A DNA stretch of 64,000 nt from Linnemannia hyalina (lineage: Eukaryota; Mortierellomycota; Mortierellomycetes; Mortierellales; Mortierellaceae). This document shows positions 1 to 64,000 of this stretch, one piece after another. Positions within the stretch are counted from its first letter, which is position 1; each line of letters begins with the position of its first letter. The stretch lies in NCBI GenBank assembly GCA_019671135.1, contig JAHRHY010000002.1:3735501-3799500 (forward strand). Reading direction: 5' to 3'. The notes beneath the pieces were generated by a model. It made no database searches, had not been told where the DNA came from, and worked only from the letters and a program-made list of their open reading frames with translations. A program made the position numbers and the translations under genes.

Positions 1-113
1 TTAGAGTTTATGCGCATCATTAGAGCTCATGCGCATTGTAAGAGTCCACACGAAGTAGTAGAGTTCATACGCAGTATTAGAGCTCATACGCAGTATTAGA
101 GTTCATGCGAGGA
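1..113. repeat. Short tandem repeat (minisatellite)
   Basis: Five or six imperfect repeats of about 20 bp with the core TTAGAGTTCATGCGCAGTA run from the first base to about 113. The array may continue to the left of the window. It lies just upstream of the GNAT gene. No function is suggested by the sequence. Confidence 0.7.
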
Positions 114-180
114 TAATACTGTATAAAACAAAGAACCTCCCTCTTCCATAACCTTTCACTTTAACACACACTTCACTTCA

Positions 181-843
181 ATGTCGTCCTCCTTTCCGCC
201 ATCATTGTACGAGATCGTGACCCCGCGTCTGGTCATCCGAAATGCTATTCCCTCAGATGCAAAAACGCTGGCCCGCATCCTCTCCTCACCCGAGAACATG
301 CCGTACCAAAGAGGCCACGGCAGTATCTCGATCGACGGGATGCTCCGTCGCATAGCCAACTGGAACAAAATGGCCTCCGATGGTTCCAATGCATTCCTGG
401 CCATTGTGTTACGCGAAACGGGCGAGCCTATCGGTACTGGAGGCTTTAACTGTTTCGAACTGCATCCTGGCGGTGCTGACACACCCGCGCCCGAACCAAG
501 CGTCGATCCACAGTCAAGCGCAGCATCTGGCGGAAGTCCCTACCTGACTGACATTGGCGTCATGCTCGACCACCCGCTCTGGCGTAGGGGTTATGCAACC
601 GAGGCATTGTGCGCATCCATCGACTTCGCATTTACCGAGTTGAAGTGCCAGCTGATCAGGCTCGAGACGGACATCGAGAATGAACCTTGGAGAGCGTTAA
701 TGCGATCTTTGGGTCTCGGGGATCTGGAGGAGAGTGGCGTTGCGAGTTACGATGGGACGACGGGGTGGCTATACAAGATAGATGTTGAGACGTGGGAGAC
801 CACCAAAACTAACATGAAGGCTAGCGGAAAGTGGCCGCTGTAG
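181..843 (+). CDS. GNAT-family N-acetyltransferase (RimJ/RimL-like)
   Basis: An uninterrupted 220-aa reading frame begins at the first ATG after a short C/T-rich leader. The N-terminus (TPRLVIRNAIPSDAKTLA) is the usual first strand and helix of GNAT proteins of the RimJ/RimL type. LWRRGYATEALCASIDFAF at about residues 137-155 fits motif A, the acetyl-CoA pyrophosphate loop (R-x-x-G-x-A type). The length is normal for the family. These enzymes move an acetyl group from acetyl-CoA to an amine; the substrate cannot be told from sequence. The C-terminal half of the fold (residues 160-200) is shorter than usual but no lesion is seen. It stands alone, with no clustered neighbours. Confidence 0.85.
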   Translation: MSSSFPPSLYEIVTPRLVIRNAIPSDAKTLARILSSPENMPYQRGHGSISIDGMLRRIANWNKMASDGSNAFLAIVLRETGEPIGTGGFNCFELHPGGADTPAPEPSVDPQSSAASGGSPYLTDIGVMLDHPLWRRGYATEALCASIDFAFTELKCQLIRLETDIENEPWRALMRSLGLGDLEESGVASYDGTTGWLYKIDVETWETTKTNMKASGKWPL

Positions 844-2590
844 GGACGTTTCGCAATCCGAAGATACATGTAAAGTGCTCAACAAGAGTGTTTCAACTTT
901 TTGTGGATTCTGGTTTTTTTTTGAAATGCTTATTCATCTTCTTACCATTCACCCCCAGGATGGACACTTGTTTATAGTTCTTGTGCGTCCTGTGCATGTT
1001 TAAGCACAAGTCTGAGCCATTTCGGATATGACGTCACGGTAACGATTTTTCTTGAATTTTGCATGCTAGATGAAACACTTTCGTTAAAAGGCTGCATCAC
1101 TTACATCCTCACTTTTTTCATCCATCCTTACACTTTCCTTCATCATCTATTCTTTCATCTATTCTCCCCACCACCAAACACAATGCCACAAGCAGAAGAC
1201 AACAATAAAAAAAAAAACGCCTATATCCCCTACAAAAAACACAATGCCATCCAGCAATTGATTTGAGGACATTCAGTTCGAGAGGTCAGGGAATCTCTTG
1301 GGATCTCGATCGCAACAGCAAGCAGGATCAGGAAGGAAGTCAAGAAGAACATTCCACCGATGTCTTCTGTATATAACTGCTTTCAATTTATCTGTAAAAA
1401 GTGTATTGAGCTTGCGGTATAAAAAAAAAAGCCTAATGCATGCTAAACCCTTGTAAAGTTATGCATATAAAGTGCTCCAATCAATTAATCAACCAAAACG
1501 CGATTTCGACGTTTTTTTTTTGAAATGCTCATTCATCAATGTTCTGATTAGACTCCAGATTCCTGTTTTTCATTCTCTTGATTCGTAACCTCATTCATCA
1601 CCACTTTCCTTTTTTTTTGCATGAACCGACATCGGATCATCGTCGGAATTGAAATGCTTGATCTTGGTTGATCAATTAATTGGATCGCATGCAGTGGCGA
1701 ATGATTTCCATGTAAAAATTTACATGGGTTTTCCAGTGACGGTGAGTAATTTAATTTAATTTACTGTCCAGGGCTACCTCAACAACAGCACCACTTTCCC
1801 AGAGTACCTGTTAATACTCACGGACGCACTTGCACACCACATCTATGGCAACATGCGCAATGCCGCCGCCCTCTCCTCATTCCTTCCTTGGGCACCTCCT
1901 ACCTTCCTACCACCGCTTCGTCGTCTACCTCGCCTCAGGACTTCCATGAATATTTGCACCACAGTCAATGATATGGAAGTTTCACTGGGTTATAACCATG
2001 GCCAACACGTTCATCAAAAGTTGTGGCTGATCCGCCTTAACAGCGCCAACTTCGCCCATCTGTCGTTCGAATATATGAACCAGACAGCATCTCAAGCACT
2101 CCGCCACCCTGTAGGGTGGTCTCACAACTGTACCTCCTCAGGGCTCTACGTGCCTCTTCTCAGTGTGGTATGTTATCCCCTTACTCCCAATCACCACCCG
2201 AGACATTTTCCCTGATCTGCCCCCGCTTCCTATCTGTTGAGGAATGGATGCCTCCAGACCTGGCCATCCTGGTTAGAGTTGGACAGCATACGTCTCAGCA
2301 TAATCTATTGAAGACCAAGCCATTGGTGATACTACATCTCTCGCCTCGGCAAGCAGGAGATTATCAAGCACAGTCGACAGCGAAGTGATAGCACTCTGCC
2401 TGCATGCAGTTCGACCCGCGTTTCATCCATTCCATATTCACACTGCCCATCACCTCTACTTCATTATGATACAAATGGTGACAGACCGGCTCTTATCCCC
2501 GTGGGCAAACACGTACAGAGTGGGTAAACAGACAAATAAACCGTTTATCTATAGTATAATTGATTTGACTCTAAAATCATGTCGCGTTCT
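844..2590. other. Intergenic region without a recognisable gene
   Basis: The stretch holds AT-rich runs (T8-T9 tracts near 913, 1510 and 1610) and several short open frames (for example 1063-1266, 1853-2215 and 2116-2388). None of these shows a recognisable domain, consistent codon bias or splice structure. The 1853-2390 part is more GC-balanced and could be an old gene remnant, but no family can be named. Confidence 0.5.
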
Positions 2591-2594
2591 AAAT

Positions 2595-2690
2595 TAGGGT
2601 TAGGTCAGACCGGTCGACTCTTGGCTCGATCGATCGACTCTTGACTTGCTTGGTCGACCCTTAGCACAATCAATCAGCCCTAGTCAAACA
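2595..2690 (-). repeat. Degenerate 20-bp tandem repeat (GGTCGAC / CTTGGC type)
   Basis: Three or four imperfect units contain GGTCGAC and CTTGGC-like blocks. Read on the minus strand, they match the GATCGTGCCAAGGGTCGACC units found at about 17,050-17,136 on the plus strand. The flanks also share a TATATATATGTG stretch and an AACGCGACA-like end. This suggests two inverted copies of one dispersed repeat of about 190 bp. Confidence 0.45.
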
Positions 2691-2927
2691 CGAAAATTGC
2701 CCAAAGGTGTTGTTAGTTAATTACCTCCGAATTTAACGTAAGATACACACACATATATATACATAGCCCATAAAATCCTTACCTAGTACTCAAATAACAC
2801 TCTGTTAACACCTTGAAAAATCACCCTCTGACATCTATCCCCTTATCCTCTGCTCGCACGCCTTCATCCAACCCAGACCTTGGGAAAAGACCAACCCTGC
2901 CTCAGCCCTGTCAAGATTCGCGACACC

Positions 2928-3686
2928 CTACACGTTGGAACAGAGAATGGGCTTTCTATCCTTGGTTCCATTGCGGTTGTTGCTGTTGTTGTTGTTGACG
3001 ATAGTGTTAAATTTGCGCGCTGGGCATTTGTACATCCGTCTGATAGCGAGCACATCGCTCTGGGTGAAGTCGTCTCCGGTCCCGATCCTGCTGTAGTCGA
3101 CATTCGGGATCTTTGAGGTGAAACCGGGTCGATTGTTGATGGACCAGCTCGGATGACGGTAGGAGTAGTGCATGATCGAGTAAATGTCGTAATCTGTATA
3201 TTTCCCGATGTCTCTGGATGATTCCTTTGTAAACTGACTCTTCCAGCTATCCACGATGTTCCCCCAGTGTATAGTAATGTAGTTGTCGCGATCTGGTCGT
3301 TTCTGTGTATGAATGAGTCCTGCAGCATGGAGAAATTCGTGGATCACGGTTCCTCGATAAACGCAACCGTTGACTGACAGCGATAAGGCTTGACCGCCAC
3401 CAACTCTGCCGATCATGCTAAAGCACCCTCCACCATTAAAAACGTTGATATAGTCGCGATCGCCGGCTCGTCTTGGCTGAAGCGGGAGACAGTCGCCCAA
3501 AACTTGGTTCCATCTCTCAATGCCGCGCAGTACAGTCTGTCGTGCTTGCTGAGGATAGTTTGGATCGAAACTGTACGCCATTCGACGTACTCCGTTGACT
3601 CTCCAGCGCAAATTTTCGTTGAGTACGCCTTGCGCTGCGGCAAAACCAATCAACACACAGACCAACAGAAATCTTGCAAGCATCAT
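2928..3686 (-). CDS. Secreted astacin-type zinc metalloprotease (M12A)
   Basis: The protein (about 252 aa from the first ATG at 3686) has a hydrophobic N-terminus (MMLARFLLVCVLIGFAAAQ) that reads as a signal peptide. The catalytic zinc motif HEFLHAAGLIH matches HExxHxxGxxH. The Met-turn SIMHY follows about 55 residues later, with the Tyr that astacins use as an extra zinc ligand. Several paired cysteines fit an extracellular fold. The prodomain is very short (about 15-20 residues), so activation may differ from animal astacins. The tail is Asn/Ser rich (NTIVNNNNSNNRN), from a CAA/GTT-type repeat near 2980-3010. No intron is needed. It is expected to cleave proteins outside the cell. The reading frame extends six codons further upstream but has no ATG there. 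Confidence 0.9.
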   Translation of the reverse strand: MMLARFLLVCVLIGFAAAQGVLNENLRWRVNGVRRMAYSFDPNYPQQARQTVLRGIERWNQVLGDCLPLQPRRAGDRDYINVFNGGGCFSMIGRVGGGQALSLSVNGCVYRGTVIHEFLHAAGLIHTQKRPDRDNYITIHWGNIVDSWKSQFTKESSRDIGKYTDYDIYSIMHYSYRHPSWSINNRPGFTSKIPNVDYSRIGTGDDFTQSDVLAIRRMYKCPARKFNTIVNNNNSNNRNGTKDRKPILCSNV

Positions 3687-3931
3687 GGACAGCAGGTACA
3701 GCAAACTAGAATACTGTTATATTAGACGATCGAGCGGCGGCAGTTGTTTGTAGTGACAGAGTCATGGCAGGAAGAAGAGGATATATTAAGGCGCCCGGTT
3801 AGCCTTTTGCAGCAAGATGTTATTGTATCATAGCATATAACACAAGTACAGTAAAGGTTCCAGCATCCAAGAATTGTGATCACTCACATTGATAGCCTTG
3901 CGTGTTCTAGTGAAAAGGACGGAAAAGACGA

Positions 3932-3998
3932 TTGAAGAAGAGCAGATGTAATGAAGAAGAGTAGGTGTAGTGAAGAAGAGTAGGTGTAGTGAAGGAGA
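3932..3998. repeat. 19-bp tandem repeat
   Basis: Three and a half units of about 19 bp (core TGAAGAAGAGTAGGTGTAG) lie about 250 bp upstream of the astacin start. The position would be in its promoter region. No function is evident. Confidence 0.65.
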
Positions 3999-4005
3999 GA
4001 CTCTA

Positions 4006-6493
4006 GGTTGAAGTGAATTGATGAGAAAAAAGAGAAAGTTGCAGCCAGCTTTTATAGAACGACCATCATGTATATTGCGGGGGCTTATGCAAGATATCTT
4101 CTATGAGTAGAGGTAAGTGTTGCGCAGGAGGTGTATACATGGTCAGAATCCAGCTTTTTGAAGAAGGCTAGCGTGTATCATGGATTCCGTGCTAAGATGG
4201 CACACAGATCACAATGACCGTAGGAGAAGCTCAAGTATTCGTATACAATAATAAAATACACGGGGCTGGAGGTACATTAATCAACAAATGGTTATAAACA
4301 CAGAATAAGCACTGTCCTTTGTCTTTTCAATGGGACACATGGTACCCTTTTTAATATACCATAAACCATCGCGGTAAGTTCGTGTTTCAAGACGCGGCAG
4401 TGAGCATAGGCGCCAGCAGAAAGAGGGATACAAGTAAGCACATTTGGGGGATATGTTAACTAAACTATGCACAATTTTCATATGCAGGGTAATATACACC
4501 CCCTAAAATTTTCTAATGAGAGATGAAAACTCCGCCCATACGGGTGCTGGGATACCTTATGGAGGTTACAGAATAATCGGTAACTCCGCAATTCAAAGCC
4601 GTTTGAAGACCGCAAGAAAACCTGGTAAACGATAGAATACCCAAACTATCCTTTGCTTTGCACCATCACTACATAAAACAGCTAAGGACCTATATTCCAA
4701 GTTATTTTCGAACAAGAATAGTGCTCGCGGCTTCGGTCGGGGTATCTTCGTTTTTTCTTTCTTTGTTTCAACCAATTTTTTCAATTGCATAACTTCAAAG
4801 AGACCACCCGTGACAGTGCCACGGTCATCCTCTTTAATACCTACTTTATGACCTTCCAACTCCGTTTTTTATTGAGGCGTTCTGCTCGCAGATAATCGTT
4901 GCTTTGACCACCACTTTTGTCACTTGGGGTAGAGTACCATCATTCAAATCCCTGGATGAACAAAGCATGGTGATTGAACGCAGCGAGTCCTCCATTCGAT
5001 CGAGCACTAGAAAGCGCGCATGGGCATCGGCTAACGATTCCAGCCTGATATTTTTGCACGCAACTCAGGGAGCGATTTGAACCGTATGATTTTGCATAGA
5101 AGATGCCAAGATCCGCTTGCGCGACATCATGCCTCATCTAAAATATGATAAACTATCATCACCCTTCTCTCCTTCCAGAGCCCGCCCTTTTCCTGGCATT
5201 CCACTGTGACCTTTCCCCCCTCCCCCCCCTTTTTTTTGAGAAAAATTTACGCAAAAATGGTCTATCAAACTGCATCCATGCTCGTTTCCTACCTAAGCCC
5301 TGTGAAAAATATATTGGTTCCTGAAAAATGTCCATACATGTTTACTGTATGTATCACTTTGGCCAAAGTGACAATGAATCAAATGGAAACCACACGCCTA
5401 CGATTATGATACGTTTGGGATACGCTAGGCAGATATCACTACAATGGACACACATGTACCTCATCATGAGTAACAGCCTGTCTGTTCTGCGAAATTGCAA
5501 TTGGATGAATGAGAGAGCGTCGATAATACGGCGAGAATATGTCGACAACGTAGTTCAGTGTAATACGGCAACAGTACATTGATATTATCCCAATCCAAGG
5601 GTGATCGCACGACAGTCGCTCTCATCGAAGACCTCCATTAGATAGTATGTCTTCCTAACACCTAGGGCAAGAGGCAGTGGTACCAAGGAATCTCTCACAG
5701 GGAAATACAGGCATAAAAGAAGCGAGATGCTGAAAATCAAGAGGCTGCTGGAAAATAAAGGCAGGTCAGAAATAAGGGCAGCCAGATGAAGATAGTGATG
5801 CTAGGAAATAAAGGTACAAGAGTACAATATCAGGGTACAACACCAAGGTACATCGTTAATATACAATGTTAGGGTAAATTATCAATGGACACATTGAAGA
5901 TACATGAAATTACAACATAAATGTATTACATAAAGGTACAACACCAAGAGGTAACATCAGTAATCAATGGTACAAAACAGCATCAAAGGACAACAAACGA
6001 TGAAGAAGGACTGAAGGAGGGATGGTCAGACTTTGGAAGGGATGAGGACATATTACGTGACCGTAGAGCTATTGCTCGGTTACTGAGAAATTTCTTTCGA
6101 CGCGCATTTATAAACCTTCTTCGGTCGCGGAAACATGCACATTGGATGATCTTGAGAAGGGATAGTTAGTTTATTCTATCCGAGTGTTCGTAGCGCCGTA
6201 GCTTTTTGATCCTTCAATGTCAACTCTTTCTCCCCTCTTTCATCAGAGCTCCCCCGACGCGTTGTGGTATGTTCATTGTTCGCTTCAATAAATTTATCAC
6301 TACGTCTTCCTGTGCTTCTTTGGCGTTATTTGGTTTGGTTGGGTATGATACTGTGGATCGGGAGGAGGGGAATAGAGAAGGGATCTCTCGAGCACTTGTC
6401 CTCGCTTGGTGATACAGCTCTACAAGCCAAAGATCAAATGGACAATTAGTGTGCAATTTGTTTCAATTCATGCACATACTAGTTTCGGTTGAT
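4006..6493. other. Intergenic region without a recognisable gene
   Basis: This is AT-rich sequence with scattered short frames on both strands (4281-4499, 4593-4859, 4940-5137, 5921-6169, 6206-6412). None has a domain, a long frame or a conserved splice pattern. The part 5,690-5,990 contains loose AAATAAAGG- and GGTACAA-type repeats and looks like simple-sequence-derived DNA. The 88-residue frame at 4593-4859 on the minus strand is Lys-rich and unrecognised. Confidence 0.45.
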
Positions 6494-9343
6494 TTAATCC
6501 TCACTCACCTCTATGTAAAAGAAAGCGGAGGATATCTCAGGGGTTGATCGAATAATCTCAACAGACTTGGGTAACGTGCCCGTAAACACTTTTATGAGAC
6601 AGTTAATGAGTGATATCCGTTGATCCATCACATAAAACGCTATATCATATCCAAAGACCTGGCATCCCCAGACAACCGGATCCTGTATACCCTTTTTGAT
6701 CTGAGAGTCAATCTCACTTTTCATCATACGAAACAACTTCCATTGATCCTTCAGTTCCAACTGTGCCGACTGTGTCCTCTCAGGTGGCTTCATCTCACCA
6801 ACCAGGCTCACAAAGGACAAGTCCAAGCGAGGAATAGGCAAAACAATGAAAAAATCGCTGCGAACCGTGTTTGTGATCCCCTTTGTCCTCGCTGGCAGAG
6901 TCGTGCTCAATATCCCCCCTCAACACCTTGTTGCCTCGTGCAGAAAACGTCACCGACAAAAATGGCTGCAACACCCGATTCACAAAAGTTTGCTCTCCAT
7001 CCTGCAGGTCCCGTCTAGGCTCGTTCAGTAGTGTGTCTAAACTGAAAAAAGACATAAACAAAATTAGTCAAGACGCGTACGAATGACCTTGGTGTCCATC
7101 ATAGCCAGTCATTTCTTCACTTACAGCTGCCTCCAAACTTTAAGCGCCCTTCTGACTGTCCATGGTATGTCTGCAGTACACAGCTCATCAATCGCCTCCG
7201 CAACCTCCTGTTCAGTTCCAAACTGGAGAATCTCCTCAACTTGGGGCGTTAATGCTCTAATTTCCGGGTAATCTGGTATACGGTGCTCCTTGCCCATGGC
7301 CCTATGGATCTCTTTTGCATCCAAACACTCCAGTGTCGCCTTGCCAACAAACCAAATACCGTTCAACGCACTGCAAAGCAAGGAGCTAAAGTCAGCACAG
7401 TATATCAAAACAGCCTTGAGGGATTTCAAAATGCAAATGCAACAGCACAACTTACAGAGCTTTTGCTTTATGTGTGGCAAAATTAAGTGAGCCAGCTCCT
7501 GCTAGGGCTTTGCTTTTTCCCTGAATTGTCGAAGGCAGAATGAATGCTTGATCCTGATGGAGAACTGGGCGGAGGATAAGCCGGAGGTTTGAGGTCCAAT
7601 AAATACACGGAAGCTTTCCTCTTCTGCTGTGTGCCTGATCGCTTTGGAAGGGTATTTGAGGCTGTGCGATCACCAGTCGGCACCTGAGAGCCAGTGCTGT
7701 GCATATCTCTGGGAGCAGTGGTAAGGTCCTCACTGGTGGATGTTGTGGGCGAGACGGATGTTGATTTTGATACTGTTGGTATATGTTGATGGTAGTCAGC
7801 TCGTCTCGAAATCCATCACAGCGGAATGCGTGTAACACGAGGGGCAACCTGAAAGTATCAAAAATATCAAGTAAAATTTTGTTAGCTGCGTATTCTGCCT
7901 GTTCATCTCTGAGCATCTCCAAATGTTGTCACACCGTTGTCATGCTGGCATATGACATACATTGGTCGTAGGTTGCCTTGTGTGGATGATGACGCGAACG
8001 ACGTGGGGCTCTTGTCGCTCAGGATCTGGGCCTCGTCGATGACCATCCGAAAGTTGGACTCGCTTGGAAAGTAAGGACAATGGGCAGCAAGCATCTCTCA
8101 CACCGATTCGAACTCCTTGCGGACAATAGAGGCCGGGTCGGACACAGGGACTGTGTGTGCCGTTGTGAGATCGCAGGGTTTCATGCATAGATACACGAAC
8201 ATAACCCTGAGCGTGTTGGGGCACACTTGGAGCAAGCCCCAGCGAGCAGTCGAGAATGTCCGACGGGAGCCAGGGACCTTCAAGCAATAGCCGAGGATCA
8301 TGAGGCGCGGAAGGAAGAGCACCAGTGTCATGTTCTTGGCAAAAACAGTGTTGGTGCCGGCCGCGTCTTCCAATGTTTTGTTGTCAGTGAGATCAGCTAC
8401 GCGGAAGAGGTCGTCTAATCCAAAGTCCGACTTTGCGGAAGCCCCATTGGAAACAGAGCATCTCAATCATGGAACGAGTCTTTCCGTATCCACTGACTCC
8501 AAATACGGGAAAGTCTTGTGCTTGCATTTTGTCGAGGTTGTGCAGCAGGACATTGGAGCGGCGCCTCTCAGGAATGAAGGCCAACACTTGGTGGTTTTGA
8601 GTCCTGTGATTCGACAACGCCACGGCGCAACACCTCTGGCAGACCTCGCACGCCAGGTGTGGTGTGACTGCTGAGAGATTTGGCGCGCTCTGTTCCTGAT
8701 CCCGATTAAAGACATGAAGAGAGCTTGATCGTGAGTTTACAATGAGACAAAGGTATAGTACAATAAAAAGATGGGTAACACACAATTCACTTACCGATAG
8801 GCGGTGTACCTGGACGTGATTCATCCGAGAGGTGGCCAGAGCGAGGAGTGGAGACGCGGGCAGGGACAGGTGTACGGACTGTGTAAGTGCAATTAAATGA
8901 GTGCGATGGGTTAGCGCAGGCACAATGGACAGAGCGCATGTGCGACGTGTGAATGAGAGCAGCGCGTGTCTGCGTTACTTGGAGAGGGTTGCTGAACGAC
9001 GATGACAATTGTTTTTTTTTGGTGGTTGGCCCGAAAAGACATCAGAGAGGTCGTCCGGTTGGGTCAAGCTCGGTCAGGTCAAGCTCGGTCAGGTCGAGCC
9101 CGGTCGGGGAATCAATCTCGATCAAGACGATCAACTTGTGCTTGTTGGCCGAGACAACTTGGATGGAGAAGCACCAGAGGGTGAGCTTGTCTGGAGCAAA
9201 GTCGTCGAATTCAGGAATTGATAAGCCTCTTGAGATTATCCACTACCTTCGCCTGCTCGATTTCGACAGAGATGGCTTGAGATATTACCTCCTCCATCAA
9301 CAAGACAGAAAAGGATCAGACGATTGTTGACTATGGTGTTGCT
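6494..9343 (-). pseudogene. Crinkler (CRN)-like NTPase gene, decayed
   Basis: Pieces of a CRN-family protein appear in order from right to left on the minus strand. They are: the header LFCLVDG (about 9,320), the LTLW-type segment (about 9,190), a P-loop GVSGYGKTRSMIEML (about 8,490), the conserved LFLPRLMILGYCLKVPG block (about 8,290-8,360), a Walker B-like VIDEAQILSD (about 8,040), and C-terminal blocks at 7,121-7,480, 6,795-7,045 and 6,494-6,830. CRN proteins join a ubiquitin-like header to a STAND-like NTPase and a nuclease-like C-terminus, and are known as host-targeted effectors in oomycetes and fungi. Some introns still have GT..AG borders (for example the donor near 7,124). Breaks: the start codon aligned with the sister gene reads ATAG instead of ATG, there is a frameshift after the header, and a TGA near 9,210 precedes a further frame change. 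A 14-bp GGTCAAGCTCGGTCA-like repeat (9,063-9,110) sits in the header exon. A downstream alternative start cannot be excluded. Confidence 0.7.
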
Positions 9344-9903
9344 TGTAAAATGTTGCATATCGTATATATTTAGCAAGCGGAACATCTGGAGCCAGCCGAG
9401 ATGCACATCGTTGGTCCGTGGAACTTGTTTAGCTGGAGTCATCGTGCTCAGATATGCCTCCCCCACTCACCTTTCCATCGACGGGTTAAAAAATGTAATG
9501 TTTCAACAAAGGAAAAAGATTTACTCTCTTCGGTGACGTAATTCTCGCGCCCTGCTCCCTTTCTTCCTTTCTGCCACCATTCCCACACTTCCAACGCCCT
9601 TACCTTTCCACCACGCGCTTTCTTCACCGCCTTTACCATCGCTCGATTCCTTTCCTCACTCTTCCCTCATCTCGTTGCTGGGCCACCTTCCCCATGCGTT
9701 TTTATCGTCTCTTCCCCACCTTTTTCCCCTGTTCGACTTTACTGTCAGTTTGTTTCTCACCGCCCTTATTGTTATTTCCACACCTATTGCTTTTTTTCAC
9801 CCCTCGCCCTCACTACACCCCGCACCTTCTCCACAACCCTCGCTCCGTTTACAACCCTCACCTTTCCCCTTCCACTTACTTTCCTTTCACTCTTCACAAC
9901 ACC
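9344..9903. promoter_or_regulatory. Divergent intergenic region with a long pyrimidine tract
   Basis: The space between the two divergent CRN genes contains about 350 bases (9,545-9,900) that are overwhelmingly C and T on the plus strand and run up to the ATG at 9,904. Pyrimidine-rich leaders are common in promoters of strongly expressed filamentous-fungal genes. The tract belongs to the plus-strand CRN. No exact factor-binding site can be named. Confidence 0.4.
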
Positions 9904-11244
9904 ATGTCCAACAACCTTCTGAACCTGTTCTGTCTCGTTGATGGCGAACTCCAGTCGAACGCCTTCCCCGTCAAAGCTACACCAACAGACACCATTGATG
10001 ATCTCAGGGTACTCATCAGTGCCAGACTGGATATCGACACGCTCTCCAGGACCTCACCCTCTGGCGCGTCTCGATCCCCGTCGTTGCAGCCAACAAACAC
10101 AACCCGATTGTCCGGAATGAAGTTGAGTCATCAACAGAGCTACACCCAACCGACGATGTTTCCGATGTCTTTCCAGACAAACCACCTATGAAAACAATCC
10201 ACATCATGGTCCAGCGACCTCCTCAAGGTAATGCACACGCGTGCTATATTGTCACCTTACTCGTGAGCTTGCCTATTACACATGTACTAACTTGATACAC
10301 TCATCCAATTGCACCAACATAGTCCATGCACCTGTCCCTGCCCGTCCCTCCACTCCACAGCTCAAGTCTATTCCGAAGGATCGCCTCGAGCAGGAATGGA
10401 AGTCATTCTCAATGACATCCAGCATCGCCCTACCACCCACCCCCTCTGTTGATCCAATGGAAGCTGAGGCTTTCCAGAATGAAGAGCTAGGACCCTTTTT
10501 CAAGAGGACTCTTCCGCATGGTGAGACAGCAAGAGACATCAAGCTGGTGATGCTGGGACTTGAGCTGGACAAGCTGGCAAGGACGAGCGACGGCGAAACC
10601 TTGCATTCTATTGTGGAGGATGACATGGGCAAATACAGTGACTGTCGCGTAGTAGCTATGGTTGCTCCATCTGGATCAGGAAAGACTGCGACTGTAGTTG
10701 ACCTCGCGAGCAAGCACTTTGTGATCTATTGTGTTTGTTGCATCCCGAGCTCCACCATCTCTCCCGGCTTCAAGGACCCGAACTTTATCACGCTTGCAGA
10801 AGACATTGAGAGCATGTACCGGGCCGTTATTCACAGGAATCAAGGGCGTTCGCAGGACGCAAAGGACATCGATTTCGAAGTCAAGGCCCTAGCAGGAGAA
10901 CGCGTCAAGCTCGAATTCCTTTCACGGCTGCTCTTCCTTCAGCATCTCCTCGACAACAACCTTGCTCTAGAACCCCTGCAGTTCTTCCGTGAACAGACCA
11001 CCAAAGGTGCCTTAACTACCGGTGACCTGGTCTACAAGCTGAAGGAGTACGACTACAACACAATCCAAGCCATGCTCAGCAAAGTCCAAGACAAGCTTCA
11101 GTCTATCCTTGTTTCCAAACGACTTGGACTGGTGATTGCCCTGGACGAGGCTCAAGTTGCGGTCACTGGAATCTTGTCCGAAAAGCTCTTCTCACCATCT
11201 GCTTTGATCAACAGAGATGCCCTCTTCGACAGCAAAGAACCATG

Positions 11245-14200
11245 TGATGGTATTAATTTGGTCCACAGTAGTCCTGGCTATAGATCAAAGGCAACTATGC
11301 AAATAAAATCACAATATGTCTTATTCTCTATCTGCTTCCTACTTTCCTGTTGTTCCATTAAAAAAGAGTCTAAAACGGTGGCAACAACATACAAAACCAC
11401 GACCTGCCTCTTCTCTTTGTTGCTCTTCCCTTCATTCTCCGCTCCAGCTCCATAAACCTCCAGCATCATATAAGAACTTTGTCATCACTCTCTATTTACT
11501 TTTGCCTCGCGACCAACACACGTCTTTCAAGAAGTCCATTCATTATGGAGAAGATTCCAGCTGGACGGCGCTCTTCTGGAAAGAAGGCACCATCTCCTTC
11601 CGAAATACCCCTCATAAAATCGTGGGTGTGCTCGTTCCAAGGTAGCGGACAAAGATACACGGCCCAGTCATCACTCCGTGTGCATCACAACAAAGTCCAC
11701 GCCCCAAAGACCCGCCCATGTACACACACAACCAAGAACGGAGACAAGTGCTCTGAAAGGTTTCACACACTGGCGCTTCTTGATGCTCACCTCAGAGTCG
11801 CTCATTCTCACTTTGTCTGCGAGCACAAAAGCGACTCAGATAAAGTTTGTGGACACACATGCGACAGCAAGGAAGAGCACGACGACCATTTGGATGACGT
11901 GCATCGGACTTTTGCGTGCGGAAAGGGCGACTGCAAGGCAAAGTACATGACAAGACGTGTTTGTCATCAACACCAACGTAGCTGCAAAGGACAAGGCTCA
12001 GAGACTGTTGAGACAAAGCTTCCTGCATGTATCAACAAGGCTTCCAACGGTAATTACTACTATATTGCTCTGCAGAAATGTTGCGTGCTCAAATCTAACT
12101 TTCTTTTCTGTTTGTTCTTCTAGTCTGGTGCATCACGGTGATTGCTGGTGTGCAAACTCATCTGGAGAACGTTGTGTTCCTACCTAAAGCATATTTGGAC
12201 AACGACGGATTCATTAAGGTACTTTATCATACATTTTAAATTTTGTTGGCTTTCAAGTAGACAAGCTTACCTCCTTGTAAATCCTTGGCATAGATCGACG
12301 GACTAAAAGTTTCTCCTGTCTTGTGGGCGGATACCAAGACCGAACTTACCTATGGTCAAAAACGCGACTACTTGAGGATTGCCGAGAGCGGATACCGTAT
12401 GGCCGGGAACATACAGAAAGATCAAGGGTGTTCGATCTGTGGAGACGTCATTACTTGGAGAACTGTCGGCACTTCGCTCAGAAAACCTGGTCTTCCTGTT
12501 TTTAATCGCCACACTGTCTGCAATACATGTTTTTCCCGCCAAAGGGGAAGGGTATGCGTCGTTTTAGACGCTGAACGCAGTTTGTTCTCCCCTGTATAGG
12601 CACTAATAATTGTTTTTTTTTTTTTTTTTTTTTTTTTTTTGTCTCATCAGATTGCAGCAGATATCAAAGAAACATATGGAGTGGCGGATAGGAATGTTTC
12701 TGAACTTGCGAAACTTCCGGAGCTGCAGGACCTTATCAATGAACTTCTTAGTGACAGATGTTGCGCAAGCTGCGATACAAAGCTTACGAGGGACAACGCA
12801 GTCTTCAGAGTTCGCCGCTCGATTCGAGACTCTCGAGATAATCCTCTAGATCTTACAGGACGTTGCAAGACGTGCAAATGTGTTGCAGATGTCGATTTTT
12901 CGAGGCAAGTACGATCTTGGGCCTATCTAAAACGTGCAAAACGACCCGGGGATTATGAGAGCTTGGAAAAAGCCATGATGGCTTATGTCACGACCCTTGC
13001 TCGAGGATTCTGTGTCGGGTCCCCTGCCTTCGACCCTGAGGAGTTTGTTGTGCTCCGTGATGAGGCCGCGGTATCCTATTGCAGCTGTTTTTATTGCAGG
13101 AATCCGACATGTAATGAGATTGGTGCGGATGCTCGAAAGCGATCTTCGATTGACCGAACACAGTTCAAGGATGGCGTTGCTCTCAATTACAGCCATCCTG
13201 ACCAAATATTAGTGGTGGCATGTCTACGATGCAATTGGTAAGTTTATTGTCTTTCATCCTTCCTGTCTTAATATCAGATATTTCTTTCATAAAGTTTCTA
13301 ACCTCATTTGATAATAGCTTATTCAGTGATCGAACCATCCAGGAGCGGCGAGACTTTCTTCATGATTTGAAGACAGAGATGCCGAAAGGGACAAAATGGG
13401 CAGATGAAGTGATCGAGAGCATCGAGGAAACTGTGATAAACGGTGGATTCGATGAAGCGAGGGTGGAGCAGTGGCCCGAAGACAAGGTCCTACAGAGGAG
13501 GTACCAGAAGTTTGAGTACGGCCGGCAGGAACGCGGAAAAGCTGATCGATTGGCCTCCTGGTCGTATGAAAAGTATCGCTATTATTTGCACTTATGCAAA
13601 GGACGATCACTCGTCACCGGGATGAAAGTGACCCTGCCAAGAAAACTGGATATTGATCGCAACATCGACACTGACAAGTACGATTTCGATACCATCCTAC
13701 TCATGGAGAATGAGATCAACGTGGCGAAGAAGAGTATGTCCGAGTTCAAGGACTCATCTGCATTCAGACTCTCCAAAGAGTCATTCAAGCCAAAGTGGGC
13801 GGTCAAGATCTTACGCGCTGATCTATGGAAATTGATCGAGGACACCAACGCAACGAAGGATGAGTAAGTTATAGTGTAATATGGAAACAATCGACAGACT
13901 TTCAAAAATGGTATCGCTAACCATTTTTTTTCGAGAATTAGATGGGAACAACAACTGCATGGTATGCGATCAGAACCCCGTCCCAGCTTGGAGGTCGAAG
14001 CCGAGTCGCCTCTTCTACCGCCGTTTGTGTTACTCGAGGAGCATACCCTCCAAGGTTCTGCTCTTCCACGACAAACCATCAGCCCACTATCATCGTCTAT
14101 CATAACCAGCCTGCCATCAAACGTCCCATCCAAGATATCTGTTACATCTCGTCGCAGCCAAAAATCGATCAAGGATTTTTTTCCATTGACCCCTGCTCAT

Positions 14201-14850
14201 GGAAACTCCGCCATGCGTGCACTGCCCTTGACAGCAGAAATCAATACCCATGGTCGTCACCCACTGGTGGACATCAGCAACGACGGCAAGGACGTGGCGC
14301 AAAAAAACCCTTTGAACTCAAAGCCCTCCCTCAAGCGGCCCAAGCTCCACAAATAATCTCCATTGTCACCACTCTTCCTTGACTTTTTTTTTCTTTGTTA
14401 TAGCTTACTCGACTCTGTATTACACAAATTTGCTAGCTAGGTCTTGAAAACGAAAATAAACCTCAGTAAACGTAGAAGGTCTTGGACGTTACAATATCAA
14501 TTGGCGTGAGACGGCATTACATTAATGTAAGGGGACTATAAATTATAGTATCAATCTGTCTGCATGCACGCAAAAGAGAAAGATTATGACTCACTCACTT
14601 CCACTGCATTCTTCTCCCACAGCTTAAATCGCTGTGTCAACAAAAGATATTGATGAGGTTCCCTTTACAATTCGAAGTATTCGTTTTGTGGCCGAGGAAC
14701 ACAACAGCACCTGAGCATCGATGTCCACAGTGCTTTCACTTGTTCGTGTTGCTTTCTTCTGAACCACACTGCAGAGACTGAAAATGAATACAGTCTTTTC
14801 CCCGACTAGAGAGAAGGGGAGGGTCTTTATTAAAAAAAAAGAACGAAATC
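11245..14850. other. Foreign segment inserted in the plus-strand CRN
   Basis: CRN homology is interrupted between about 11,245 and 14,850, although both sides match consecutive parts of the same family. The heptamer AAAGAAC is found at both edges (about 11,235 and 14,838) and could be a target duplication, but the right copy lies in an A-rich run, so this is weak. No terminal inverted repeat is visible. The segment carries one complete gene (11,545-14,356) and about 490 bp of AT-rich DNA behind it in which nothing else is recognised. Confidence 0.55.
11545..14356 (+). CDS. C2H2-finger protein with HNH-like nuclease segment (six exons)
   Basis: Joining 11545-12049, 12124-12218, 12294-12551, 12651-13237, 13318-13863 and 13942-14356 gives one open frame of about 801 codons. 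Every intron has GT..AG borders, and the third has a T-run acceptor tract. Residues about 30-165 hold several C2H2-like units (for example HTLALLDAHLRVAH, VCHQHQRSC). Two further C-x2-C pairs follow (CSICG..CNTC; CCASC..CKTC). The segment around exons 4 and 5 reads CRNPTCNE..SSIDRTQF..NYSH..VACLRCNCLF, which follows the pattern of HNH/His-Me nucleases (Cys pair, S-x-D-R, Asn-rich loop, C-x2-C-N). The C-terminus is Ser/Pro-rich and ends with a Lys/Arg tail. The gene is intact inside a dead CRN. DNA binding and cleavage are inferred; the family is not one I can name. Confidence 0.7.
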
Positions 14851-17049
14851 CAATCCAAGTTTCGCCGTGGTTTTCTCACGCCTTTGTCCGCAACGCTGAG
14901 CAACATGCAAGCAACGCTGGTGATTCTTGGCACGGCAATCTCGCTTCAAGATGCCGATCATGTGTACTCGGCCATCGCCAAACACACTAATTTTTCGAGG
15001 ATAACGGACTTCCCCCGCTTCGATGAAAACGATGTCGACAAAATTCTCTCAGATCTAGTGGACATGTCGGACTGCGATCTCCCGCCTGCCAAACGCCGCA
15101 AGCTAACAGGACGAGCTCGATTTTCCGTTGACGTCGTCAAACGCCTTGCCACGCGCTGCTCTTCTCAGGATTCGAAACAAGTTGATCTCGAAGACGCTGT
15201 TGACAAGTCGATTGAGCATACAATGAATGGGCTTCGGGCCGGGGTACGCATTATTCTGGAGAACGACAAAAACAGGCGAGGCAGCGCGGCTTCTTGGTCG
15301 AATGGTCTTGGCCTATCATCTCCAAGATGGCAAAATTTCGTTCTCGAGCCAACAGCAGTCCGACTTTGTGGACAAAGCCTTGTGTAGACTTCGACCACAC
15401 CCCGATGGCATTCACTTGGTGCTGGACGAGCCAATGGTGGTTGAGGCGGTACAGGAGGAGCTCAAGGCTTCGGACAAGGATCCTGCGCTCTCGGAGTACC
15501 TGGATCAACTCTACCGGATTGTCACCAACTTCGGTGTCGCTTCAACGTCAAAGGGGGATTCTCTGGAGCCACTTGTCCGTCGATCACTTCAACGTTTCAA
15601 TGGTTTCCGTCTCGTGGACCTTCCTTTCCTCCAAAGCATCGCCTTGCCCAAATGATGCGACGATCTCAGGCTTCAAATCGACGGGATCAACACGGCCAAT
15701 GGATTTGGATATACCGACAGTGGCGTCGCCGCCGATCTCGCCTTTCTCGCCGAATGTCCTCCGAACAAGATGCTTATTGCCAGCTATAGCACACGTCCGG
15801 ATGGAGCTTGGTTTTTCTCTGACAAGCGGTACGCCGGCACTCTTGCGATCAAGTTCTACAGCAGTCGTCTGGCACAGAAGGCCCACCAGTCAAACGAAAC
15901 CTCCAGTGACATTCGAGGTTGCTTCTTACAAAAGGACGGTACTACCTTGAATCCAACCTTGGCAACCATTCGAAGCAACTTTGTGGCTTCCGGTACTCCT
16001 TCCAACCTCAGGGGTATCCTCCGCATCCACATCGAGTTGCCTGACGTCCAGTACGGTATGCCAGCTACCCATGTCTTGACAAACCCTGTGACTGGCGACC
16101 AGGATGTGATGGTGTATATCAACCTTTCGAACATGGACGATTTTTTCTTTGAGGGCATCTCAGAGTACAGGGACGAAATGGTCCAATTGAAAAAGGTCAT
16201 CAGATTTGTCTGCCAGTAATAACACCTCATGACTTGCAATCTTACTTCACTCCTTCTTCATATCTTATGTTTTGATGCTCTTTATTCGTATCGGCAGCAG
16301 AACGTGCAGTACACGGCAACATGTGGGAGGCCATGAAATTACGACAGGCTCTAGAGGGCAGTGACGTTGAGAAGGCGCTCGCAACTGTCAATAGCAACAC
16401 CATACAGGGCAAGATGGACAAGGAGCATGAGGAGCTGGTGAAAGATCTAGATCAGGAACGCAAAAAGGCGAATCGGAAGCAGGAGCCACCAAATCGCACA
16501 GGATCGACACGATCACAACAACCGACAAGACCCCAAGACTTTTGTCCTACAGGAGTTTATGTCAGCATGGTTCTGACAACTGCGAGTCACCTTTGTTGGA
16601 GTCAGAGGACGACTACAGATTCATTCGATCCTCGCTTTACCGACTATACCAGCGATACAACGTTGTCATGAACAAGGACGAGTATATGCTGCCAATGGAC
16701 AAGATCTGCCACCTCGTTCTGCGCTACAAAGGAAACGAGCTTCCGGGGTTCATCTCGTTCACCACTTTCACCAAAATCTACATGGAAACGTTGCCTCGAT
16801 GGATCGACATTACTAAAGCACATTGTCGAGAATCTAGACTAGAACAAGGCAGAGTTGACCTTTTCTTAGGCAGGATCAGGAAGAGAGGCGGAGGAAGAGA
16901 ACAAAGGGAATAGGGAGTCAGATATGGGTTTTCAAGGTGTAGACCAAGTATTATTCAAGTTACTAGGTAAGGATCAAACTATTTGGGGTACTGTGGGATA
17001 TATATATGTGATTGTGAGCAATGCTAATTAATTGTCTTGGGCTCATTCA

Positions 17050-17136
17050 ACTGCGCCCAAGGATCAACTGATCGTGCCAAGGGTCGGCCGATCGTGCCAA
17101 GGGTCGACCGATCGTGCCAAGGGTCGACCGATCATA
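17050..17136 (+). repeat. 20-bp tandem repeat (GATCGTGCCAAGGGTCGACC)
   Basis: About four units of 20 bp are present, the last three almost identical. They resemble the minus-strand units near 2.6 kb. The array ends directly next to the truncated foldback element. Confidence 0.65.
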
Positions 17137-17149
17137 GGGAACGACGCGA

Positions 17150-17326
17150 CAGCCTTGGACATGATGTTACAAAGTAGTGGTGGTGAATGTAGAAAATGGA
17201 GACTGGTGGAAGGAAAAAGCTGATGAGATTTGTTGTACTCTCAAGGAACACACTGTTTTAATAGGTGTTGACAGATATTTTTATACTGTAGTCTATGGTT
17301 GGTGGAGCCGAATATGGATGGCCTCC
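17150..17326 (+). mobile_element. Truncated copy of the foldback element
   Basis: Positions about 17,162-17,326 match one full arm of the foldback repeats at 49,247-49,697 and 55,088-55,538, ending in GGATGGCCTCC. The preceding bases (GCCTTGGACATGAT) come from the opposite arm, so most of the left arm and the hairpin centre have been lost. No target duplication can be assigned. Confidence 0.85.
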
Positions 17327-17570
17327 TAGCTGAATCAGACATTACTCTGGCAGAAAAGCGGTCGTTTTCGAATGTACATGTTTTTTGAAGCTTGAGCTTT
17401 AAGATACCCTCAATGCTCTCGCATGGGTGTCTATCCTTGCAGCCTTGAATGTGTCGCTGCAAGTTTCGCTTCGTCGAATGTTTGGCCTCACAGACACAAT
17501 AATAGGGCGGAGTAAAGATGACTTCAATGTTGCCTCCTACAATAATAATAAGTTTGGCCTTGCTGGACAT
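17241..17570 (-). CDS. Small finger-like protein whose C-terminus comes from the foldback element
   Basis: The frame starts at ATG 17,570 and encodes 109 residues. The middle part (YYCVCEAKHSTKRNLQRHIQGC) resembles a degenerate C2H2/C2HC finger. From about 17,326 leftwards the frame is inside the foldback element, so the last 28 residues (starting RRPSIFGSTNHR) are transposon-encoded. The original gene is either truncated by the insertion or this is a chance frame. There are no paralogues in the window to decide. Confidence 0.35.
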   Translation of the reverse strand: MSSKAKLIIIVGGNIEVIFTPPYYCVCEAKHSTKRNLQRHIQGCKDRHPCESIEGILKLKLQKTCTFENDRFSARVMSDSARRPSIFGSTNHRLQYKNICQHLLKQCVP

Positions 17571-17715
17571 TGTGCTGCTGTAGAATAAAGATGGGCGGGG
17601 AATCGAAGATGGATGATAAGATATATGAGTAAGAAAAGTTACATTCCTTCTTTATTTGTATTTTTACGGTAGAGCGTTTTGTAAATATGCATTAGGCACA
17701 AAGGAATATAGGAAC

Positions 17716-17825
17716 ATCAATGGGCATAAAGGGGCATAGTTGGGCATAAAGGGGTAACACCGGGCATAAAGGGGCATAAAGGGGCAACAATGGGCATAAA
17801 GGGGCATAAAGGAGCAATAGTAGGC
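17716..17825. repeat. GGGCATAAAGGG minisatellite
   Basis: About nine imperfect 11-13-bp units with the core GGGCATAAAGGG are present. The surrounding 17,570-18,120 region is AT-rich and shows no gene. Confidence 0.8.
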
Positions 17826-18119
17826 ATTGTAATATAAACAGCTGGGGAGAGGAAGATGGTGAGAAAGAAGCTAGGATCTTTGAGCCCTATGATAATATAT
17901 ATAATACTACTACCCTTAATAGAGAATGAGGAGTGAGTGGACAGACACTGAGATGCAATAGGCATATAGTGCGGGCCGTGTAAAAAAAAAGGGGGGGTGA
18001 AAAGGTACAAGTTTTCTCAAAAAAACTAATATAATGCCCTTAAGTTAAGCAACTGAAAGAAGAAAAAAAAAAAGAAAAAAAAGAAGAGAGAGAGGAGATG
18101 TTGTTCTTTCGAACAAATC

Positions 18120-18516
18120 TATAGAACAATGGGCTTAATCTCAGCAGATCGTAGCAACAAGGCTACTCTACTGCTTACAATACCCCGTTCAATTAAAGTC
18201 GTCTGCAATGGATTTATCTCTTCCAATATTTGAAATTAACATTAGCAGGAACCTCACAAAGCCTTTCCGCTCTGCAAGATAACCCCACGTAGTATGATTC
18301 AGGATCCGAGGATCTATTCGTATTCAACTAAAAATCGGAAAAGGCGGCAATCGTCGCGTTCTAGCACGGGTTCTGACTTAGAGGCGTTCAGCCATAACCC
18401 AACGGATGATAGCTTCGGGCCATTGCCTGCTCAGGCAGGCCCAAATACCAATTATCCGAATGAACGGTTCCTCTCGTACTAAGTTCAATTACTATTGCAA
18501 CAACATTTCATCAGTG

Positions 18517-18566
<50 letters not shown>

Positions 18567-18610
18567 ATTAGTGGGTGAACAATCCAACGCTTACTGAATT
18601 CTGCTTCAGT

Positions 18611-18646
<36 letters not shown>

Positions 18647-18697
18647 AACGTCGCTATGGACGCTTGGCTGCCACAAGCCAGTTATCCCCGTGATTGG
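18120..18697 (-). rRNA. 28S (25S) rRNA 3' fragment, antisense orientation
   Basis: Read on the minus strand, the segment follows the 3' end of fungal large-subunit rRNA in order. It has the conserved blocks around GGGATAACTGGCTTGTGGC, GACCGTCGTGAGACAGGTTA, TACGAGAGGAACCGTTCATT and GGCTGAACGCCTCTAAGTC, and the end near CTGCTGAGATTAAGCC. Homology stops abruptly at about 18,697 (5' side). No 5.8S, 18S or spacer is seen. Some helix positions differ (for example around 18,410-18,430 and 18,600-18,615), so it is most likely an isolated, diverging fragment and not a working gene. Confidence 0.85.
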
Positions 18698-19244
18698 TGA
18701 TTGAGCCATGTGATCTAAACTGTCCTTTCCTCTTTCACAGGAACCTTGAAGCAAGCTGTGGCACAACGCGTGGTCAAAGCGAGTCTAAAGCAGTTCATTT
18801 GAGTCGAGGCTCGGTTCCAGGTTCAGATTAGCTCGTATTCTTCATGTGGTGGTGTACTTTCGTACAGACAGAAAAGGCGCGTGTGAGGAAGGGCCACGGT
18901 GAAACAATTTTTTTTAGCTTTGTGCACTGGCTATGTTTTAAATTAAGTGCGACATTTTGTGTAATTGCATGTGATCGGGTGTGACTCGGAGGTTGCCCGT
19001 GCTGCGAACCGTAATTTGGAAAGCCAACAGGCAAAATGAATAAAATGAGACCACAACTTATATTTTCATTTAACTATCTATTGTTTATAAGCGCATAACT
19101 CCTCAACACTTCCCGCTCTCTCTAGTCCTTTTGCTCTCTCATTGTCTCTCGCACTCTCCGCCACGCCACGCTACGTCCCGACCCCGCGACCGCCCATACC
19201 CCTATTCTCACACTCTCACAGAACATAGAATCAGCAGCAGCATC
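18698..19244. other. Intergenic region between rRNA fragment and kelch gene
   Basis: No gene is visible. The last 150 bases before 19,245 are C/T-rich and fit a fungal promoter and leader. Confidence 0.4.
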
Positions 19245-21099
19245 ATGTCTCGCCACCCTCCTCAGCACGGACACCACACTCGCGCCTCGGTATTATGGCA
19301 AAGCCCAGACTCACGCCTTCAGAGATACGTCGTAAAACACCTCCCTCTCCTCCTCCATGTTACACAGTTCCTTGCGCCTACAATGGGCCAAACTCCGACG
19401 CCAGCTAGCGTCATGGCCTATGCGACTGTGGACGAGGAGACCTTGTACTGCCTTGGTGGAGCCACGGACGTGAATTTCACTACTAGTTATTACAGCAATC
19501 CCACGTCCCAGTTTGTGGCGCTCAACCTCCAGCAGCAGACTTGGAGCTCATCAAACCCGCCCTGGCGGACCCTTCCTAGCGCAGTCGTACCCCAGCTTGG
19601 TGTTTGGATGACGGTTTCAAGAGACAAGCAGCGGTTGATCATCTGGGACCCCTGGGACCCCGAGACGACAATTTCGTTCTACAGCCTCGCCACCAACTCC
19701 TGGCTATCGAATCATACGCTGCCTTCCGATTACGGCGATACTTGGGGAAGTAGGGTTGCTTTGGACCCCACAACCGGCCTCCTTTACGCTCCTTCGGCGT
19801 CCAATAACGGCACTGTGATGATCGTCTACAACCCAGACACATACACCTCATCGTTTCTGAACATGCCACCTGCATCGGCTACCGTCAAAATTGGGAACCC
19901 CGCCTTTTACAGCCTTGTGTGGAGCACGTACCGCAACAGCATGCTGTTCTATGGTGGCTACCAGTGGAGAGGGCCGAGCCTTGGCGACTCGAAATTGATC
20001 GAGTACACGCCCTCATCGAACCTTTGGGCCATTGTCGTAAGTAGTAACAGCGAACTCGGCGAGTAATTTGAGCATGACTGAGGTGTCAAACTTTCAATGC
20101 TGACGCGTACTCGTGTGGATTTAGCCCGCGACTGGATCTAGCCCCGGCAACATTTATAGGCACTGCATGGTGCCAGGTATGCAAACAGCGCAGTTCTTCG
20201 AGGCTGTTCGTATCTTGTGCCGCTTAATACTCACGGTGCACATGAATGTGCTTCTTTCACTCTGTAGCCAACAATGGAACAAAGATGGTTGTATTTGGCG
20301 GGCAGGACTTTACAGATGTTCCGCTGAGCAGCATCTACCTCCTGGACCTAAAGACGTTGGTTTGGACGAGAGGAGTCGATGCCGATCCGTCCCAGAAGCG
20401 ATTAAACATGGCATGCACGGTCGCCGGTGACAACTTCATTGCCTGGGGAGGTACAACGACCTGAATGAGCCTATCACATTGGTACTCTGAGCATTGTTCG
20501 TTTACCAGCGTACTCATGGTCACTCTGTTCACTACCCCGATTGAAATCTAGGCGACTCCTATCCAACTCGCGTAGGCCCTATTGGGACACTCATCATTTA
20601 CAACCTCAAGATCAACCAATGGACGGCCCAATTTTCAGTGGGCCCGTCGCCTACTCCTTCGCCTACTCCTTCGCCTATACCTCCACCTCCACCTCCACCT
20701 CCGCCTCCACCTCCCCCAATCAATGCGGCCGCCATCGGAACAGGTGTTGCCGCAGGAGTTATCCTTCTGGTTGCCCTGGGATTCTTCTTTTACCAACGGC
20801 ACAAAATCAGATATGGCAGGGAAGACAGGCAGACGCCACCGCCGATGCAGCATAACCCCGACAGGGAACCAGGCGCCAATGTGCATAGCCCGGAGGACAC
20901 TTCGTCTTATCAACCCCAGCCCATGATATACACGCACCAGTCTCCCGCTTATCCCCCGAAGCCCGACCCATACTTGCCTCAATCCTATGAGTGCGCACCA
21001 CCATATGGAACATACTCTCTGCCCCAACCCATGCCTTACTCGCCAATACACTCATTGTCCCCGCAGATAGTAGCAACACGCGGTCCACAGGTATTTTAA
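19245..21099 (+). CDS. Kelch-repeat protein with proline linker and single membrane anchor
   Basis: Exons 19245-20036, 20125-20176, 20268-20450 and 20552-21099 join into one frame of 524 codons plus stop. Each intron has GT..AG borders (first donor GTAAGTAG). The N-terminal 400 residues show repeated kelch/galactose-oxidase-like blades (MAYATVDEETLYCLGG, MLFYGGYQW, KMVVFGGQDF, NFIAWGG). A Pro/Ser linker with a run of 13 prolines follows, then a transmembrane helix (IGTGVAAGVILLVALGFFF), a basic stop-transfer RHK, and a Pro/Tyr/Gln-rich tail of about 110 residues on the cytoplasmic side. This is a type I surface protein layout common in Mortierella relatives. A hydrophobic stretch at residues 30-45 may be the signal sequence, though it lies further in than usual, so the true start could be elsewhere. 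Ligand unknown. Confidence 0.85.
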
Positions 21100-22029
21100 G
21101 TATGCGAGTATGCAGACTAGCAGAACCTAAGACAGCAAAGGCTCCCATGAGACGCTGGCGCTATCAACATGGTCTCTCAGGCACCCAGCCGCCGCATGTC
21201 AGATACTGATTCACCTTGAATGGGGCAATAAACAGTGGAAGAAGCCAAAATATACAGCATTTGTTGACATGACCACCAAGACATTTTCACACTTGATGTC
21301 ATTTGTTGCTCAGTGCACATTTTACACTATTGTGTGGATAGGTGCGATTCACAATAGGAGAACGCTTCCTTTTTCTTTTTCTTTTTCATTTTTAATTAAC
21401 GAAGTAAAAGCCACAACAAGTTCAAGCCAGACACATAAAAGTTGACTTAAACTAGAAGGGAATAAAGACAACTTTCTTACTCGTTAACCCTCAACCTGCC
21501 AGACAACACACACCTTATAGAGCGCATGACTGACTCGAGAAAGGCGAGTGGGTTGAGAGGGGTAGAGATAGGAACAGATTTCCAGCCATATTTCTATGGG
21601 TGAACGTGTAATAGCTGAAGGTGATACACGTGAGGAACAGAGGTTGGAGCAATGCTGATGCTTGTTATTACTATGCTACAGCTATATATACAGGTAGAAT
21701 GACTAGGTTTCTAGGTGAAGTGTCAATGAAGAATCAGAGGTAGAAAGTCATAGTGACCAGAATGAGTAACTATGTGTAATTGAGAGCCCAATATGTTTCA
21801 GAACGATTATTTACGGGAAGTGTCATATCTTGGGATTGATGAACTGTGCGAAATTTGAAGAGAGAGGTGTAAACCACTCGGAAGTATCACGTTTATTTTT
21901 ATTACATACAGCGCCACAATATCGCACACGCTGTAATGCTGAGCCACGATATCGCACAAGCAGCAATGCCGAGCCACAGTATGGGAAGTACAGCAAACCC
22001 AAGGCCAGCAATTGTACTTTGCCGCTCTC

Positions 22030-22230
22030 AAGAGATAAGCGGACAAAATCATTGCCAAGCTCAACTACAAGAACTGCACCGACAAGGGCAAGGACACCTA
22101 TATCTGGCCCTGTGGTGGTTGCTTCAAGTTGCTCACCAACCTAAAGTCCGGTAACTTTGTCATGCAGTCGCGCTGGAAGTTCAACAGCAACGAGTGGTAC
22201 ACTTCTTGCGCTGACATTGATGCCTTTTTT
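22030..22230 (+). pseudogene. Remnant of an unrecognised Cys-containing protein gene
   Basis: One frame reads KLNYKNCTDKGKDTYIWPCG followed by CFKLLTNLKSGNFVMQSRW and a short acidic end. Its codon use and regular Cys/Trp spacing look protein-derived, unlike the flanks. It has no start, and a T-run follows directly. I do not recognise the family. Confidence 0.3.
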
Positions 22231-22344
22231 TTTTTTCTGCTTATGTCGCCCGCAGGAGGCTTTGAGATTTTTATTGATTTTTATGACTATTGAAAGACAT
22301 ATGGAATGGGATATTGAAGCCGTCCCAGGCTGAAGAAAGAGAGA

Positions 22345-22421
22345 ATTTTGACGAGATTTGAACCTGAACCCGCTTGCTCAAGGCAGTGCAGTTTAACCAC
22401 TTGCGCTAGGTGGGTGACATT
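22345..22421 (-). other. tRNA-like or SINE-like polymerase III promoter region
   Basis: On the minus strand, TAGCGCAAGTGG fits the box A consensus and GGTTCAAATCT fits box B about 35 bases later. A convincing acceptor stem cannot be paired by eye, so it is not called a tRNA gene. It could be a tRNA pseudogene or the head of a SINE. Confidence 0.3.
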
Positions 22422-22546
22422 GATGTTGTTGCAAAATCTGAAGGTTCGATAACGGTTGAACAGACGATCGTTGCGCCCGCAGTTGATAGTGGTTGTTGGT
22501 TGCTTGCTCCTTTAATAAACACTAGTTTCGCTTGACGCACACACAC

Positions 22547-22672
22547 TGAAAACAAGGGTCAGCTAACGTTGGCAAATATGTCTCTGAAAAAGGGCCTTTA
22601 TACTGCTTCAATATATGTACCTGAAAACAAGGGTCAGCTAACGTTGGCAAATGTGTCTCTGAAAAAGGGCAA
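22547..22672 (+). repeat. Direct repeat of about 49 bp
   Basis: Two nearly identical copies (CTGAAAACAAGGGTCAGCTA... to ...CTGAAAAAGGGC) start at about 22,547 and 22,622. They are separated by about 25 bases. Confidence 0.75.
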
Positions 22673-23322
22673 AGAACACAAGAGCCACCACGCTTCCCTT
22701 TTTCTACCTATACAGTATCTACATTAGGTCTAAATACGGTGAGGTAGGGTTGGCGAATGGGGTATGGATTTTGTAACAATGTCAAGGCATCCCTCCCAAC
22801 CAATCTGACAATCGGTGCCCCTTAAAAGAAAAAGAGTTACTACTGTTACTCAGGGGAGAGGGTCGAAGGCCAGAGTTGTAGGACCGCTGTTAAGTCCTCA
22901 ATTGGTACGGGGGGAAGGAGTTGTAGGTTGAAGGGGGGTTGATAGTCGGGGGTAGTGATAATAGCGTCCTAAAGAATCACACGAAACGATACACTGCAGC
23001 GCGCCAGCGAAACTCTTGTCAATACTGCTCTCGTCCAAGAAGTGATGTGTAAAAGGACAAAGAGCAGACAAGAGGGCTCGACGCACTACTAATTCTATGT
23101 CTACTAAAGAATATGACTGCTAACCTATGGCATCGCCGTCACTGCCTAGCCACCACATCTTTTAGCAACAGTCTCTCTTATCGACGGTTATATGCCTGTA
23201 GTCCTTAGTCTCGTAGTAGTTAGTTTCTTTCCATTAACAGATAGTAATCTTCGTTATAGATCCACATCACAACACTAGTAAGAGTGGGACAGAGAGTGCT
23301 CGTTGGAGTATGTAATGGCAAA

Positions 23323-23779
23323 GGAGGCCTTTCACGTCCAAGTTATCATATGGTGTTTGTTACATCTCTGTAGATCTCGACAATATCCATAGCGACTATG
23401 GGATGAGAATGTATATATGATACCAAGCATATAAGACAACCATTGTAACATTTTTTGTTTAACTATCCTACTAAACGCCAACCTATTCTCCAAACAACAA
23501 AGTCTTCTTATTTTTCGCACACCACACTCTTGAATGTGTCCATCTACTATTAACCTGTAACCCTCACTGCAAGATTCGCCAGAGTAGTTCTTGTATGTGA
23601 TCATCTAAAGCACTTGTACTCTCAACTGTATCTTTGGGGCGAAATACAGGGGAGAGATTACATTTTAAAAAAACATGTGCTGTCTATTGCTATTTTATTC
23701 TGTGTTCTGTTGAAGAGATATGTCAGTTATGGATATTTTTTATATGCCTTTTTATATCCTCTGCACATGAAGGGGCCGC
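23323..23779 (+). mobile_element. 495-bp family element, copy 1 (internally deleted, 457 bp)
   Basis: The element begins GGAGGCCTTTC and ends GAAGGGGCCGC. Compared with the full copies it lacks about 10 and 26 bases near its right end. Flanking triplets are AAA (left) and TAT (right), so no target duplication is present. It belongs to sequence subtype 1. Confidence 0.9.
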
Positions 23780-23799
23780 TATAATCACGTGTATCATTA

Positions 23800-23829
23800 G
23801 GACGAAGAGTACATAAGGACTCTTCGTCC
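23800..23829. repeat. Perfect 11-bp hairpin
   Basis: GGACGAAGAGT and its exact reverse complement are separated by 8 bases. The hairpin lies 20 bases to the right of element copy 1. It could be a terminator-like or LTR-internal structure; function unknown. Confidence 0.7.
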
Positions 23830-24855
23830 CTGAATTAAACAGATGCCTCTCTTTGTTTCGTTATTCCCTTTTTCCATAACCTCATTGCTTATCACAACCC
23901 CGGTTATTATTTTCCATTTTTCTTAACGAATTCACAATGGGGATCATCCCTACTTCACACACCCTTACACGCATTCACTCCTCTAAAAAAAAAAAAAAAA
24001 AAAAAAGAGAGAGATGCGAAAAGGGCAAGTGAATGCACTCCCATCACCGAATGGAAGGTCAGCCATGCAGCGATGCAGCCGACAGAGCACCGTCTCACCA
24101 CTGGCACCACTCCAGTCTGAAAACACTGGCACCACTACTGCTTATACCCCAGGGTATCGAAAGCACGACCTCGCATCGACTGCGATGCTTGAGCAGAGAC
24201 TAATCCTCACCGCAGGTAAGATCTCGCCACTGATGATTAGTGTCACATGATGTTGAAAATAAAAAGACGATGTCATCGTTCGTTTTGTCCCCGAGAGAGA
24301 TTGCGTGATTCATGCATGAACCAATGTCAGATGACCTACAAGTAACAATAGAAGTGCCTTGCGAGAACTTGGCATATATGAGAAGGGGAGGAACATGATT
24401 GATTGTTCTCTTCACCACACACCTTCCACACCTTCCATCTTACACAATTTCACTCCTGCACACTATCATGACAACGGGAACAATGTCCGGGACAACCTGC
24501 AGAAGATGCATGAAAATGCTCTCTTGCTCCCACCTCAAAGACAGAGCGATTTTCATCAACACAATACCATCCATGCATGAATGGACCAATCAGATTGATG
24601 AAAAGAAAAGAGAGGACAATAAAACGAATAGTCATGCGACTCTGATTTGCATGAATCTTGTCAAGAAAGACATCCTCGCATGAGTGTCTCGACCAATCAC
24701 CAAGCACCACATCCTGATTTCCTTGATCCAATTGGCATTCAGGAAAAGAAAAGGAAGAGACATAAAAAGAATGAGAAAAGAGAAAGAGGATGAGAGAAAC
24801 AACTTCTTTCCACATTCTTCGCTTTCCATTCCATTCACACAAACCAACTTTCACA
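23830..24855. other. AT-rich region without a recognisable gene
   Basis: It holds an A18-type run near 23,985 and several TGCATGAA-type motifs (24,310-24,680). The short frames have no recognisable domain. It may be the untranslated 5' part of a retroelement, but no LTR pair was found. Confidence 0.35.
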
Positions 24856-25431
24856 ATGACCTCAACCCGCTCCACCCATGGCACCAAAAAGCCAGTCAAG
24901 AACACTCGCTTTGCACCTGAGCTGGAGTCGTCACAACAGCAACTTTCTGCGTCCAACAACTGGTCCAAGGAGGACAGCGTCGAGCAGGAGGACAGTATTG
25001 AGCATGAAGACTATATCAATCATGAGGCCGATGAGACGATTTGTCTCTCACAGGACCCGCTCTCGCAAGACGCGGAAGCCCGATCGCCTCCACCAGTCTC
25101 TTCACCTGTACCTGTGCTGTTGTCTGCACCGGCACCATCTTCGGAGAACATTCCTCAGGCTTGGTGGACCTCTCTCCAACAAGAACAGCTAGTGGCCTAC
25201 ACTCAGCAACAGCAAGAGCTCTTTGCTCAGGCCGGGCGGGTGTACGAGAGGCTTCTCTCCTGCACCTCGCAGCAGGAATACGATCAGCTGACGTTGGTGA
25301 AGCAACACTTAGATCAGAAAGAAAAGGAGCTTCGATACATGTTGGAAGCACGACAAGCCTGGGAATCTTTCGCTCGTACATACGAGCAGCGCCTGACGTA
25401 CCTTAACTCCCGTGCGCAGTCTCATCCTTAG
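24856..25431 (+). CDS. Unrecognised 191-aa coiled-coil protein
   Basis: Starting at ATG 24,856 (MTSTRSTHGTKKPVK) the frame encodes 191 residues. The first third is basic and then acidic (repeated EDSVEQEDSIEHED), the middle is Pro/Ser/Val-rich, and residues about 105-190 (Gln/Glu/Leu-rich, from WWTSLQQEQLVAY to YEQRLTYL) should form a coiled coil. It lies just upstream of retroelement A on the same strand, so it could be an accessory or gag-like frame of a retroelement. No enzymatic motif is seen. Confidence 0.5.
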   Translation: MTSTRSTHGTKKPVKNTRFAPELESSQQQLSASNNWSKEDSVEQEDSIEHEDYINHEADETICLSQDPLSQDAEARSPPPVSSPVPVLLSAPAPSSENIPQAWWTSLQQEQLVAYTQQQQELFAQAGRVYERLLSCTSQQEYDQLTLVKQHLDQKEKELRYMLEARQAWESFARTYEQRLTYLNSRAQSHP

Positions 25432-26036
25432 GTTGTGTATGATGCTTCAATAGAAATAAACACAATATCACAGATAGTTAGCCCACTGCTGTTTCTATCA
25501 TAAATTATCTTATTTTCCCTTAGTGTTATTGAACCATCGATCCACTTGACCCAAATGGTGTAAAGGTACATGTCCAGACAACAATCCCATGAACAAGAGA
25601 TTTGTACGCCTCTTCTTCGCATGTATCTATCTCCATTAAATTGCACTCACATGTACATACCGATACATAAAAATGCGACAGTACCCTCATTCGCATCATG
25701 ACTCGTGCATGCAAACGATGCTGTCCCAACTGCATTCACGATCACGCACTGCAGCTACGAGAAGGGAGAGTGATAATGAAAAGCGTAGACATCCCCATAG
25801 GATGGTGTCGCGCTTATTGCAATATACATCCTGTCTAGTTCAAATAACATTACTACCCTAGGAAATGTACAAGCGATGAGTGATTAAATGGAGACCCTTC
25901 CTGTTCAGAAAAAGGACCAGCAAGCTTTTTCTTGAGAGGAGGATATCACTCTTCATTTTAAAAAAAAAAAAAAAAAATTAAAAAAAAAAACGATCACTCC
26001 CACACTCTCACTCTAAAACAAAAAATCATCACTCCT
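25432..26036. other. Leader region of retroelement A
   Basis: No gene is visible. Two long A-runs (25,960-25,990) precede the gag start at 26,037. No LTR or primer binding site could be identified. Confidence 0.35.
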
Positions 26037-28908
26037 ATGTCTGACAACGTTGACAACAACGAGTTACCCACTCTCCAAGACTTGGCTATCGATGCCACCG
26101 GCACCTTTGTTGTCGTTCCATCTCCCACCCCTGCATCCCAAGAGGACATCATTATGAGCGATGACAACGAACAAGCCTCGTCCATCTTGTCGGCAAACCA
26201 GCACACGCAGCCCTCTCCAGTCTTCGACCTGAACACCTTTTCTGCCATGACGGATGCTGACGATGAGAGTGACTCCGAGCTCACCAGCGGTCTTGAGGAA
26301 GCCATCACCACCAAGAAACACGATCTCTCTACTTGGTCCAAGCTATACCGTCGGACCCTGCTCAAGATGCACAAGAACCCTCTCGATGTCAATTACCAGA
26401 TGTGGCAGAAGGAAGCCATCCAACTCTTGGAAGTCGTGCGACAAAAGACCGCGGATTGTGCGCGTCTGTCAGCAGCACTGGCTCTCGACCAACCGATGGC
26501 ACCGATCATTACCAATCCCACGGCGACTATGGCCACCGCTATCAGGGTCGACAGCAAGAAGTTGACACTCGATTCGGGCACTCCCCGATTTGGTGACAAC
26601 AAGCACGGCAAGGGACAATCGTATCAAGTCATCCGCGACCCTCACCTGTTCCTCGACGGATTCAAGACTTACTGTGAGAACAGTTACGGCGAGACTCCTT
26701 TCCTCGCCAGTGCCCAACGCCTGCTCTGTATGGCGATTCTGGACGATCAGACACGACAGCAGTTCACTGATGAGCTGACTCGTCACAGTAGTTCTTCTCT
26801 AACTTGGGAGGAATGTGAAGTTGCCTTCGTCGACAGTGTTTTGACTCCGACTGAACGCTTCAACACCGTTGCTCGTGTCGCCGAAATTGGCCGTCGTCAC
26901 AAGGAGTCGTACCGAAACTTCGCTCTTCGTCTCCAACGATCAGTGCGCGTGTATCGAATTGATGATAACAACGCCACTGTACTGTCTGGCATCATGAGTT
27001 CAATCCCATCGGTGGAGCTCAACCTGATCAAGACGTCGATTCAGAAGATTGGCACCTCCTTATCTGAGGTCAAACTGGACTCTATTTGTGAGATCCTAAC
27101 CAACCTCAGTGTAATGGAAGGACCAGACGACTCTCTCAAGAGACCCCACAGTCTCGTCGACGATGATGAAGATGACAAGGATGCCTCCTCGTCCAAGACC
27201 AGTAATAACCATGGTCACAAGAGACAGCGTCACCGCAAGAACGACCGCCGTGGCAAAGGCAAGCCGACTGCTGATTCGTCGTCGTTCCCATCTTCGTCTA
27301 ACTCTGGCAAGAAGACTTTCCACTGTGACAATCACGGTGAAAATTACTCGCATGATACCAAGAATTGCAGGCACTGCACCAAGTGCAACAAGAATGGCCA
27401 CACTGCCCCCTACTGCAACAGTGATCGCAAGAAAAACTTTGACAGCAAGGGTGGCAAGAGCTACAAAAACAAGAAAGAAGGTAAATTGTCTATACCTCCT
27501 TTTTCTGAATCTGAACTTTTGTCTATGTCTGATCAAACCTTGCTCACTCATGCTACTATTTCTCTACAGACAAGTGAACCTGAGGACCCCGTAGAGACGA
27601 ACGACAAGACACTTCCCTCTCCTGTCATAACAGAACCTAGTAATAAACAATTACCACTGACTGGTTCTAATACTATCCCTCTTGGTCCAATTCTGTCTCC
27701 TTCGCTTGCTGTCCATACTTCTTCAGCAGAAGAAAACAATCTGTCTGTGACTACAGAAAATGATTTATCTGTAACCCCTTTACCTGATAGCGAACAATCA
27801 GTTACAACTGATAAGGATGTACCTGCACCTACAAGTGCACGACCCCAATACGCGTTTCGCTCGTTGCCACCAAAACAATCTGCCCTTGTCTCTGTGCCAT
27901 ACTTTGAAACAAAAGAACCGTCTTTTGCTAGCCTGTCTAACTTTGCTGCTCAAAGTCAGGCTAACATGGACCACCACAGTGACGATGACAGTAGCATTGG
28001 TATGACGACTGAGGAACTCGACACTTTCGCATCTGACAAATTAACTATCAGACACTATGCTGCTATTAAGGATGCAGTAGAACACGACAATAGATTTCGA
28101 ATCGAAATCCGTGCATTCAAGAGGACATACCATGCGTTAATAGATACTGGTGCTACACATTCTTTTATCAGACAGGACATAGTCAAGGAACATAACATTC
28201 CTTTCACTAAGATCCTCGGTAATTTTACACTAGCAAACAAGACTACTGTTGAACGCATTGGTGTAACTGATCAAGTTGAATTCGAATTCAATGGTCAGTT
28301 TCTCTCAGCCCCTTTTGAAATAATCGAAGATCAAGAGTTTGCTCTTACAATCGGAATGGATCTTTTTTATCATATGGGTTTCGCTCTCTGCGGCCTCCCA
28401 GAAATAAAAGAGATGGCACCTGCACATGATGTTCCCGTCGAAGACGAGAAACCATCTTTGCGTCCGATTACCGCCCCTGAAGAGGAACTCACCGCCGAGT
28501 TTAAGCGCATGAAAGGAAGATTCCTAGATGCCATCAGCAAAGCACTCAAAGACAATGAAAATATCTCAAAGACAAGTCATTGTCCCGTTCCTGAGATGAT
28601 GGTGTATCTACCTGTTCCAAAAGGTACCATTGTGTATCGACGACCAAGACAATTTGCTCACTCCCAGAGACCTATCCTGGACGAGACAGTCGCACGCTGG
28701 TTAGAGGATGATGTGATTGAGCTTGCACCAGCAGGCAATCCACATAACAACACACTCACCCTAGCAGCAAAGAAAGATTTGAACGGAAAGAAGTCATTGT
28801 GGCGCGTGTGTCTTGACCCCCGTGCTCTCAATGTGCATTTACCGGAGGATAATTTCCCTCTCCCTCTTATCTCCGACATAATGCAAAAAGTAGCTGGTCA
28901 TTCCATTA
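26037..28908 (+). pseudogene. Gag-protease and start of RT of retrotransposon A
   Basis: The frame starts at ATG 26,037 (MSDNVDNNELPTLQDL). Residues about 190-360 are the gag capsid region. A basic Lys/His/Arg stretch and a CCHC-like zinc knuckle (CRHCTKCNKNGHTAPYC) follow at about residues 443-460. A long Ser/Thr/Pro linker leads to an aspartic protease (LIDTGATHSF, about residues 700-710). The RT begins with VCLDPRALNVHLPEDNF near 28,810 and loses its frame at about 28,910, before the catalytic aspartates. The apparent C-terminus at 29,030 is out of frame with RT. It would have supplied the capsid and polyprotein. Confidence 0.85.
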
Positions 28909-28981
28909 CAGCACCATCGATCTCACCCAAGCGTAACATCGTCTACCTATTCATAAAGAAGATAGGTACCTCACTGCTTTC

Positions 28982-30264
28982 ATGCATGAGGGAAAACAAT
29001 ACATGTTCAAAAAGGCCCCCTTTGGTCTGAAGCCACTCTCGAGCTTGTTCCAAAGAGGTATGTCTCGCATACTTGGCGATTTGCCTTTTGTTCTGAACTT
29101 TATTGATGACATTGTTATCTTTTCAAAAAGCAGAGAAGAGCATGCAGCTCATGTCAAATGTGTGATCGAAAGACTCAACGAGGCGAAATTGATCATCAAC
29201 AAGAACAAGTGCAATTTTTTCAGCACACAGATCTCTCTGCTGGGATTCATTGTTGATCTCTTTGGAAAGAAAGTCGACCCTACCAAGTTGGCTAACATTC
29301 ACGAATGGGCACCACCTACCACTGCCAAACAAGTGCAATCATATTTGGGCACCCTCAATTTCTTTCGTGAATATATCCCTCTCTACAGTACTATTGCTGC
29401 ACCACTTGATGCACTTCGTCACAGAGAAGGAACTTTTAAATTATCAAAAGATGAAATGGATTCTTTCAATGGACTCAAGGAACTACTTGTACGAGCTCCC
29501 GTGTTATCCTTCCCAGACTTCAGTCGACCGTTCTACGTTGCCACGGACGCGTCCAACGTTGGAATTGGTGCGGTACTGTATCAGTTGCCGGAAGGTGTAC
29601 CCGAACCGAAGGATATGCAGTCCGTTCCCTCGAACGTCAACTACATATCTTTCATGGCTCGCACTTTGCAGGACCGAGAGAGAAAATATTCCGCTACTAA
29701 GAAGGAGTTATTAGCGATCGTTTTCGCATTGAAAAATTCCATCAATATCTTTGGGGTTACCATTTTACCTTGTTCACCGATCATCGGGCTCTTACTTTTC
29801 TTCACTCACAGCAAGATTTGAACCCAATGATGACAACTTGGTTTGACACCATCATGGCTTACTCGTTCAACATTGTTTACCGTCCTGGAGTACTCAATGT
29901 GTTACCTGATGCGTTATCTCGTCAGTTTCCTCAGAAGTTATGGACTGACAGGCCTAAGTTGAAAACACCAATGAAAGTGTACGGCTACATTCATATGCTC
30001 AAAGACAAATCGGTTCCTAGAATCACTGTCGCAGCGAAAGACCGTCCTTCACTCATGACTGAGGTTCACTCCCTCGGTCACATTGGTGCGAACAAAATGG
30101 TTGACAAAATTCACGCCCAAGATAAGACGTGGCCATTCATGGTCAAGGATTGTCTTGAGCACGTCAAACAATGCCCTGAGTGTCAACGCATTAATATCAC
30201 TCGCAAAGGGTACCATCCCCTCAAGGCTATTCATGCACATTTACCAGGCGAGCATATGACTGTA
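28982..30264 (+). pseudogene. RT palm, RNase H and integrase start of retrotransposon A
   Basis: A second frame continues with FMHEGKQYMFKKAPFGLKPL and the catalytic FIDDI (Phe-Ile-Asp-Asp in place of the common Tyr-x-Asp-Asp), then the RNase H start YVATDASNVGIGAVLYQ. The frame changes again near 29,735 and continues (TDHRALTFLHS, PGVLNVLPDALSRQ) into the zinc-binding part of integrase (HSLGHIG.. CPECQR). It stops at the insertion at 30,265. At least two frameshifts make it inactive. Confidence 0.85.
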
Positions 30265-30759
30265 GCGGCCCCTTCATGTGCAGAGGATATAAAAAGGCAT
30301 ATAAAAAATATCCAAAGCCCAAGGAACGGAGTGTTTACTTCCATAACTGACATATCTCTTCATAGTGGGCAACAGAACACAGAATAAAATAGCAATAGAC
30401 AGCACATGTTTTTTTAAAATGTAATCTCTCCCCTGTATTTCGCCCCAAAGATACAGTTGAGAGTACAAGTGCTTTAGATGATCACATACAAGAACTACTC
30501 TGGCGAATCTTGCAGTGAGGGTTACAGGTTAATAGTAGATGGACACATTCAAGAGTGTGGTGTGCGAAAAATAAGAAGACTTTGTTGTTTGGAGAATAGG
30601 TTGGTGTTTAGTAGGATAGTTAAACAAAAAATGTTACAATGGTTGTCTTATATGCTTGGTATCATATATACATTCTCATCCCATAGTCGCTATGGATATT
30701 GTCGAGATCTACAGAGATTTAACAAACACCATATTATAACTTGGACGTGAAAGGCCTCC
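30265..30759 (-). mobile_element. 495-bp family element, copy 2 (GTA duplication)
   Basis: It reads GCGGCCCC...GGCCTCC on the plus strand, so it is in reverse orientation. GTA flanks both sides (30,262-30,264 and 30,760-30,762). The insertion lies between two halves of the integrase of retrotransposon A, and 495+3 bases is a multiple of three. Subtype 1. Confidence 0.95.
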
Positions 30760-31983
30760 GTAGATCTCGCTGGTGAATTCCATTTGTCCTCGAAAAACAA
30801 CAAATATCTTCTCGTCCTGACAGACGTATGCACCCGCTTCGTTATTTTGAGAGCTATACCTGATAAAACAGCCGCTACTGTTGCGACCACGCTGTTTGAT
30901 ATTTTTACCCTGATCGGATTCCCCCGAGTCCTTCAATCAGATAACGAAAAAGAATTTTCCAATCAGGTCACAAAAATAATGACAGAACAATTGGGTATCC
31001 ATCACCGTCTTGTCACACCCTATCATCCGAGAGGCAATGGACTAGCCGAGAACCGGGTTAAAGCGGTCAAAGAAATTCTTCGAAAAGAGACCAAAGGCAA
31101 AAACCACGAATGGGATCGTCATGTTTCCATGGCCCAATTTGCCCTCATTGCAAATATTGCGAGTCTGCATGGTTCCACGCCTTACTCTCTTTTCTTCGCA
31201 CGCAAGGAAAACGGACACTACAATTACACTGACCTCTCGAACCAGGTCATGTCCCATGAAGACTTGCTGAAGAGACTCAAATTTATGACTACGATCGTGT
31301 TCCCCGCTATTGAAGCGAAGGCGAAATCTAATCAGCGGAAAATGATTGAGAGATTCAATAAAACGATACTGCACAGCGAATTTCCTGATGGTTCCACAGT
31401 TATGGCGGTTGATCCTATCAAAGGAGACTCCCTCTCTCCGAGATATGAAGGACCGTTTACTGTTGTTCGTAAAAACAAGGGCGGTGCATACATCCTCAAA
31501 GATGGCACTGGCTCTATGCTTGGTCGTAACTATGCGCCCTCGCAGCTCAAACTTGTATATGAAGACCCAGACTCTTTCCTTACGTACGAAGTCGAGAAAG
31601 TTCTTGACGCTCGTTGTACAAAGGAAGGGACATGGGAGTACTTTGTCAAGTGGAGAAATTATTCTGATAACGACAACACCTGGGAACCAGAGGACAATTT
31701 TGTTGAGAGGAAATGCATCACGGACTATTGGGCCGATCACCCACCCCGTAATGAGGATCCTCGTCCGCACTCTCGTCATGATTCGCAAACGGATCAGCCA
31801 ACGCTTACCACCGACGAGCAAATGAGCGAACCTCACAGTAGCAATCGCTCGAACAAAAAGAAGAACAAGTTCACACCTAAAAAAGGTGAACACAACCTTA
31901 CTCGCAATAAGCTCACTCAGTCCAGTCAATCAAAAATCAATGAGTTGAGACCTAGAACTCGTTCTCGGATCGGGAAGGATTGA
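30760..31983 (+). pseudogene. Integrase core and chromodomain of retrotransposon A
   Basis: The frame resumes at the duplicated GTA (30,760-30,762), giving VDLAGEF, the first catalytic Asp region. LQSDNEKEF follows (the second Asp) and then GNGLAENRVKAVKE (Glu). The chromodomain lies at about 31,585-31,725 (VEKVLDARC..WEYFVKWRNY..NTWEPEDNF). Chromodomains of this class can steer integration to modified chromatin. The C-terminus is basic. The 3-bp duplication shows that this half and 29,770-30,264 were once one frame. Confidence 0.9.
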
Positions 31984-32229
31984 AGACAATCATATCCTCC
32001 GATTGACACATAAAACGCATCGACGTTTTGTTTGAACAAAAATCGCACTGACGATTTGTTCGAGGTTTTTTAATGGTGCCACAACCTTTTTCCTCACAAT
32101 AATAACAAACATCCGCAGAGGTTTTCCCGCTTTCCTCTTGCAATCAAATTCACTATATTGAGGTTTTTATTTTTTCCTCACAGCTTATCAACATATCTAC
32201 CGAGGTTTTTATTTTTTATCCTCACACAC

Positions 32230-32466
32230 TGTAATAGCAACAGAAGAAGGGTGATAGACAAGAGCAGGAGGCAGAAACGGATGGTGTTTATTGTACAGGG
32301 GAGCCAGGGTATTTATGTGTGCTAGGCTATGGGCTCCAGGATGGTGGTGATGTGGTGAGGTGATGTGGTTAGATGGGGATGTAATTAGGTGATAATGTGG
32401 TTAGATGAGACAGTGGTTAGATGACGCTAATGATCTAGGGTCACAACAGATTATGATACTGTGACA
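32230..32466 (-). repeat. Solo LTR in reverse orientation
   Basis: This 237-bp sequence is the reverse complement of the LTR at 32,484-32,720 (TGTAATAGC...CTGTGACA here). With its partner it forms a perfect-looking head-to-head palindrome around a 17-bp AT/GT-rich spacer. No target duplication is visible on its left (CACAC) and right (ATATG). Confidence 0.9.
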
Positions 32467-32483
32467 ATATGTATATGTGTGTG

Positions 32484-32720
32484 TGTCACAGTATCATAAT
32501 CTGTTGTGACCCTAGATCATTAGCGTCATCTAACCACTGTCTCATCTAACCACATTATCACCTAATTACATCCCCATCTAACCACATCACCTCACCACAT
32601 CACCACCATCCTGGAGCCCATAGCCTAGCACACATAAATACCCTGGCTCCCCTGTACAATAAACACCATCCGTTTCTGCCTCCTGCTCTTGTCTATCACC
32701 CTTCTTCTGTTGCTATTACA
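32484..32720 (+). repeat. 5' LTR of retrotransposon B
   Basis: It begins TGTCACAG and ends GCTATTACA, 237 bp. It is followed directly by TGGTAGCAAAAG, which fits a primer binding site of the initiator-Met tRNA type in its first seven or eight bases. An ACATAAATA box lies near 32,632. The 3' LTR is not in the window because the element is truncated. Confidence 0.85.
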
Positions 32721-32909
32721 TGGTAGCAAAAGTAACTTCGATCCATACCCCTCTGCCCTGATCTGTCAAATTTTCTGTTCCTGCTCCAGCTCCGTTCCTG
32801 TCTACCCATATTTTATTTTCTCTTTCCACACGTACAGCTCTCTCCTCCTTTTACCATATCCCTACTATCCTTTTTTATTTTCTTACTTTTCTGCACCCTT
32901 CCGGCTCTT

Positions 32910-34467
32910 ATGTCTGCTACCGACGAAATTCGCCAGCTCGCCTCTGGCCTTACTGACGAGGCCAGGACCAGGATTGAAACCCTCCTTGCAAGCCTTACTC
33001 CCCTACCTCCTGCTCCAACCCAACTCGAACAAGAGGCTGCCTGCCGCGATGTTGCCCGCACCCTCCATAAAATCCTTAAGCCTCAGACCCCCTCTCCTTA
33101 CGCTGGCGCGATCGACACCGATGCCTGTCATAACTTCATCGACAATCAAGAGGCGTATTAGGAGGCCTTTCACGTCCAAGTTATCATATGGTGTTTGTTA
33201 CATCTCTGTAGATCTCGACAATATCCATAGCGACTATGGGATGAGAATGTATATATGATACCAAGCATATAAGACAACCATTGTAACATTTTTTGTTTAA
33301 CTATCCTACTAAACACCAACCTATTCTCCAAACAACAAAGTCTTCTTATTTTTCGCACACCACACTCTTGAATATGTCCATCTACTATTAACCTGTAACC
33401 CTCACTGCAAGATTCGCCAGAGTAGTTCTTGTATGTCATCATCTAAAGCACTTGTACTCTCAACTGTATCTTTGGGGCGAAATACAGGGGAGAGATTACA
33501 TTTTAAAAAAACATGTGCTGTCTATTGCTATTTTATTCTGTGTTCTGTTGCCCACTATGAAGAGATATGTCAGTTATGGAAGTAAACACTCCGTTCCTTG
33601 GGCTTTGGATATTTTTTATATGCCTTTTTATATCCTCTGCACATGAAGGGGCCGCTTATGAGGTCGTCAACCTTGCATCCGCTGAATGGGTCCAGTATAC
33701 GGCCCTTAACCTCACTGACGATGCGAAATCGTGGTGGAGATCAAGCGGCCTTACCATTCGCAGCTCCTGGGACGACTTCAAACAAGCCTTCCTCAACTTT
33801 CACACCCCGCCCAATGCCGCCGTCGCTGCTCTTTCGGCTCTTGAGTCTTTACGACAAGGCAAGCGTACAGTCGCCGCCTACACCCACGAATTCCGCCGCC
33901 TTCGCCGTCGAGTTCCCTCCCTTGACAATACTACCGCCTTGCACTGGTACAAAAAAGGCCTCGAAAAAGAAACCAGCAAGGAGGTTATGCTTCGCCAGCC
34001 GGAGACCTTGGATATTGCCATTACTCAAGCCACTCTGGTTCACTCCATCCTCTACCCTGACGGGCCCACTGGTCCCAAGCCCATTGTTCAACAATCCAGC
34101 GATATGGAGATCGACACCTTCCATGTTGCTATCAACAACCTCTCCGCACAAGTCAGCTACCTTTCGCGCCGATCCGGCTACAACCACAGCCAGCACAACA
34201 CCAAACCCTTTATCTACAACCCCAATACCCACTACAAACCCGGCGGTCCTCTTCCTCCCAAGCTATCACAAGAAGAGAAAGACTACCTCTACAAGAATGG
34301 TGGCTGCTACAAGTGCCGTAAACTTGGCCACCTTGGGCCCGATTGCAGGACTTTCCCTTCGACTTCACGCCCGGCACGACAGTTCAACAATATCGAGGTT
34401 GCCGACACCCCAACCCCTCAACAGGCTACTTCCCAGGCTCAGTCGGGAAAAGCCAACAGCAACTAGA
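32910..34467 (+). pseudogene. Gag of retrotransposon B, interrupted by element copy 3
   Basis: The first part starts at ATG 32,910 (MSATDEIRQLASGLTDEAR) and stops at the insertion, giving ..DNQEAY. After the insertion the same frame resumes (YEVVNLASAEWVQY) through the gag capsid core (WRSSGLTIRSSWDDFKQAFL, about 33,735-33,800). It reaches a zinc knuckle CYKCRKLGHLGPDC at 34,306-34,347. The insertion adds 498 bases, so the frame is kept, but stops lie within the element in this frame. A second possible start is provided by the element itself (ATG 33,567). Confidence 0.8.
33161..33655 (+). mobile_element. 495-bp family element, copy 3 (TTA duplication)
   Basis: GGAGGCC...GGCCGC is flanked by TTA at 33,158-33,160 and 33,656-33,658. 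The gag of retrotransposon B reads on across the site if one TTA and the element are ignored. Subtype 1, almost identical to copy 6. Confidence 0.95.
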
Positions 34468-37094
34468 AGACGTCCAGGTTCTAGTTGCTGCTGCCCCCTC
34501 CTCTGCTCCTCTGGACCAGAGGAGTAAGCCTCTTTCTTCAGATAAGTTTTCCTCTTTTTCTTTTTCGAATAAACGACTTTCTCTGCCCAAAGACCTTGCT
34601 CCTCTCCCCTCCCCCGCTGCCATTACACTTGATCCCTCGCCCCCTGTCCCTTCTCCCATTATCATTGAGCTCCCCGCTGTATGCACCTCCCCTGTTCAAG
34701 AGGGGGCTGGATTGGCTGCTACAGTGGACCTGGACCCACCTATGTCGCCCCTCGTTCTAGCCCCCACGCCTGCTTCGTCTGTTCCATCTACCACGCCCGT
34801 GCCTGAGACCGTACCTGTCTTTCCCACAATGACCAAGAGCAAAATCCGCCGGTTGCGAAAAAGGGGCATTGGTGTGTCTACGTTCACTGCCGAGCAAGCC
34901 AAGACTACCCTCCTCACCTTTGTCTGCAATGTTAATGGTCACTCCGCTCGGATCCTCATCGACGGTGGAGCTCAAGGCAACGTCATCAGCTCTTCTTTTG
35001 TAAAGCGACATCAAATTCCTCTTCACTCTTCTTCTCCCATCCCCATTGTCCTCCCCGACGGATCTCACTCCTTCTCTGCCCACACCGCCCACATCACCTT
35101 TGCACGACAACAATACTCCACCACTCTCGATCCCCTCGTCTACCCTTTAAAGAGCTACGACCTCCTCCTTGGCAAACCTTGGCTCACACAAACCAACCCT
35201 CTCATCAACTGGCGAACCAACAACCTCCGCATCCGCTACAACGACATCGACATAGACTGGGACTGTACCGGCTTTCAGTCATCTTCCATCAGCACTCGCA
35301 CTCGCGGCCTTCTCCTCTCCCACATCCACTTCTACACAGAGGCAACAACCCCCGGCAGCGAAATATACCTTGCCCTCATTCGTTCCAACGACAAAGACAA
35401 CGACAAAGACAACAACAACAATAACGACAATGACAATGACCAGCCCACCTCTAACCAACAACTGCCCTCGATCACTCCCATCACACCACGACCACCTCCC
35501 TCTCTTCCCCCTGACATCCACTCCATTGTTCACGACGAGTTCCCCGACGTTTTTCCCTCTTCACTTCCTTCTGGTCTACCTCCGGACCGTGGAGATGCCA
35601 TGCGCATCGAAACGGACCCGAGCGCTGACCCTCCTTTCAAGCCCGTTATTCGTTTGTCTATTGCAGAGTTGGACGAATTGAAGAAGCAACTTGATGAGTT
35701 ACTCTCTAAAAAACTCATCAAGCCCAGCACTTCTCCCTACGGCGCCCCAGTGCTCTTTGTCAAGAAGGCCGACGGTTCTCTACGTATGTGTGTTGACTAT
35801 TGTGGTCTCAACCGCATTACAAGAAAGAACCGCCATCCCTTACCTAGAATTGATGAGTTGATTGACCGTTTTCGGGGCGCAAAGTACTTTACCAAGTTGG
35901 ACTTAATCTCGGGGTATCATCAACAACGCATCTATGAGCCTCACACTCATAAGACTGCCTTCCGTTGTCGATACGGGCACTTTGAGTTCAACGTCGTCCC
36001 CTTTGGCCTCACCAACGCCCCAGCCTCCTTCTCCAACATGATGCTCAAGGTCCTTGATCCCGTCCTTGACAAGTGGGTGGTCGTCTATCTTGACGATATT
36101 CTGATATACTCCAAGACCAAGGCCGAACATCTCCGTCATATTCGCAGTGTTCTCTCTCTCCTCCGCCAGCACGGTCTCTATGCAAAGTTGAGCAAGTGCT
36201 CCTTTATGCAACAAGAGACTGAGTTCCTCGGTCATGTCATTACCAAGGATGGTTTACACACCAATGCCGGTCTTGTTCGCGCCATTCCAGAGTGGCCTCG
36301 CCCAACAAAACAAAAGGACGTTCAACAGTTCATTGGGTTAGCCCAGTTCTACCAGCAGTATATCCACAATTTTGCTGACATCGCTCTTCCCCTCACGTCT
36401 CTACTAGGTGAAGGTCGCCAGTTTGTCTGGGATGATGCCACCGAGTCCGCTTTTCGTGCACTCAAGGATGCCATCAGCTCTGCCCCAGTATTACGCATCT
36501 TTGACCCAGACCTACCCTCGATCGTCGAGACCGATGCATCGGGTTATGCTGTTGGCGCGGTCCTCTTCCAGATAGACGCTGATGGGTTTGCACGACCCGT
36601 GGCCTTCACCTCGCGAAAGATGAATTCTGCAGAACGGAATTACCCAACTCATGAGCAAGAGCTCCTCGCTGTGGTCCACGCACTCAAGACCTGGCGGTAT
36701 TACCTTGACGGCTCCCATTTTATTGTGTATACCGATCATGATACGCTCCGTCATTTCCCCACGCAACCCAAGCTCACTCGAAGACAAGCACGTTGGATGG
36801 AGCTTCTACAAGAGTATGACTTTGATTTCAAGTTCAAGCGTGGCGCTGACAATGTCGTTCCTGATGCCCTCTCTCGGCGTCCGGACCACCGCGTACCAAA
36901 CCCCCCACCCCTCTCAGTCAATGCACTTGACCTTCAAGCGGACACAGGTTTGAGGCAGCGCCTGATCGAAGGGTATCAAAACGATCCTCGTCTTGGCCCT
37001 ATCTATCAAAGCTGCCTCCGAGGCAAGTCACCATCCCTTTACTCATTGTATAATGGCTTATTGTATGTTGAGCGGCATGGTGATACCCTACTCT
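34343..37094 (+). CDS. Pol of retrotransposon B (protease, RT, RNase H), truncated
   Basis: The pol frame overlaps the end of gag and is offset from it, as in elements that use ribosomal frameshifting. The protease-like segment reads ILIDGGAQGNVISSSF, with Asp-Gly-Gly where Asp-Ser/Thr-Gly is usual. RT has MCVDYCGLNRITRKNRHPLP, the catalytic VVYLDDILIYSK (YLDD) near 36,090, and FLGHVI. RNase H has VETDASGYAVGAVLFQ (about 36,525) and YTDHDTL. The integrase linker starts and the frame then runs into the 495-bp element, which supplies the last residues to 37,180. Without integrase the element is not autonomous. Confidence 0.9.
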
Positions 37095-37590
37095 GCGGCC
37101 CCTTCATGTGCAGAGGATATAAAAAACCATATAAAAAATATCCAAAGCCCAAGGAACGGAGTGTTGACTTCCATAGCTGATATATCTCTTCACAGTCGGC
37201 AACAGAACATAGGATAAAATAGCAACAGATAGCACAATTTTTTTTTAAAATGTAATCTCTCCCCTGTATTTCACGACAAAGATACAGTTGAGAGTGCAAG
37301 TGCTTTAGATGATCACATACAAGAACTACTCAGGCGAATCTTGCAGTGATGGGTACAGTTTAATAGTAGATGAACACATTCACGATATTGGTGAGCGAAA
37401 AATAAGAAGACTTTGTTGTTTGGAGAATGTAGTTGTGTTTAGTAGGATAATCGCGCAAGGAATGTTACAGTGGTTGTTTTAAATGGTTGATATCATACAT
37501 ACACTCTCCTCTAATGGACGCGGTGGATATCGTCAAGATCTGCAGAGATGTAACAAACACCATATGATAATTTGGACTTGAAAGGCCTCC
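37095..37590 (-). mobile_element. 495-bp family element, copy 4 (mismatched flanks)
   Basis: It is 496 bp in reverse orientation, subtype 2 (TGTATGATATCAACC-type centre). The left flank is pol of retrotransposon B (TCT) and the right flank is the middle of the 41.5-kb family (TTA). The complete sister copy reads CAGTTTAACAG at 44,101, so the right edge is a genuine TTA insertion site whose left partner is missing. Confidence 0.95.
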
Positions 37591-40500
37591 TTAACAGAAG
37601 TAGTCATAGTGAATGAAACAACAACTGACGAGAAGAATGTCAGTGACATCAACCCACGGAGTGAAACAGTGAAGAAGAGAAAGAAGAAAAAGAAGAATGC
37701 AAAGGGTATTGCGAAAATCGAATTGAAGAGCAAACTGCGTGGTGAATCCGGTTTGGGTATGAGAGTTCATGTAGGTCCATTGCCGATGCATCCTCTCGAC
37801 GGGGGGGAAGGTAGCGGTGATGCTAAAGTGGCTGTCGACCAAGCAAAGGTGAAGTATGGAGCTATGGGCATTGTTAAAGAAGGAAGAGATAATGCACCGG
37901 CCGAGTACAACATCGAGGATGTAGTAGACGACGAGTACCTAAGGGCCTTCGAAAGATTTTCAATTAGTGATAACCCAGTGTCAGACGCATGTGATGGTTA
38001 CCCATTATTCTCCTTTGGAGAGAAGGACTTTGAGTTAGTACACAAGCACTATGGTTCAAGTAAACGAAAACATCAGCCGGATAATCGACTGTTTGTTCCT
38101 GTTTATCTTAATCAAGAGCGACATCTTGCACTCATTGATACTGGTGCCACACACTCATTTATTAGTGCAGCTGTAGTCAAAAAGTATTCTATTCCGGTTA
38201 AACCAATGGAAGGATACATTGAATTAGCTGACTCGTCTGTCATTAAACGCGTTGGAGAAACGGAAAACGTAGAGATTGTCTGTGGACAGAATGTGCTTAG
38301 CGCGCCATATGAGGTTATTGAACAGAGTCATGCAGTTACCATTGGCATGGATCTCTTTCACCGCTATGGATTCAATATCGTTGGACTACCCGATGCAGAT
38401 GAGTCGTCTGGACGGATGCCAGCGCCAGTTGAAGACGAAAAGCCCACGCTGATACCTCTCACGATTCCAGAACGAGAAAAGACGCAGGAATTTATTGCGG
38501 AAAAGGACGCGTTCATGAAGAGTATAGAAGAGTCGCTAAGGTTAAACGCCAAGATTCCAAATACAAGTCATTGTACTATACCTGAAATGAAGGTGTATTT
38601 GCCAGTCCCTGATGACGTTATCCTCTACCGCAGACCTAAAGTATTTGCTGCATTGCAAATGCCGGTTCTTGATGAAGCAATCCAGAATTGGCTGAAGGAT
38701 GATGTAATTACTTTAGCACCTGCAGGTAATGCACACAACAACACATTAACGCTAGCGGCTAAGAAAGATGCAAACGGAAACAAGACTCTCTACCGAGTGT
38801 GCTTGGATCCGCGGCCCTTAAACGCGCACCTACCCGATGATAATTTTCCGGTACCACTTATATCAGACATCATGCAATTTGCTGGAGGCAATGCAGTGTT
38901 CTCGACTGTGGACCTAAAGCAGGCGTATCATCGATTACCAATCCATGAAGAAGTTCAGCCGTTGACGGCATTTATGCATAACGGGATTCAATATATGTTC
39001 AAGAAGGCTCCTTTTGGATTGAAGCCCTTGTCCAGTTTGTTTCAGCGTGGCATGAGCCGAATCCTTGGGGATTTGAAATTTGTTAGAAATTTTATCGATG
39101 ACATTCTTCTCGCATCAAAGAACAGAAGCGATCATGCGATTCAGATGATAGAGTTGGTTAAACGGCTAACTGATGCCAAGCTTATTATTAACCTTGACAA
39201 GTGCAAGTTCTACAGTACGCAGGTGGCGTTGCTGGGCTTCATTGTGGATCTTGATGGAAAAAGAATTGATCCCAATAAATTGGTGAATATCAATGATTGG
39301 AAACCCCCAACTACGGGTAAGCAGGTTCAATCTTATATGGGGACTTTTAATTTTTTCCGCGATCACGTACCCATTATAGCTACCATTAGTGCTCCGCTAG
39401 ATGCTATGCATAATGTGGTGGGTCCATTTAGCGGCCCCTTCATGTGCGGAGGATATAAAAAGGCATATAAAAAATATCCAAAGTCCAAGGAACGGAGTGT
39501 TGACTTCCATAACTGGCATATCTCTTCATAGTGGGCAACAGAACACAGAATAAAATAGCAATAGACAGCACAAGAATTTTTAAAATGTAATCTCTCCCCT
39601 GTATTTCACGACAAAGATACAGTTGAGAATACAAGTGCTTTAGATGATCACATACAAGAACTACTCTGTCGAATCTTGCAGTGAGGGTAACAGTTTAATA
39701 GTAGATGAACACATTCAAGATATTGGTGAGCGAAAAATAAGAAGACTTTGTTGTTTGGAGAATGTAGTTGTGTTTAGTAGGATAATCGCGCAAGGAATGT
39801 TACAGTGGTTGTTTTAAATGGTTGATATCATACATACACTCTCCTCTAATGGACGCGGTGGATATCGTCAAGATCTGCAGAGATGTAACAAACACCATAT
39901 GATAATTTGGACTTGAAAGGCCTCCTTACGTTAAATGCTGCTCAGTTGAAGAGCTTTGAGGCACTAAAGAATTTGTTGGTCTTATCGCCCATAATTTGCT
40001 GGGTGGATTTCAATTTGCCGTTATATGTTGCTACAGATGCATCTAACGTTGGAATTGGAGCAATTTTATATCAGCTGCCGGAAGGCGAGGCGAATCCCAA
40101 AAACATTAGATATATTTCTTTTGTTGCGCGCTCATTGCAACCCAGTGAACGACGCTATAGTACAACTCAGAAGGAGTTATTGGCAATTGTGTTTGCACTG
40201 AAGAAGTTGCATTACTATTTGTGGGGCCGTCACTTTACGCTTTTCACGGATCATCGCGCTCTTACTTTTATGCATACGCAGAAGGATATGAACTCGATGC
40301 TCACCGCATGGCAGGAGACTATTTTGGATTACACGTTTAAGGTTGTTTATTGACCTGGCGTTCTGAACGTTTTACCAGACGCTTTGTCTCGCCAGTTTCC
40401 TCAAGAGTTGTGGACAGCCCGCATTCAAGGATCTGCTCCGAGCAAAATTTATGGTTATGTTCACTTAATCCAGGATGCTGACACTCAACGTGTGACGGTA

Positions 40501-41420
40501 GCTGTCTCAGAGAGAAGAGGAGTGTTAGTCGACGCACATGCGCTTGGTCACATTGGGACTAACGCCATGGTCAAGCATATTCATTCATTGCAAAAGACGT
40601 GGCCTAATCTGGCCAAGGATTGCTTGGAGTATGTTCAGCGTTGCCAAGAATGCCAGCGAGTCAACATCGCACGCAAGGGATACCACCCTCTGACGGCCAT
40701 TCATGCTCAGTTACCAGGTGAACATATGGCGGTTGATTTGACCGGTCCATTCCCTGTGGAGAGCGATGGAAACCTATTCCTACTCATTTTGGTTGATGTT
40801 TGTACAAGGTTCGTCTTCTTGGAACCCATACCTGACAAGAAGGGGATGACCATTGCAAAAGTTTTGTTCAAAATCTTCACCACTATTGGTTTTCCACGTA
40901 TCCTTCAATCTGACAATGGCAGAGAATTCGTTAACGAGGCGGTGCAAGTGATGACTACCACTATGGGAGTGCAACATAGGTTACTCACCCCTTATCACCC
41001 TCGCGGAAACGGAGTCGCCGAAAATCATGTGAAAACAGCATGCACTATCATTCGCAAAGAGGTTCAAGACCATAAACAAGCATGGGCGAAACATGTTCCT
41101 ATGGCACAGCTAGCTATGAACACCAGAATTGTGGCTCTACACAATTCGTCCCCATTTTCTTTGTTTTTTGCGCGGCGTTATAATGGTATTAGCAATTTTT
41201 CGGACACGACAGAGAAGTTATCATCCCAGGAGGAGCTCTTAAAGCGGCTTGAGTACATGACCAAGACCGTCTTTCCAGCGATTGACACTAAGACCCGCAA
41301 AACTCAACGTCGAATGATTGAGCGTTTCAATAGAACAGTACTGCACAGTGAATTCCCTGATGGAGCAAAGGTTATGTCTTTGGACCCGATCTTGGGCGAC
41401 AAGCTTTCGCCTAGGTATGA
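37591..41420 (+). pseudogene. Second, truncated copy of the 41.5-kb chromovirus family
   Basis: It corresponds to 44,107-47,430 of the complete element, with only about 20 substitutions over 3.3 kb. It contains protease (LIDTGATHSF), RT (FIDDI) and RNase H, then integrase. Breaks: the 5' part is missing at the 495-bp element (37,590), another 495-bp element is inserted at 39,431-39,925, TAT-TGA replaces TAT-CGA at 40,352-40,354 (a C-to-T nonsense change), and homology stops at 41,420 before the end of integrase, where unrelated sequence (GTGCAACTTTAGG) begins. Confidence 0.95.
39431..39925 (-). mobile_element. 495-bp family element, copy 5 (TTA duplication)
   Basis: TTA flanks at 39,428-39,430 and 39,926-39,928 enclose GCGGCCCC...GGCCTCC. 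The uninterrupted site is visible in the sister retrotransposon at about 45,942 (GGTCCATTTACGTT). Subtype 2, nearly identical to copy 7. Confidence 0.97.
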
Positions 41421-41482
41421 AGTGCAACTTTAGGAGGAGTGGAAGTAAGAGATGTGGATGTATTATGGTAGTGTGTGTCTAT

Positions 41483-41651
41483 TGTCGCATATTTGCCTGT
41501 CTCGGGGGTGTCAGCTAATGTAATTAGGCTAGAGACAGTAATTTAGTCATATGTCCAGACACCGACATAAATGGAGGTGTCTGGGCTGTTAACAAAGATC
41601 CCTCTCTTGTCTTATCAATTCGATTGTGCGTGACTAGCGTAAAAATTTTCA
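41483..41651 (+). repeat. 5' LTR of the complete chromovirus
   Basis: 169 bp, TG..CA ends, identical to the 3' LTR. It contains a near palindrome around GTCCAGACACCGACATAAA.. GGTGTCTGG (about 41,551-41,588). Confidence 0.95.
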
Positions 41652-42414
41652 TTTTTTTTGATAAATACAACACGGATCGGGATCAGAATCCGTCCAACGA
41701 TTGACAGGATCCATCCACTCATTTATTTATTCATTCAACCCATTACGAGGAACACTCCATCAATCTACAGGAGCGATTCAGGACGTAACGGGAGCATTTA
41801 CGGATCATTACAGAACAGGACCTTTACTGTCAGGATTTTTCTCTATTTTCAGGATAATCCAACAAGGACAGGATCCTTTTCTTTTATTTGTGGTCATTTC
41901 GTGCGTGCATCTGGTCACTAGTGACAAGGTTACAGCAGAGACTGATCATTAATACGAAGTGTAACAGGCGGTTACTTTCGTTGTTATTATTTGGTTACTA
42001 TTCTACCTTTTTGTGTTGGAGCTTTCAAGTGCGATCATACATCTGTGTGGTCATTTGAGGTCTTCATATAACACGGTAGCAGAGATTCATTAGAAAACTC
42101 ACCGTTAGTTTTGATCAAGGACATTCTTGTTCAAATAAACGCGGGATTCGTCTTTGTTGGCATTTAGGTGTGCTCTCATCCGAATTCATTTGCATCAGAA
42201 AACTTTTAGTTTTTTTCTGGGTGTTGTTTTTTATTTTTATTTTGAATCAAGTGGATCACTGAGCAAAAAAGTACTGGAAGTTGACGTTAGTAGTAACAGT
42301 ATTATTTTTTCTGGGGTGCAGTCTGGTTGATCATCAGTTTTCAAAAGCTCATTTCGTTTTCTGTTTATTCTGCTTGTCTGTTTGTTTTCTTTTCCTTTAA
42401 TTGGGTCATAGAGA
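41652..42414. other. Long untranslated leader of the chromovirus
   Basis: About 760 bases between LTR and gag carry no long frame. Repeated CAGGA motifs and the size suggest packaging or priming signals. Confidence 0.5.
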
Positions 42415-45400
42415 ATGGCAGCGAATACGGCAAAGAAGAACGAGGACGTTGGCAATAAGGTTGTTGGTGCGTTAGATGCACTTACCTTGACGTCGGGACG
42501 AGATGAGGGAGCAGGCATGGACGTTGATGTTGACATGCAGGAGACTGTTGGCTCTGACTTTATGGATGCCCATGCAGCCAGAGGAAAGATGAAGGAGTAT
42601 TCGATGCAACTGGCGACGTTGACGAGACAGAAGATGCAGTTAGCCGCGCGCATCCAAGGGTTGAGCCAAGAGGAGGGCGACCAGGAGCGACCAAAGTTGG
42701 CGGAACTAACACGTCAGATCGCTGAGGCCAAGACCGCGATGAACGAGTGGAATGTCATGCTGGATGACCTAGAGAGTGCTGAGAGGTCCATGGGGAGGAC
42801 GGCATTCTCTAGTGTTGTGACCAGAGAGGAGAATGAGGAGTTGGGGGTTAAGAAGGGTGGAAAGATTGACGAGATCAAGTTGTCGAATGAGTTTCCGCGT
42901 TACCATCGGTTGGTCGAGGCTCATCTGCTTCCTGTTCTTGACATCAAGATCCACGGTCCCTTGATTACCAACGTCCGAGAGTTCCTGTACGAATTCCATA
43001 GAATAGGAGTAACAAAGTTCACGACGGGCGGGTTCGATGAGAGATGTTCAAGGTTGTTGTGCTTGGCGAATATGGATCGCAAAGCGTCTGATGCCATGAA
43101 TGCAGTCTTGAGTCGTGACCCTGAAGGAAAGTGGCCGTGGGCGAGATGCGAGAAAGTGTTTGTGGAGAGTGCTATGACGCAGACTGAGAGAACAGATGAG
43201 GTTGAGAAGGTGATCAAGATGGGATTAGAACGAGGTGAATCGTACAAGCAGTACTACCATCGGATGAAGAGGTTGATGGATGTGTACCAAGTCAAGGACT
43301 TACCCAAGTTCGCTGATTTGTTATTCTTGCTGCAGAGAGCGGTCGACCCGAGCGTTCTTACGATGATCTTGTTGCAGAAGCGCATTGCAGTCCTTGAGGG
43401 GATGCTGGGTGTGGCACCTGATGAAACAACCTTCGAGTCTTATATGGACAGTTTGCAGCATATGCAGGGACCCGCAGACAGTGATGAGTGGGCACCGGTT
43501 ATTTTGGAGAGGAGACGATTGACCGGGGCTGCAGATAACGAAGCAGCGAGGCAGGCCCAGAGTTTAAAGGATAAGCTCATCAACCAGCAGAAGAGGGCAG
43601 CGGCAGCAGCAACGCTTGCGACGACAAGTGGAACGCGTGTCGGGGGGACTACTGGTGGTAGCATCAACCAAGTTCCTACAGCGGGTGACAGTTCGGTCCA
43701 GAAGGGGAATCCTGGATTCGGCGGTCAACGTGGCGCCTTCGGTAATGGTAGTGGTTCTGGTGCGCCTAGAGGTCGAGGAGGCAGTCATGGTCGTGGAGGT
43801 TACAAGAGGAACTTCAACCGTGGACACCATCCTTATCCTGGCAGAGGAAACAGCAATGGTAAGCTAAACCACACTGTTGAGTATGATGATGCATCTGAAG
43901 AAAAAGTTGAAGTAGATGGTGGTGAGATGTCTGTTGTCGACCAAGATGTCGTTGAGATGAGTAACGAAAATGGTGACGTCACCGAAGTCGAACATGACCG
44001 CATGACTAACGACGCGTCTTTCATTCTGCATTCCAAACAGGTGGAAACAAGCAGTGAGATGCAACAAACTGATGTACATGAACTGGAGGAGCAGTCGCAC
44101 AGTTTAACAGAAGTAGTCATAGTGAATGAAACAACAACTGACGAGAAGAATGTCAGTGACATCAACCCACGGAGTGAAACAGTGAAGAAGAGAAAGAAGA
44201 AAAAGAAGAATGCAAAGGGTATTGCGAAAATCGAATTGAAGAGCAAACTGCGTGGTGAATCCGGTTTGGGTATGAGAGTTCATGTAGGTCCATTGCCGAT
44301 GCATCCTCTCGACGGGGGGGAAGGTAGCGGTGATGCTAAAGTGGCTGTCGACCAAGCAAAGGTGAAGTATGGAGCTATGGGCATTGTTAAAGAAGGAAGA
44401 GATAATGCACCGGCCGAGTACAACATCGAGGATGTAGTAGACGACGAGTACCTAAGGGCCTTCGAAAGATTTTCAATTAGTGATAACCCAGTGTCAGACG
44501 CATGTGATGGTTACCCATTATTCTCCTTTGGAGAGAAGGACTTTGAGTTAGTACACAAGCACTATGGTTCAAGTAAACGAAAACATCAGCCGGATAATCG
44601 ACTGTTTGTTCCTGTTTATCTTAATCAAGAGCGACATCTTGCACTCATTGATACTGGTGCCACACATTCATTTATTAGTGCAGCTGTAGTCAAAAAGTAT
44701 TCTATTCCGGTTAAACCAATGGAAGGATACATTGAATTAGCTGACTCGTCTGTCATTAAACGCGTTGGAGAAACGGAAAACGTAGAGATTGTCTGTGGAC
44801 AGAATGTGCTTAGCGCGCCATATGAGGTTATTGAACAGAGTCATGCAGTTACCATTGGCATGGATCTCTTTCACCGCTATGGATTCAATATCGTTGGACT
44901 ACCCGATGCAGATGAGTCGTCTGGACGGATGCCAGCGCCAGTTGAAGACGAAAAGCCCACGCTGATACCTCTCACGATTCCAGAACGAGAAAAGACGCAG
45001 GAATTTATTGCGGAAAAGGACGCGTTCATGAAGAGTATAGAAGAGTCGCTGAGGTTAAACGCCAAGATTCCAAATACAAGTCATTGTACTATACCTGAAA
45101 TGAAGGTGTATTTGCCAGTCCCTGATGACGTTATCCTCTACCGCAGACCTAAAGTATTTGCTGCATCGCAAATGCCGGTTCTTGATGAAGCAATCCAGAA
45201 TTGGCTGAAGGATGATGTAATTACATTAGCACCTGCAGGTAATGCACACAACAACACATTAACGCTAGCGGCTAAGAAAGATGCTAACGGAAACAAGACT
45301 CTCTACCGAGTGTGCTTGGATCCGCGGCCCTTAAACGCGCACCTACCCGATGATAATTTTCCGGTACCACTTATATCAGACATCATGCAATTTGCTGGAG

Positions 45401-48021
45401 GCAATGCAGTGTTCTCGACTGTGGACCTAAAGCAGGCGTATCATCGATTACCAATCCATGAAGAAGATCAGCCGTTGACGGCATTTATGCATAACGGGAT
45501 TCAATATATGTTCAAGAAGGCTCCTTTTGGATTGAAGCCCTTGTCCAGTTTGTTTCAGCGTGGCATGAGCCGAATCCTTGGGGATTTGAAATTTGTCAGA
45601 AATTTTATCGATGACATTCTTCTCGCATCAAAGAACAGAAGCGATCATGCGATTCAGATGATAGAGTTGGTTAAACGGCTAACTGATGCCAAGCTTATTA
45701 TTAACCTTGACAAGTGCAAGTTCTACAGTACGCAGGTGGCGTTGCTGGGCTTCATTGTGGATCTTGATGGAAAAAGAATTGATCCCAATAAATTGGTGAA
45801 TATCAATGATTGGAAACCCCCAACTACGGGTAAGCAGGTTCAATCTTATATGGGGACTTTTAATTTTTTCCGCGATCACGTACCCATTATAGCTACCATT
45901 AGCGCTCCGCTAGATGCTATGCGTAATGTGGTGGGTCCATTTACGTTGAATGCTGCTCAGTTGAAGAGCTTTGAGGCACTAAAGAATTTGTTGGTCTTAT
46001 CGCCCATAATTTGCTGGGTGGATTTCAATTTGCCGTTATATGTTGCTACAGATGCATCTAACGTTGGAATTGGAGCAATTTTATATCAGCTGCCGGAAGG
46101 CGAGGCGAATCCCAAAAACATTAGATATATTTCTTTTGTTGCGCGCTCATTGCAACCCAGTGAACGACGCTATAGTACAACTCAGAAGGAGTTATTGGCA
46201 ATTGTGTTTGCACTGAAGAAGTTGCATTACTATTTGTGGGGCCGTCACTTTACGCTTTTCACGGATCATCGCGCTCTTACTTTTATGCATACGCAGAAGG
46301 ATATGAACTCGATGCTTACCGCATGGCAGGAGACTATTTTGGATTACACGTTTAAGGTTGTTTATCGACCTGGCGTTCTGAACGTTTTACCAGACGCTTT
46401 GTCTCGCCAGTTTCCTCAAGAGTTGTGGACAGCCCGCATTCAAGGATCTGCTCCGAGCAAAATTTATGGTTATGTTCACTTAATCCAGGACGCCGACACT
46501 CAACGTGTGACGGTAGCTGTCTCAGAGAGAAGAGGAGTGTTAGTCGACGCACATGCGCTTGGTCACATTGGGACCAATGCCATGGTCAAGCATATTCATT
46601 CGTTGCAAAAGACGTGGCCTAATCTGGCCAAGGATTGCTTGGAGTATGTTCAGCGTTGCCAAGAATGCCAGCGAGTCAACATCGCACGCAAGGGATACCA
46701 CCCTCTGACGGCCATTCATGCTCAGTTACCAGGTGAACATATGGCGGTTGATTTGACCGGTCCATTCCCTGTGGAGAGCGATGGAAACCTATTCCTACTC
46801 ATTTTGGTTGATGTTTGTACAAGGTTCGTCTTCTTGGAACCCATACCTGACAAGAAGGGGATGACCATTGCAAAAGTTTTGTTCAAAATCTTCACCACTA
46901 TTGGTTTTCCACGTATCCTCCAATCTGACAATGGCAGAGAATTCGTTAACGAGGCGGTGCAAGTGATGACTACCACTATGGGAGTGCAACATAGGTTACT
47001 CACCCCTTATCACCCTCGCGGAAACGGAGTCGCCGAAAATCATGTGAAAACAGCATGCACTATCATTCGCAAAGAGGTTCAAGACCATAAACAAGCATGG
47101 GCGAAACATGTTCCTATGGCACAGCTAGCTATGAACACCAGAATTGTGGCTCTACACAATTCGTCCCCATTTTCTTTGTTTTTTGCGCGGCGTTATAATG
47201 GTATTAGCAATTTTTCGGACACGACAGAGAAGTTATCATCCCAGGAGGAGCTCTTAAAGCGGCTTGAGTACATGACCAAGACCGTCTTTCCAGCGATTGA
47301 CACTAAGACCCGTGAAACTCAACGTCGAATGATTGAGCGTTTCAATAGAACAGTACTGCACAGTGAATTCCCTGATGGAGCAAAGGTTATGTCTTTGGAC
47401 CCGATCTTGGGCGACAAGCTTTCGCCTAGGTATGAAGGCCCTTATATTGTAGTCAGACGAACAACTGGTGGATCCTATGTGTTGAAGGATGCCACAGGAG
47501 AAGAGTTAGGTCGTAAATTTGCGCCGTCGCAGCTAAAGCTTGTGCTCGACGATTTTGAAGCAACTGACACATACGTAGTAGAAAAAGTTCTCAACCACAG
47601 GCATGGACCTAGGGGGGGGATGGAATACCGCGTAAAATGGAAAGGGTACAAAGAGGAAACCTGGGAGCCTCAAGAGAATTTTATTGAGAGAAAGTGTATC
47701 ACAGACTACTGGAAGACTAAAAACCTACCAGGATCGCAATCTCTAACGCAGCCTCGTCAAACGGCCGCGACTCTCGGGACTAAGGGTCAAGAGCAGGAGC
47801 TCAATCCATCGCAACGTAAAGGTGCTACTAAAACATCAAAGAACATATCCAATGGTGATGCTCTTAATAAGGGTACATGCAAGCGTGCAAACCCCGACGA
47901 AGAAGAAGATCAATTGGTCGATCGACGCAGGTCTAAACGACTGCGAAGAAATAATGCTAATGGCGAGAAGATGAGTATTGAGCTTAGGACGATTCGCGGG
48001 CGTATGCCTGATCGTCATTAG
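42415..48021 (+). CDS. Gag-Pol polyprotein of the chromovirus (1,868 aa)
   Basis: One frame starts at ATG 42,415 (MAANTAKKNEDVGNK). Gag capsid lies at about residues 150-350. A Gly/Arg-rich stretch (GRGGSHGRGGYKRNF, about 460) stands where a zinc knuckle is usual. The protease motif LIDTGATHSF is at about 744. RT has VCLDPRPLNAHLPDDNF and catalytic FIDDI at about 1063. RNase H starts at VATDASNVGIG (about 1210). Integrase has its zinc module (HALGHIG..CQECQR, about 1380-1420), LQSDNGREF (about 1502) and GNGVAENHVK (about 1538). A chromodomain follows at about 1720-1768 (VEKVLNHRH..EYRVKWKGY..TWEPQENF) and then a basic tail. Gag and Pol are fused without frameshift. The copy appears able to move; it would target chromatin through the chromodomain (family knowledge). 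Confidence 0.97.
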   Translation: MAANTAKKNEDVGNKVVGALDALTLTSGRDEGAGMDVDVDMQETVGSDFMDAHAARGKMKEYSMQLATLTRQKMQLAARIQGLSQEEGDQERPKLAELTRQIAEAKTAMNEWNVMLDDLESAERSMGRTAFSSVVTREENEELGVKKGGKIDEIKLSNEFPRYHRLVEAHLLPVLDIKIHGPLITNVREFLYEFHRIGVTKFTTGGFDERCSRLLCLANMDRKASDAMNAVLSRDPEGKWPWARCEKVFVESAMTQTERTDEVEKVIKMGLERGESYKQYYHRMKRLMDVYQVKDLPKFADLLFLLQRAVDPSVLTMILLQKRIAVLEGMLGVAPDETTFESYMDSLQHMQGPADSDEWAPVILERRRLTGAADNEAARQAQSLKDKLINQQKRAAAAATLATTSGTRVGGTTGGSINQVPTAGDSSVQKGNPGFGGQRGAFGNGSGSGAPRGRGGSHGRGGYKRNFNRGHHPYPGRGNSNGKLNHTVEYDDASEEKVEVDGGEMSVVDQDVVEMSNENGDVTEVEHDRMTNDASFILHSKQVETSSEMQQTDVHELEEQSHSLTEVVIVNETTTDEKNVSDINPRSETVKKRKKKKKNAKGIAKIELKSKLRGESGLGMRVHVGPLPMHPLDGGEGSGDAKVAVDQAKVKYGAMGIVKEGRDNAPAEYNIEDVVDDEYLRAFERFSISDNPVSDACDGYPLFSFGEKDFELVHKHYGSSKRKHQPDNRLFVPVYLNQERHLALIDTGATHSFISAAVVKKYSIPVKPMEGYIELADSSVIKRVGETENVEIVCGQNVLSAPYEVIEQSHAVTIGMDLFHRYGFNIVGLPDADESSGRMPAPVEDEKPTLIPLTIPEREKTQEFIAEKDAFMKSIEESLRLNAKIPNTSHCTIPEMKVYLPVPDDVILYRRPKVFAASQMPVLDEAIQNWLKDDVITLAPAGNAHNNTLTLAAKKDANGNKTLYRVCLDPRPLNAHLPDDNFPVPLISDIMQFAGGNAVFSTVDLKQAYHRLPIHEEDQPLTAFMHNGIQYMFKKAPFGLKPLSSLFQRGMSRILGDLKFVRNFIDDILLASKNRSDHAIQMIELVKRLTDAKLIINLDKCKFYSTQVALLGFIVDLDGKRIDPNKLVNINDWKPPTTGKQVQSYMGTFNFFRDHVPIIATISAPLDAMRNVVGPFTLNAAQLKSFEALKNLLVLSPIICWVDFNLPLYVATDASNVGIGAILYQLPEGEANPKNIRYISFVARSLQPSERRYSTTQKELLAIVFALKKLHYYLWGRHFTLFTDHRALTFMHTQKDMNSMLTAWQETILDYTFKVVYRPGVLNVLPDALSRQFPQELWTARIQGSAPSKIYGYVHLIQDADTQRVTVAVSERRGVLVDAHALGHIGTNAMVKHIHSLQKTWPNLAKDCLEYVQRCQECQRVNIARKGYHPLTAIHAQLPGEHMAVDLTGPFPVESDGNLFLLILVDVCTRFVFLEPIPDKKGMTIAKVLFKIFTTIGFPRILQSDNGREFVNEAVQVMTTTMGVQHRLLTPYHPRGNGVAENHVKTACTIIRKEVQDHKQAWAKHVPMAQLAMNTRIVALHNSSPFSLFFARRYNGISNFSDTTEKLSSQEELLKRLEYMTKTVFPAIDTKTRETQRRMIERFNRTVLHSEFPDGAKVMSLDPILGDKLSPRYEGPYIVVRRTTGGSYVLKDATGEELGRKFAPSQLKLVLDDFEATDTYVVEKVLNHRHGPRGGMEYRVKWKGYKEETWEPQENFIERKCITDYWKTKNLPGSQSLTQPRQTAATLGTKGQEQELNPSQRKGATKTSKNISNGDALNKGTCKRANPDEEEDQLVDRRRSKRLRRNNANGEKMSIELRTIRGRMPDRH

Positions 48022-48332
48022 CATGCATCATCAGTGCATCCGATGAATAATGCAGTAGGGGTTTTTCCGCTTCCCCTACAATCACGTTCGAGGTTTTCCC
48101 TCTTGGGTTTTCCCCTCGCAAGGATTTTTAAACGATTTTTTGCCTTGAGTGAACAATTAATGTCATGTGAGGATTGTTGATCCTCAACCTGTCTGCAAGG
48201 TTTTTATTCAGATTTTTTCCTGGCAGAACAGTAAAATAATGCACAGAGTCCAAGTGATTCTTAGACACAAACGAGCAGAGCATATATGCGTTTTTAAGCA
48301 GACGGCTTTCAGCCTTTCCCATGGGAGGGGAT

Positions 48333-48501
48333 TGTCGCATATTTGCCTGTCTCGGGGGTGTCAGCTAATGTAATTAGGCTAGAGACAGTAATTTAGTCAT
48401 ATGTCCAGACACCGACATAAATGGAGGTGTCTGGGCTGTTAACAAAGATCCCTCTCTTGTCTTATCAATTCGATTGTGCGTGACTAGCGTAAAAATTTTC
48501 A
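48333..48501 (+). repeat. 3' LTR of the complete chromovirus
   Basis: 169 bp, identical to the 5' LTR and preceded by a purine tract. TCTAT follows directly. Confidence 0.95.
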
Positions 48502-48506
48502 TCTAT

Positions 48507-49100
48507 TTATCTAAAGCTACTCTGATCGGAGGTTCAACTGTTGCACCTTCCCCTTTTAAAAAACGATCCCCTGGTCCTTTTTGAACGCGTCAACTAGGTC
48601 GCGGCAGTTCTCCAGGTTGGCGACGGGCTCCCACGTTTGGTCCTCCCGTCCGTACCCTTTCCATGACACAAGGAACTGGTGTTGCCGTCGGTATTTCCTG
48701 TAACGCAAAATGGACTCGACCTCGTATTCTTCATTGCCCTCGATGACAACTGGTGGTGGTGGTGCTAATGTTCGGCGGCCAAATGCAAGTGGTGACTCGA
48801 TGTGATGGCGGAAGAGGTCGACGTGGAAGACATTGTGGATGTTGTAGGAGGGCGGTAGGTCGACTAGAAAAGTGACTGGTGATCGCTGCTCCAGCAATGT
48901 AAAGGGTCCGATGAAGCGAGGTTTGAGTTTATCCGAGCTGAGTCCACTGTCGGCTGGTATGGTGATGTTCTCTGCACTAAGGAGGATCTTGTCGCCGACC
49001 TTGTAGTCGTGGTCGCGTCTTCTCTTGTCGGCCTGTTCCTTCTGATGATCCTGGGCTCGTTGTAGTGCGTCTTGTGCGAAAAGTAGTGCTGTCGACTGTT
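48507..49100 (-). pseudogene. Integrase C-terminus and chromodomain of another Gypsy family
   Basis: On the minus strand a frame reads QKEQADKRRRDHDYKVGDKI (the integrase C-terminal GPY-like region) and FIGPFTLLEQ, and ends with a chromodomain (VESILRYRKYRRQHQFLVSW..QTWEPVANLENC). The 5' part is missing. At about 49,098-49,100 it is joined to the 3' end of a DDE transposase gene. On its left lies the TCTAT target site, so the chromovirus inserted next to or within its 3' flank. Confidence 0.85.
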
Positions 49101-49246
49101 GATGTTGATGTTGATGAGGACACACCAATGGATCAAGCAGTAATAATGCAACCCGGCCTTTCCATTGAGCTTAGAAGTACGAATCGACAAATGGATGTTA
49201 ATGGTAATCTGTAGACTTATTGCAGGTTTTTAAAAGAATAGACATA
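49101..49246 (+). pseudogene. 3' end of a DDE transposase gene (locus copy A)
   Basis: Bases 49,101-49,246 match 62,260-62,436 of locus copy B: the codons for DEDTPMD..MQPGLSIEL and the AT-rich trailer with TTTTTAAAAG. Twelve or so residues present in B (DQYSD) are missing here, and the upstream gene body has been replaced by the Gypsy fragment. The trailer is cut after ATA (49,244-49,246) by the 6.3-kb element. Confidence 0.85.
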
Positions 49247-49697
49247 GGAGGCCATCCATGTTCGGCTCCACCAACCATAGACTACAGTATAAAAATATCT
49301 GTCAACACCTATTAAAACAGTGTGTTCCTTGAGAGTACAACAAATCTCATCAGCTTTTTCCTTCCACCAGTCTCCATTTTCTACATTCACCACCACTACT
49401 TTGTAACATCATCTACTTTAGCTGAGAAAGCCTTGGACATGATCATCTCATATTGGATCCTGGATATTACAGATAGTAATTTCCTTTCCAATATGAGATG
49501 ATCATGTCCAAGGCTTTCTCAGCTAAAGTAGATGATGTTACAAAGTAGTGGTGGTGAATGTAGAAAATGGAGACTGGTGGAAGGAAAAAGCTGATGAGAT
49601 TTGTTGTACTCTCAAGGAACACACTGTTTTAATAGGTGTTGACAGATATTTTTATACTGTAGTCTATGGTTGGTGGAGCCGAACATGGATGGCCTCC
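49247..49697. repeat. Foldback palindrome at the left end of the 6.3-kb element
   Basis: Two 211-bp arms (49,247-49,457 and 49,487-49,697) are inverted copies around a 29-bp spacer. Both ends read GGAGGCCATCC/GGATGGCCTCC. A truncated copy exists alone at 17.15 kb, so the foldback also occurs apart from the large element. Confidence 0.95.
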
Positions 49698-50202
49698 TAG
49701 TAGAGCATTTGTTTTCGTGTTTATATAATTAGCGATGGTTACTAATATCTCCTTTTCATGATATATCCTATGTGTATATCCAATATAGCACTCGTGATAC
49801 TGGTGATGATGTAGTGGTAGTTTTAAAAAAAAGTTGGATCCCGATTTTTTTAAAAAGTAGCATAGTGGCTTTAACAAACATTGGTTGTTGGAAAGAAAGG
49901 GTAGCTGATACGTTTTTAATGGCGTTATTGCTACACTTTCTCAACAATATTTGACATTCGACATTTGACATTCGGCATTCGATTCGACAGCTGACAAACT
50001 GTAGTTATTACCACAGTTATGATATTTGATATGAACGCATTTTGGATGACCTCGTGATTATTGTGATGTTTAATTTTAATACATTCTTGATAAACTCGTA
50101 AGTATTACAATGTTTAATGTTGACATACTTTAGGTAAGCCCACGATTTGCACGACGTTTAATATTATTACACTTTGGTTAACTTACAATTGTTATAGCAT
50201 TT
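49698..50202. repeat. Inner part of the left TIR (505 bp)
   Basis: From TAGTAGAGC to the base before ATTGTTATAC, this matches the inverted sequence 54,583-55,087. It includes TTTTTTAAAAA-type motifs (about 49,843) and GACATTCGACATTTGACATT repeats (49,953-49,985). Confidence 0.93.
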
Positions 50203-50279
50203 ATTGTTATACAGATTGTAGGTAATTACGACAATGGTAAAAACAGAGATATCGCAATTAGACCATGCATTGTGGGTAG

Positions 50280-51480
50280 TTGTAGATATAACAATTATAT
50301 CGTTTAAAATAGACGTTCTTAAAACACATCACATATTTTATAATGCAAATGGCTATTATATTACAACGTTTCTATTGCATTTTGTGTGATAACAAGATAG
50401 AAAAAATGTGTTGTTAATAGAGTAATTATATCGTAAAAAATAGACGTTTCTTAAAACACATCACATATTTCGTGATGCAAATGGGTATGAACATTGTAAC
50501 ATTTCTATCGCATTTTGTGTGATAATAAGGTAGAGAAAATGTGTTGTTAACAGAGTAATCATGTCGTTTAAAATAGACGTTTCTTAAAACGTATCACATA
50601 TTTCGTGATGCAAATGGGTATGAACATTGTAACATTTCTATCGCATTTTGTATGATAATAAGGTAGAGAAAATGTGTTGTTTAAAGAGCAATTATGTCGT
50701 TAAAAATAGACGTTTCTTAAAACACATCACATATTTCGTGATGCAAATGGGTATGAACATTGTAACATTTCTATCGCATTTTGTATAATAACAAGACAGA
50801 AAAATGTATTGTTAACAGAGTAATTATGTCGTTTAAAATAGACGTTTCTTAAAACACATCACATATTTCGTGATGCAAATGGGTATGAACATCGTGGCGT
50901 TTCTATCGCATTTTGTGTGATAATAAGGTAGAGAAAATGTGTTGTTAATAGAGTAATCATGTCGTTTAAAATAGACGTTTCTTAAAACGTATCACATATT
51001 TCGTGATGCAAATGGGTATGAACATTGTAACATTTCTATCGCATTTTGTATAATAACAAGACAGAAAAATGTATTGTTAACAGAGTAATTATGTCGTTTA
51101 AAATAGACGTTTCTTAAAACGTATCACATATTTCGTGATGCAAATGGGTATGAACATCGTGGCGTTTCTATCGCATTTTGTGTGATAATAAGGTAGAGAA
51201 AATGTGTTGTTAACAGAGTAATTATGTCGTTAAAAATAGACGTTTCTTAAAACACATCACATATTTCGTGATGCAAATGGGTATGAACATTGTAACATTT
51301 CTATCGCATTTTGTGTGATAACAAGACAGAAAAAAGAAGTTGTTAACAGAATAATTATGTCGTTTAAAATAGACGTTTCTTAAAACGTATCCCATATTTC
51401 GTGATGCAAATGGGTATGAACATTGTGACATTTCTATCGCATTTTGTGTGATAACAAGACAGAAAAAAGAAGTTGTATAA
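50280..51480. repeat. Array of about nine 132-bp tandem repeats
   Basis: Units start with AGACGTTTCTTAAAAC at roughly 50,309, 50,441, 50,572, 50,706, 50,837, 50,967, 51,102, 51,235 and 51,370, so the period is 131-135 bp. They are AT-rich and similar to each other, with variable sites (CACATCAC or CGTATCAC; GTAACATTT or GTGGCGTTT) in changing combinations. There is no coding frame across units. The array sits between the left TIR and the Rep-like gene, the place where iterons or an origin would be expected. Confidence 0.93.
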
Positions 51481-51487
51481 ATAAAAG
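51476..51487 (+). promoter_or_regulatory. TATA-type promoter motif (TATAAATAAAAG)
   Basis: The motif follows the last tandem repeat and precedes the 81-aa and Rep-like frames. It closely matches TATAAATAAAGGA upstream of the Cys/His protein genes at 55,922 and 62,855. Confidence 0.5.
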
Positions 51488-51845
51488 TTATGTAGACTTA
51501 GGAAATGTCTATAAAATATCGTTTGTATACTTTGGTGGGTGGGAGAAAATTGGTGGTTACAAAAAAGTGGTCGCAAAACCGCCATGATGAAGTACTTTAA
51601 CATCTGGTTGAGGGGCTTGTTCCCCTATCGTGTTTATCGTTAATAGTTTTAAAAAATCCAAAAGTGTGTTATATAAAGGAATTTTTGCTAATAGTTTACG
51701 TTTAAATTCTCTTGAAATAGATGATATATGCATTATATTTCTATCCAATCTATCATGGAATATGAGATAACTTCTTTTATAGTGCAACAAATCTAAAAGT
51801 GTATTGTAGTATAGGCATTCTTCCTAATGGTTTACTAGTTATGCA

Positions 51846-52091
51846 ATGCCAACACTTAAAGAAATTAAGCAAATAATAGCCATTTATATACATGAGCATC
51901 ATATGCATCCTACAATGGCAATGTACTTGAGAGCTGTTTTGTTACGTGGTAAGTCTCAGCAAGAACTTAATGGTATGTCAAAGGAAGAACTGTGGGGATT
52001 GGTAGACTTTTTTGCACCAGATTTACAAAAACATATGCATACAATTGGTGCATTATCATGGTCAGCACACCGAAAATTTGCTTCAGAGTAA
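51846..52091 (+). CDS. Small unrecognised protein (81 aa) upstream of the Rep-like gene
   Basis: The frame starts at ATG 51,846 (MPTLKEIKQIIAIYIHE) and ends 55 bases before the Rep-like ATG. The sequence is mostly helical, with a segment (LRGKSQQELNGMSKEELWGL) reminiscent of short SAP-like helix pairs, which is too weak to call. A TTTTTAAAAAG motif directly follows its stop. It may be the first gene of a pair with Rep. Confidence 0.5.
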   Translation: MPTLKEIKQIIAIYIHEHHMHPTMAMYLRAVLLRGKSQQELNGMSKEELWGLVDFFAPDLQKHMHTIGALSWSAHRKFASE

Positions 52092-52146
52092 AGTGGTTTT
52101 TAAAAAGTTTGTAGTACATATCTCTGCAAACAGTAAGCTATTCAAC

Positions 52147-53799
52147 ATGTCCGCTATACCTAAATCCATTAACAAGGCGCTGAACTCATATGCCCATCTT
52201 ATCTCTGATGTGGGCAAAGAGATTGCATTGCCTGGCAAACCAAAGACTGGCTGGAAAAAGTACTCAGAGATATTCTGCGATAGTTTAATACTCTGGGGAT
52301 TGCACAACCGGGCTGACCTTGTTGACGAGCAACGCAAGAACACCACTGCCAATATTTGCGAAGCTTTTAAAGACCTTGATATTAGCCACTCCATGGTTAA
52401 AGTTGTTAACGAGGGTTATATCAAACCCAATAGTTTTTTTAGCTCTGAAATGCTACGAAAACATAGAAAAAAGTTTAGAAGTTCGGCCTTATACCATGCA
52501 GGATATTTCAGCATTAAGGTAACGCTCAATGAACTGGAGGCCATCTCTTTAATTTCCGAGTTACCACCAATATTTCATGAGCTTGAGGTTGACTATATTA
52601 TCCTCCATGATATAGACATTGCTACGGATTGTAGATATGTTACAAGCCGTCCAATTCTTCAGCAATACCTTCAAGAGAGATTTGGAGAAGATTTGGATAT
52701 TGCCGACGATCTCCATAAGGTTGGTAACCACTGTCTCTCTTGGTTTGGAGTCACCGAAAAAGACCAAAAGGTCCGTTGTAAGGTTTATAACAAACTTGTA
52801 CAGATGTTGGAGAGTGCTGAAGTAAAAATGTCGTTGGGTTCAAGAATGGAGAATTTTGTTATGGATGTGGATAAGGACCTACATAAGAGACTTCGAAAGG
52901 CGAAGAAAACAGGTCTAACAAGACTTGAAATTACCTTTTATGGACAGGAGATATATACATTCTCCTATTATAAAGGAGTCTTGGATGCCATAAAGGAAGA
53001 GATCCAAGAATGTCCCACGTTCTGCGTAAAATACAAGGCATATTGGAAGTACATAGTTGGCAATATATCATCCATGGTAGGTATTCATGTAACAATGGGT
53101 GAAAAATCGGCATTCGCATATTGCCATTGGTGGAACTCTGTTACAGGTAAGAAGTATGGTTCATATCGTAACAATGTCGAGAAAGAGGAAGCAATGACGT
53201 TGTTAGCCAACTATAGCTTCAACGATAGACCAATATACTTTTTGGAGGTTGAGATGGATGAGAATAGCATCAAGGATATTACAGTTACCAAGTACAAACG
53301 GCCTGACGAATGTACAGCAATAACACTTGTTGCAGGAGCACATAAAGGCATGTACCCATACATTTACGATGATGATGTTTTACAATTCGAGGATATGGGT
53401 ATAGTGGAGGTAGATAATGTAAAGATCCAATGGCCTGAGAGAAGAATCCGCAAAGGTGCACCACCAATTGTTGATATTCATCTAGAAAACATGAATGGTG
53501 AGAATTTTATACAAGTCCATGATAGAGCTATCCACAAAGCAACATATAAAGCTGGATATAATGTACTTGAAATAAATACCAGCTATACAGTCATAGCAAT
53601 TGCAATGGATATGTATCACAACAAAGAGTATATTTTTGCAACATTGTCCAATGGTATTAAAGTACGATGTGGACTTAGTTTAGAAACAAAGATCGTTGCA
53701 TGGCTGGAAGAATATCCCGATGGCCAAGTTCCGTATATGAATTTCACCACATTGCAATGCAGAACTGTTCGCGGGTTCAAGGATATTTATATACGTTAA
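52147..53799 (+). CDS. Rolling-circle replication initiator-like protein (Rep_trans-like, 550 aa)
   Basis: I place the start at ATG 52,147 (MSAIPKSINKALNSY), about 50 bases behind a TTTTTAAAAAG motif; the frame is open for 45 codons further upstream. Three motifs occur in the order and spacing of plasmid/phage replication initiators of the pT181 Rep_trans type: an acidic strand LHDIDIATDC (about 152-161), SWFGVTEKDQKVRCKVYNK (about 197-215) with the Y-N-K that carries or neighbours the nicking tyrosine in that family, and LTRLEITFYG (about 257-266), the R-L-E strand. The C-terminal 280 residues (AGAHKGMYPYIYDDD.. WLEEYPDGQVPY) are unknown. No intron or lesion is visible. If correct it would nick one strand at an origin, perhaps in the neighbouring 132-bp array. 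This is a motif-level inference, not a database match. Confidence 0.6.
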   Translation: MSAIPKSINKALNSYAHLISDVGKEIALPGKPKTGWKKYSEIFCDSLILWGLHNRADLVDEQRKNTTANICEAFKDLDISHSMVKVVNEGYIKPNSFFSSEMLRKHRKKFRSSALYHAGYFSIKVTLNELEAISLISELPPIFHELEVDYIILHDIDIATDCRYVTSRPILQQYLQERFGEDLDIADDLHKVGNHCLSWFGVTEKDQKVRCKVYNKLVQMLESAEVKMSLGSRMENFVMDVDKDLHKRLRKAKKTGLTRLEITFYGQEIYTFSYYKGVLDAIKEEIQECPTFCVKYKAYWKYIVGNISSMVGIHVTMGEKSAFAYCHWWNSVTGKKYGSYRNNVEKEEAMTLLANYSFNDRPIYFLEVEMDENSIKDITVTKYKRPDECTAITLVAGAHKGMYPYIYDDDVLQFEDMGIVEVDNVKIQWPERRIRKGAPPIVDIHLENMNGENFIQVHDRAIHKATYKAGYNVLEINTSYTVIAIAMDMYHNKEYIFATLSNGIKVRCGLSLETKIVAWLEEYPDGQVPYMNFTTLQCRTVRGFKDIYIR

Positions 53800-53836
53800 G
53801 AATGCTAATAGATAGTTTTTAAAAATTACAATGGGC

Positions 53837-54574
53837 TTACTTTGCACGCTTATATGATGGAATCTCCACTCCTGCAAAAATTTCACGTCGCTTATTAGTC
53901 GGCTCTTCCCGTTGTTTATCCTCGACATCCATAGTAGTCATCTCCAAGAACTGCTCTTGTAACTTTGTTATATCTCGTGCATCATGCAACATCTCATCCA
54001 CTGGAATATAATCCAAGATTTGTTCCATTGCACCATTGGCATATGGAAAGTCGAAGCCATCTCTAATCCAGGCACTATGAATGGGTTCCAGATTTAACTG
54101 CAGTAGTGCCACCATCTTCTTGATGTTCATAAGTAAGAGACACAATCGCAATTGCAAATTATATGTTTCTATCTTGGTTACCAACACTGGTTTCCTATTG
54201 TTGTGCTTCTCAAAGGTTGCTCCAAGATCTCCAAATTCGGCTTCTATCTGAGAGCGGAAACTGCCGAAAATCTTATTGTAGTTAGTTTCATCTTGTGCAA
54301 GATCTTTCCCACGGCTTTTGCGAATTGGATAACAAAAGTTTTTCTTGCTCATGCTTGTTTCTTCCACTATTTTCTTAATGTATTGTGTGTACCCTCCATC
54401 CAATGCAATACAATCTAGCTCGTGGATGTGCTTATGTATCTTCATACCAACCAACATAGTACCATCGTTGTTATCCTTGCAAGGTAGCGATTTAGAGACT
54501 AGTATTGCCATGCCATTGCAATCGACACACACTTGCGTTCTTACACCAGATTTCTTCAGCTTGTAAGAGTACAT
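53837..54574 (-). pseudogene. N-terminally truncated DDE (Harbinger/IS5-like) transposase
   Basis: The 245-aa frame faces the Rep-like gene, with only 37 bases between their stops. It matches residues about 205-440 of the complete transposase at 61,075-62,358 at roughly 60 percent: MYSYKLKKSGVRTQV, CIALDGGY (second catalytic Asp), GSFRSQIEAEF (catalytic Glu) and NNRKPVLV. The region with the first Asp (LDGHD in the complete protein) is absent, because homology ends just inside the border of the right TIR at 54,583. An exon further away cannot be excluded, but only TIR sequence follows. It is probably inactive. Confidence 0.85.
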
Positions 54575-54582
54575 GTCTGAGC

Positions 54583-55087
54583 AAATGCTATAACAATTGT
54601 AAGTTAACCAAAGTGTAATAATATTAAACGTCGTGCAAATCGTGGGCTTACCTAAAGTATGTCAACATTAAACATTGTAATACTTACGAGTTTATCAAGA
54701 ATGTATTAAAATTAAACATCACAATAATCACGAGGTCATCCAAAATGCGTTCATATCAAATATCATAACTGTGGTAATAACTACAGTTTGTCAGCTGTCG
54801 AATCGAATGCCGAATGTCAAATGTCGAATGTCAAATATTGTTGAGAAAGTGTAGCAATAACGCCATTAAAAACGTATCAGCTACCCTTTCTTTCCAACAA
54901 CCAATGTTTGTTAAAGCCACTATGCTACTTTTTAAAAAAATCGGGATCCAACTTTTTTTTAAAACTACCACTACATCATCACCAGTATCACGAGTGCTAT
55001 ATTGGATATACACATAGGATATATCATGAAAAGGAGATATTAGTAACCATCGCTAATTATATAAACACGAAAACAAATGCTCTACTA
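54583..55087. repeat. Inner part of the right TIR
   Basis: Inverted copy of 49,698-50,202. It ends GCTCTACTA before the right foldback. Confidence 0.93.
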
Positions 55088-55538
55088 GGAGGCCATCCAT
55101 GTTCGGCTCCACCAACCATAGACTACAGTATAAAAATATCTGTCAACACCTATTAAAACAGTGTGTTCCTTGAGAGTACAACAAATCTCATCAGCTTTTT
55201 CCTTCCACCAGTCTCCATTTTCTACATTCACCACCACTACTTTGTAACATCATCTACTTTAGCTGAGAAAGCCTTGGACATGATCATCTCATATTGGAAA
55301 GGAAATTACTATCTGTAATATCCAGGATCCAATATGAGATGATCATGTCCAAGGCTTTCTCAGCTAAAGTAGATGATGTTACAAAGTAGTGGTGGTGAAT
55401 GTAGAAAATGGAGACTGGTGGAAGGAAAAAGCTGATGAGATTTGTTGTACTCTCAAGGAACACACTGTTTTAATAGGTGTTGACAGATATTTTTATACTG
55501 TAGTCTATGGTTGGTGGAGCCGAACATGGATGGCCTCC
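55088..55538. repeat. Foldback palindrome at the right end of the 6.3-kb element
   Basis: Same 451-bp foldback as at the left end, in inverted orientation including its asymmetric 29-bp centre. The symmetry of the whole element is therefore exact through both ends. Confidence 0.95.
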
Positions 55539-56140
55539 ATACATGGCCTATTTAGTCAGCTTTAAGATACGGTATTAACTGCCAAGACGCTAATATGCAC
55601 CGGTATCTATTATTAAAAGCCATGGTATTATTGTAGTAGATCGGATGCTATTCTATGCTATTCTACAGCATTCCTTTTTATTTAACAAAGAGGATAAACA
55701 CATGTACAAACCTACGTCATAAAATAATACTACATTCTTAACCATTTTTAAACCCCGTCTTTAATGCCAAGCAGTCTTAATAAGCAAGATCTACGTCATA
55801 CGAGGAACACTACATTATTAACCACTTAGATGCCTTTTTAAAACTCTTTTGTTACTAAGCGCCAAGCAGTGCTAATAAGCAAGCGCTATTAATGTCCATT
55901 GTGGCAGTGTTCCTGAATTAGTATAAATAAAGGAGTCCACTTCCCTCTTGCTTAATCTTTATCTAGTAACCAACCAACAATTATCCATATCTATACAACC
56001 ATCCATACCTATACAACCATCTTTTATTGCAATTCTTTATATCAGTGTACTAAGCAGCTGCAATCTACCACACATAAACTGAAAACTCATTCACACCCAC
56101 CATACCACAAGTACAATCCATATTATTCATATCCAAAAAC
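55539..56140 (+). promoter_or_regulatory. Promoter region of the Cys/His protein gene, copy A
   Basis: TATAAATA at 55,922-55,929 lies about 210 bases before the ATG, followed by AACCAACCAAC and repeated CCATACCTATACAACCATC leader motifs. The whole block 55,539-56,140 is repeated at 62,434-63,078 (copy B), with small indels. Two TTTTTAAA motifs lie at about 55,745 and 55,829. Confidence 0.6.
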
Positions 56141-58402
56141 ATGAAGTACGTTCAGCTTACAATCGAGCTCATCACCAAGGCCTTTGAGACATTCTCCTCT
56201 AAGAAGGGAGTGGAGTTTAACAAGAAAGATGCAAATAAGATCTTTAAGGCGCTTGATGAGGATGAGGAAGTAGAGAGATACTACTTTTGTGGAGAAAAGT
56301 GCACCAAGTCCAAGCGCAAATGCATGAAGGAAGTTGATGATGAAGGCATGCATTGTTATGTCCACGATCCTGCGCGCAAGTGTCAAGGCACAACTATTAA
56401 GGGTGCTAATTGTGGTAGTGTAGCCAAACTTGGTCAAACATACTGTGGACGTCATCAAGATCAAGATAGAGGTTATATAAAACGTAGTAACAACAACGCA
56501 CCTGTCGACAAGCGTACCAAGTCTTCCAAGGCTTTAAAGAAGACACATACTTCTAAGTTTGTGTCTTCCGATGACGATATGACTTCCGAGGATGAAGAAC
56601 CAAAGAAGCGAAAGAGAAACAAGCAGGAGTCATCGGATGAAGAGCCGTCCGATGATGATGATGAAGAAGATATAATTGCCGTCTCCTTTCCGTTGAGTCC
56701 AAAGGTAGTTGACATAACGTCCAAGAAAAATGTACCACTCGCTAATACATGTATATGGACGCGTTATGCAACTAATCCAGCTTTCCTGTATGCAAAAAGC
56801 TTTACTGTAAATGGCAAGTACATTATTAGGCTAAAGGAAAAGAATCTCTACATTGCATTGTGTCCACCTAAGCTCATGGGCAAGAATCTCCCTGCGCCAG
56901 AAATATCTGAGAAAGAGGCACGCATATTGGCCAAGATGGGTCTTCAAGAGGCAACTTCAGCAGATGTAGAAAAAATAGAAGAGTCTTCTGCTGATGAGAA
57001 TTCTGACGATGATACAGATGATGGTGATACGTCTGATAATGCTGACTCTGACGATGATTTCTCTAAAGATAAAGACTCTGATGATGGCAAGTCCAATAAC
57101 AGACCTGATGTAGAATCTGGAGATGATACCTCTAAGGATAACCCTGATGAAAAACTATCTCATAAAAAGCCATCTAAGGATGATGAGAAGAAGACTTCTC
57201 GAAAGAAAAGGCATTCAGAGATGCCCAAAAATGCAGAGCCATCTTCTAATGTAGATGTTTCTAAGGATGAAAAAGATGAACACACATTTGCACTGGCCAC
57301 AACGGTGCGTAACATTAGATCAGAGAAAGACATACCACTTGCAAAGGATGGAGGATGGATGGTTCATCCTAATAACGACATGCTTGAGTATGCAACTAAC
57401 TTTACGATGAAGGCTAAGTACATTGTCAAGCTATGTGGAAAGAATACATACGTTGGCCTGTTTACGCTTGATCATCTGCGTGGCGGTGGTGATGTTCCAG
57501 AGATGGATATCTTGGAACGCTCCATGCTTAGCAAGATGAAACTTCAAGAAATGTCTGATGAAGAGAGAAAGATGCTTTTCAACGAGGAGGTCGAAGTAGA
57601 AGAGGAACTACCAGTGGAAGGACCGACAGATATATCCAAGATGAAATGGAAAAGGTTTCACAAGCAGCAATTGGAGTATTCCAAGAATGTACTTGTAAAT
57701 GGAAAGCACATTCTCAAGATCCGCAAGCAAAACATTGTAGTTGGCTTGGTGACTGATGACCACATTAGTGCAGAGAATGTCGACTATGATAATCTTAACC
57801 AAAAGGAAAAAGAAAAGATCTTCGCTATGGGCTTTAAGCCACAATGGTCTAAGGATAGGTCGACAGAGAAAGGTGAACCGGTAGAAAAAATAGATGATGA
57901 GGTGCAAGAGTCGAATATTAAGGAAACTTTAGATGAACTTGTAGAAAAAGTAGATGATGAGGTGCAAGAGTCGGATGTTAAGAAAACTCTAGAAGATGGT
58001 GGACCTATGGAAAGCGAAAATGTGAATGCCTCAAGTGTTTACACTACAAAAGACCATCATGATTTTCTGAAGGCAATGGGAGAAGTATATAGCAAAATAA
58101 CAGCTATCGAAGAAGAACTCCGCGAGGAATACGTTTCGGCAGATGGTAATGCAGAAGAAAAAGAACTAATTTTTCACCTAGGTTTGTTGGAGAAAGATTA
58201 TTCCAACTACGAAACATGGCACATGGATAAGTTTGGTTCCCGCGAACCACATTCCGATATATTATGTAAGTTTGCAAAAGAAGGATCTAACAACAGAAAA
58301 ACCATAGTGCAAAGTGTATTAGATAGTATTCAAGCCAAAGAGAAAAGTACGATGGAAGAAAAGAAGCCTCTTGAAGTAACATTTGAGACCGCAGAAGAGT
58401 AG
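56141..58402 (+). CDS. Acidic protein with Cys/His knuckles and a three-fold repeated module (753 aa)
   Basis: One uninterrupted frame starts at ATG 56,141 (MKYVQLTIELITKAFETFSS). Residues about 45-110 hold two zinc-knuckle-like units: CGEKCTKSKRKC..HCYVH and CQGTTIKGANC..YCGRH. The second follows a C-x8-C-x8-C-x2-H layout often seen in short proteins of large DNA viruses (general impression). Basic and acidic low-complexity stretches follow. A module of about 45-70 residues is repeated three times, near 197 (FLYAKSFTVNGKYIIRLKEK), 397 (LEYATNFTMKAKYIVKLCGK) and 500 (LEYSKNVLVNGKHILKIRKQ), each followed by an N/Y-[IV]-x-[IV]-x-L strand. The C-terminus has two direct repeats (VEKIDDEVQES) and a helical end. 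Nucleic-acid or chromatin binding is plausible; the function is unknown. Its neighbour is a DDE transposase gene. Confidence 0.7.
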   Translation: MKYVQLTIELITKAFETFSSKKGVEFNKKDANKIFKALDEDEEVERYYFCGEKCTKSKRKCMKEVDDEGMHCYVHDPARKCQGTTIKGANCGSVAKLGQTYCGRHQDQDRGYIKRSNNNAPVDKRTKSSKALKKTHTSKFVSSDDDMTSEDEEPKKRKRNKQESSDEEPSDDDDEEDIIAVSFPLSPKVVDITSKKNVPLANTCIWTRYATNPAFLYAKSFTVNGKYIIRLKEKNLYIALCPPKLMGKNLPAPEISEKEARILAKMGLQEATSADVEKIEESSADENSDDDTDDGDTSDNADSDDDFSKDKDSDDGKSNNRPDVESGDDTSKDNPDEKLSHKKPSKDDEKKTSRKKRHSEMPKNAEPSSNVDVSKDEKDEHTFALATTVRNIRSEKDIPLAKDGGWMVHPNNDMLEYATNFTMKAKYIVKLCGKNTYVGLFTLDHLRGGGDVPEMDILERSMLSKMKLQEMSDEERKMLFNEEVEVEEELPVEGPTDISKMKWKRFHKQQLEYSKNVLVNGKHILKIRKQNIVVGLVTDDHISAENVDYDNLNQKEKEKIFAMGFKPQWSKDRSTEKGEPVEKIDDEVQESNIKETLDELVEKVDDEVQESDVKKTLEDGGPMESENVNASSVYTTKDHHDFLKAMGEVYSKITAIEEELREEYVSADGNAEEKELIFHLGLLEKDYSNYETWHMDKFGSREPHSDILCKFAKEGSNNRKTIVQSVLDSIQAKEKSTMEEKKPLEVTFETAEE

Positions 58403-58875
58403 ATCAAGAATTTTAAAAACTGTAGATATACCACTTGCACAAATAAAGCTTTTATATATGGAATACACATGTAATATTATCCTCGTCCCTTCCAATGAGA
58501 TTCACCAGATATATTACCCATCTTTTTAAAAACTTCCACCATCCTTTGCACAATTTACAATATTTCTTTCTTGATCACAGTGGTGTTTATCCACAATCTA
58601 CTTATATTTAACATTACGAAAATTACAATAACTATATCTAATATGTTCTACAATGCATGCACTCTTTATGACATTTATTTTTTCACCATTGGCATATTTA
58701 CCAACGATCTGTATAGGAGGCCGCATATCAACAAATATTATAACAATCGTAACTTCCTACAAAGTATGTTACATCAAACATTATAAAAACCACGATAACT
58801 TCATCTGAGACGTTCCACAATGCATGCACCCTCACCATTATTGCATTACCCATATTTTTTTAAAACATTCACCTA
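58403..58875. other. AT-rich region behind the Cys/His gene
   Basis: No gene is supported. It contains TTTTTAAAA motifs near 58,411, 58,525 and 58,857, two ACAATGCATGCAC repeats (about 58,650 and 58,820), and the 9-bp element scar at 58,716-58,724. Confidence 0.5.
58716..58724. mobile_element. Collapsed element remnant GGAGGCCGC between ATA duplications
   Basis: The 9 bases combine the left end (GGAGGCC) and right end (GGCCGC) of the 495-bp family, overlapping on GGCC. They are flanked by ATA on both sides. This is what remains if everything between the two end motifs is deleted. Confidence 0.45.
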
Positions 58876-59370
58876 GGAGGCCTTTCACGTCCAAGTTATC
58901 ATATGGTGTTTGTTACATCTCTGTAGATCTCGACAATATCCATAGCGACTATGGGATGAGAATGTATATATGATACCAAGCATATAAGACAACCATTGTA
59001 ACATTTTTTGTTTAACTATCCTACTAAACACCAACCTATTCTCCAAACAACAAAGTCTTCTTATTTTTCGCACACCACACTCTTGAATATGTCCATCTAC
59101 TATTAACCTGTAACCCTCACTGCAAGATTCGCCAGAGTAGTTCTTGTATGTCATCATCTAAAGCACTTGTACTCTCAACTGTATCTTTGGGGCGAAATAC
59201 AGGGGAGAGATTACATTTTAAAAAAACATGTGCTGTCTATTGCTATTTTATTCTGTGTTCTGTTGCCCACTATGAAGAGATATGTCAGTTATGGAAGTAA
59301 ACACTCCGTTCCTTGGGCTTTGGATATTTTTTATATGCCTTTTTATATCCTCTGCACATGAAGGGGCCGC
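58876..59370 (+). mobile_element. 495-bp family element, copy 6 (mismatched flanks)
   Basis: Full length, subtype 1, nearly identical to copy 3. The left flank is the AT-rich trailer of locus copy A (CTA) and the right flank is gag of retrotransposon C (TAT), so no target duplication is present. Confidence 0.95.
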
Positions 59371-60445
59371 TATCCGAACGACCACGACCGCATTGTGCTG
59401 GCTATCTCGCGCCTCGGTGATACTGCAGCGTTCAAGTACATGCAGAGATACGTTCCGTCCTTCAAGTTGCCTGTCGAGGAGAGACCCGCATGTATTTCTA
59501 ACCTGGATCAGTTCTTTGCTCTTATGAGTAAGAACTTTGGAGTCTCCAATGCTCACGTCCTAGCAGAAACCCAACTCCGTCAACTTAGACAGCGCGGTTC
59601 TGCCATCGACTATACAAACCGTTTCGTCAACCTTGCAGCGGATACAGCATGGAATGATAGCGCAATGATTTCACAGTTCCGCCTCGGCCTGAAGGAGTCT
59701 GTTCAAGAAGCCATGGCAAACTACCCCGAGCCACCTACCTTTGCCGAGTTTTCACAATTGGCTATCGACATCGACAACCGACAGTACGGCTATGCAGTGA
59801 CCCGTTCCGGCAACAAATCTTCCAGCACTCCGTCCCGTTCCACCACTGCCCACACTTCTACTACCACTCAAGCCTCATCCACCCCAACTACCGCGTCCAC
59901 CCCTGCTACCTCAGCTCCCGCGACCACTTCGATGGACATGGATCTCTCGCATGCTCGCCATGGTCCTTTGCCACCGTCTGAGCGTCTTCGTCGTCAAAAG
60001 GAAGGACTGTGCACCTACTGTGGTTCAGCAGATCATTGGCTTGACGACTGCCCCAAGAAACCTGCAAAGCCCTCGTTCAAGAACGCCCCAAAGGCAACAG
60101 CCTCGATCTCGGCCCTTCAGCCTACACAGACTAGCGACCAGCCCGATGCAATCTCTTTCCAATTGGAAAAAGATTCAGCCTAGACAGTAAAGTTGGAGTG
60201 TGTCTGGGCGAGCTGTATAACAAATCTCCAAATGATCCTCTGCTATCCCCTATTACTATTCCAATTACTCTTCACTTCCAAAACTCCTCACTACCAGTCC
60301 ATGCAATGATCGACTCAGGAGCAACCATCTCATTCATTCATCAAAATCTAGCACAACAGCACAACACTTATTACAAATCTCTCTTGCCAATGGTTCAACA
60401 CATACCTCTCATCACGCCACCACATTGGTTATGCAATCCCACTCA
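59371..60445 (+). pseudogene. Gag and protease fragment of Ty3/Gypsy retrotransposon C
   Basis: The gag frame is open from the element border (YPNDHDRIVLAISRLGDTAA) through a capsid region (LRQRGSAIDYTNRFVNLA) to a zinc knuckle CTYCGSADHWLDDC and stops at 60,183. A second frame then begins pol with a protease motif AMIDSGATISFI near 60,305 and breaks off at the next 495-bp element. Both ends are cut by elements; start and LTRs are absent. The family differs from A, B and the chromovirus. Confidence 0.85.
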
Positions 60446-60940
60446 GGAGGCCTTTCAAGTCCAAATTATCATATGGTGTTTGTTACATCTCTGCAGATCT
60501 TGACGATATCCACCGCGTCCATTAGAGGAGAGTGTATGTATGATATCAACCATTTAAAACAACCACTGTAACATTCCTTGCGCGATTATCCTACTAAACA
60601 CAACTACATTCTCCAAACAACAAAGTCTTCTTATTTTTCGCACACCAAACTCTTGAATATGTCCATCTACTATTAACCTGTAACCCTCACTGCAAGATTC
60701 GACAGAGTAGTTCTTGTATGTGATCATCTAAAGCACTTGTATTCCCAACTGTATCTTTGTCGTGAAATACAGGGGAGAGATTACATTTTAAAAATTCTTG
60801 TGCTGTCTATTGCTATTTTATTCTGTGTTCTGTTGCCCACTATGAAGAGATATGCCAGTTATGGAAGTCAACACTCCGTTCCTTGGACTTTGGATATTTT
60901 TTATATGCCTTTTTATATCCTCTGCACATGAAGGGGCCGC
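60446..60940 (+). mobile_element. 495-bp family element, copy 7 (mismatched flanks)
   Basis: Full length, subtype 2, nearly identical to copy 5. The left flank is retrotransposon C (TCA) and the right flank is the start of locus copy B (TAC). Confidence 0.95.
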
Positions 60941-61074
60941 TACCGAATAAAATATAAAAATATATTTGTATTCTCAACTATGTGCTTGCTGTATGATAGA
61001 TACCATCCTACATGCTGTTGTGTATACAGTTAAGTATAAGCCTTTTTAAAAAATTGTTATTGTTGGTTAACGTC

Positions 61075-62358
61075 ATGACAATCCAATACATAAATATTAT
61101 TATGGATCTAACAAAACACTTCCAACAACTGCTTGATGACCATTGGACTTTCCTCAACGCTGGATGGCCAACAATTACACCACGTAATAATCATCGTACT
61201 GTAAGCAAGGAAATTGGGTATATGCCAGAAATAAAAGAAACCCTAAATCGACGCCTTGGTCCTATTCCAGTGTACTTCTTTCTTGTTGACATCTGGCCAA
61301 AGGTTAAGTATCCTGGTCCATACAAAGAAGTGGAGAAAGGTCTTTTAATGCTCTATCATCTTGTCAAAGGACTGTCTATGGAAGCAATGGAACCACACAT
61401 GCCAAAAAGTAGTTTTCATGCAATGCACTCTGTGTTTTATAAGAAAGAATATACTTTGCACAACAAGTACATCACCAACTGTATTGCAACAATGTTCTCC
61501 ACAATTAAAATACGCCTATTGTCTGCAAAGGAAAAGAATCCTCCATTATTTAAGCATGTTACATTGCATCTTGATGGTCATGATACAAGAGCAACATACA
61601 AAGGTGAGAGCAGTGCTGATATGTACTCTTACAAGCTGAAAAAGTCAGGATTACGCACACAGGTAGCAATGGATTGTAATGGCATGGCTTTATTTGTCTC
61701 CAAATCTGCATCTTGCAAGAACAATGCTGATGGAACAATGCTGCTAACGATGAAGTTGGACAAGAGAGTGCATGAGATGGATTGCATTGCTCTCGATGGA
61801 GGGTATCCACAGTTCTTAAGGAGGCTTATAGATGAGTCTGATATTCTTAGAGTCCAAAATTTCGCTCATCCATACCGTAAACAGAAGAACAAGGAACTTA
61901 CACAGGAAGAAGCGTTATACAATACCACCTTTGGTAGTTTCCGCTCGCAGATGGAATCTCTGTTTGCAGACCTTGGTTCCACATTTGAGAAACACAACAA
62001 CCGTACTCCTGTGTTGGTGGATAAGAAACAAACATATAATTTGCAGTTGAAGTTATCTTTGTTACTCTTAAACATGAAAAAGATGGTTGCTTTGTTGAAG
62101 ATTTCTGCAGAACCAATTCATACAGCTTGGCTTCGCGAAGGATTCGAGTATCCGACAACAGAGAACGACGTTGAGCAACCAATGGGATATGTTGATGTTG
62201 GTGCGCTAGTGGAGGATGGAAATACAATGGCACAACTCCAGAACAAATTTCTTGGTATTAATCTTCATGGTGATGTTGATGAGGACCAGTACTCTGATGA
62301 GGACACACCAATGGATCCACCAGTAATACTGCAACCCGGCCTTTCCATTGCGCTTTGA
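61075..62358 (+). CDS. DDE (Harbinger/IS5-like) transposase, complete
   Basis: The frame is open from ATG 61,012. ATG 61,075 or 61,102 is more likely because a CTTTTTAAAAAA motif lies at 61,038-61,048, comparable to the Rep-like gene. About 430-448 residues. Catalytic blocks of the DDE_Tnp_4 type: LHLDGHD (about residue 185 from 61,012), CIALDGGY (about 260) and GSFRSQMESLF with the Glu (about 312), followed by a Leu-rich helix (LSLLLLNMKKMVALL). The N-terminal 150 residues carry a helix-turn-helix-like part (VEKGLLMLYHLVKGLSMEAM). No lesion is seen. It should cut and join DNA ends. It lies upstream of the Cys/His gene in both locus copies and is intact only here. It is a candidate helper for GGAGGCC-ended elements (inference). 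Confidence 0.85.
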   Translation: MTIQYINIIMDLTKHFQQLLDDHWTFLNAGWPTITPRNNHRTVSKEIGYMPEIKETLNRRLGPIPVYFFLVDIWPKVKYPGPYKEVEKGLLMLYHLVKGLSMEAMEPHMPKSSFHAMHSVFYKKEYTLHNKYITNCIATMFSTIKIRLLSAKEKNPPLFKHVTLHLDGHDTRATYKGESSADMYSYKLKKSGLRTQVAMDCNGMALFVSKSASCKNNADGTMLLTMKLDKRVHEMDCIALDGGYPQFLRRLIDESDILRVQNFAHPYRKQKNKELTQEEALYNTTFGSFRSQMESLFADLGSTFEKHNNRTPVLVDKKQTYNLQLKLSLLLLNMKKMVALLKISAEPIHTAWLREGFEYPTTENDVEQPMGYVDVGALVEDGNTMAQLQNKFLGINLHGDVDEDQYSDEDTPMDPPVILQPGLSIAL

Positions 62359-63078
62359 GGTACGTAGTACGAAGCGACAAATGGATGTTAATGGTAATTT
62401 GTAGACTTATTGCAGGTTTTTAAAAGAATAGACATACATAGCCTATTTAGTCAGCGTTGAGATACGGTATTAACTGCCTAGACGCTAATATGCACCGGTA
62501 TCTATTATTAAAAGTCATGGTATTATTGTAGTAGATCGGATGCTATTCTATGCTATTCTACAACATTCCTTTTTATTTAACAAAGAGGATAAACACATGT
62601 ACAAACCTACGTCATAAAAGAATACATAAACACATGTACAAACCTACGTCATAAAAGAATACTACATTCTTAACCATTTTTAAACCCCGTCTTTAACGCC
62701 AAGCAGTCTTAATAAGCAAGATCTACGTCATACGAGGAACACTACGTTATTAACCACTTAGATGCCTTTTTAAAACTCTTTTGTTACTAAGCGCCAAGCA
62801 GTGTTAATAAGCAAGCGCTATTAATATCCAGTGTGGCAGTGTCCCATGAATTAGTATAAATAAAGGACTCCACTTCCCTCTTGCTTAATCTTTATCTTAT
62901 CTAGTAACCAACCAACCATTATCCATATCTATACAACCATCCATACCTATACAACCATCTTTTATTGCAATTCTTTATATCAGTGTACTAAGCAGCTGCA
63001 ATCTACCACACATAAACTGAAAAGTCATTCACACCCACCATATCACAAGTACAATCTATATCGTTCATATCCAAAAAC
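62359..63078 (+). promoter_or_regulatory. Promoter region of copy B, with the empty target site
   Basis: ATA at 62,434-62,436 is the unoccupied counterpart of the 6.3-kb insertion. TATAAATA lies at 62,855-62,862. A segment of about 34 bases (AAACACATGTACAAACCTAC...) is tandemly duplicated at about 62,592-62,660 relative to copy A. The leader contains the same CCATACCTATACAACCATC motifs. Confidence 0.6.
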
Positions 63079-64000
63079 ATGCAGTACGTTCAGCTTACAA
63101 TCGAGCTCATCACCAAGGCCTTCGAGACATTTTCTTCTAAGAAGGGAGTGGAGTTTACCAAGAAAGATGCAAATAAGATCTTTAAGGCGCTTGATGAGGA
63201 TGAGGGAGTAGAGAGATACTACTTTTGTGGTGCAAAGTGCACCAAGTCCAAGCGCAAATGCATGAAGGAAGTTGATGATGAAGGCATGCATTGTTATGTC
63301 CACGATCCTGCGCGCAAGTGTCAAGGCACAACCATTAAGGGCGCTAATTGTGGTAGTGTAGCCAAACTTGGTGAAACATACTGTGGACGTCATCGAGAGC
63401 AGCATAAAGGTCATATGAAAAGCAGTAACAATAAGGCACCTGCCAACAAGCGTACCAAGTCTTCCAAGATAACCAAGAAGACACATACTCCTGAGTTTGT
63501 CCCTTCAGATGATGATATGACTTCCGAGGATGAAGAACCAAAGAAGCGAAAGAGAAACAAGCAGGAGTCATCGGATGAGGAGCCGTCCGATGATGATGAA
63601 GAAGATATAATTGCCGTCTCCTTTCCGTTGAGTCCAAAGGTAGTTGACATAACGTCCAAGAAAAATGTACCACTCGCTAATACAGGCATATGGATGCGTT
63701 ATGCAACTAATCCAGCTTTCCTGTATGCAAAAAACTATACTGTAAATGGCAAGTACATTATTAAGCTGAAGGAAAAGGACCTCTACATTGTATTGTGTCC
63801 ACCTGAGCTCATGGGGAAAAATCTTCCTGTACCGAAATTATCTGACAAAGAGGTACGTATATTACAAAAGATGGGACTCCAAGAGGCAACTCCTGCTGAT
63901 GTAGAAAAAATAGAAGAGTCTTCTGCTGATGAGAATTCTGACGATGATACAGATGATGGTGATACGTCTGATGATGCTGGCTCTGACGATGATTCCCCTG
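63079..64000 (+). CDS. Cys/His acidic protein, copy B (runs off the window)
   Basis: The frame starts at ATG 63,079 (MQYVQLTIELITKAFETFSS) and is still open at 64,000. It is a close paralogue of the 753-aa protein at 56,141-58,402. All knuckle cysteines and histidines are kept and the first repeated module is present (FLYAKNYTVNGKYIIKLKEK). Differences include CGAKC for CGEKC and a divergent linker (PANKRTKSSKITKKTHTPEF). The DNA similarity covers promoter and coding sequence alike, so it is a segmental duplicate. Confidence 0.75.
   Translation, partial: MQYVQLTIELITKAFETFSSKKGVEFTKKDANKIFKALDEDEGVERYYFCGAKCTKSKRKCMKEVDDEGMHCYVHDPARKCQGTTIKGANCGSVAKLGETYCGRHREQHKGHMKSSNNKAPANKRTKSSKITKKTHTPEFVPSDDDMTSEDEEPKKRKRNKQESSDEEPSDDDEEDIIAVSFPLSPKVVDITSKKNVPLANTGIWMRYATNPAFLYAKNYTVNGKYIIKLKEKDLYIVLCPPELMGKNLPVPKLSDKEVRILQKMGLQEATPADVEKIEESSADENSDDDTDDGDTSDDAGSDDDSP

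Follow-up and report, generated by a model that had tools for sequence, protein, structure and literature searches.

Can a cut-and-paste transposon of a fungus also carry an enzyme that replicates its own DNA? This question is raised by an element at positions 49247–55538 of the window, the whole 64,000-nucleotide stretch of Linnemannia hyalina DNA that was analyzed. The element lies about 23 kb from the end of a 3.8-Mb contig in a genome of 51.5 Mb and 50 contigs. It has the ends of a DDE transposon, and a gene for a protein resembling Rep_trans replication initiators lies between them.

Architecture of the element

The features of the element and its target sites are listed below.

49244–49246, unstranded: ATA target duplication, left copy, 3 bp (from flank comparison and the empty site)
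49247–50202, plus strand: left inverted repeat as kept here, 956 bp, 100% complementary to 54583–55538
49247–49697, plus strand: left terminal palindrome, 451 bp (arms 49247–49457 and 49487–49697, asymmetric loop 49458–49486)
49247–51699, plus strand: counterpart of the full inverted repeat of about 2.4 kb; the inner part (to 51699) is matched inverted in C3, C11, C44, C8, and C37
50293–51468, plus strand: tandem array, period 133 bp, 8.9 copies
51846–52091, plus strand: 81-aa frame upstream of the Rep-like gene
52147–53799, plus strand: predicted Rep_trans-like tyrosine endonuclease, 550 aa (putative Tyr214; putative metal ligands D45, D157, and E261)
53837–54574, minus strand: DDE_Tnp_4 transposase gene, 3' part, truncated at the inner edge of the right repeat
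54583–55538, minus strand: right inverted repeat, 956 bp; its inner edge is a deletion breakpoint
55088–55538, minus strand: right terminal palindrome, 451 bp
55539–55541, unstranded: ATA target duplication, right copy
62434–62436, unstranded: unoccupied ATA target (empty site) in a paralogous locus

The left flank reads ...GAC-ATA immediately before the terminal GGAGGCC, the right terminus GGCCTCC is followed by ATA-CATGG, and the empty site in the paralogue reads GACATACAT. The ATA duplication and the empty site reported in the preliminary description are thereby verified from both flanks, and the 956-bp inverted repeats ending in GGAGGCC/GGCCTCC are likewise confirmed. The terminal palindromes should be noted as an addition to that description. 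Each 956-bp arm opens with its own palindrome, which is composed of 211-bp arms lying within the element and a 29-bp loop.

The tandem array exists as previously described, except that its period is 133 bp, not 132 bp. The 81-aa frame is also present, and 25 of its residues are weakly similar to a 90-aa frame at the equivalent position in a second family (E 0.001 in a single comparison). The start codon of the Rep-like gene lies inside a 595-codon frame (52012–53799), giving the 550-aa product. The partial DDE frame matches PF13359 above the cut-off (28.7 versus 24.8 bits), in agreement with the truncated transposase noted before.

The left flank of the element matches the 3' end and the downstream DNA of another DDE gene, whose paralogue lies at 61012–62358. 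This related gene (55% to the truncated DDE of the element) is followed by a gene (63079–64000) for an acidic, Cys-rich protein of about 750 aa with no Pfam match, and a 753-aa acidic Cys-rich gene recurs to the right of the element (56141–58402). Such a DDE gene and its Cys-rich neighbor may constitute another transposon family with a different partner. At 48556–49128 is the 3' portion of a polyprotein from a chromodomain retroelement, with matches to Chromo and a Tf2-1-like SH3.

Copies in the genome

The 956-bp arm has at least 41 full-length matches in the genome, corresponding to at least 40 distinct end palindromes, one of which is common to two copies. The copy counts given here are lower bounds, because only part of the candidates was scored in the genome searches (40/127 for the arm, 79/182 for the Rep gene, and 150/274 and 4/239 in the others). 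The outer flanks were compared for 11 pairs of ends, selected by position and orientation. Identical 3-bp duplications consisting of A/T only (ATA, AAA, TTT, and TTA) are found in 8 of the 11 pairs. Further copies with 3-bp duplications, the existence of which had been left for checking, do occur. The duplications proposed to be TWA-like are indeed 3 bp long and A/T only, but not strictly TWA, as AAA and TTT are seen. The flanks of C11, C13b, and C48 have no matching duplication, and the left palindrome of C13b is shared with the neighboring copy. C19, C20, and C48, which span 13–19 kb, probably hold nested insertions. Since the full-length arm matches are this numerous and 8 of the 11 duplications match, the element is not a product of chance.

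In five fuller copies (C3, C11, C44, C8, and C37), the sequence corresponding to the left side of the window element up to 51699 recurs inverted beyond the transposase at 92–98%, with the 133-bp array inverted at the opposite end. The fuller inverted repeat is therefore about 2.4 kb long and comprises the palindrome, a subterminal stretch, and the array. The window copy lacks the right-hand array, and its transposase, whose frame is complete (419 aa) in copy C3, has lost the 5' half. The 956-bp repeat is a remnant left after a deletion in the repeat of about 2.4 kb, and the window element is one copy, shortened by deletion, of a multicopy transposon.

The positions of the intact type-A copies (at least 29) are also of note: by hand count, 21 of the 29 lie less than 100 kb from a contig end, where at most about 19% are expected at random. 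Two of these 21 are on C29 and C37, contigs that are themselves shorter than 100 kb.

Orientation of the palindrome loops

The loop is inverted in 9 of the 40 distinct end palindromes. Orientation was read in 26 hairpins, including all 9 inverted ones; 16 are window-like, and one (the right end of C49) was not assigned by the script. One-base loop variants were assigned by eye. In C5 and C16, the loops at the left and right ends have opposite orientations. The same is seen in C48, whose unmatched ends may derive from different copies, and in C20 the loop is inverted at both ends. In addition, the palindrome at C13:787598–788048 is common to two head-to-tail copies. Inverted loops and a common palindrome are the pattern expected from rolling-hairpin or circular replication, and recombination between identical arms could also give it.

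The 29-bp loop contains a small stem-loop, ATTAC-AGATA-GTAAT, which is a conceivable nick site. The stem-loop is kept in 18 loops, and the loops vary at one base outside it. The terminal hairpin was rejected as a general origin; it is absent from the second-family stretches read.

Catalytic residues and predicted fold of the 550-aa protein

In RepDE, the catalytic positions are the ligands D46, D142, and E214 together with Y191, K193, E196/Q184, R212, and D146 (PMC4797284). The 550-aa protein has the catalytic residues of Rep_trans (PF02486). D157, D161, Y214, K216, Q219, R259, and E261 are invariant in all 75 aligned sequences, and D45 is found in 73 of them (the other two have gaps). The preliminary description of Rep_trans-like motifs is thus upheld at the catalytic positions of pT181/RepSTK1-type initiators. 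However, the motif I Arg (R140), the motif II T-x-Y-x-G, and the motif III Arg (R189) of Rep_trans are missing. They are replaced with Asp155 (70/75), Cys196 (75/75) plus Ser198 (70/75), and Lys212 (75/75), respectively. Alignment A1 of the Rep homologues omitted 16 shorter matches of 90, and alignment A3 contains 67 selected homologues.

A motif regex, composed after the protein was inspected, matches 126 (core) and 110 (full) of the 147 Rep homologues and none of the 120 DDE homologues; in 100,000 shuffles, the core and full forms were found 6 and 3 times, respectively. The comparison of the protein with PF02486 proposed earlier gave no match in the Pfam scans. The PF02486 profile matched nothing at E ≤ 1 in the one genome searched, and the B. 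subtilis control was found. A PDB sequence search with the protein gave one chance-level match, and a search with its profile gave none.

The best match of the predicted core is RepSTK1, but the Z score is modest and tied with that of TBP. In the whole-protein structure search, the TBP rows are equal to or better than those of Rep_trans, with modest TM-scores. The predicted core may be assigned to a Rep_trans/TBP-like fold class. A prediction devoid of a Rep/HUH-like core had been named as grounds for abandoning the Rep reading, and the predicted core provides no such grounds.

A HUH or Helitron reading was also considered and rejected. No His is invariant, the nearly invariant H154 and H327 are far apart, and there is no conserved His-hydrophobic-His motif. 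Among the structure-search matches listed, no HUH nuclease appears except an IS200 transposase at E 0.098 (probability 0.14). We are confident, from the conserved residues, in predicting that the 550-aa protein is a Rep_trans-like nicking enzyme and not a HUH nuclease.

Pairing with the transposase and selection

At least 59 Rep genes are free of stop codons: 29 full-length type-A genes and 30 of the 32 rows of the second family. All 29 of the type-A genes adjoin a convergent DDE frame, and the matches to the two proteins are separated by 43 bp. The possibility that the Rep-like gene is a common host gene, which the preliminary description had named as refuting its reading, was rejected, as none of these 29 full-length stop-free genes lies outside a DDE pair; stand-alone copies may occur among the truncated or unscored candidates. 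The median dN/dS is 0.16 among 17 distinct type-A genes (94 non-independent pairs with dS > 0.02). The Rep-like gene is under purifying selection.

The Rep proteins of the second family in the same genome show 38–39% identity to the type-A protein. In the one unit read (L089, G000:C16:773300–778950), the order is again the 90-aa frame, Rep, and a convergent DDE (PF13359, 46 bits). This unit belongs to a head-to-tail tandem that repeats every 4849 bp, with 99.9% identity across an 802-bp overlap. The next tandem spacing in this region (C16:765295–784949) is 4436, shorter by 413, the distance by which two 279-bp direct repeats are offset within the unit. At C33 and C12, second-family copies have a repeat of about 317 bp, inverted on the other side, that starts with GGGAATCG (4/239 candidates scored). 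Telomere-like CCCTAAAAA-type repeats are observed at C33:500–800 (L090), about 220 bp from the outermost 317-bp repeat of a second-family copy.

Named Rep homologues occur in Mortierella, Haplosporangium, Podila, Linnemannia, Actinomortierella, Gryganskiella, and Apophysomyces, and also in Rhizomucor and Benjaminiella, a range that would place the host, very probably, among the Mortierella-type fungi. The locus tags of Rep and DDE are consecutive in Haplosporangium bisporale. Rep rows are on contigs exactly as long as that of a DDE row in 11 of 90 cases, compared with 1–7 (mean 2.75) at 16 shifts; these coincidences are weak support for pairing, as shift −1 alone gave 7. Rep and DDE distances are correlated in a Mantel test (r 0.93, 1/20,000 permutations, 12 pairs), a signal that comes mostly from a two-clade split; identical contig size was the basis for pairing in 10 of the 12, one of them ambiguous. 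Four distant Rep relatives (P0087–P0090; 694–822 aa, 22–26% identity) may lie outside Mucoromycota. The catalytic residues are retained in two of them, which are located on contigs of 233 and 380 kb.

Comparison with known systems

The element protein resembles the Rep_trans/MOBT enzymes (RepD/RepDE, RepSTK1, NicK of ICEBs1, and RelSt3) in its three separated acidic ligands, R-x-E, putative TBP-like core, and catalytic Tyr on a strand with Lys at +2 and Glu/Gln at +5. It differs from them in the PF02486 result and the motif I–III replacements described above, in its extra C-terminal half (300–550), and in its fungal setting beside a DDE transposase. Rep-Arvir (DUF7845), from archaeal viruses and plasmids, is likewise a Rep_trans relative recognized via structure and active-site residues, not sequence (PMC13107129). 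Unlike the element protein, it is archaeal and has a central wHTH.

ICEBs1-type elements differ in being bacterial and conjugative, and their recombinase is not known to be a DDE enzyme. They nevertheless combine an integration/excision enzyme with a Rep_trans enzyme replicating the excised element; in ICEBs1, the excised form replicates as a rolling circle through the action of the relaxase NicK (PMC4595007).

The features shared with PHIS (PIF/Harbinger-ISL2EU-Spy) transposons, on which the likeness rests, are a DDE_Tnp_4 transposase (31.1 bits in C3 and 46 bits in the second family, against the cut-off of 24.8), a second protein, and the 3-bp duplications of Harbinger proper, seen here in the 8 of 11 paired ends. 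In contrast to PHIS, the second protein is Rep_trans-like and not Myb/SANT, no match to the Myb/SANT domain being found in the Rep-like proteins or small frames, and the inverted repeats are very long, palindromic, and array-bearing.

Replitrons are eukaryotic transposons with a Rep-type tyrosine nuclease, and the nuclease of Helitrons and Replitrons has the HUH fold. To our knowledge, neither group combines inverted repeats and a target duplication with a DDE transposase. Helitrons are also eukaryotic transposons with a Rep-type tyrosine nuclease (PMC12730594).

Proposed working and alternatives

We regard it as probable that this is a two-enzyme mobile element of Mucoromycota fungi, in which excision and insertion by the DDE enzyme are combined with a Rep_trans-like nicking enzyme that replicates the element DNA. 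The DDE_Tnp_4 transposase would excise the element and insert it at its GGAGGCC ends, which would generate the observed A/T duplications. Tyr214 on its β-strand would be the nucleophile that breaks one strand of the DNA, and D45, D157, and E261 would bind a metal; these residues are found in a matching strand and helix setting. The Rep-like enzyme would most likely nick the long inverted repeats, and perhaps the terminal palindromes, and the nick would provide the primer for rolling-circle or rolling-hairpin replication of the element, whether excised or resident, so that more copies would be on hand for insertion. Such a working would be ICEBs1-like, minus conjugation. It is very likely that the Rep-like protein acts on element DNA, and the view that it amplifies the element is slightly favored; the terminal palindrome as the nick site is a tentative suggestion. 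Nicking is well supported by the sequence, and replication is what we infer beyond it.

The chief rival is a nickase or resolvase that serves transposition without replication: the protein would nick or resolve the palindromic ends or help target choice or processing, and copies would be gained via cut-and-paste plus gap repair. The fixed pairing of Rep and transposase (29/29) and the special processing that palindromic ends would need are in keeping with it, as is the frequency of second proteins in PHIS DDE transposons, namely, Myb/SANT in Nuwa and TET/JBP plus a third protein in fungal families (PMC12730594). However, enzymes that initiate replication or strand transfer have these same conserved residues, and both families contain head-to-tail tandems. 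We consider this accessory role unlikely. Much less credible is a protein of TBP topology that binds DNA and has no nuclease activity. The TBP matches, the modest TM-scores, and the PF02486 result would suit it, but Rep_trans structures themselves show TBP topology (PMC4797284), and the positions of catalytic type do not vary in order or setting, in a pattern found in only 3 of 100,000 shuffles, albeit one defined post hoc.

The preliminary description had also offered the capture of a former plasmid or virus by transposon ends. In such a case, the Rep-like gene would be passive cargo. Rep_trans enzymes are indeed known in plasmids, phages, and ICEs. Nevertheless, this origin is disfavored and very improbable, because Rep is paired with the same DDE family elsewhere (29/29 in type A, equal gene order in the second family at 39% Rep identity, and Haplosporangium bisporale) and is kept by purifying selection with 59 stop-free genes. 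No capsid or other viral gene was seen in the element. None of 34 pattern matches in viral contigs and none of 87 in prokaryote genomes was confirmed as a Rep relative, and PHROGs and NCBIfam gave nothing significant for the protein. A viral structure library gave weak matches, mostly to unnamed or giant-virus proteins, with an Inoviridae Rep at rank 12 (E 4e-3). What stands of the initial description is a DDE transposon with a Rep_trans-like second protein; the captured plasmid or virus is disfavored.

Significance

Rep_trans enzymes were listed from bacteria in a 2017 review (PMC5714925), and a 2026 paper, which describes the first relatives in archaea, states that the class seems confined to bacteria (PMC13107129). 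The PHIS partners given in the available text of a 2025 survey of fungal DNA transposons are Myb/SANT and TET/JBP, none with Rep (PMC12730594). Neither a eukaryotic Rep_trans enzyme nor such a Mortierella element was found in the open-licence literature searched, to which this negative is limited. DDE transposons with a second protein are already known; what would be new, if the reading is true, is that a eukaryote has an enzyme of the Rep_trans class and that this enzyme is combined with a DDE transposase. The further step is close to an even prospect: a nuclear transposon–replicon hybrid that would form a new class of mobile DNA in eukaryotes, moved by a DDE enzyme and replicated via palindromic repeats by a Rep_trans-type initiator, the inverted loops and the head-to-tail units sharing a terminus being footprints of that replication.

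The named residues, the stop-free copies, and the predicted products (nicked ends, circles, and shared-palindrome junctions) make the reading checkable. The element offers a tangible example in which to ask if a transposon of the cut-and-paste type can also replicate its own DNA, and a selected, conserved relative found next to a fungal DDE transposase in 29 or more intact copies would extend the Rep_trans class to eukaryotes.
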